This document shows, piece by piece, positions 1 through 38,175 of a DNA stretch of 38,175 nt; position 1 is the first letter of the stretch, and each line of letters starts with the position of its first letter. Position numbers and translations under genes: made by a program. The notes under the pieces are model-generated. The model was not told the DNA's origin. It did no database searches and saw only the letters and a list, made by a program, of their open reading frames with translations. The DNA is taken from contig CAIWVL010000096.1 in NCBI GenBank assembly GCA_903916085.1, forward strand, positions 1-38,175, in the 5' to 3' direction. The stretch comes from an uncultured Spartobacteria bacterium (GTDB taxonomy: Bacteria; Verrucomicrobiota; Verrucomicrobiia; Chthoniobacterales; Chthoniobacteraceae).

Positions 1-765
1 AAACGGGCGCATCTCGACGAACGCACGCTCCACGATTTCGAAACGCGAGCAGGAATGTCGCCGCAGGACTTTATTGGACACCTTCGTGAAATGCCGGTGC
101 ACGAAATCGCGGCTTGGTTTACCCTAAACCCGGATCTTGGCGAAATCCTCGACCGCAAGAAGGCGAGTCGCGGAAATCCAGTTTATATCGCGCATCATCA
201 GGATAGTTTTGTGGTGGCCGAACACGGTTACGGGACATCGGAAAAACCGGAGGATTACCTTGATGAATTTGCCGAGTTTATCCGTACAAAAACCCAGAGT
301 AACGAGTTGCCTGCGCTGATCACCGTGCTGACGCGCCCGCGTGAGCTGACGCGCCAACAGTTGCGCGAGCTTTTACTGGAACTCGATCGGGCCGGTTTTT
401 CGGAGGTGAACCTCGCCACCGCGTGGAAGGCGATGACGAATCAGGAGATCGCCGCCCGCATTATCGGTTACATTCGCAAAGCGGCGTTGGGTGATCCGCT
501 GGTGCCGTTCGAGCAACGGGTCGACGCTGCGCTTCAGACGTTGCTCGCATCCAAACCCTGGACCACGCCACAACGCGACTGGCTCAAGAAACTCGCCGCC
601 CAAACCAAAGCCAACCTGCTCGTGGATCTCTCCGCAATCGACGATCCCGCGCTCCTTTTCAAACGCGAAGGCGGCGGGTTCCAGCGGCTCAACAAACTCT
701 TCGACGGTCAGCTCACCCAAGTCGTGATGCAATTTAACGAAACCGTCTGGCAACAACTCGCCTGA
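1..765 (+). CDS. hsdR: Type I restriction enzyme R subunit, C-terminal part (5' truncated by window edge)
   Basis: Reading frame is open from base 1 (KRAHLDERTLHDFETRAGMSPQDF...). C-terminal sequence is HsdR-like and hsdM/hsdS follow directly. Confidence 0.85.
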   Translation, partial: KRAHLDERTLHDFETRAGMSPQDFIGHLREMPVHEIAAWFTLNPDLGEILDRKKASRGNPVYIAHHQDSFVVAEHGYGTSEKPEDYLDEFAEFIRTKTQSNELPALITVLTRPRELTRQQLRELLLELDRAGFSEVNLATAWKAMTNQEIAARIIGYIRKAALGDPLVPFEQRVDAALQTLLASKPWTTPQRDWLKKLAAQTKANLLVDLSAIDDPALLFKREGGGFQRLNKLFDGQLTQVVMQFNETVWQQLA

Positions 766-804
766 GTACCGTCGCTTTTTCCTCCCTTTATTTTCCTTTT
801 TTCA

Positions 805-2250
805 ATGACCCACGACATCGTCGCCAAACTCTGGAACCTCTGTAACGTCCTCAAAGACGACGGCGTGACCTATCACCAATACGTCACCGAACTCACCTAT
901 TTGCTGTTTCTCAAAATGGCGCAGGAAACCGGCACCGAGGACCAGCTCCCGCCCGGTTATCGCTGGGCCAATCTCGAAGCCAAAGCCGCTCCAGACCGGC
1001 TTCAGTTCTACAAGATGACGCTGGTTCACCTCGGCTCGAACGGGTCCCGGCTCGTGCAGGAGATCTTTGCGAGCGCGAGTTCCTTCATCAAAAAGCCGGC
1101 CACGTTATCGGCACTGGTCAGCGACATCGCAAAACTCGACTGGTATTCCGCCCGCAAAGAAGGCTTGGGCGACCTCTACGAAGGGCTGCTCGAAAAGAAC
1201 GCCAACGAAAAGAAATCGGGCGCCGGTCAATATTTCACCCCGCGCCAACTCATTGACAGCATGGTGACGGTGATGAAACCGACGCTCAACGACGTCATTC
1301 AGGATCCGGCGGCCGGGACCGGTGGCTTCCTGATTGCGGCAAATCATTACCTGCGTCAGCACCACGATTTCGACAGCCTGACCGAGGCGCAACAGAAGAA
1401 ATACCAGGCCCAGACGTTCTTTGGGATGGAACATGTGCAGGACACACACCGGCTCGCGATGATGAACCTGATGCTGCACGGCATCGATGGCGGGATTGAT
1501 TACGGGGACACACTTTCGGACGATGGGACCCGTTTGCCGAAGGCGACGTTGATGCTGACGAACCCGCCGTTTGGAACGAAAAAAGGCGGTGGTCTGCCGA
1601 CTCGGACGGACTTCACGTTTCCGACGAGCAACAAACAGTTCTGTTTTGTGCAACACATTTACCGTGGCCTTCAAGCCGGTGGGCGGGCGGCGGTGGTGTT
1701 GCCAGATAACGTGTTGTTTGAGAGTGGCGTGGGAAAAGACATCCGGCGCGACCTAATGGATAAGTGTAATCTGCACACGATTCTGCGGTTGCCGACGGGG
1801 ATTTTTTACGCGCAGGGCGTGAAGACCAATGTGTTGTTTTTCACGCGTGGCCAGAGTGAAAAGGGAAACACGAAGGAGGTTTGGGTGTACGATTTGCGGG
1901 CAAACATGCCGCAATTTGGCAAACGGACACCGCTCACTCGGGCGCATTTTGCGGACTTTGACGCGGCGTTTGGGGCCGATCCGTTGGGCGGGCCGGAAGC
2001 GTTGGCGCAACGTGTGGACACTGGGGAGACGGGACGTTTTCGGAAGTTCACGCGGGAATGGATTGCGGAACGGGACGACAGTCTGGACATCGCGTGGCTG
2101 AAGGATGAGAACGCGGAATCGAGTGCGGATTTGCCGGAACCGGCGGTGTTGGCGAACAGTGCGCTCGTGGAGTTGGAGGCGATGATGGAGGATTTGCGCG
2201 GGATTTTGGCGGAACTGGGCGAGGACGAGGCCGCGGAGGTGCTGGAATGA
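805..2250 (+). CDS. hsdM: Type I restriction-modification system M subunit (N6-adenine methyltransferase)
   Basis: N-terminal HsdM region; SAM-binding 'DPAAGTGGFLIAA'; catalytic 'NPPFGTK'; 'GAGQYFTPRQLI'. Confidence 0.97.
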   Translation: MTHDIVAKLWNLCNVLKDDGVTYHQYVTELTYLLFLKMAQETGTEDQLPPGYRWANLEAKAAPDRLQFYKMTLVHLGSNGSRLVQEIFASASSFIKKPATLSALVSDIAKLDWYSARKEGLGDLYEGLLEKNANEKKSGAGQYFTPRQLIDSMVTVMKPTLNDVIQDPAAGTGGFLIAANHYLRQHHDFDSLTEAQQKKYQAQTFFGMEHVQDTHRLAMMNLMLHGIDGGIDYGDTLSDDGTRLPKATLMLTNPPFGTKKGGGLPTRTDFTFPTSNKQFCFVQHIYRGLQAGGRAAVVLPDNVLFESGVGKDIRRDLMDKCNLHTILRLPTGIFYAQGVKTNVLFFTRGQSEKGNTKEVWVYDLRANMPQFGKRTPLTRAHFADFDAAFGADPLGGPEALAQRVDTGETGRFRKFTREWIAERDDSLDIAWLKDENAESSADLPEPAVLANSALVELEAMMEDLRGILAELGEDEAAEVLE

Positions 2251-3563
2251 GCGAGCTACCGGAAGGATGGGCGGAGGTGAGTTTTACTGATGTTTTTGAC
2301 ATTCAGGGAGGAACCCAACCGCCTAAGAGTACATTTGTTTATGAGGCAACCGATGGCTATGTTCAGCTATTACAAATTCGAGACTTTGGCGAAAAGCCCG
2401 TGCCTACCTTTATCCCAGATGCAAAGGGATTAAAGAAGTGTACAGAGGACGACGTTCTTATCGCAAGATATGGAGCTTCATTAGGTCGTATCCTAACGGG
2501 CCATAAAGGAGCTTATAATGTAGCAATGGCAAAGGTGGTTATTCCACCCCAGGTTGATCGAGGGTTTACATATTACCTTCTTAAATCTGATGCATTTCAG
2601 GCGCCATTAAAGCTGGTGTCGCGTTCTGCGCAAAACGGATTTAACCGAGAAGACTTGGCCGGATTTCAACTTCCGCTTGCGCCATATGCGGAGCAGAAGC
2701 GGATCGCAGGGAAGTTGGAGGTGTTGCTTGGGCGAGTGGACGGGTGTCGGGAGCGGCTGGAAGCGGTGGGCGGGATCCTGAAGCGGTTCCGTCAATCGGT
2801 GCTTGCGGCGGCGACGAGTGGGCGGCTCACGGAAGACTGGCGGGAGGCGAACGGCGGTGGGGAGGAGTGGAGGGAGGATTATATAGAGGCCGTAGCTCAA
2901 GTTGGTACGGGATCGACACCGCTCCGCTCAAATTCATTGTTTTTTGCCAATAATGGAACTCCCTGGATTACAAGTGCTGCTACTTCCCAGCGAACTGTAA
3001 TGAAGGCTGAAGAGTTTGTTACTGATGCGGCTATAACTGCGCATCGACTCAAAATTTATCCAATCGGGACGTTACTGGTTGCCATGTACGGGGAGGGTAA
3101 GACTCGTGGCCAAGTCACGGAATTGGGAATTGCCGCAACAATAAATCAAGCGTGCGCCGCGATTAACGTTAATGAGGCAATAGTGAGTAGGCTTTATGTG
3201 AGAATAAGCTTAGAAGCTAACTATCTTGAGATGAGGGAGCTGGCAGAAGGCGGAAATCAACCAAATTTGAACCTTACGAAAATTAAGGAGTTCCCTTTGA
3301 ATCTCCCCCCACTTGCTGAACAACAGGAGATTGTCCGGCGAGTGGAGACGTTATTTGCGTTGGCGGACCAGCTGGAAGCGCGGTTAAGCGAGGTGCGGAC
3401 GACGGTAGAACGGCTGACGCCGGCGTTGTTGGCGAAGGCGTTTCGCGGGGAATTGGTGGCGCAGGATCCGACGGACGAACCGGCGAGTGCGTTGCTGGAA
3501 CGCTTGCGGGCGGGCGGCGTGGACGGTACAAAAGGACGTCGAGGGACGAGGAAGCGGAGGTAG
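2247..3563 (+). CDS. hsdS: Type I restriction-modification system specificity subunit S
   Basis: Two TRD-like halves each followed by a conserved helical spacer (EQKRIAGKLEVLLGRVD..., EQQEIVRRVETLFALADQLEARL...); ATGA overlap with hsdM. Confidence 0.95.
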   Translation: MSELPEGWAEVSFTDVFDIQGGTQPPKSTFVYEATDGYVQLLQIRDFGEKPVPTFIPDAKGLKKCTEDDVLIARYGASLGRILTGHKGAYNVAMAKVVIPPQVDRGFTYYLLKSDAFQAPLKLVSRSAQNGFNREDLAGFQLPLAPYAEQKRIAGKLEVLLGRVDGCRERLEAVGGILKRFRQSVLAAATSGRLTEDWREANGGGEEWREDYIEAVAQVGTGSTPLRSNSLFFANNGTPWITSAATSQRTVMKAEEFVTDAAITAHRLKIYPIGTLLVAMYGEGKTRGQVTELGIAATINQACAAINVNEAIVSRLYVRISLEANYLEMRELAEGGNQPNLNLTKIKEFPLNLPPLAEQQEIVRRVETLFALADQLEARLSEVRTTVERLTPALLAKAFRGELVAQDPTDEPASALLERLRAGGVDGTKGRRGTRKRR

Positions 3564-3582
3564 GGAAAGCGAAGCTGCAAAC

Positions 3583-4968
3583 ATGAAGATCACGATCAAA
3601 AACTTAGGCCCACTGAGGCAGGCAGAGTTTTCGCTGGGCGACCTGACGATTATTTGTGGGCAGAACAATACGGGGAAGACCTACGCGACGTATGCGCTAT
3701 TTGGTTTTTTGCAGACATGGAGAGACATGCTTTCCATTTCGATTTCAGAGGTAGTTGTTGACCGTCTTCTTACCGAAGGGAGTACATCCGTTGATGTAGG
3801 TTCTATTCTCACAGACGCTTCGAAAATCTTAGAGTTCGGATGTCAGATGTATTCGTCCAGGCTGCCTTCGGTTTTTGCGGCTGCGCCTGAGCGGTTCAAG
3901 GATTCCGAATTTTCAGTATCAGTGAATCTTGAACAGGATTTGCTGAATGAAAAATACGAACACCGAATAAAATCGGCGACAACAGATCTATTTACATTAA
4001 GTAAGCAGATCGACAGCCCGCTCCTTCAAGTTACGCTTCTTGTAAGTAAAGGACGGATTCAGATTCCCAAAGATGCAATATCCAGGGTTATTACAGACGC
4101 ATTAAAAGAGATTGTTTTTGGAAAAATCTTTCCTCGTCCGTTTATCGCGAGTGCAGAAAGAACGGGAGCCGCTATTTTTCGTAAGGAATTGAATTTTGCA
4201 AAGAACCGAATTCTTGAAGAATTAGGTCAAAAAAGCAAAAGCATCGATCCCTTTGATTTATTGACGAAGGCATTTGATGATTATGCGTTGCCTGTAAAAG
4301 TAAACGTCGATTTTACGCGGGATATTGAATCGATTGCAAAACAGAGCAGTTTTATTGCCGTGGAACATCCGGGCATACTCGGAGATTTCGCAGATATCAT
4401 CGGCGGAGAATATACGGTTACCCGAAATGATGAGCTCTACTACGTCCCCAAAGGCAAGAAGATTAAGCTAAGCATGGACGAAAGTTCGAGTGCTGTTCGA
4501 TCCTTGCTGGATATTGGATTTTATCTGCGAAATGTCGCCCAGCGTGGGGACTTATTAATGGTGGATGAACCGGAGTTAAACCTTCATCCCGAGAATCAGC
4601 GGCGTGTTGCGAGACTTTTTGCCCGTCTTGTACACCTCGGAATCAAGGTGTTTATCACGACACATAGCGATTACATTATTAAAGAGCTAAATACACTGAT
4701 AATGTTGCACCAAGATAAGCCGCATCTCAAGGCGATCGCGGAACGTGAAGGATACCGTCGTGAAGAGTTATTGGAAGCGTCTGGAATTAAAGTTTATATC
4801 GCAGAAGAAGCTCCGGTAATGGTTGATGGTGGCAAACGAAAAATTCGCTGTCAGACGCTGACTCCTGCTGATATTCAGCCCGATGTAGGTATCGAAGCTC
4901 GAAGTTTTGATAGCACTATCGAAAAGATGAATCAGATTCAGGAAGAAATAATCTGGGCAGACCGTTAA
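3583..4968 (+). CDS. AAA-family ATPase (ABC/OLD-like), type I RM-embedded; start set to internal ATG at 3583
   Basis: Walker A 'GQNNTGKT', ABC-like 'LSMDESSSAVRSLL', Walker B 'LLMVDEPELNLHPENQ', 'ITTHSDYIIKELN'. The 3487 start lies inside hsdS, so MKITIKNLGPLRQAEF at 3583 is preferred. Confidence 0.9.
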   Translation: MKITIKNLGPLRQAEFSLGDLTIICGQNNTGKTYATYALFGFLQTWRDMLSISISEVVVDRLLTEGSTSVDVGSILTDASKILEFGCQMYSSRLPSVFAAAPERFKDSEFSVSVNLEQDLLNEKYEHRIKSATTDLFTLSKQIDSPLLQVTLLVSKGRIQIPKDAISRVITDALKEIVFGKIFPRPFIASAERTGAAIFRKELNFAKNRILEELGQKSKSIDPFDLLTKAFDDYALPVKVNVDFTRDIESIAKQSSFIAVEHPGILGDFADIIGGEYTVTRNDELYYVPKGKKIKLSMDESSSAVRSLLDIGFYLRNVAQRGDLLMVDEPELNLHPENQRRVARLFARLVHLGIKVFITTHSDYIIKELNTLIMLHQDKPHLKAIAEREGYRREELLEASGIKVYIAEEAPVMVDGGKRKIRCQTLTPADIQPDVGIEARSFDSTIEKMNQIQEEIIWADR

Positions 4969-4970
4969 AT

Positions 4971-5528
4971 ATGTCTGACCTCGATATTCTTCGCGAAATG
5001 ATTGCGGATAGCGCAATTATTCCTCCCACCGTCCAATATGGGAAGGGAGTGGTTGTCTTGGATGAGCCGGGAGCCCCGGACTCTTCGGTCAAAATTTCCG
5101 ATCTCCCTCATGAGTGTATTGTAATCAAGGCTGATAAATTTAAGTCGCCTGACACGATCTTCACGGAGCAAAGAGGGGCGCGCAAGAGAGCTGACTACAT
5201 TGTAATTGCGGAGGTTAATTCGGAAACCGTGGTTATCTATATTGAATTAAAAAGAAATAAGGGGCGTGCCTTTGAGGTCTCCCAACAATTGGCGGGAGCT
5301 AAGTGCTTTATTTCTTACTGTACCGAAGTGGGGCGACTATTTTGGCAAGAGCTAGATTTTCTTAAAAGGGCGAAGCACCGTTTTGTAAGTGTCGCTCATA
5401 CGAGTCCGTCAAAACAACCGACCCGAATCGAGCGGTCAGCGGTTCTCCACGATAGTCCGGAGAGGCCACTCAAAGTTTCTTGGGCGCGTAATCTTTGGTT
5501 TAATCATTTGGCCAGCGTAAACGGATAG
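4971..5528 (+). CDS. Small protein with putative PD-(D/E)XK nuclease signature, partner of upstream ATPase
   Basis: 'RADYIVIAEVNSETVVIYIELKRNKG...SQQLAGAK' fits D-x16-E-x-K plus downstream Q; ATG lies 2 bp after the ATPase stop codon. Confidence 0.7.
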   Translation: MSDLDILREMIADSAIIPPTVQYGKGVVVLDEPGAPDSSVKISDLPHECIVIKADKFKSPDTIFTEQRGARKRADYIVIAEVNSETVVIYIELKRNKGRAFEVSQQLAGAKCFISYCTEVGRLFWQELDFLKRAKHRFVSVAHTSPSKQPTRIERSAVLHDSPERPLKVSWARNLWFNHLASVNG

Positions 5529-5554
5529 CCAGTTTATATAAGGCCTTTTCTTTT

Positions 5555-5635
5555 GGTTGGACCAACCGGTCTTGAGGCGAGGATGCCTGGACGTTTTTCA
5601 GGAAAAATCACTGGACAAAAAATCGGACATTCCGA
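5555..5635. promoter_or_regulatory. Two short dyads upstream of the Fic gene (candidate operators)
   Basis: GGTTGGACCAACC (5555-5567) and TCGGACATTCCGA (5623-5635), both perfect inverted repeats; GGACATT recurs at 5690-5696 next to the start codon. Confidence 0.35.
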
Positions 5636-5697
5636 TTGTTCTATTTCTCTAATTAGCTTTCATTGAGCTTTTAGCGCTTCAAAAAATTGGGACATTT

Positions 5698-6876
5698 ATG
5701 CGGAAATTTGAGCAATCTCATCCTTGGATCACCTTCCGTTGCGATTTAAGCCGGGCCGGTGCCGACCTTTGGTTACTTCTGGGGGAAGCCGCTTCGAAGT
5801 GTGAACATATCTCGCGTGTCCCGTTGCGTCCGGCTACCGCCGAGCGACTGCATCAACTCTATTTAGCCAAAGGAGCGGCTGCGACGACCGCCATCGAGGG
5901 GAACACGCTTTCCGAAGAGGACGTGCTGAAGGCAGTCGAAGGCACACTTGAGGTGCCGCCATCGAAGGAATACCTGAAGCAGGAGGTGCTGAACATCATC
6001 GCAGCCTGTAACGGCATCACGAAGCAACTGACCACGGGAACGCTCCCCGATTTATCGGTGGACGTTATGGTGGGTTACAATCGGCAGATTCTGGAGCAAC
6101 TGGCGCTCAAGGATAACGTGAACCCAGGAGAACTTCGGACGCATTCGGTGGTAGTTGGGAATGTTTATCGCGGTGCTCCAGCCGAGGATCGTCCTTACCT
6201 GATGCAGCGGCTCAGTGAATGGCTAGGTGGTCCTGAGTTTCAGGCTCCCGAGAACGCCGCAGTCGGGACTGAAACGGTTTATGCGATCCTAAAGGCGATT
6301 GTGGCGCATCTTTACTTAGCGTGGATTCATCCCTTCGGAGACGGGAATGGTCGAACGGCCCGGTTGTTAGAGTTCCATATCTTACTCGCTGCGGGGGTGC
6401 CTTCCCCGGCGGCGCATCTGTTCAGCAATTTCTACAACCAAACCAGAGCCGAGTATTACCGCCAACTGGATCAGGCCAGTAAATCAGGCGGAGAACTTTT
6501 GCCGTTTATCCGGTATGCCGTACGGGGGTTCGTGGATGGTCTCAGAGAGCAGTTAGAAACGATCTGGCACCAGCAATGGGACGTGGCGTGGCAGAATTTC
6601 GTACATGAGAAGTTCCAGAACAAAAACAGCCAGTCCGACGCGCGTCAGCGACAACTGGCGCTAGACCTCGGAGAGAAGGAGGAATGGGTGGACGTTGGAG
6701 CTGTTACGGAACTTACCACGCGGCTTGCAAAAGCGTACGGGAGCAAAACGCTGAAGACTGCACAGCGGGATTTGAATGTGCTTGTAGAGATGGGACTGGT
6801 GACCAAAGAGGGCCGTAGGTTCCGGGCACGTAGAGAGGTTATTTTGGCGTTTTTGCCACTCCGAAAACGAGTGTAA
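5698..6876 (+). CDS. Fic-family protein (putative AMPylase) with N-terminal inhibitory motif and C-terminal winged-helix-like region
   Basis: Catalytic 'HPFGDGNGRTAR'; upstream 'TTAIEGN' matches the (S/T)xxxE(G/N) inhibitory motif. Confidence 0.95.
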   Translation: MRKFEQSHPWITFRCDLSRAGADLWLLLGEAASKCEHISRVPLRPATAERLHQLYLAKGAAATTAIEGNTLSEEDVLKAVEGTLEVPPSKEYLKQEVLNIIAACNGITKQLTTGTLPDLSVDVMVGYNRQILEQLALKDNVNPGELRTHSVVVGNVYRGAPAEDRPYLMQRLSEWLGGPEFQAPENAAVGTETVYAILKAIVAHLYLAWIHPFGDGNGRTARLLEFHILLAAGVPSPAAHLFSNFYNQTRAEYYRQLDQASKSGGELLPFIRYAVRGFVDGLREQLETIWHQQWDVAWQNFVHEKFQNKNSQSDARQRQLALDLGEKEEWVDVGAVTELTTRLAKAYGSKTLKTAQRDLNVLVEMGLVTKEGRRFRARREVILAFLPLRKRV

Positions 6877-7255
6877 CGCTTTGGGATTGGTTTGCTTGAT
6901 CACTCCGCCAACAAGACGGTGCTGCGCTAATGTCCGAATCTCGTAGGCTTTGAACAAAGGTTGGGGCCTAACTTCGTTAAATACGTACTTTCCGGAGTGT
7001 GAGCATGGCCGCTGCGTCTGATCAGGCGCGCCCAGTGGAGGAGATCTGTTCAGGGCCGGACGTATCCGCAATTTCAACGAAAAGGGCGTCTAACGGTCCT
7101 CGGGATTCGGGCGGGAGGCTTTCAAATCGTGCCAAAAATGAGCGCGAAAATCGCTGATTTGACGTCCTCGGATGGAGCGGGACGGTGGCGGAGCATGTAC
7201 TACTGGGAGTACTGCCAGAGCCCCATTTTGGATACAAGTTGTTCATTTATAGAGA

Positions 7256-7616
7256 GGTGGAGGCGAGGGGAGTTGAACCCCTGTCCTGAAGGCCTTCGTC
7301 ACAAACTTCTACATGCTTAGCCTCGCTAATAATTTAAGAGAGAAGCCGCCAGCGGGCGGGCAACTTTTCCCCGGTCGTCCACGGTCGATCTCACCCCCAG
7401 AAGCGGTCGCTCCCCCCAAGGGCCAGCCTGCTGTCGTCGTCTCCATGCCTAGCAGGCGTTGGCACAGAAACGATGCCGCTTAATTAAGCAGCAAGAGCCA
7501 GATCTTCGTAATCGTTGGCGTTTATTTTTTTTGCCCAGAGATTTTAACGAGGCCAACCAGGCTTCCTCGGCATGCCGTCTGTGTCTCCAACTTTCAGTCG
7601 AAACCAGTACGCCCCC
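7256..7616 (-). ncRNA. ssrA: tmRNA (transfer-messenger RNA)
   Basis: Minus strand begins GGGGGCGTACTGGTTTCGACTG and ends GGACAGGGGTTCAACTCCCCTCGCCTCCACC; 7-bp acceptor stem GGGGGCG/CGCCUCC; internal tag ORF (7484-7534) GCAAAAAAAATAAACGCCAACGATTACGAAGATCTGGCTCTTGCTGCTTAA = AKKINANDYEDLALAA*. Confidence 0.95.
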
Positions 7617-7770
7617 ATTTCATTGAAGCTACTTGCGTAGCCCCCACTATTGGGTGACAGAAACTTAACACCAGAAAGCTGGAGAGCAAGGGGGCTCGTG
7701 CCTTTTTTTAACAAAATACGACCTCCCCTCGCCCACTATACTACCTCAGCCCTGGCCGCTGCCTGTCCCC

Positions 7771-10700
7771 CTACCCCACCCACATGCGCGCATTGCGGAA
7801 AAAGCGCATCCATGGTGAGTCTTCCCCTGCTTGGGAATCCGGTGACCAGCTCATCTGCGCCCTACGAAATACCCGCTCCGGATGCGGCATCAATACCGTC
7901 ACACGCCCGTCCCTAGACGTAAACGACGTCATCCCATTGGGCGACCCATTCGGGTTAAGCGGATACCGCTCCGTAGGCCGGTGCAGATTGTCCACAAAAC
8001 GCGCAGCAACCAGCCCAGAGGCGGAGGCCGCTGTAGCAGCGTTGACGTCCGCAAATTCGGCGTACCCTTCCCCGTGTGCGACAGCCACTGGCAGAACCGA
8101 ACCCGCCATACCCGAGAACAGAATGCTGGGACTCTCCTCGATGCGCAACGACACGTACCGAGCTTCAAAGCGTTCCGACTGATTTTGCACAAACCGAGGC
8201 CAGTGATCGGCACCGTCGATAATGGAGTGCAGGTTGCTCATCATTTGACACCCATTGCAGACCCCCAACGCAAAAGTGTCCTTGCGAGCGAAAAACGCCT
8301 CAAACTGAGCCCGAGCCAACGTGTTAAAGAGGATGCTCTTAGCCCAGCCTTCCCCTGCCCCCAGCACGTCGCCGTAACTGAACCCGCCACACGCCACTAG
8401 CCCGCGGAAGTCCTCCAACCGGGTGCGTCCACTGAGGATGTCGCTCATGTGCACGTCCACCGCACGGAAACCGGCGCGCGTGAAGGCTGCCGCCATTTCC
8501 ACCTGGCCGTTTACCCCCTGCTCGCGCAACACCGCCAGCGGAGCGCATCCTGCAAAATCCGCGCCGAAGGTGATGTCAAAAGTCACCTTAGGGGAAATGC
8601 CGGGGTCAGCAGCATCGAGGCGCGCCTCCATTTCCTGATCTGCGCATGCAGGATTATCCCTAAGCGCAGCGATCCGGTGAGTCACATCGGACCAAACCTT
8701 GCGCAGAGCAAGGATCGGCTCGGCCAAGAGAACAGCCCCTGCCTGAAGAACGCGGAACTCGCCATTTTGAGAAGTGGGATGCCCAATCGAATGGGTTGCA
8801 GAAAGCAGGCCGTGGCGCTCCAACACTTGGTGGATAGCGGGAAGATCCGCCGCACGCACTTGGAGGACCGCACCGAGTTCTTCGCTGAAGAGCGAGGCGA
8901 ACGGATCCACGCCTTCTGGAAGGGAAAGATCCACGCCGAGACGGCCAGCGAAGGCCATTTCCACAGCGCACGCAAAGAGGCCGCCATCCGAACGGTCGTG
9001 GTAAGCGAGGAGTAGCCGAGCAGCGGACAGCTCTTGGACAGCCGTCCAGAACGCCTTCAGATCAGCGGGAGAATCAACGTCGGGCGCTTGGGAGCCGGTT
9101 TGGGAGAAGGTCTGAGCGAGGATGGAACCGCCGAGGCGATTTTTGCCACAGCCCAAATCCAACAACAGCAGGACCGTATTGTCCTCTCTGATAAGCTGCG
9201 GAGTAAGGGTTTTGCGGATGTCCTGACAAGGCGCAAAGGCCGAAACGATGAGGGAGACTGGCGCTGTGAGGCGTTTGGGAGCGCTATCAGGGCTCTCCCA
9301 GACAGTACTCATGCTCATGGAATCTTTCCCCACAGGGATGGCGATCCCGAGCGCTGGGCACAAATCCATGCCCACGGCGTGCACGGCAGCGTACAGGTCG
9401 GCACCGTCGCCCGGGACAGCGGGAGCAGCCATCCAGTTAGCGGAAAGCTTAACCAAACCGAGGTCACCAATCGAGGCGGCAGCTAGGTTTGTAAGCGCCT
9501 CGCCCACAGCCAATCGGGCGGAGGCTGCCGCGCTATTAATGGCTACCGGGGTGCGTTCGCCCATGGACATAGCTTCGCCCGTGTAAACGTCGAAGGCGGC
9601 GGCAGTCACCGCGCAGTCTGCGACGGGCACCTGCCAGGGGCCGACCATCTGGTCACGCGCTACGAGGCCCGTGATCGTCCGGTCGCCAATGGTGATAAGA
9701 AAACTCTTATCGGCGACGGCGGGATGACTGAGGACACGGTGAGCTGCCTCCTTAAGGGTTGCGCCGTCGAGGTTCAGGGGTTGAAGGGGCCGTGCAGAGG
9801 AAATGGTTTGGCGGTGCATCCGAGGCGGTTTGCCTAGAAGCGTTTCCAAAGGCAGATCGATCGGCGTGTTCTCAAAGTGCGAGTCCTCCAACACCAACTG
9901 GCGTTCTTGGGTCGCCTCACCCACTACAGCAAACGGGCAACGTTCCCGTTCGCACAAACGCGCAAACTCCTCCAGCTGGGAAGCCGCCACGGCCAGGACG
10001 TAACGCTCCTGCGCCTCGTTACACCAGATCTCGACCGGGCTCATTCCCGGCTCGGCATTAGGCACTTTACGCAGTTGAAAACGGCCGCCACGCCCAGCGT
10101 CATTGACCAGTTCGGGCAACGCATTGGAAATGCCGCCCGCGCCGACGTCGTGGATGAAAAGAATCGGGTTTGCCTCCCCGCGCGCCCAACAGCGGTCTAT
10201 CACCTCCTGACAACGCCGCTCCATTTCGGCGTTATCGCGCTGAACACTAGCGAAATCGAGGTCTGCATTGCCGGAACCGCTCGCCACTGAGCTGGCAGCG
10301 CCGCCGCCCAACCCGATGAGCATGGCGGGACCACCGAGCACAATGAGGGCGTCGCCTGGGGACACAGAGCCTTTCTCGACGTGCTCCGGTTTGATGTTAC
10401 CAAGGCCGCCGGCAAGCATGATTGGCTTATGATAACCGCGCAACTCAACGCCATTAGCTCCCGGCACCCCAGCTTCATAGGTGCGAAAATAACCAGCCAG
10501 CGCAGGACGCCCGAACTCGTTATTGAAAGCAGCCGCCCCCAGCGGTCCCTCGATCATAATGTCTAGCGCAGAAACAATGCGCTCCGGCTTGCCATTCTCG
10601 TGTTCCCACGGTTGCACTGCCCCTGGGAGGCGCAGATTGGAGACCGAAAAACCAGTCAACCCCGCCTTCGGCTTGGAGCCACGACCGGTGGCACCCTCGT

Positions 10701-11667
10701 CGCGAATTTCTCCACCAGAGCCCGTGGCCGCTCCCGCATAGGGCGAAATGGCCGTGGGATGATTGTGTGTCTCCACTTTACACAGGATGTGGACGTCCTC
10801 CTGATGGGCGGCGTATTCGGAAGTGACTGGATCAGCGTAGAAACGGCCGCCACGGGAACCCTCGAACACAGCGGCATTGTCTTTGTAGGCAGAGAGGATT
10901 CCGGAAGGGCTGATTTTGAAGGTGTTCCGGATCATCTGGAACAGGGACAGATCCTGCGCCTGGCCGTCAATCTCCCAACTGGCGTTGAAGATTTTGTGCC
11001 GGCAATGCTCGGAGTTCGCCTGAGCAAACATCATCAACTCAATGTCATGCGGATTTCGCCCCAAGGCGCGGAAACTAGCGTCGAGGTAGTCAATTTCGTC
11101 CTCAGCCAGAGCCAGGCCGAGTTCGCGATTAGCCGTCTCCAGAGCTGCGCGTCCCAATTCCAAGAGCGGAATTGCCCTAAGCGGAGCGGGCTGTTTGTGC
11201 GTGAAAAGCGACTGCAACGGCGCGTAATCGGCGAAAACCGACTGGGTCATCCGGTCATGGAGACGCGCTTCCAGAGCGCGGTGTTGTTCCTCGGTGAGCG
11301 CTGCGCTGCCAGTGTCCACAGTGTAAGCGATGACGCGTTCGATGCGCTGTACGGAAGACAGGCCGCAAATGTGCGCGATGTCCGTGGCCTTGGAGGACCA
11401 GGGCGAGATCGTCCCCGGACGGGGCGCGACGATTTTCAACACGGGCGCTGCAGAGGAAGCTGACGCAGAAACAGAGCGGCTCGGTCCGTAAGTGAGGAGT
11501 CGTTCCAAAACGCCATGGTGCTCCGGGGAAAGGACATCCTGAGTCTCCACAAGGTGCACGAACACAGCCTCGAGCGCCATCACAGGCAGACCCGCGCCCG
11601 CCAATGTTTGGCGAAGTGTTTCAAGACGAGAAGCTGAAAGAGCCGGGGAACCGCTGAGAATCAACAT
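7771..11667 (-). CDS. purL: Phosphoribosylformylglycinamidine synthase (large single-chain type with glutaminase domain)
   Basis: 1298 aa; '[35 protein letters not shown]', '[12 protein letters not shown]', 'MPHPERVFR'. Confidence 0.98.
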
Positions 11668-11907
11668 GGCAGAGAAAATGGGTGGAAAACTCTACAGTAA
11701 AGAGCTGGAAACGGTTTGGCGAAGAAGAATGGGGCGCGAATACTGCACGAACACATCCTGCTGCAAACCAGCATGTTCTGGCCCTCCGGAACTCTTTACG
11801 CTCGATAGATAAGCGCAACGGTTGACTCAACACTGCCGCAACCATGGCCTTCCTTCTTTTCTTCTGCGGCTCCTCTCAGAAAATGGCAGGCACGAGCCCC
11901 ACCCCAA

Positions 11908-13878
11908 ATGCACCACGCCCCTCCCCTCGCCTTCCCTGCAGACCATCGCCGTCTTGACTCCGAAATCCTTGGGCTGCGTGCACTCTCGCACGAAATTCCC
12001 AACATTGACCGGGCCGTGGCGGAAATCGCCCGCCTTTCGGCTGAGTTGACCCTGCCCATGGGTGCCATCCACGTCATTAGCGACATTCACGGTGAGGACC
12101 GAAAACTCCGCCATGTTATCAATAACGCCTCCGGTACGCTGCGCCCACTCGTAGAACGACTACTCAAAAATAGGCTGCCAGAGGACGAGTTTGAAGAGCT
12201 CCTGACTCTCATCTTTTACCCGGCTGAAGTCGTTAGCCGACTGCATTCTGTTCTCAAAACTCCCGAGTCTCAAAAAGCCTACGCCGAGCGAACTTTGGCG
12301 CATCTTTTTGAGGTGGTGCGCGTTTTGGCGTCACGCCGGAGTTTGGAAAGTGCGCTACGGGTTTTTCCGGCGCAGTACAGGGAGTTGCTGAGCGAGATTT
12401 TGCACGCGCCCTCAGCCGAGCGCGAACAAGGCTATGTCACGGCCATCATTGATGCTCTCGTCCAACACGGACGCGTCCTCCACCTGATTCATCTCACGGG
12501 CCGACTCATCCGCAACCTTGCCATTGACGAACTCATCATCGCAGGGGACTGCTGGGATCGGGGCCCGCGTGGAGACAAAGTAGTCGACTACCTCATGCAG
12601 CAGCCGAATGTCTCGTTCGTTTGGGGCAACCACGACATGGCCTGGCTCGGTGCTTGTCTTGGACACGAGGTGCTGATCTGCCATGTGCTCCGCATTTCAC
12701 TAAGGTACCGGCGGCTGTTGCAGTTGGAGGAAGGCTATGGCATCCCAGTACAACCCCTAGAGCTTCTTTCCCGCAAGGTTTACGGGGATGACCCGGCGAG
12801 CTGCTTTGCGTCTAGCGGCACGGGGATGCGCGAGGCCGTTTCGATTGCGCGCATGCAGAAGGCGGCGGCAATCATGCAGTTCAAACTGGAAGGCCAGATG
12901 ATTGCGCGACATCCCGAATGGGAGATGGATTCCCGGCGCCTCCTGCACCGGATTGGGACCGACGGAACCATTGAATTAGACGGCGTCCGGCACGCGCTCA
13001 AGGACTCGCATTTCCCGACCATCGATCCGCATGACCCCTACAAGCTCAGCGAAGACGAAGTGCAATGCCTTACACGGCTCCGCAGTTCGTTTATGGCGAG
13101 CAAAACGCTGTGGAACCAGATGCGCTGGATGGTTTCCCATGGTGCCATGTACCTGAGACGGGAGGAAAACCTGATCTTTCATGGGTGCATTCCCGTGGCT
13201 GAAAACGGGGATTTCATGCCGATGATGGTCGGCGGCAGGCCGCAAGCAGGACGTGCACTCATGGACGCCATCGAGGGCGTCGTGTACGGCTTGCTTGAAG
13301 AACCACACACGGAGGGACTTGATTTACTCTGGTACCTGTGGAGCGGGCCGCGCTCGCCTCTTTTTGGCAAAGACAAGATCACCACCTTTGAACGCGATCT
13401 GGTGGCCGATACCGCAACGCATCACGAAACCAAAAACCCGTATTTTAACCTCATCCATGAGGCCTGGTTTTGCGAAAAAGTACTGGCGGAGTTTGAGGTA
13501 AATCCCGAGGTCGGCCTAATCGTGAACGGTCACGTCCCAGTGAAGGTCGAAAAGGGCGAGTCGCCTCTGAAACGCTGCGGAAAGGCGATCACCATTGACG
13601 GCGCTTTTTCTGAGGCTTACGGCGACCACGGATACACGCTCGTCATTGGTGCGTCCGGCACGCTCCTCGCGCGGCATCACCACTTTGAGTCGGTGGAAGC
13701 CGCCATTTCCAAGGGGGGCGACATTGTGCCCACCGTCACGATGGTGAGAGAATGGCCTGTGGCAAAACATGTGGCCGACAGCCTACAAGGACAGGAACTG
13801 CGCCGCACTATTGGCTACCTCGAGAGCCTTATCAAAGCATACCGCGCCAACGACATCCCACAACGTGATCTGGACTGA
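11908..13878 (+). CDS. fbp: Class III fructose-1,6-bisphosphatase
   Basis: 'AIHVISDIHGED', 'IAGDCWDRGPRGDKVVDYLMQQPNVSFVWGNHDMAWLG', 'IVNGHVPVK', typical ~650 aa length. Confidence 0.95.
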   Translation: MHHAPPLAFPADHRRLDSEILGLRALSHEIPNIDRAVAEIARLSAELTLPMGAIHVISDIHGEDRKLRHVINNASGTLRPLVERLLKNRLPEDEFEELLTLIFYPAEVVSRLHSVLKTPESQKAYAERTLAHLFEVVRVLASRRSLESALRVFPAQYRELLSEILHAPSAEREQGYVTAIIDALVQHGRVLHLIHLTGRLIRNLAIDELIIAGDCWDRGPRGDKVVDYLMQQPNVSFVWGNHDMAWLGACLGHEVLICHVLRISLRYRRLLQLEEGYGIPVQPLELLSRKVYGDDPASCFASSGTGMREAVSIARMQKAAAIMQFKLEGQMIARHPEWEMDSRRLLHRIGTDGTIELDGVRHALKDSHFPTIDPHDPYKLSEDEVQCLTRLRSSFMASKTLWNQMRWMVSHGAMYLRREENLIFHGCIPVAENGDFMPMMVGGRPQAGRALMDAIEGVVYGLLEEPHTEGLDLLWYLWSGPRSPLFGKDKITTFERDLVADTATHHETKNPYFNLIHEAWFCEKVLAEFEVNPEVGLIVNGHVPVKVEKGESPLKRCGKAITIDGAFSEAYGDHGYTLVIGASGTLLARHHHFESVEAAISKGGDIVPTVTMVREWPVAKHVADSLQGQELRRTIGYLESLIKAYRANDIPQRDLD

Positions 13879-13956
13879 GCCGATGCGGCGCAAACCACGA
13901 CAGAATACCCCTTTGGGCATTTGCTTCGCGCCTACCTCCGCATAGCCTAATTTCCG

Positions 13957-14676
13957 ATGAAATTCCCCCTTCCCCTCCTGATGGCGGCGCTCTCTCTGGG
14001 CTCCGCCTTCGCCGCAGACCAAACTGATCCTGCAGCCTACTACACTCGAAGCGTCTTCTCTGACGACTTCTCCTCCGAAGGTTTCGGGCCGCGTTGGGGG
14101 CACTACAAGAGCGGCAGTATCGTCAAGGACGGGGTGCTCATCGGAATCACGCCCGAGGGGTCAGACCATTCCGGGGTGGACAATGTTCGCATCGATCCGG
14201 AACAAGACGTCGAAGTGTCCGTGAAATTTCGCTACATGAGCGACAAGGCCAAGAGCTTCAACCTCTGGCTTGACGACAAAAACTACAAAGGCTCCCACGC
14301 TGGCCACATCTGCAACGTGACAGTGAGCCCCACGGCAGTGACGGTTGGGGACGCTAAAACGGGCAACTTTCGCAACGACATCTACGCACAGAAAAAGTCG
14401 CCTGAAGGCCTGACCGCTGAACAGAAGGCGCTCTTGGTCACCAAAAACACCAAGTTTACGGTCCATCTTTCGCTCCAAGACTGGCACACGCTCCTCGTAC
14501 GCACCAAGGGCGACGAGATCACTGTCAACATTGATGGCGCGCCAGTGGGCACGTTCAAATCGGAAGGCATCGCGCACGATTCAAAGACGCTCATTAGCCT
14601 CACCACCAACCAAGTGGACGTGCAGTACGACGATTTCAGCATCAAGGCAGGTGGTCTAGCTACGCCCAAGCCGTAA
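13957..14676 (+). CDS. Secreted protein of unknown function (possible ConA-like/DUF1080-like fold)
   Basis: Signal peptide MKFPLPLLMAALSLGSAFAADQ; beta-rich body 'FSDDFSSEGFGPRWGHYKSGS...VSVKFRYM...'. Confidence 0.75.
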   Translation: MKFPLPLLMAALSLGSAFAADQTDPAAYYTRSVFSDDFSSEGFGPRWGHYKSGSIVKDGVLIGITPEGSDHSGVDNVRIDPEQDVEVSVKFRYMSDKAKSFNLWLDDKNYKGSHAGHICNVTVSPTAVTVGDAKTGNFRNDIYAQKKSPEGLTAEQKALLVTKNTKFTVHLSLQDWHTLLVRTKGDEITVNIDGAPVGTFKSEGIAHDSKTLISLTTNQVDVQYDDFSIKAGGLATPKP

Positions 14677-14713
14677 GAGGAACTCCCCCAATCCGTCCCC
14701 AAGCAAACACGCA

Positions 14714-14759
14714 ATAAACCGGACGCCCTCCCTTCTTCCAGAGAGAACGCCCGGTTTAT
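14714..14759. terminator. Hairpin in convergent intergenic space, possible bidirectional terminator
   Basis: ATAAACCGG (14714-14722) and CCGGTTTAT (14751-14759), between the + gene ending at 14676 and the - gene ending at 14798. Confidence 0.5.
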
Positions 14760-14797
14760 GCAAAACGTGCTATACGACCGGCACGGGGCATTAACCC

Positions 14798-15235
14798 CTA
14801 GGCTTTGCCACCAAACGTGACGTAATCATCCAAATCCAACAACTCTGCCCAGGAGCCGATGTCTTCACGCAGAGGCCCGATCTGCTTGTGGAGTTCTTGG
14901 AACCATTCCCGTTGCTCCACCGAGGTCGGCGGGCGGTGTTCATGGTAATTGGACCACTGATCGATTTCCAAATCGGTGTGCTTGTGCGTGGAATGCTCAA
15001 GGACCCAATTGAGGATTTCTCCATCACCTTTGCCTGCCGCGAGCTGCTCACGCAAAGCCAGGGGATCGATACCGGTGAAGGCGAGAAAATGGCCATCCAG
15101 CGGGCAGTTATAGCGAAACTCACCATTTGTTCCGGCGATTTCGGCGCGGCCCTTATCCAACATCCGAGGAAGGATGACGAAGCCACCGAGACGAACCCGC
15201 ATGCTACGAGGAGCGTGGTTTGTGAGATCAGGCAT
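14798..15235 (-). CDS. DUF5069-like protein
   Basis: 'MRVRLGGFVILPRMLDKGRAEIAGTNGEFRYNCPLDGHFLAFTGI'. Confidence 0.75.
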   Translation of the reverse strand: MPDLTNHAPRSMRVRLGGFVILPRMLDKGRAEIAGTNGEFRYNCPLDGHFLAFTGIDPLALREQLAAGKGDGEILNWVLEHSTHKHTDLEIDQWSNYHEHRPPTSVEQREWFQELHKQIGPLREDIGSWAELLDLDDYVTFGGKA

Positions 15236-15283
15236 AAGTAATGAGGTTGATTTACTGAGAAAACAAAAGCAGGTCGGTCGGGC

Positions 15284-15934
15284 TTAGACGTGCTTAACCA
15301 TGTCCGAGTGTGGGAAACGCACTTTAGCCAAATGCGCGTGCTTGTCATCTTCAGCACGGTAGCCAAAGGCGACGGCGCAGATGGAGGCGTACCCTTCTTT
15401 CTCCAATCCTAGAAGCGCGTCGTATTTGGCGGCTTCGATGCCTTCCAACGGGCAAGTGTCGATTTCCATAAGCGCGGCGGCCGTCATGGCCTGCCCCAAG
15501 GCGATGTAGACCTGGCGGGAGGACCAATTGTCCAGCCAGCCCTGCTCAGAGGCGGCCGTGTGAGTGCCCAGAATGAAGCTGCGATAGCCCTCGAGGGATT
15601 CCCGGGTTACAGAGCGCACTTCGGCGATGCGATCGATGAAATGATCGACGTCAGCCACGGAGAGACCCTTACGGTAGGCAAATACGACGTAGTGAGAGCA
15701 GTCCACGGGCTGAGTCTGTCCCCAGGAAATGGCGGGCAGTTGCGCGAGGATCTCAGGGTTACTAATAACGATAAAGCGCCAGGGCTGAAGACCGAAAGAG
15801 GAAGGCGCCAACACCATGGCTTCTTCAAGGGCTTGCCACTGGTCGGCGGGGATTTTCTTAGTGGCATCGAACTTCTTGGTGGCGTAGCGCCACTGGAGGG
15901 CATCGGTGAGAGTTTTGTGCGGGATGGAATGCAT
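15284..15934 (-). CDS. Nitroreductase-family NAD(P)H-dependent oxidoreductase
   Basis: 'ALQWRYATKKFDATKKIPADQW...LAPSSFGLQPWRFIVIS', 'FGYRAEDD'. Confidence 0.93.
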   Translation of the reverse strand: MHSIPHKTLTDALQWRYATKKFDATKKIPADQWQALEEAMVLAPSSFGLQPWRFIVISNPEILAQLPAISWGQTQPVDCSHYVVFAYRKGLSVADVDHFIDRIAEVRSVTRESLEGYRSFILGTHTAASEQGWLDNWSSRQVYIALGQAMTAAALMEIDTCPLEGIEAAKYDALLGLEKEGYASICAVAFGYRAEDDKHAHLAKVRFPHSDMVKHV

Positions 15935-16100
15935 ACGTGCTCAGTTTAAGAGGGGTTAAAGAGAAGCTGGCGAGCCTAAACGAGGGGCGGCAGCTTGGGA
16001 GCGGATGAAGGAACCGGGGAAAAAGGCAGGAATGACCGATGTGCCGCGAAGCGCAAAAATTGCTTTATCGAACAAAATACACACCCGCCAACAACCAGCA

Positions 16101-17453
16101 TTACCCGCAAAACTCCCAACCTTTGCGCAACTCAGGCCGTTTGAGGAGGCGGTTGGCTTCTTCGCTATTCGTGAAACGCTGATTCGCAGTGTCCCATTCT
16201 AAGTCCTTGCCGGGATTTAGCACCGCAATGTTCCCCAGCAACCCGTACCGTGTCAGGGGCACGGCGTACTCGAAGTTTGAACCACACCGGCCGCCCGCAA
16301 GAATCGCTTCCACAAGTTCGATTTGCGGGTTCTTCGCCGTGGCCCGCTCCAAGGTGGGCTTTGGGAGCGCCCGTGCTAGCCATTCGTCGTGCTTTGCGTA
16401 AGGCAAAACGCGGGGCTTGCTGGCATGGTCCCCGATGCAGATCAACTTCCCCTCCTCCCCAATGTACAAAGCGCCCGCCTTCGCCTTCGACCAGTCCTCC
16501 GACTCGTCGAGTTCGGCGGGCCGCTCGGGTTTACGATTGCCATCGTACCACACCAGTTTGACTTCACCGAAAAGGCGCGTTTTGTGGAAAAGAGTGATGG
16601 TTGAAGCCGTCGGGAACGTGGTTTCAGTCAGGTCATCTACTTCAGCTGACACCTTGTAGGGATCGCCGAGTTCACACGCGAAAAACGGGCCGTCCAGAGT
16701 GTGACAGCCCATGTCGCCCATGGCACCGGAGCCGTATTCGCGATGCGCGCGCCACGCAAAAGGGTGCAGTCCGGGTAGGTACGCGCTCTCGGGACATTGC
16801 GCAAGCCAGGCGTCCCAGTTGAGCGAGTCGGGGGCGGTGGCGGCCACCATCGTGTCGCGAGCCTTGCTGCCCTGAGGCCAGATGGGACGGTTCGTCCACA
16901 CATGGATTTCGCGCACGCGTCCGATCACCCCCAACTCGAGGTATTCTTTGAGAAGACGCAGCCCTTCGATGAGATGCCCCTGGTTGCCCATGTTGGTAAT
17001 GACCCCCTTCTCACGAGACACGCTCAGGAGCCGGTTGGCCTCCCACACTCGGTTCACGAGCGGTTTTTGTACGCACACATGTTTTCCATGACGGATAGCC
17101 TCCAGCGCCGCGGGAAAATGGGCGTGATCGGGGGTGGAAATCGTAACGCCATCCAAGGCATCGCCCATGGTCGCGAACATTTCGCGGAAATCCTGGAAGA
17201 GGCGAGCGTTTGGAACCAGGACCTTTGCACGATCCAACTTGATGCGATCCACATCGCACAGAGCGACAATCTCGGCTCCCGCCGACGTGTTTAGAAGGTC
17301 GCTCCGACCCTTTCCATCAACCCCAATGGCACCGAACTGGAGTTTTTTAGGCGCCTGCCCCCGGAGAATGTGTGGGAAAAGTAAGGGAGCACTTGAGATC
17401 GTGGCGGCCTTCAAAAAATCACGGCGGGAGGGAAGCTGGGGCAGGTTCATCAA
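16101..17453 (-). CDS. Gfo/Idh/MocA-family oxidoreductase with TAT-like signal
   Basis: 'SRRDFLKAATISSAPLLFPHILRG' leader; 'FGAIGVDGKGRSD', 'VSTPDHAHFPAALEAIRHGKHVCVQKPL'-type motif. Confidence 0.95.
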   Translation of the reverse strand: MMNLPQLPSRRDFLKAATISSAPLLFPHILRGQAPKKLQFGAIGVDGKGRSDLLNTSAGAEIVALCDVDRIKLDRAKVLVPNARLFQDFREMFATMGDALDGVTISTPDHAHFPAALEAIRHGKHVCVQKPLVNRVWEANRLLSVSREKGVITNMGNQGHLIEGLRLLKEYLELGVIGRVREIHVWTNRPIWPQGSKARDTMVAATAPDSLNWDAWLAQCPESAYLPGLHPFAWRAHREYGSGAMGDMGCHTLDGPFFACELGDPYKVSAEVDDLTETTFPTASTITLFHKTRLFGEVKLVWYDGNRKPERPAELDESEDWSKAKAGALYIGEEGKLICIGDHASKPRVLPYAKHDEWLARALPKPTLERATAKNPQIELVEAILAGGRCGSNFEYAVPLTRYGLLGNIAVLNPGKDLEWDTANQRFTNSEEANRLLKRPELRKGWEFCG

Positions 17454-17599
17454 AATAAAGGGGGGAGAAGCAATCTACACGAGAAGAACCCCTAGTGAGG
17501 GGATTCTCTTTGCCTCTCTTTGGCCTAAATTGCGCCAATCTATGAAGAAACGCACTCAAGCTTTGTGATCGGGGCCAGGTTGCGCTTCGGTAGAGTGCT

Positions 17600-18154
17600 A
17601 TGGCAATCAAAGCCACTATCTATAAAGCCTCAGTGGAGTTGTCGGATTTGGATCGGCAAATCTATCGCAGCGCCAACGCGGTCATCGCGCAGCATCCCTC
17701 CGAGAACAACGAAAGGTTGATGATCCGCGTGCTCGCCTTCGCCCTCAACCTTCCCGGCGACGACGACCACGGACCGCTTGAATTTGCTAAGGACATGTGG
17801 GAACCCGATGAACCCGCTCTCTGGCAAAAGGATCTGACAGGAAAACTACTCCACTGGATTGAAGTGGGGCAACCGGATGAAAAACGCATCATGCGAGTGA
17901 GCGCTCGCTCCGGGAAAGTGAGCGTCTACAGCTTCGGTCCGGCGAATTGGTGGACGGGCATTGCCACCAAAATCACTCGGGCGCGCAACCTCACGGTATG
18001 GCAAGTGCCCCCGGAGCAAAGTGGCGCGCTATCGGCATTGGCGGAGCGCACCATGGAGCTTCAAGTCACGATTCAGGACGGGGCAGTGTACGTGAGCGAC
18101 AACGCCCATTCCGTAGAGGTGACGCCGGTGCGTCTGTTTGGAGAGGAAAACTAA
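17600..18154 (+). CDS. yaeQ: YaeQ-family protein
   Basis: 'MAIKATIYKASVELSDLDRQIYRSANAVIAQHPSENNERLMIRVLAFAL...', 184 aa. Confidence 0.93.
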   Translation: MAIKATIYKASVELSDLDRQIYRSANAVIAQHPSENNERLMIRVLAFALNLPGDDDHGPLEFAKDMWEPDEPALWQKDLTGKLLHWIEVGQPDEKRIMRVSARSGKVSVYSFGPANWWTGIATKITRARNLTVWQVPPEQSGALSALAERTMELQVTIQDGAVYVSDNAHSVEVTPVRLFGEEN

Positions 18155-18237
18155 CGGGGCAATGGGAGGCGCAGAGTAGGCGATCAAGACGTCTTGCCAA
18201 AGGTGTGGGCGCCCTCCACACAAAATTTAGCAACATC

Positions 18238-18334
18238 AAGAGCCGGAGGCTTTTAAGAAATTAGCCGGTGGTTGAGCGCAAGCAATACCACCGGAATACC
18301 GTCTCAGACAGATTGCGCGACGGAGGTGCGCGAG
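18238..18334 (+). repeat. Palindromic dispersed repeat, copy A
   Basis: AAGAGCCGGAGGCttTTAAGAAATTAGCCGGTGGTtgagcg...taCCACCGGAA ... GCGCGACGGAGGTGCGCGAG. Confidence 0.85.
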
Positions 18335-18377
18335 AAACATGGCAAAATAAACGGGATCATGGGACCGCGTTGGCGTG

Positions 18378-18482
18378 CTCGCACACCTACGGCGCGCCCA
18401 TAATTTTCCCGCAGTACCGGTGGTTCCAGTCGCTACGCTCCTATCACCACCGGCTAATCTCTTAAGAGCCTCCGGCTCTTTT
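18378..18482 (-). repeat. Palindromic dispersed repeat, copy B (inverted relative to A)
   Basis: Reverse complement reads AAAAGAGCCGGAGGCTCTTAAGAGATTAGCCGGTGGTGATAGGAGCGTAGCGACTGGAACCACCGGTA...GGCGCGCCGTAGGTGTGCGAG. Confidence 0.85.
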
Positions 18483-18551
18483 ATTTACGACAGCATAAAG
18501 AGTTCAAATTACACCTCAGGCACACCGAACCGGCGTATCCATTTCCCGTTC

Positions 18552-19622
18552 TTACTCTGTCCCCACTCCAAGCACATCGCCGTAGTAGGTCTCCAAAAGC
18601 AGAGTCGCTTCCTCGTTGGAATCCCCCAATTCCGCAAGCCAGCGGTCCATAGTCGCTTCGGGAGGTCCCGGAAAACGGTGGGCGATCATTTCCAGAATTT
18701 GGGGACGCCCCGGCACATTGAGTAGAAGTGCCAAAAAGAAACGGTGCTCTGGCTCCGTAATGTACCCTCGCAAAGCCACGAGAGCGTCGCGCCTGAGGAT
18801 TTCCTCGAGAGTTGGCGCAACGAGTGGCGCCAGACGGCCGTGCTTTTGGGCGAAGATGTCCCAGACGGCATCCCAACATTCTAGGTTTTGGAGATGCGCG
18901 ACCCCGTTTTGCAGAATGAAAAAGCCGCGTTCAAAGTCCAGTTCGGCGACCATTTCGGACACAATTTCCTCGTATTCGGGATCTTCAATAGCCTCGTACA
19001 CATCAAGGATTTGCTTACGACGGTTGGTCAGGGCGTCCGCGTGGAAGGGGTCCACGGCAAGGTGCGGCGGCAGGTAGGTGAACTGCGGACCTGTGCCCGG
19101 ATCCGTATGGGTGCGCACAACGACCGTGATCGAGGGCGAGTCCAGGTGAAACAGGGAGTGGACGAAGCCTGCGCCTGAAACAATCTCGACGGTGCGCCCA
19201 GTTTCAAGCAACTGCGTATCAAGCACGCGCAGGTTGCCGACACGCAAATGGGCGGAGATGGACTCGGCATCCTCGAAGGCAAATCGCGAGTGGAGGCTGG
19301 AGCCTTGCAGAACATGGAACGCGCCCGAAAACATGTGCTGATGAATGTCGGTCGTGCCATCCAGCCAGAACAACAACTGGATGTAAAAACGCGGGTTATC
19401 GTAAACAACGAGCTCCGGTTGGCCAAAGGCGGACTGGGTTTGAAAGGGTTGCTGATCCTCCAAAAGGAAGTCGCGCAGCAATTCACGTATGTCCACCACC
19501 TCCGAAGGCGGGTTTTCCTCTAGGGCGACTCGGGCAATGGCGGGGAAGGCCGTGAGCGAAAAGTTTTCGGCTTTCCAGCGGGCAAGGACGGTGTGGCCAA
19601 GTTGAGTAAAAAAAGGGTGCAT
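18552..19622 (-). CDS. Cupin-like protein of unknown function (start set to MHPFFTQ)
   Basis: 'TTDIHQHMFSGAFHVLQGSSLHSRFAFED' resembles a cupin His motif; ATG at 19622 avoids overlap into upstream sequence. Confidence 0.7.
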   Translation of the reverse strand: MHPFFTQLGHTVLARWKAENFSLTAFPAIARVALEENPPSEVVDIRELLRDFLLEDQQPFQTQSAFGQPELVVYDNPRFYIQLLFWLDGTTDIHQHMFSGAFHVLQGSSLHSRFAFEDAESISAHLRVGNLRVLDTQLLETGRTVEIVSGAGFVHSLFHLDSPSITVVVRTHTDPGTGPQFTYLPPHLAVDPFHADALTNRRKQILDVYEAIEDPEYEEIVSEMVAELDFERGFFILQNGVAHLQNLECWDAVWDIFAQKHGRLAPLVAPTLEEILRRDALVALRGYITEPEHRFFLALLLNVPGRPQILEMIAHRFPGPPEATMDRWLAELGDSNEEATLLLETYYGDVLGVGTE

Positions 19623-19730
19623 AAGGGATGGATCGCGCGTTTCTACGAGAAATTGCACCCTAGACTGCGCCAGACCAAGGCTCGACTCTCCTTACAGAAA
19701 GTGTTGGCTTCCTCTCAGCCGCTTCCCCCC

Positions 19731-20894
19731 ATGCAAATCCGCCCCTTTATTATCGCTGGAGTCCTGCTCGCCAGCACCCTTTGCCACGCCCAAGACGCAG
19801 AGATCAACAGCCTTCTCCAAGTCGGCCCGGAGGCAGCCCATAACGCCGAGGCGACCAAGGCCGTGACCGCCCTCTCGCGACTCCCCGCCACGCAACTGCC
19901 CCGGCTCCTGTCCGCACTCAACCCTGCTAACGAGCTTGCTGCGAACTATCTGCGCTCCGCGATAGACACGCTCGTGGACCGCACCCTTCTCGCGCACGGA
20001 ACGCTACCCTTAGCGGAAGTGCGCGCCTTCCTTTTGGACATCCGCAATCAGCCTCGCGCGCGGCGGTTGGCCTACGAAATCCTGGCCCGCGTCTCACCTG
20101 AAGACGCGGCGAGCTTGCTCCCCAGCTTCGCGAACGATCCCAGCGTGGAATTGCGCTACGACGCCGTGGAACTCCTGATCCAAGCGGCCGATGCGCTTAA
20201 GAACACAACGGACAAGGAACCCGCGCTCAAGGCTTACCGAGCCGCGCTAGATTGCGCCCGGCACCAGACCCAGATTGAGAAAATCGCAAGTGAACTCAGG
20301 GCGTTGGGCGTTGAGGTAGACCTGCAAAGGCACTTCGGCTTTATCGCTCAATGGAAACTCATCGGGCCCTTCGACAACACGAACTTAACCGGATTTGACA
20401 CCGTGTTTCCGCCCGAAAAAGAGTTCCAACCAGATGGCGAAACCGAGGGTAAATCGGGCAAAGTGCGTTGGGTGGAAGTGTCCAGTACACAGGAGTATGG
20501 AAAAGTTGACCTGAACTCGGCGCTGGGCGAACTAAAAGAGGTCACAGGCTACGCCACCACCGTGTTCAACAGCCCGGTGGAAGGGTCAGCTGAAATCCGG
20601 TTGGGCTGCAAAAACGGATGGAAGATCTGGCTCAACGGCCAGTTCATTTTTGGTCGGGACGAGTACCATCGGGGCGCGCGGATTGATCAGTACCGGTTGC
20701 CCGTTACTCTGAAGAAAGGGGCAAACACCTTGCTCGTGAAAGTTTGCCAAAACGCGGACAACAAAGACTGGACCCGCGAGTGGGAGTTTCAACTGCGCAT
20801 CTGCGACGCCGCTGGTACTGCCATTTTAGCCACCGACAGGCCGCCCACTGCGAGTCCTACGGGAAAAGGAAAATCTGGTTCAGCAAAAAACTAA
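19731..20894 (+). CDS. Secreted protein with HEAT-like N-terminal half and PA14/jelly-roll-like C-terminal half
   Basis: Signal peptide MQIRPFIIAGVLLASTLCHAQD at 19731 (track start at 19593 is upstream); C-term 'KNGWKIWLNGQFIFGRDEYHRG...LKKGANTLLVKVCQ'. Confidence 0.75.
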   Translation: MQIRPFIIAGVLLASTLCHAQDAEINSLLQVGPEAAHNAEATKAVTALSRLPATQLPRLLSALNPANELAANYLRSAIDTLVDRTLLAHGTLPLAEVRAFLLDIRNQPRARRLAYEILARVSPEDAASLLPSFANDPSVELRYDAVELLIQAADALKNTTDKEPALKAYRAALDCARHQTQIEKIASELRALGVEVDLQRHFGFIAQWKLIGPFDNTNLTGFDTVFPPEKEFQPDGETEGKSGKVRWVEVSSTQEYGKVDLNSALGELKEVTGYATTVFNSPVEGSAEIRLGCKNGWKIWLNGQFIFGRDEYHRGARIDQYRLPVTLKKGANTLLVKVCQNADNKDWTREWEFQLRICDAAGTAILATDRPPTASPTGKGKSGSAKN

Positions 20895-20910
20895 TCCCTT
20901 CCCCCAAAAC

Positions 20911-22149
20911 ATGAAGTCTTCCCTTACTCTCAGGCTGCTCCTTCCAATGTGCGCAGTGGCTTGGATGCCGCCGAGCCACGCGGCCGACTGGCTCCAATTT
21001 CGCGGCCCAAACGGGAGCGCTGTTTCGCCGGAGGCGGGTCTACCCAGCGCGCTTTCTGAAGCTGCGGTTACCTGGAAAACGCCCCTACCGGGGAGAGGCA
21101 TTTCGAGTCCGCTGGTGATTGGCGACCGGATTTACCTCACAGCATCCAGCGGTCCCGAGCAGGATCGGTTGCATGTGCTATGCCTGCGCGCTTCGGATGG
21201 CGCGCGGATTTGGGAACGCCAGTTCTGGGCGACGGGCCGTACGATGACGCATGCCAAAATTTGCGTCGCCACTTCCACGCCTTGCAGTGATGGAAAGCAT
21301 CTATTTGCAACGTTTTCCTCCAATGACGTGGTCTGCCTGGATCTGGAGGGGAACCTCGTTTGGCTGCGCGGCCTGACCCGCGATTATCCAAATGCCAGTA
21401 ACAGTTTAGGAATGGCGTCCTCGCCGGTTCTGGCAGGCAACACGCTGGTGCTCCCTGTGGAAAGCGACAGCGAATCTTTCGCTGTCGGTCTCAACACAGA
21501 AGACGGTTCTAACCGCTGGAAGATCGCAAGGCCGAAGGCGTCCAACTGGTGTTCGCCGGTTCTTGTACCCGGCGCAAACGGAGCCACTGGTGTCGCCCTG
21601 CTGTCTGGCGCGGAAATGAGTGTGGTGGAGCCAGAGACCGGCAACACGCTGTGGAAATTTAGTGGAGGCGGCTCCAACATGGCCTCTGCCACGGTGACGG
21701 ACGGAGCGATTTATGTGCCCACCAAGGGCACAACGGTTCTGCGCCCACCCGCCGTCGGGGCGGAACCGGAGGTGCTATGGCAAAACGCTCAGGCGCTCAG
21801 CTCCACAGCGAGTCCGGTAGTGTACAAAGGCCGCCTGTACACGGTGAACAACGCGGGAATCCTGAAGTGCACGAGCGCCACCGATGGAGCGAAAGTCTGG
21901 CAGTTGCGAACCACAGGTCCCTACAGCGCGACGCCCGTGGCGGCGGGTAATTTCATGTATTTGGTGAATGAAAAAGGCCTCTTGCAGGCGGTCGACATCA
22001 CCGCACCCGAAGGCGCACTCGCCTCTTCGCTAGATTTGCACGACACCTTCATCGGCACGCCGTCTGTTGGTGCAGGTGCGCTTTTTCTGCGCAGCGACAA
22101 GTTTCTGTATCACGTTGGTGGTCAATCGCTTGATGCGAGTAAAAATTAG
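20911..22149 (+). CDS. PQQ-binding-like beta-propeller repeat protein, secreted
   Basis: Signal peptide then 'ADWLQFRGPNGSAVSPEAGLPSAL...VTWKTPLPGRGISSPLVIGDRIYLTAS'. Confidence 0.9.
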   Translation: MKSSLTLRLLLPMCAVAWMPPSHAADWLQFRGPNGSAVSPEAGLPSALSEAAVTWKTPLPGRGISSPLVIGDRIYLTASSGPEQDRLHVLCLRASDGARIWERQFWATGRTMTHAKICVATSTPCSDGKHLFATFSSNDVVCLDLEGNLVWLRGLTRDYPNASNSLGMASSPVLAGNTLVLPVESDSESFAVGLNTEDGSNRWKIARPKASNWCSPVLVPGANGATGVALLSGAEMSVVEPETGNTLWKFSGGGSNMASATVTDGAIYVPTKGTTVLRPPAVGAEPEVLWQNAQALSSTASPVVYKGRLYTVNNAGILKCTSATDGAKVWQLRTTGPYSATPVAAGNFMYLVNEKGLLQAVDITAPEGALASSLDLHDTFIGTPSVGAGALFLRSDKFLYHVGGQSLDASKN

Positions 22150-22200
22150 TGACCTAGTGTTCAGGCTAATCACGCACCACTAGAATACATAGAGCAACAC

Positions 22201-22306
22201 AAAGAGCCGGAGGCTCTTAAGAAATTAGCCGGTGGTGATAGGAGCGCAGCGACTGGAACCACCGGTAGAAACCAAGCAAATGGCGGCGCGCCGGAGGTAC
22301 GTGAGA
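22201..22306 (+). repeat. Palindromic dispersed repeat, copy C
   Basis: AAAGAGCCGGAGGCTCTTAAGAAATTAGCCGGTGGTGATAGGAGCGCAGCGACTGGAACCACCGGTA...GGCGCGCCGGAGGTACGTGAG, near-identical to copy B core. Confidence 0.88.
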
Positions 22307-22378
22307 ATTCTGGGCATTACTGCCTACTAATCATTTGCAAATTCCTGCGCCCCTCTCTCACCTGATCTTCTCCCCCTT

Positions 22379-23287
22379 ATGTTCTCCCGACGCACCTTCC
22401 TTCAAAGCTCCGCCGCACTTCTGGCTGGAACTGCCCTCAAACCGGTTTCCGCAATGGCGGAAGCAGCTTCGCCGACAACGCCCGAAATCAGCGTCTTCAC
22501 AAAACACTTCCTCGGTCTTTCCCATGAGCAACTAGGTGAAGTGCTGGCTCGTATGGGCGTTACCGGAATTGAAGCTCCCATTCGCCCCGGAGGGCATGTG
22601 GAGCCTGCCCGCGTAGAAGAGGAATTGCCCAAATTTGTTGAAATCCTCGGCAAACACGGCGTGCGCATCACCATGCTCACCTCGGGTATCAACTCCGTTA
22701 GCACCGAGACCCACACCGAACGCGTCCTGCGCACAGCCGCCAAACTCGGCATCCCCCGCTACCGAACAAACTGGTACGCCTACGACAACAAGAAGCCTAT
22801 CTGGCCGCAATTCGATGCAATCCGGCCCCGCCTCAAAGAACTCGTGGCTTTGAGCAAAGAGATCGGGATTTTACCCTGCTACCAAAATCATTCGGGATCA
22901 AAGTTTGCAGGTGCAGGGATTTGGGACATGGCATTTCTGATGCGCGAGTACAAGGCGGATGAGTTCGCCTGGGCCTTTGACATCATGCACGCCACGATTG
23001 AGGGGAGCACCTCTTGGCCCACCGAGGTCGCTTTGGTGCAGGACCACATCGGGATGGCATTTTTCAAGAACTTCGTTTGGGAAGGAAAAGGCCATCGCAC
23101 TGCGCCCTTGAGCGAAGGAGTCGTGGGAAAAGCTTACGTGAATCAGCTCAAAGCCGGTGGATACACAGGGCCGGTCTGTCTCCATGTGGAATACTTGAAG
23201 GGGAACATCAACGACCCCGGGTATTTGGAAAACGCGATTGCAGCCACCCAAGCGGACATTGCCACCCTGCGCGAGTGGTGGGCTTAG
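22379..23287 (+). CDS. Sugar phosphate isomerase/epimerase (TIM barrel) with TAT-like signal
   Basis: 'MFSRRTFLQSSAALLAGTAL' leader; 'GILPCYQNHSGSKF', 'FAWAFDIMHATIEG', 'GPVCLHVEYL'. Confidence 0.87.
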   Translation: MFSRRTFLQSSAALLAGTALKPVSAMAEAASPTTPEISVFTKHFLGLSHEQLGEVLARMGVTGIEAPIRPGGHVEPARVEEELPKFVEILGKHGVRITMLTSGINSVSTETHTERVLRTAAKLGIPRYRTNWYAYDNKKPIWPQFDAIRPRLKELVALSKEIGILPCYQNHSGSKFAGAGIWDMAFLMREYKADEFAWAFDIMHATIEGSTSWPTEVALVQDHIGMAFFKNFVWEGKGHRTAPLSEGVVGKAYVNQLKAGGYTGPVCLHVEYLKGNINDPGYLENAIAATQADIATLREWWA

Positions 23288-24117
23288 GTGGCAGGGTGCT
23301 CCGCTCCGCTCTCGGAACGCGGGTTCACCGCATGAAACGTGTAGAAGGCGCCGGCTGCGAAGAAACTCCCCTCCTCATGGGCGCGCAGCTGGTGCTCTAC
23401 CCACGCTTTTCCCTCCGCCTCAGGAAGGATGTTTAGCGCGGGAATCAGCCGAGCATAGCCGCGCACGCTCGAGAGCCAAAAGTCCCCTCGTCCAGCCTCA
23501 GAGAGGATTTGAGACTCATGCCTACGCAGCTCAAAACCGGCATCTTTCAAATAGCGGGGCATTTGCCGGCAGATGTCGGGATGAGTGGCGATGGCGGAAA
23601 CGAGTCTGAAATCAATGTCCCGCATGGTGGCGAAATCGGGGTAAGCGAAGGTCGTTCCCGCATGATCGGCGTCGCACACGATGAGTCGCCCGCCGGGTTT
23701 GAGGATGCGGGCTGTCTCGCTTAGGAGTGCCGCGACGTCGGGCACATGGCTTAAGAGAGTGTGCATCAAAACGCAGTCAAAACTCGCGGTGGGATAGGGC
23801 AAAACACCTGGCTCGATTTTGTCCCAATGAATGCGGGAGTCCGGGGCAAGTGAGCGTGCGGCGGCAAGCAGCCGTTCGCTGATGTCCGCACCGTGCAGAC
23901 TGGACTCTGGGTGCAGGGATTTTTCCAACTCCCGAATAACGACACCTGTGCCGCAGCCCAGCTCCAAAAGACGCAGCGATTCATGAGTGGGCAACTCGGA
24001 GGCATAGGCGGTGATTAACCGAAGGAAGGCGGGGTGCTGAGCGCGTTCTTCGAGACGAGTGACCATGGCCTGAAGTGTGGCGTCACTTTGCTGATCGGGG
24101 TTGGTGTAGGGATCCAT
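23284..24117 (-). CDS. Class I SAM-dependent methyltransferase
   Basis: 'RLLELGCGTGVVIRELEKSL', 'FDCVLMHTLLSHVPDVAALLSETARILKPGGRLIVCD'. Confidence 0.92.
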   Translation of the reverse strand: MDPYTNPDQQSDATLQAMVTRLEERAQHPAFLRLITAYASELPTHESLRLLELGCGTGVVIRELEKSLHPESSLHGADISERLLAAARSLAPDSRIHWDKIEPGVLPYPTASFDCVLMHTLLSHVPDVAALLSETARILKPGGRLIVCDADHAGTTFAYPDFATMRDIDFRLVSAIATHPDICRQMPRYLKDAGFELRRHESQILSEAGRGDFWLSSVRGYARLIPALNILPEAEGKAWVEHQLRAHEEGSFFAAGAFYTFHAVNPRSESGAEHPAT

Positions 24118-24205
24118 GGAAGACGGATGAGAAAAGTAGATGAATTTCTTGAGGTTTGCGGACGGGAAACAGGGATCGGATGTCTGAATGTGCTAAGATG
24201 CAGGG

Positions 24206-25630
24206 ATGAATGACGTTTTGACTCTGCTTGCGCTCGCGATCTCCCTGCTGGGATTGATTGTGGGAGTGCTCGTGCTTTGGAGACTAAACAAGCTGCGACC
24301 AGATACTGAGTCCGAAGCCGTTCCCCTCGCTCTCGCAGCCCTCGGGGCTGACTTTGCCCGAATCCGCGAGGAACTCCAGCAGTTGAGCCGCGCCCACCGA
24401 GAAGAAGCCCTGAGCCAGCGTCAGGAACTCAACGGCCGATTGGAAACGGCGGCCACCTCGCATTCCTTGGTCGCCACGGCGCAGCAGAAATCGCTACACG
24501 AGCAACTGGCGGCCACTCGGGGAGAAATCACGCTGGCTGTGCAAAAGATGTCCCGCGATTCCATTGATACTCTGGCGAAGACGGCAGAGCGCATCAGTGC
24601 CCAACTGGCCCAAGAGGCAAAAAACAATGCCGACAACGGTGAAAAACTGCGGTCTGCCGTAGAGCTCAAACTTGCGAACATCCAGAGCGCAGCGGACGCG
24701 AAACTGGAGCAAATGCGGGTCACGGTGGACGAAAAGCTTTCGAGCACACTAAGCACGCGGCTTGGAGAAAGTTTCAAGCAGGTGTCGGATCGCTTGGAGG
24801 CGGTGCAGCAGGGGTTTGGGGAGATGAAGTCTTTGGCGGGCAATGTCACCGACTTGCGCCGGGTCATGACAAACGTCAAGACACGTGGGGTTTGGGGCGA
24901 GGTACAGTTAGGGAACCTTTTGGAGCAACTCTTTCCGCCGAGCCAGTACGAGCCCAACTTCAAGCCCAAGCCTCGCTCTGGCGAAATGGTGGAGTTCGCC
25001 CTGAAGTTGCCTGGCCCTGAGGGTGCTGGCGAACCCGTGTACCTGCCCATCGACAGCAAGTTCCCGATTGAAGACTACCAGCGTCTGGTCAACGCCGCTG
25101 AGCTGGGACAAGTCGAAGCTGTGAAAGCCGCGCAAAAGGCGTTGGAAAAAAGGATCTACAGTTGCGCAGCAGACATCCGTGACAAGTACATTGCCGTGCC
25201 CACCACGACAAACTTCGCGATCCTCTTTTTGCCTACGGAAGCCTTGTACGCCGAGGTCATTAAAATGCCTGGATTGCTGGAAGATCTCACCCGCAATTAC
25301 AAAGTCATCGTTCAAGGACCCACCACGTTTTCTGCCTTTGTGATGGCCCTACTCATGGGGTTCCGAACGCTTTCAATTCAAAAACGCTCGGCAGAAATCG
25401 ACAAACTGCTCGGCGCAGTTCGTACCGACTTTGGTAAGTTTACCGATCTACTCGGGAAGGTGGAGGACAAGCTGGACGAGGCAAAGAGCAACATCCACAA
25501 GGCGCGCCAGCGTTCGACCCAGATCGTCAAAAAGCTCGGACGCGTAGAATCTTTGCCTGAGGAAAAAGCGGCGCTCATCCTGCCCGATCCAGACTTTGAT
25601 CCTGATGCCATCCTTGAGGAGCAGGATTAG
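24206..25630 (+). CDS. rmuC: RmuC-family DNA recombination protein
   Basis: N-terminal TM, coiled coil, 'RGVWGEVQLGNLLEQLFPPSQYEPNF', 'LPIDSKFPIEDYQRL'. Confidence 0.95.
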   Translation: MNDVLTLLALAISLLGLIVGVLVLWRLNKLRPDTESEAVPLALAALGADFARIREELQQLSRAHREEALSQRQELNGRLETAATSHSLVATAQQKSLHEQLAATRGEITLAVQKMSRDSIDTLAKTAERISAQLAQEAKNNADNGEKLRSAVELKLANIQSAADAKLEQMRVTVDEKLSSTLSTRLGESFKQVSDRLEAVQQGFGEMKSLAGNVTDLRRVMTNVKTRGVWGEVQLGNLLEQLFPPSQYEPNFKPKPRSGEMVEFALKLPGPEGAGEPVYLPIDSKFPIEDYQRLVNAAELGQVEAVKAAQKALEKRIYSCAADIRDKYIAVPTTTNFAILFLPTEALYAEVIKMPGLLEDLTRNYKVIVQGPTTFSAFVMALLMGFRTLSIQKRSAEIDKLLGAVRTDFGKFTDLLGKVEDKLDEAKSNIHKARQRSTQIVKKLGRVESLPEEKAALILPDPDFDPDAILEEQD

Positions 25631-25652
25631 CATCCATGTAAACAAGAGAAGT

Positions 25653-25740
25653 GGAGTCTTTTGAGGAATTAAGTTCGTGTTTTGAGCGGTGGTTCAGATC
25701 GTGCCAGGCATCACTACGGTCTAATTTCGTAAGAGACTCC
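25653..25740. repeat. Diverged palindromic element related to repeats A-C
   Basis: GGAGTCTTTTGAGGAATTA at left; reverse complement of right end is GGAGTCTCTTACGAAATTAG; centre has GCGGTGGTTC. Confidence 0.55.
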
Positions 25741-25799
25741 AGCCCTATTACTTGCATTTCGCTTTGCTCTGGAGGGGTGCCTCCGCATAACATCGGCCC

Positions 25800-26768
25800 A
25801 TGCCCCTAGCTGCCCCGGACGCCCTCGCCTTGCTGGCCCAAGCGCACGCCCACAACCGACTCGCACACGCCTACTTGATCACTGGCCCCAAGGGCAGTGG
25901 AAAACGTGAACTGGCCCTCGGACTGTGCGCCCTACTGCTAGGCTGCAAACCCGAAGACGCACTCATCCATCCCGACGTTCACTCCATCGCGCCGGAATCC
26001 AAATCTCGCAGGCTCCTAACAGACCAGTTGCGCAGCCTGGAAGCTGCCCTCCAGATGCGTTCGGCTCAAGGTGGGAGTAAGTTCGGGATCATCTTTGAAG
26101 CGGACCGCCTTCAGCCCCAAGCTGCGAATGCTTTTCTTAAAACGCTCGAGGAACCCCCACCCGATACGCATCTATTGCTTCTGAGCGAACTGCCCGAACA
26201 ATTACTAGAAACGATTCTGTCCCGGTGTATCGAGATCCCACTGCGAGTCAGCCAAAAAATCGAGCGCGCAGAGTCGGCAGTAGCAGCGGCCACGCTTATC
26301 TCAACGTTTTACACCTCGAGAAAACCAGATCTTCAAGGTGGCCTGTGGTTAGCGCAACAACTCCAGTCGTTGCTGGCCGAGACCAAGGACAAAATCAAAG
26401 AGGCAGCCAACGCCGCATTCAAGATTGAGGAAAAACAGTACAAACAAACGGCAGATCCCAAGTGGTTGGAGCAGTTGGAGGAAACCCACGCTGCACGCAC
26501 TGAAGCCGCCTACCTTGGCGAACGCACTCGATTGCTGGAGGTGCTCGAAGCGTTTTGGACAGACGTCCTTTTGTGCCAGCACGGCCATACGGCGCGTCAC
26601 CTTCCGGAGTGCGCCGAGCACGCAGCGCGCGTCGCCCATGCCCTAGGAGCGGACGAGTCCCTAGCGCGAGTCCAGGCAACAACCCGGATGCGGGATCACC
26701 TAGCCATGAGTGGGGTGAACGAGGCGTTGGCCTTGGAATACGGGATTTTGTGCGCGTTTGCTCCTTAA
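25800..26768 (+). CDS. holB: DNA polymerase III delta' subunit-like clamp-loader protein
   Basis: 'HAYLITGPKGSGKRELALGLCALLLGC', 'KFGIIFEADRLQPQAANAFLKTLEEPPPDTHLLLLSELPEQLLETILSRC'. Confidence 0.9.
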   Translation: MPLAAPDALALLAQAHAHNRLAHAYLITGPKGSGKRELALGLCALLLGCKPEDALIHPDVHSIAPESKSRRLLTDQLRSLEAALQMRSAQGGSKFGIIFEADRLQPQAANAFLKTLEEPPPDTHLLLLSELPEQLLETILSRCIEIPLRVSQKIERAESAVAAATLISTFYTSRKPDLQGGLWLAQQLQSLLAETKDKIKEAANAAFKIEEKQYKQTADPKWLEQLEETHAARTEAAYLGERTRLLEVLEAFWTDVLLCQHGHTARHLPECAEHAARVAHALGADESLARVQATTRMRDHLAMSGVNEALALEYGILCAFAP

Positions 26769-26770
26769 AA

Positions 26771-26899
26771 CGCCTAAATTAACTCAAAAAAGAGGGGTCA
26801 CGCGGAAGCGCGGAGAGCGCGGAGAAATTACGGAATAAACTTCGAAATGCGTTTTATAAAAGCTCCGCGTTCTCCGCATGACGGTGCCTTTTTTAGGCG
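26771..26899. repeat. Nested inverted-repeat element in convergent intergenic region
   Basis: Outer CGCCTAAA (26771-26778)/TTTAGGCG (26892-26899); inner GCGGAGAGCGCGGAG (26810-26824)/CTCCGCGTTCTCCGC (26863-26877), 14 of 15 paired. Confidence 0.75.
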
Positions 26900-26947
26900 G
26901 TCTTAAACACACTCCAGTTCTGGGGACGAAACGCAGCTGAGGGCAAA

Positions 26948-27505
26948 CTACATCAGCCCGAGCTTCATTTTTCCCACCTCACTAATCATGGACTGGTTCC
27001 AGGCAGGATCCCACACGACTTCTACCTCCGCCTCGGCCACGCCGGGAATAGCAAGGATCTTCTGTTCGGCCTCGCGGGCGATAACAGGGCCCATACCGCA
27101 ACCGGGCGCGGTGAGTGTCATTTTAACGAGAACCTTCGCGGGAGCCTCTGAGGGCTGGTCGATGACACAGTCGTAAACCAAGCCCAAATCAACGATGTTC
27201 ACTGGAATTTCTGGGTCATAGCACGTCTTCAGTTCAGTCCAGACGGAGGCCTCGTCTACTCGTACATCCGACTGGGCGGGAGAAAGCTCGCGTTTTGCAA
27301 AAGCAGACTCCAGCCCGAGAGCATCGGCATTTTCGTCAGTGATACGGGCCAAACCGTCTGCCGTAGCCACGGTGTAGCTGCCGCCTAACGCTTGAGTGAT
27401 GGCGACCGTCGAGCCCTTGGGCAGGACAATCATTTCGCCGCTAGGAATACGGATCGCCTCGCAGTCGCGCGTCAGGACTTTCTCGGTGTTTTCGTGCATG
27501 GTCAA
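26948..27505 (-). CDS. sufT: Fe-S cluster assembly protein SufT
   Basis: 'LTRDCEAIRIPSGEMIVLPKGSTVAITQALGGSYTV' plus MIP18/DUF59 'ELKTCYDPEIPVNIVDLGLVYD'. Confidence 0.93.
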   Translation of the reverse strand: MTMHENTEKVLTRDCEAIRIPSGEMIVLPKGSTVAITQALGGSYTVATADGLARITDENADALGLESAFAKRELSPAQSDVRVDEASVWTELKTCYDPEIPVNIVDLGLVYDCVIDQPSEAPAKVLVKMTLTAPGCGMGPVIAREAEQKILAIPGVAEAEVEVVWDPAWNQSMISEVGKMKLGLM

Positions 27506-27517
27506 AAGTAGTTTGAG

Positions 27518-28015
27518 TTAAGCGGAAGCTGAGGGCGTCTTGAAGACAATCTGTACCTTTTGAGCGGGATCGGAAGCGGGCTTGAAGCTGTCCCGGAGGG
27601 AGTGCGCTTGAGCTGGTGCCTCTACCACAGGCTCGGGAGCTGTGCTTGGCACAAGAGCAGAACGGAGCGCGCTTTCGACCAATTGCGCGCAGTGAATTTT
27701 CATGGGAGGCAATGCGCCCAAAGGAGCAGAAAGGTCGTTGCTAGACATGAGGAGAGCCTCCTCCACCGTTTTCCCGGCCACGAGTTCTGTAGCGACGCTC
27801 GCGACGGCGATCGCGGTCTCGCAACCGAAGGTTTGGAAAGTCGCGCGGTCAATGATTTTACGCCCCTCGGGGTCTTCCTTGAACTTGACCCACATCCGGA
27901 GCATGTCCCCGCACCCGGGAGAACCGGCGGTCCCCACAGCATCCGCCCCCACCATTTCCCCAAGATTTTTGGGATGAGAAACGGCGTCTTCAATTTTTTG
28001 TTGCAAGTCGTTCAT
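27518..28015 (-). CDS. NifU/IscU/SufU-like Fe-S cluster scaffold protein
   Basis: 'GSPGCGDMLRMWVKF', 'ATFQTFGCETAIAVASVATELV', 'PPMKIHCAQLVESAL' conserved cysteines. Confidence 0.9.
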   Translation of the reverse strand: MNDLQQKIEDAVSHPKNLGEMVGADAVGTAGSPGCGDMLRMWVKFKEDPEGRKIIDRATFQTFGCETAIAVASVATELVAGKTVEEALLMSSNDLSAPLGALPPMKIHCAQLVESALRSALVPSTAPEPVVEAPAQAHSLRDSFKPASDPAQKVQIVFKTPSASA

Positions 28016-28035
28016 AAAGAGACATCACGGGGGAT

Positions 28036-28581
28036 TTAAGCGAGTTCGTAACGGGGCAGAGCGACATCCACCTCACAGCTCCATGCGTCAATACCGCCAC
28101 GCAAACTGCGCACATTCTCCATACCGTGCCCGGCAAAATAAGCGGCGGCATCGAGACTACGCACCCCATGATGGCAGACAAAGATGACCTCCTTCTGACG
28201 ATCCCAACCTGGTAACTCGTGCATGAGTTCCTCTGTAAACAAAATAGAGCCCGGAATGTGCACGGCATTAAACTCTTCGCCGGAGCGAATATCGACCATC
28301 ACCGCTTTGCCAGATTGCACAAGATTCTGAGCCTCTTGGGGAGACACTTCCAGGCGGGCATCGGCTTCAAGAGCTTGTCCCAGAAAGCCCACAACATCGG
28401 GAACAGAAAGGCCGCCGTTACGGGCGCAGACTTCGGCGAGGGTTTCCTCGGGGCGAAACCCGCAACTGGAGCAACCGCCGATGTGGTAGCCCCGAAACAG
28501 CGCACGCTGAGCACCCGGGAAAATGGCGAGTAACTCCTGCATCGTGGTATCCGCAGAGATAGAGGACGTATTTTGGGACAT
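28036..28581 (-). CDS. Rhodanese-like domain protein with N-terminal DUF1858-like region (start set to MSQNTSS)
   Basis: 'VMVDIRSGEEFNAVHIPGSIL', 'VIFVCHHGVRSLDAAAYFAGHGMENVRSLRGGIDAWS'; N-term 'FRGYHIGGCSSCGFRPEETLAEVC'. Confidence 0.9.
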   Translation of the reverse strand: MSQNTSSISADTTMQELLAIFPGAQRALFRGYHIGGCSSCGFRPEETLAEVCARNGGLSVPDVVGFLGQALEADARLEVSPQEAQNLVQSGKAVMVDIRSGEEFNAVHIPGSILFTEELMHELPGWDRQKEVIFVCHHGVRSLDAAAYFAGHGMENVRSLRGGIDAWSCEVDVALPRYELA

Positions 28582-28765
28582 AGTCTTGTGAAGATAACCC
28601 CTCAAAGGGCACCTGACAACGCACAGAAAAGGGGGTGAGCGGGCGCGGGTACTTGAGGGGCACCAGATCGCTCGCCTCGGACGGGTGCGGCTAGTGCCAT
28701 GGGAATCAAGGGAAAAGCAAAAGACACAAAGTGCCTCCCACCTCCCATTGCCTCCCATTGAGGCA

Positions 28766-28796
28766 CAAAAAAACGGGGCTCCTTGGAGAGCCCCGT
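28766..28796 (-). terminator. Rho-independent terminator of the HU-like gene
   Basis: Minus strand ACGGGGCTC-TCCAAG-GAGCCCCGT followed by TTTTTTT. Confidence 0.9.
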
Positions 28797-28842
28797 CTAA
28801 AGTCGTTAGCGGAAACGAGTCAAAAATTTAATTGCCCGCGAC

Positions 28843-29268
28843 CTACTTCTTGCCTTTGGCAGGCTTGGCCTTCGCCGCTGGGGCTGGTTTGGCAACTTCC
28901 TTGGCAACTTCCTTGGTCACCTTGGCCACAGCTTTTCCCTTCACCTCCACCTTGCCTTCGGCCTTCTTCATGGCGGCAGAGAGCTTGAGCACGCGCTCAC
29001 GCATGATCTTGCCGGGCTTAAACTTCACAGTCGCCCTTGCAGGGATCGTGAAGGAGCTCTCTGGCTTGTTCGGATTACGCCCCACGCGGGGCTTGGTGAG
29101 GCGCACTTCCAACACCCCAAAGTTACGCAGCTCAACGTTCTCTGAACGCGCCAGTGCGTCAGTGATAGAATCCAGCGTAAGCTGGACAACTTCATGAACT
29201 TGCGCCTGAGGCAAGTGTGTCTTAGTGCTGATCTGAACAACCAGGTCTCTTTTAGTTAATGTCCCCAT
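28843..29268 (-). CDS. HU-family DNA-binding protein with lysine/alanine-rich C-terminal tail
   Basis: 'MGTLTKRDLVVQISTKTHLPQAQVHEVVQLTLDSITDALARSENVELRNFGVLEVR...GRNPNKPE' then '...KEVAKEVAKPAPAAKAKPAKGKK'. Confidence 0.95.
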   Translation of the reverse strand: MGTLTKRDLVVQISTKTHLPQAQVHEVVQLTLDSITDALARSENVELRNFGVLEVRLTKPRVGRNPNKPESSFTIPARATVKFKPGKIMRERVLKLSAAMKKAEGKVEVKGKAVAKVTKEVAKEVAKPAPAAKAKPAKGKK

Positions 29269-29287
29269 AAGATGGTCGGAATTAAGC

Positions 29288-30283
29288 CTATTCGCCTTTT
29301 TCGGGCAAGAGTTGTATGCAAGAAGTTGAAGATAAAATTTCTGAAGCCGTCTTGAAGTGAAGTTTTGCCACCTTACCTAACACGTCTGGCCCATCCCTAA
29401 GCACCAAAGCTTTCCCCTGCGCCTTCACTTGAGCTGAAGCCCCCTTAGGCAAAACCATCCCTAACGCCTGTCCCTCTTTAGCCAACCAGTCGATAAACCG
29501 TACCCTAGCCAAAATGGAGGCCGCCGCCACAGCCGGATCACTTTCAGCCTTAGTTCTTTGGTCCAACTGGATCCCCTGCCCCTTCTCTAACAGAGCGTTC
29601 TGAATCAAACGCGGATTTGCAAACTGATCGCTCAAGGCGCGCGGGCAGTCCGGCTTTAATTCCAATAGATTCTCAATCACCCGCGCATGCCCCCACGCGA
29701 GAAGTCGATTAAGATTACCGAACTTCTTGTACATCTCGTTGTACCGCTCGGGACCGATGAGCACGACACTTTGCACCACTCCAGGCGTGTCTAAAATGAC
29801 CCGAGCGAGCTGTCTAATGCGCGAGTCGCTGCCGATGTTCTTGCTGTCTTGAATCCCGGCAGCCTTCCAGTGCCTGGCCATTTCCGCATCTACATAGGCA
29901 CCCGCGATTACCAACGGCCCAAACAAGTCTCCCTTACCGCTCTCATCGACCCCGAAATGAGGCGTTACTTCCTCCACATCAGGTATTTGCTTCTCAACTA
30001 TCCCATCCTCAAGGACCACCGGTCCACCCAGCACCTCGGGCTCCAAGATGAACTCCACAAACTCATCCACGCCTTTGCCTTGAATCACCACTTTAGGCCC
30101 CTTCTCATACGCCGCAACCGTCAAGCGGTCGCGCTGTGCAAAAAAGTGCATGTACTGACGCGTCGCCATTTCCCACCCGCGCGCTACCAAAATGGTCCTC
30201 AGTTTCAGGAGCTGCTCGAGACTCAACGGACAGGTGTGGATGGTCCGTGGAGCGGGACGTGGAGAGTTTTGAGAAAAAAGCAT
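29288..30283 (-). CDS. rnhC: Ribonuclease HIII (start set to MLFSQNS)
   Basis: 'HFGVDESGKGDLFGPLVIAGAYVD', 'GIQDSKNIGSDSRIRQLA', 'AWGHARVIENLLE'. Confidence 0.93.
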   Translation of the reverse strand: MLFSQNSPRPAPRTIHTCPLSLEQLLKLRTILVARGWEMATRQYMHFFAQRDRLTVAAYEKGPKVVIQGKGVDEFVEFILEPEVLGGPVVLEDGIVEKQIPDVEEVTPHFGVDESGKGDLFGPLVIAGAYVDAEMARHWKAAGIQDSKNIGSDSRIRQLARVILDTPGVVQSVVLIGPERYNEMYKKFGNLNRLLAWGHARVIENLLELKPDCPRALSDQFANPRLIQNALLEKGQGIQLDQRTKAESDPAVAAASILARVRFIDWLAKEGQALGMVLPKGASAQVKAQGKALVLRDGPDVLGKVAKLHFKTASEILSSTSCIQLLPEKGE

Positions 30284-30369
30284 TTGTAAAAGGGCCAGGC
30301 ACTGGCGGAGCGCGCCCCGGAGAACGCGCCAGCCATGCAAACGATGGAGAAACCGACGAGCGGAAGCCC

Positions 30370-31917
30370 CTAGGCCCCGTAGTATTCGCGAATGGCGGTG
30401 ATGAGTCCCGGAATGTCGTACTGCTTCGCCTCAACATCCACGATCAGCCCCAAATCGCGCATCGTCTGAGAGGTCACAGGCCCGATTGAGGCTGTCTTCA
30501 AGCCAGGCGGCAAAGCCAACTTCAGTGCCATGAAATTCTCGACTGTCGAACTACTTGTGAAAGTGATCATGTCAGCGCCATCCGTCTGGAAGCGCGCGAT
30601 ACCGCCACTCACATCCTCAGTTTCGGGCACTGTACGGTAAGCAATCGCCTCGTCCACGATGGCGCCCATCTTGGCCAATTCCTTAGGCAAGACATCCCGG
30701 GCCTGCTCTGCGCGAGCCAGCAAAATGCGCTGGTTCTCCACATCGCCCACCTTGGCTTTGAACTCCTTGATAATGGCCTCTGCAACGAACTCCGAGGGTT
30801 GTAAATCGACCGCTAAATGAAACTCCCGCACACGCTTGGCCGTGGCTGGCCCAATGGCGGCAATACGCACGCCCCCAATCTCGCGAGCGTCGGAGTAGAG
30901 TTTGTAAAACATCTCAAAAAACGCGCTCACGCCATTGGGACTGGTGAACACGAGCCAATCGTAACGGTGCACATCCTGCACAAGTTCAGCAAAGCTCCGC
31001 AAATCGACGGGCGGCTCGATACGGATTGTGGGCAACTCGTACACGTCGCTTCCGAGTTCACGCAAGGCAGCGCTGAGCACCCCTGCCTGCTGGCGGGTCC
31101 GTGTCACCACAATTTTCTTTTTGCTCAAAGGCCGTTTTTCAAACCAGCCCAGTTTGTGGCGTAAAGTCGCCACCTCACCGAATACGGCTACGGCTGGGGC
31201 GCTAAAGCCCACTTCGCGGATGCGCGAAGCGATGTTGCCTAAGGTGCCCTCCAGCGTTTCCTGACGCCCGGTCGTCCCCCAGCGCACGAGCGCTACGGGC
31301 GTTTGCGGGTCCATCCCGTGTTTCTGGAGCTCGTCGGTGATCGGCCCCATACGCTCGATACCCATGAGCATCACTTTTGTGCCGGGCAAGGACGCTATCC
31401 GGGCGTAATCAAGAGCGGTATCCGCCTTCAAGGGGTCTTCGTGGCCCGTAAAAATGGTGACTGACGATGTAAAATCTCGGTGTGTCACGGGAATTCCTGC
31501 GTAAGCGGGAGCGGCGATGGCCGAGGTGACCCCGGGAACAATCTCAAACCTGAGCCCCGCCTCAGCCAAAGCCTCAGCCTCCTCACCTCCGCGCCCAAAC
31601 AAAAACGGATCCCCGCCCTTGAGCCGGAGGACCGTGTGTCCAGCACGCGTTTTTTCCACCAGAAGAGCATTGATGTCTTCCTGGCGCATGGTGTGGTTTC
31701 CGGCTTTTTTACCAGCGTAAATAATCTCTACCCCATCCTTGACCCACTTCAGCATCTCTTGATTGCAAAGGTAGTCGAAAACCACGACCTCAGCTTTTTC
31801 CAGGAGTTCTTTGACCCTCAAAGTCACGAGCCCTAGATCCCCAGGGCCTGCTCCCGCTAGGTAACAGATACCTGGGGAAACTGAACTAGATTGCTTGGAT
31901 TTCACTTTTTTGGTCAT
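30370..31917 (-). CDS. Fused uroporphyrinogen-III C-methyltransferase / uroporphyrinogen-III synthase
   Basis: N-term 'LAGAGPGDLGLVTLRVKELLEKAEVVVFDYL', 'LRLKGGDPFLFGRGGEEAE'; C-term HemD 'WLVFTSPNGVSAFFE', 'ITFTSSSTVENF'. Confidence 0.96.
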   Translation of the reverse strand: MTKKVKSKQSSSVSPGICYLAGAGPGDLGLVTLRVKELLEKAEVVVFDYLCNQEMLKWVKDGVEIIYAGKKAGNHTMRQEDINALLVEKTRAGHTVLRLKGGDPFLFGRGGEEAEALAEAGLRFEIVPGVTSAIAAPAYAGIPVTHRDFTSSVTIFTGHEDPLKADTALDYARIASLPGTKVMLMGIERMGPITDELQKHGMDPQTPVALVRWGTTGRQETLEGTLGNIASRIREVGFSAPAVAVFGEVATLRHKLGWFEKRPLSKKKIVVTRTRQQAGVLSAALRELGSDVYELPTIRIEPPVDLRSFAELVQDVHRYDWLVFTSPNGVSAFFEMFYKLYSDAREIGGVRIAAIGPATAKRVREFHLAVDLQPSEFVAEAIIKEFKAKVGDVENQRILLARAEQARDVLPKELAKMGAIVDEAIAYRTVPETEDVSGGIARFQTDGADMITFTSSSTVENFMALKLALPPGLKTASIGPVTSQTMRDLGLIVDVEAKQYDIPGLITAIREYYGA

Positions 31918-31940
31918 CGAAGGGCGGGGTTGGAAAAATC

Positions 31941-32077
31941 AAAAAAATCGGGGAGAGCGGAATTTGAGAGTAGGGCCTGAGCGACCCAGAAGTGATGCGT
32001 TGGACCGAAGGCAAGTCGGAGAAGGTAACGCATCGAGATGCTCTAGCGTTCCCCCAAAAATACAACGCTCTCCCCGA
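31941..32077 (-). ncRNA. Candidate structured RNA or leader upstream of cobA-hemD fusion
   Basis: 12-bp perfect closing stem TCGGGGAGAGCG (31948-31959)/CGCTCTCCCCGA (32066-32077), inner stem GATGCGTT (31994-32001)/AACGCATC (32027-32034), T7 directly after the stem on the minus strand. Confidence 0.45.
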
Positions 32078-32084
32078 GTTTAGC

Positions 32085-32111
32085 AGGGCCACCCGAGGGT
32101 CGGGTGGCCCT
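32085..32111. terminator. Strong hairpin downstream of SOD gene, terminator or REP-like palindrome
   Basis: AGGGCCACCCGA-GGG-TCGGGTGGCCCT, perfect 12-bp stem with 3-nt loop, no obvious T tract. Confidence 0.6.
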
Positions 32112-32124
32112 ACGTGAGGCTATG

Positions 32125-32748
32125 TTAGTGAGCGGCAAGGAAAAGCTGCTCAGCGGCGTCCCAATTTACGACGTTCCAGAAGGCTTTCATGTAATCTGGA
32201 CGGCGATTTTGATAGTGGAGGTAATAGGCATGTTCCCAGACGTCTAAAGCGAGGACGGGGTTGCCTTCGATTCCAGCCACGGCCTTGCCCATGAGAGGAG
32301 TGTCCTGATTCGCAGTCGAACCGATCTCTAGTTTGCCATGGTTGACAACCAACCACGCCCAGCCGGAGCCGAAGCGGGTGGCACCTGCCGCCTGGAACTT
32401 TTCCTGAAAGGCTTCAAAGCTGCCGAAGGTGGCAGTGATGGCTTCCGCCAGCTTGCCCACAGGTTTTCCACTGGCATGCGGGGTCAAAAGGCTCCAGAAC
32501 AGCGTGTGATTCACGTGCCCGCCGCCGTTGTTGCGAACGGCAGTGCGAATGGCTTCGGGAATAGCCGCCAAATCGTGAATCAAGTCTTCGGCGCTCTTTC
32601 CCACGAGGTCTGGGGCAGATTCCAAAGCCTTGTTTAAGTTGTCCACGTAAGCTTTGTGATGTTTGCCGTGATGGATTTCCATCGTGCGCGCGTCGATGTG
32701 CGGTTCAAGCGCGTCAAGAGCGTAGGGAAGTGCAGGGAGTTGGTGCAT
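32125..32748 (-). CDS. Fe/Mn superoxide dismutase (start set to MHQLPALP)
   Basis: '[36 protein letters not shown]', '[31 protein letters not shown]'. Confidence 0.97.
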
Positions 32749-33003
32749 AGTCGTGCAGGAATCGTTAAGGAATCGTTGTTTGAATTGCCTCGCTAACGTC
32801 CCCCCATCCGATGGGCAGGCAGCAGCAAGGCAACCTTGTTGAAGGTGCGTTAGAGAGGGCCCCTTGGCAAGCACCCCACGCCGGTAGGTTCACCTCAAAT
32901 TCAGCCCGCTTCTCCACGAGCCAAGCGACGCAAGGTTTTCATAACTGAGTCCCAAAAGAAAACGCTGCACAGTTTGCGCACCCCCAATTAGACTAGTCCG
33001 ACC

Positions 33004-33870
33004 ATGATTGTTCCGGGCCTTAAGCACACCCTCTGCGTCCTTCGCGAAGCCCCTCCGGGCCTGTATCTGGATGGCGTGGAGCTCGGCGAAATTCTGCTGC
33101 CTGGCAAATACATTCCAGAGGGCACAGTGCCTGGGGACAGGCTGGAAGTTTTTGTGCACCACGACTCCGAGGATCGCCTTGTTGCGACTACGCAAACGCC
33201 TCATGCTCTGCTGGGGCAAGTGGCCGGGTTCGAAGTGGTGGGCGTGCGCCCTGGTATTGGTGCCTTTTTGGACTGGGGGCTTGACAAAGACCTGCTCTGC
33301 CCTTTGCGCGAACAGACGAAGAACCCGCAGGTGGGCGACTGGGTGGTGGCGATGGTGGTGTTAGACGCAGTTTCAGGACGGCTCATGGCGTCCATGCGTT
33401 TGCAGCGTCACCTCCACAAAAAGCCACCTGAATACACTGAGGCACAGAGTGTGGACCTGGTTATTGTTGAAGAAACCGACCTGGGTTACAAAACCGTCAT
33501 CAACAACGCCCACTGGGGTTTACTCTACAAAAGCGAGACCCCCACGACGCTCGTTCCCGGAGATGAACTGCTCGGGTTCATTCGCACGGTACGTCCGGAT
33601 GGGAAGATTGATGTGGGCCTCGACGCCCCCGGCTACCAACGTGTGGCCCCCTTGGCGGACCAAATCTTGGCCGCAGTGAGGGCATCCGAGGGCGTGCTGG
33701 CGTTTGATGACAAAAGCGATCCCGAGGCGATCCGGGAAAAGTTTGGCGCCAGCAAGAAGGCTTTCAAACAGGCCTTGGGCAAGCTTCTGCGCCAACGCAG
33801 AATCGAGTTTGTCAAGGGCGGCATTAAGCTGACTCCCACGCGGATTCCCGCTTCCGAGACTGCAGGGTAA
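33004..33870 (+). CDS. cvfB: CvfB-family S1-domain RNA-binding protein
   Basis: Tandem S1-like segments 'GVRPGIGAFLDWGLDKDLLCPLREQ', 'ETDLGYKTVINNAHWGLLYKSE', C-terminal winged-helix-like region. Confidence 0.85.
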   Translation: MIVPGLKHTLCVLREAPPGLYLDGVELGEILLPGKYIPEGTVPGDRLEVFVHHDSEDRLVATTQTPHALLGQVAGFEVVGVRPGIGAFLDWGLDKDLLCPLREQTKNPQVGDWVVAMVVLDAVSGRLMASMRLQRHLHKKPPEYTEAQSVDLVIVEETDLGYKTVINNAHWGLLYKSETPTTLVPGDELLGFIRTVRPDGKIDVGLDAPGYQRVAPLADQILAAVRASEGVLAFDDKSDPEAIREKFGASKKAFKQALGKLLRQRRIEFVKGGIKLTPTRIPASETAG

Positions 33871-33997
33871 CGAGGAAGGTCATACCCTGGATCTCTTGTC
33901 CGAAATAGCAGCAGCAGCATCCGTGGTGCTCGACACTGAGACGTCCCCACCCTCGCCCTTGATTCTGCACTCAACCTAACGGAAACTCCGCCCCCGC

Positions 33998-36900
33998 ATG
34001 TACCTTCGTTCCCTGGAATTGTTCGGGTTCAAAAGCTTCGCGCCCAAGACAGTCCTCGAATTTCACCGAGGCGTGACTTGTGTGGTGGGGCCTAATGGCT
34101 GTGGCAAATCCAATGTCCTCGACGCCATCCGGTGGGTACTCGGAGAACAATCGGCCAAGGCCTTGCGTGGGGGCGAAATGGCCGATGTCATTTTTTCAGG
34201 TACAGACTCCCGCTCTGCCCTAGGCATGGCCGAGGTCTCCATGAACTTTTCCGAGTGCGAAAAGGAACTGGGCGTGGACTGGAACGAGGTGACCATCACG
34301 CGGCGCGTTTTCAGGGACGGATCCTCGGAATATTTGCTCAACAAAACGCCTTGTCGACTCAAGGACATCCACGGTTTGTTCATGGACACGGGAATCGGGC
34401 GCTCAGCCTACTCGATCATGGAGCAGGGAAAGATCGACCAGATCCTTTCCTCGCGGCCGGAGGACAGACGCGCCATTTTCGAAGAAGCAGCCGGTATTAC
34501 CCGCTTTAAGAGTCAGCGGAAAGAGGCGCTCCGCAAGTTGGAAGCGACTGAGGCAAATCTGATCCGCCTTGATGACATTATTAAGGAAGTCAATCGGCAG
34601 ATCGCTTCCATGCAACGACAAGCGGCTAAGGCGCGCCGTTATCAGACGCTTTTAGCGGAATTGCGTACGTTTGAAACGCACTCGGCGCGGCGCCAGTGGG
34701 AATACATTGAAGACCAGCGTCAGAGCGGCAATGCGGAGCTGGGGGGATTGCGTGCGCGCCAGTCGGAGTTGGAGGAGGACATTGAGTCTGGCGAATCCGA
34801 GTTAGCGGCGCGGCGCGCTGGTTTGTCGGCGATGGAGCAGCAGTTGGAAGTGGCACGCAAGAATGCGTCGGAGCTGCGTTCGCTGATTTCAAATCACGAA
34901 AACCGGATCGTCTTCAACGCCGAGAAAGAGTTAGAGTATCAAGGTCTGATTTCGCGTTATCAGTCGGAAATGGCTGGCGCACGCGAGCGCCTACACGCGG
35001 CAGAAGCGGCTCTGAGCGAGGCAGATTTGGAGTTAAGCGAGATCGGGGCGTTATTAAACGCCGAACAGGAGCGCATGAGGACAGTGCAATCCGTGGCCTC
35101 GGCGGTGGCTGGCGAACGCCTGGAGGCGGAGCGCGGTTTGCAATCCGTGGTGCAGGAGGTGCAGCGCGAAGAACACCGGGTGTCCGGGTTGCGTGGACAG
35201 CTCTCCAGCATGACGCAGCAACGCGACGGCATGGAGGCGCGCCTTTCCGTGTTGGACTCTGAAACGGAACAGTTGCGCGGTGCGGCACAGGAACTGGAAG
35301 CTCTTTTGACGCAAGTGCGCCAGGATTTTGACGAGGCGCAGCAAGCCGTGGAGGCAAGCGTGGCCCGTGTGAGCGAATGGGAGGGGCACTTGCGCGTGGG
35401 ACAGATGGGACTGTCCACTGCCGAAGGCGAACTGAGGCAGGTGCAGCGTGCTTTTTCAGAAAAAGAAGGGCGTTTGGAAGTTCTCCAAGGGTTACTCGAA
35501 CGCGGAGAGGGCTTTTCAGCCGGTACGCAGACCGTTCTCAAGGGGTTGGACAATCCAGATTTTTTCCTGCCTGCAATCCAGGGCGCCTTGGCGGAATTCA
35601 TTGAAGTGGAACCCGAGTATGTGGCGGCTGCGGAGGCTGTTCTGGGGGCAAATCTGCAAGCCGTTGTGATGAAAGACGCGACGGTGGCAGAGCACATCGT
35701 CAAAACACTGAGAGCACACAAGGGCGGTCGAGCCGTTTTGGCACTCCAAGAACTGGACGCAGCCTTTGAGCACGTTCAAAACGACGCACTCAAGCTCCCG
35801 GAAGGTGCTCTATGCTGGCTGATTCACAAAATCAAACCACAGCCTGAGGCCCAACGTCTCATCGAACGACTCATCAACTTTGCCGTGGTTGTCCCCGATG
35901 TGGAGACTGCCTTGAAGCTGTTCCCCATGCGGGGCTGGACCTTGGTCACCCTTCAAGGCGAAGTGCTCTCAGGCGATGGGATGCTCCACGCCGGTGCGGA
36001 TCATGGCGCGGGTGCGGCATCCGTCTTGGAGCGCCGAAACCAGGTGCATGCCCTCGGTGCAGAACTCGTCGTGTTACGCGCACAACTGGACGCTCAACAG
36101 CAACGGCGCGACGCTTTGGCCAGTGAACTGGATGGATTTTCAGCAACCCTAGCCGAGGCACGCGAGCAAAAGCACGCTGCGGCGCTTCTCGTTTCAGGGC
36201 TGAAAACGCAGGTGTCCCAAATGGAGCGCCAGCTGAGTGAGACCCAGCGTAAACAACAGTCCATGGAGGGCGAACAGGCTGGAGCGCAGAGTCGTTTTTC
36301 AGAGGCGGTACAGCGTTTGGAGGGCTTGGAAGGAGAGGTGGCCAAGGCGCTGGGCCGGATCGACCAACAGCAATCTGTACGGCAGGATTTACAAGGGGGC
36401 ATGGAGGCACTCAGGGCGCGCGAAGCGGAAGCGCAGGCGGAGTTGAACGAGATGAAGGTGCGCGTGGCCACGGAAAAACAACGTCATACCTCGCTGCTTT
36501 CACAGCGCCAACCGATGGAAGGCCGCATTCAGGAATTGAGCGACCTGATCGAAGCGCGGGAGCGGGATGTGGAGGGCTACAGAGTCAAGACGGCTGCGCT
36601 CCAAGCTGAGTCGGAGGACATTGAGTCGAATTTGGAGGGCTTGCGTAGTCGGATTGGAGAGTTTGAGGACGTGTTGAGCGGCCTGCTCTCAGAGCGGGCG
36701 GCGGTGGCTGCCGTGGTGGAAGAAGAAACGGCGCAGGTCCGGGCACGGCGCTCGCAGTTGTCGGGCTTGGTAGAAAAACGGTCGCGACTGGAGGTGCATC
36801 TGAGCCAGTGGGAAATGAAATCGGATCTTGTTGAGGAACACATTCGCAAGCGCTACCAACTAGAGCTGCGCGAGTTTAACAAGGATCTGTACGCGCTCAA

Positions 36901-37804
36901 AGTGGCTTATCGAGACGCGATCAAGCGTCAACGGGGCGGCCCCGTGGAGACTGAGAACGCTGGGGAATCTGCTTCCGAGGCGACCTCTGAAGACGGAGCT
37001 GCGCTTGAGGCGGACGCCTATGACATGGACTGGGCACGCATTGACATTTTAGTGCGCGAAATCGACCAGCGTCTCGATTCCATGGGTCCAGTAAACATGG
37101 AAGCCATTCAGGAGTACGAAGAACTCGAGCAGCGTCACACTTTCCTCCAACAGCAGCACACGGATTTGCTCAATGCGAAGGCAGAACTTTTGGAAGTCAT
37201 CGCCAAGATCAACAACACCACTAGACAGTTGTTTGCTGAAACGTTCGAAAAAATCAGGATCAACTTTCAGGAAATGTTCACCGAACTCTTCGGAGGCGGT
37301 AAAGCGAACCTGATTCTTACGGACCCTAGCGATCCGCTGGAAAGCGGCATTGAAATCATCGCCAAACCGCCCGGCAAACAACTCCAGAGCATCACCCTAC
37401 TCTCGGGTGGTGAAAAGACCATGACGGCCGTGTCCCTGCTCTTCTCCATCTACATGGTAAAACCCAGCCCTTTCTGCGTGCTGGACGAAATGGATGCCCC
37501 TCTGGACGAGTCTAACATCAACCGGTTCATCAAAATCCTCGATCGCTTCGTGGGGCAAAGCCAGTTCGTGGTTATTTCCCACAATAAAAAGACGATCGCC
37601 CGCGCCGATGCTCTGTATGGCGTCACCATGGAAGAGCATGGAGTTTCCCGTTTGGTGGGAGTGAAGTTCACGCGCCGCGACGAGAGCCAAGAGGGAACGG
37701 GTGCCGTAGGTGCAGGCAACCCGGCGCACGTGCCCAGCGTTGCGGAAGCTTTTGGGAAGAGCCCGAATCTCCACAGCGAGCAGAAGTCAGAAGAGTTGGT
37801 GTGA
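33998..37804 (+). CDS. smc: Chromosome segregation protein SMC
   Basis: 'MYLRSLELFGFKSFAPKTVLEFHRGVTCVVGPNGCGKSNVLDAIRWVLGEQSAKALRG', long coiled coils with hinge, 'LLSGGEKTMTAVSLLFSIYMVKPSPFCVLDEMDAPLDESN'. Confidence 0.98.
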   Translation: MYLRSLELFGFKSFAPKTVLEFHRGVTCVVGPNGCGKSNVLDAIRWVLGEQSAKALRGGEMADVIFSGTDSRSALGMAEVSMNFSECEKELGVDWNEVTITRRVFRDGSSEYLLNKTPCRLKDIHGLFMDTGIGRSAYSIMEQGKIDQILSSRPEDRRAIFEEAAGITRFKSQRKEALRKLEATEANLIRLDDIIKEVNRQIASMQRQAAKARRYQTLLAELRTFETHSARRQWEYIEDQRQSGNAELGGLRARQSELEEDIESGESELAARRAGLSAMEQQLEVARKNASELRSLISNHENRIVFNAEKELEYQGLISRYQSEMAGARERLHAAEAALSEADLELSEIGALLNAEQERMRTVQSVASAVAGERLEAERGLQSVVQEVQREEHRVSGLRGQLSSMTQQRDGMEARLSVLDSETEQLRGAAQELEALLTQVRQDFDEAQQAVEASVARVSEWEGHLRVGQMGLSTAEGELRQVQRAFSEKEGRLEVLQGLLERGEGFSAGTQTVLKGLDNPDFFLPAIQGALAEFIEVEPEYVAAAEAVLGANLQAVVMKDATVAEHIVKTLRAHKGGRAVLALQELDAAFEHVQNDALKLPEGALCWLIHKIKPQPEAQRLIERLINFAVVVPDVETALKLFPMRGWTLVTLQGEVLSGDGMLHAGADHGAGAASVLERRNQVHALGAELVVLRAQLDAQQQRRDALASELDGFSATLAEAREQKHAAALLVSGLKTQVSQMERQLSETQRKQQSMEGEQAGAQSRFSEAVQRLEGLEGEVAKALGRIDQQQSVRQDLQGGMEALRAREAEAQAELNEMKVRVATEKQRHTSLLSQRQPMEGRIQELSDLIEARERDVEGYRVKTAALQAESEDIESNLEGLRSRIGEFEDVLSGLLSERAAVAAVVEEETAQVRARRSQLSGLVEKRSRLEVHLSQWEMKSDLVEEHIRKRYQLELREFNKDLYALKVAYRDAIKRQRGGPVETENAGESASEATSEDGAALEADAYDMDWARIDILVREIDQRLDSMGPVNMEAIQEYEELEQRHTFLQQQHTDLLNAKAELLEVIAKINNTTRQLFAETFEKIRINFQEMFTELFGGGKANLILTDPSDPLESGIEIIAKPPGKQLQSITLLSGGEKTMTAVSLLFSIYMVKPSPFCVLDEMDAPLDESNINRFIKILDRFVGQSQFVVISHNKKTIARADALYGVTMEEHGVSRLVGVKFTRRDESQEGTGAVGAGNPAHVPSVAEAFGKSPNLHSEQKSEELV

Positions 37805-37805
37805 G

Positions 37806-37849
37806 CCACACCACACCACACCACACCACACCACACCACACCACACCAC
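37806..37849. repeat. CCACA pentanucleotide tandem repeat, about 8.8 copies
   Basis: Eight perfect CCACA units plus CCAC, starting 1 bp after the smc stop codon. Confidence 0.97.
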
Positions 37850-37922
37850 GCGAGAGGGAGCTGGCGGCACTCACCTTTGCACTCCTGAGTCTAAGAATAC
37901 AAATCCCCGTGGGGCTGAGGGC

Positions 37923-38175
37923 TCACACCGGCAGCGACTTTGCTGTGACTCGCAAGGCCCCGCCCAGAGCCGCAATCTCCTCCTCCGTATGCACCGCGCT
38001 CAGTGTGAACCTCAGGCGCGCCCGGCCACGAGGCACAGTGGGATAGCGAATGGCTGGCACAACAAAACCAGCCTCCAGCAGTTGTGCACTCAATGCTAAC
38101 GCGCATTCATTCGTGCCGACAATCCATGGTAAAATCGGACTCTCGGGAACGGTTAAAGGTGGCAGCCAATTGTGT
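37923..38175 (-). CDS. C-terminus of BioF-like PLP-dependent acyltransferase (5' end beyond window), absent from ORF track
   Basis: Manual minus-strand translation: [83 protein letters not shown]. Confidence 0.8.

Follow-up and report, generated by a model that had tools for sequence, protein, structure and literature searches.

We analysed a 38,175-nucleotide stretch of contig CAIWVL010000096.1 from an uncultured Spartobacteria bacterium (hereafter the window), in which an ATPase gene and a small partner gene sit directly behind type I restriction-modification (RM) genes in the order hsdR, hsdM, hsdS, all on the + strand. Because the contig starts at window base 1, hsdR is present only as a C-terminal fragment of 254 aa (1..765, a 5'-open frame), which shares 70% identity with the C-terminus of the 1127-aa HsdR in G015, a genome from the same family. 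Both of the other RM genes are complete: hsdM (805..2250) encodes a type I N6-adenine methyltransferase of 481 aa (Pfam N6_Mtase, 1.8e-75, and HsdM_N; PADLOC MTase_I, 2.1e-209), and hsdS (2247..3563), which overlaps it by 4 bp, encodes a specificity subunit of 438 aa (Pfam Methylase_S, 4e-26; PADLOC Specificity_I, 1.5e-80). The hsdS stop at 3563 is separated by 19 bp from the ATG at 3583 of an OLD/PtuA-type ABC ATPase of 461 aa (3583..4968), and the stop codon of the ATPase (4966-4968) by 2 bp from the ATG at 4971 of a 185-aa protein, a candidate small PD-(D/E)XK-type nuclease, whose gene ends at 5528 (4971..5528). The preliminary description of this DNA had placed the pair inside a type I RM operon, which is correct for gene order and spacing, with hsdR being only a C-terminal fragment. 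Its ORFs, coordinates, spacing and motifs (GQNNTGKT, DEPELNLHP, D75, E92-L-K94 and a downstream Q) were all confirmed. A promoter scan of the locus gave no excess over shuffled sequences and no + strand site. Seven terminator-like sites were found where 2.9 were expected; two of these lie on the + strand 3' of the pair (5575-5588 and 5621-5637), which we take as weak evidence. We note that a Fic protein of 392 aa is encoded on the same strand 169 bp downstream of the pair (5698-6876); it matches PADLOC SoFic at 6.8e-58 and lies under the NCBIfam cut-off for SoFic.

We compared both proteins with the PADLOC, Pfam and NCBIfam models, and the scores establish the family identity of the pair. The ATPase matched PADLOC PDC-M47A (1.5e-228, 757 bits, residues 1-460 of 461), with PD-T4-4_A as the second-best model (1.5e-161, 537 bits). 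The 185-aa protein matched PDC-M47B over its full length (1.5e-64) together with four more PDC-M47B models, and PD-T4-4_B at 1.5e-6 over residues 66-126 only. These PDC-M47 scores are the best by far, gene order and spacing are alike, and we found no feature that separates the window pair from PDC-M47, whose relatives are 55-68% (ATPase) and 26-49% (small protein) identical to it. Judged by these sequence matches, the pair is PDC-M47, already catalogued by PADLOC as a candidate anti-phage system (PADLOC-DB v2), and we refer to its two proteins as A (the ATPase) and B (the small protein). The earlier view of an unassigned system is therefore not supported; assignment was one of the refuting outcomes that the preliminary description itself had named. 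The PDC models reportedly derive from a 2024 preprint by Payne et al. on embedded defences, and in the literature that we searched PDC-M47 was not mentioned by name. In Pfam, A has AAA domains only (AAA_15, 5.9e-27, and AAA_21) and B has no family above threshold; NCBIfam has no equivalog for either protein. PDC-M47B models recognise every one of the 61 aligned relatives of B, and PD-T4-4_B recognises 41 of them too.

Three other ATPase-nuclease systems were considered and set aside: (i) Septu, since none of Pfam, PADLOC and NCBIfam gives B an HNH match; (ii) Gabija, since A has no TOPRIM domain and B no helicase match; and (iii) PARIS, since B has no AriB (TOPRIM/DUF4435) match in PADLOC, the similarity of A to AriA (6.1e-29) being due to the ATPase domain common to both. 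The partner had been described beforehand as neither HNH, UvrD-like nor visibly TOPRIM, and our searches of the same three collections agree.

The motifs of A are those of an OLD-ABC ATPase. Walker A, GQNNTGKT (residues 26-33, 3658..3681), contains N28-N29-T30-G31-K32-T33, invariant in 37 aligned relatives; the Walker B / D-loop motif, DEPELNLHP (residues 328-336, 4564..4590), contains D328-E329, likewise invariant in the 37; S301 and S303 are also invariant in these ATPases; and the H-loop histidine H361 (TTHSD, 4663..4665) is nearly invariant in the aligned relatives. The predicted structure of A (pLDDT 80, weak at 193-231) has the ABC/PtuA fold: its Foldseek matches to PtuA chains from Septu and retron complexes have E values of 1e-10 to 1e-8 (best 1.2e-10, probability 1.00).

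For B, we built an AlphaFold model from the 61 aligned sequences (pLDDT 91.8, pTM 0.89). The candidate metal ligand D75 (5193..5195), invariant in 61/61, lies immediately before the modelled strand 76-82; the candidate (D/E)XK motif E92-L-K94 (5244..5252) lies at the end of strand 85-93, with E92 conserved in 60 and K94 in all 61 sequences; and Q106 (5286..5288), the downstream Q, is invariant in 61/61 and falls within helix 100-124, after which comes strand 135-142. E32 is invariant as well (61/61). The residues of catalytic type are conserved; among the 61, only the partner of locus L078 (11361-11927) deviates at E92, a catalytic-type residue that is N there. In the model, B has the strand-strand-helix core order of PD-(D/E)XK enzymes, with D and (D/E)xK on adjacent core strands. 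Foldseek found no significant match for the model in the PDB (all E >= 0.099) or in a library of viral models (best E 0.02), and a sequence search of B against solved structures gave chance matches only. BsmI, HincII, FokI, AddAB, Mus81 and cap-snatching endonucleases are among the non-significant top Foldseek matches, where gelsolin-like proteins are common too. Of the earlier proposal of a PD-(D/E)XK fold, the predicted core order and the invariant residues stand, whereas the significant match to a solved PD-(D/E)XK structure is missing. On balance, B is likely a PD-(D/E)XK nuclease.

With six aligned ATPases as the query, we scanned 84,980 species genomes and kept 80 loci out of 253 relatives; the 80 are close relatives that were selected by A alone. 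In all 80, the ATPase gene is followed immediately by a small gene on the same strand, so the pairing is strict. The small gene is intact in 78 of them, two of which (L054 and L060) reach the contig end, and the genes of intact pairs overlap by up to 38 nt or are separated by up to 6 nt. In the other two (L083 and L084), the nuclease gene is split into two frames beside an intact ATPase gene, which may reflect natural B-minus versions or assembly errors. More distant ATPases, from the phylum Verrucomicrobiota, an E. coli plasmid and a Vibrio phage, also have a partner of the B type. The claim that the locus holds a two-gene module of an ATPase and a nuclease-type protein is thus borne out by the strict pairing and by a layout like that of the validated systems PD-T4-4 and WonAB.

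The surroundings of these pairs vary. With the seeds that we used, no defence genes were detected beside most of the 80 relatives. Among the rest, the pair lies between brxC and pglX of BREX systems (L033, L041, L044, L047, L048 and, fragmentarily, L020; the BREX-set locus L049 ends after the pair, and L005, which groups with the BREX set on the ATPase tree, has a preceding gene that is brxC-like by eye only), between mod and res of type III RM systems (L015, L017, L063), between a DrmD-like SNF2 helicase and a type III Mod (L089), and in DUF1156 loci (L066, L087 and, by eye, the plasmid L013). HsdM and HsdS were found within a few genes of the pair only in L051. In 12 of the 72 loci with neighbours on both sides, same-strand genes lie within 60 bp on each side, and 10 of these 12 belong to BREX, RM or DUF1156-type systems. 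On a tree of 84 ATPases, the setting has to change once for BREX, twice for type III, three times for DUF1156 and twice for type I; its forks are partly unresolved and these counts are rough, but they indicate that embedding arose several times. The pair has thus been placed repeatedly inside modification-based defence operons. A general tie to type I RM, by contrast, has to be rejected, as most pairs stand alone and others lie in BREX, type III RM or DUF1156 systems; since most relatives lie outside RM loci, a functional link to restriction is not required. The neighbourhood survey therefore upholds the co-conservation of the pair (80/80) and shows that type I RM is not its usual home; with one relative in 80 near HsdM and HsdS, a specific link to type I RM is weak. 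In cyanobacteria, a gene that recurs as upstream neighbour, 'cy1194', was also considered as a partner and rejected, as its domains are those of the housekeeping transcription-repair factor Mfd.

By sequence, the nearest validated relative in PADLOC is PD-T4-4, which emerged from a functional selection in E. coli (Vassallo et al. 2022, PMC9519451) and is listed in a review with AAA and PD(D/E)XK domains (PMC10952713). Its ATPase is homologous to A over the full length, its partner is also assigned to PD-(D/E)XK, and the two genes form an operon; it differs in that A scores higher for PDC-M47A and B matches PD-T4-4_B weakly. The best-studied analogue is WonAB of the V. cholerae WASA-1 prophage, in which an OLD-ABC ATPase and a small PD-(D/E)xK partner share one operon, as in the window, in a layout related to PD-T4-4 (Adams et al. 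2025, PMC12137116). Defence by WonAB needs both genes; it is lost in WonA Walker and H-loop mutants (mutation of H333 abolished it) and in WonB K71A, and the toxicity of WonB depends on the ATPase activity of WonA (PMC12137116). Compared by published positions, WonA K34, R182, E300 and H333 and WonB K71 stand against K32, R193, E329 and H361 of A and K94 of B, so that the Walker A lysine, the Walker B glutamate, the H-loop histidine (H361 corresponding in role to H333) and the nuclease lysine all have counterparts in the window pair; the positions also suggest that the WonAB proteins are shorter than those of the window. During WonAB defence, DNA and the chromosome stay intact while translation stops, and tRNA or rRNA has been suggested as the target of WonB (PMC12137116). 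Septu PtuAB and the PtuA of retron Ec78 share with the window pair the ATPase fold (Foldseek E about 1e-10) and the sensor-plus-nuclease layout, whereas PtuB is an HNH protein and B is of PD-(D/E)XK type. Finally, a BREX survey found OLD-ABC ATPases paired with TOPRIM, HNH, PD-(D/E)XK or PIN nucleases in many taxa and interpreted the pairs of OLD-ABC ATPase and REase as BREX backup effectors (PMC12839542), an interpretation that, by analogy, fits the window locus.

We propose, with a probability of roughly 0.7, that PDC-M47 A and B form one transferable anti-phage module in which A licenses the nuclease B, most likely against host RNA, and thereby aborts infection. A would form a head-to-tail ATP dimer that carries B and holds it inactive or stable; on sensing an infection cue, it would license B to cut nucleic acid. 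If WonAB is a guide, host RNA, for example tRNA or rRNA, is the most likely target, and cleavage would stop translation and lead to abortive infection, an outcome likewise carried over from WonAB. Beside hsdRMS, the pair would act as a second layer that fires if restriction fails or is blocked. Such a backup role, which the preliminary description had put forward together with the idea that A might sense phage or unmodified DNA, draws indirect support from the repeated hosting of the pair by modification-based operons and from the different ATPase-nuclease pair that fills this slot in a sister operon. By analogy, then, a backup module of the abortive type, with an ATPase licensing a nuclease, is the most likely description of the pair. 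With this comparison, an uncharacterised operon joins the lineage in which OLD-ABC ATPases serve as sensors for small nuclease effectors; PD-T4-4 and WonAB are proven members.

B could instead be a DNA nuclease guided by A that degrades invading DNA directly, in the manner of Septu or Gabija, without cell death and independently of the type I enzyme. DNA is the usual substrate of PD-(D/E)XK enzymes, nucleases such as BsmI, HincII, FokI and AddAB are common among those structural matches to B that fall short of significance, the fold of A is closest to PtuA, and in the screen that yielded PD-T4-4, direct immunity came from 7 of the 11 systems that had DNA-binding or cleavage features (PMC9519451). 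We regard direct DNA degradation as a tentative possibility, as WonAB, the closest well-studied analogue, leaves the chromosome intact and blocks translation (PMC12137116).

The slot behind hsdS was compared among related type I operons. A similar HsdM was found in only 6 of 97 genomes searched, including that of the window, and the best other genome was G015 (HsdM 86%, HsdR C-terminus 70% identical). There, the genes behind hsdS are not PDC-M47: a TIGR04435 (restriction system-associated) ATPase (3.3e-92, above cut-off) is followed by a partner of 369 aa with the HNH-like pattern CPFCG...DYDHYL and similarity to PDC-M01B/PDC-M62B. This ATPase is not alignable with A by BLASTP (E 0.10), and its HNH-like partner differs from B. 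Such a pair occupies the same post-hsdS position in the closely related operon of G015 (L104) and in L105; in G459 (HsdM 54-57%) a TIGR04435/HNH-type pair lies 3' of hsdS. Nucleotide similarity between the window and G015 ends inside the 3' end of hsdS (window 3484), which places the exchange point in or just after hsdS. What is new here is that unrelated ATPase-nuclease pairs have been exchanged at the same place behind hsdS of related type I operons. In G015, hsdS and the TIGR04435 ATPase gene form one uninterrupted frame of 1019 codons (L104:6224-9283), a possible HsdS-ATPase fusion, with a base error also possible.

This exchange bears on a second alternative, a guard role with physical coupling of the pair to the RM complex: A would watch the integrity of HsdS/HsdM, or an anti-restriction protein, and fire B when restriction is neutralised. 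The pair begins only 19 bp 3' of hsdS, the same slot of the sister operon holds an unrelated ATPase-nuclease pair in a frame continuous with hsdS, several kinds of modification system host the pair, and PARIS offers a precedent in sensing Ocr (PMC12839542). However, the pair must be able to act without RM or BREX genes, since most relatives have none nearby, and a single fused-frame locus is no proof of contact; we consider physical coupling unlikely. It is similarly doubtful that the post-hsdS position of these type I operons, like the brxC-pglX and mod-res gaps elsewhere, takes up exchangeable ATPase-nuclease guards as cargo, which would keep watch on the modification system itself and fire on its inhibition. 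Were this so, PDC-M47 and TIGR04435-HNH would fill the slot in analogous ways despite their unrelated sequences. The same-slot swap sets up a natural comparison with which to ask if such modules need the restriction system or simply travel with it, and which signal they sense.

The pair's distribution is patchy: among 57 relatives it was found in the window's own genome only, it occurs in 11 of 388 genomes of the phylum, and members lie on plasmids and in a phage. Together with the small partner and the tight operon, this would suit a toxin-antitoxin or selfish maintenance pair hitch-hiking in defence loci. We find this very unlikely, because WonA is required for the toxicity of WonB rather than neutralising it (PMC12137116) and because the pair is embedded repeatedly between core genes of defence operons. 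Least probable of all is that B is not a nuclease and its D...ExK pattern incidental, as its lack of a significant fold match and of a Pfam or NCBIfam family is outweighed by the invariant D75, K94 and Q106 and near-invariant E92 on the right secondary-structure elements and by the PD-(D/E)XK assignment of the related WonB and PD-T4-4_B.

A direct search for homologues of B in IMG/VR and phage records found none. In the P2-like Vibrio phage 1.202.O, a PD-T4-4-type pair is located between the repressor and integrase genes (L096:4001-6029), which recalls the setting of WonAB in WASA-1. On a Serratia plasmid (L095:3989-4690), a related ATPase is reduced to its C-terminal half with the partner gene retained, and the ATPase remnant is flanked by a recombinase gene with its neighbours, present as two copies in inverted orientation.
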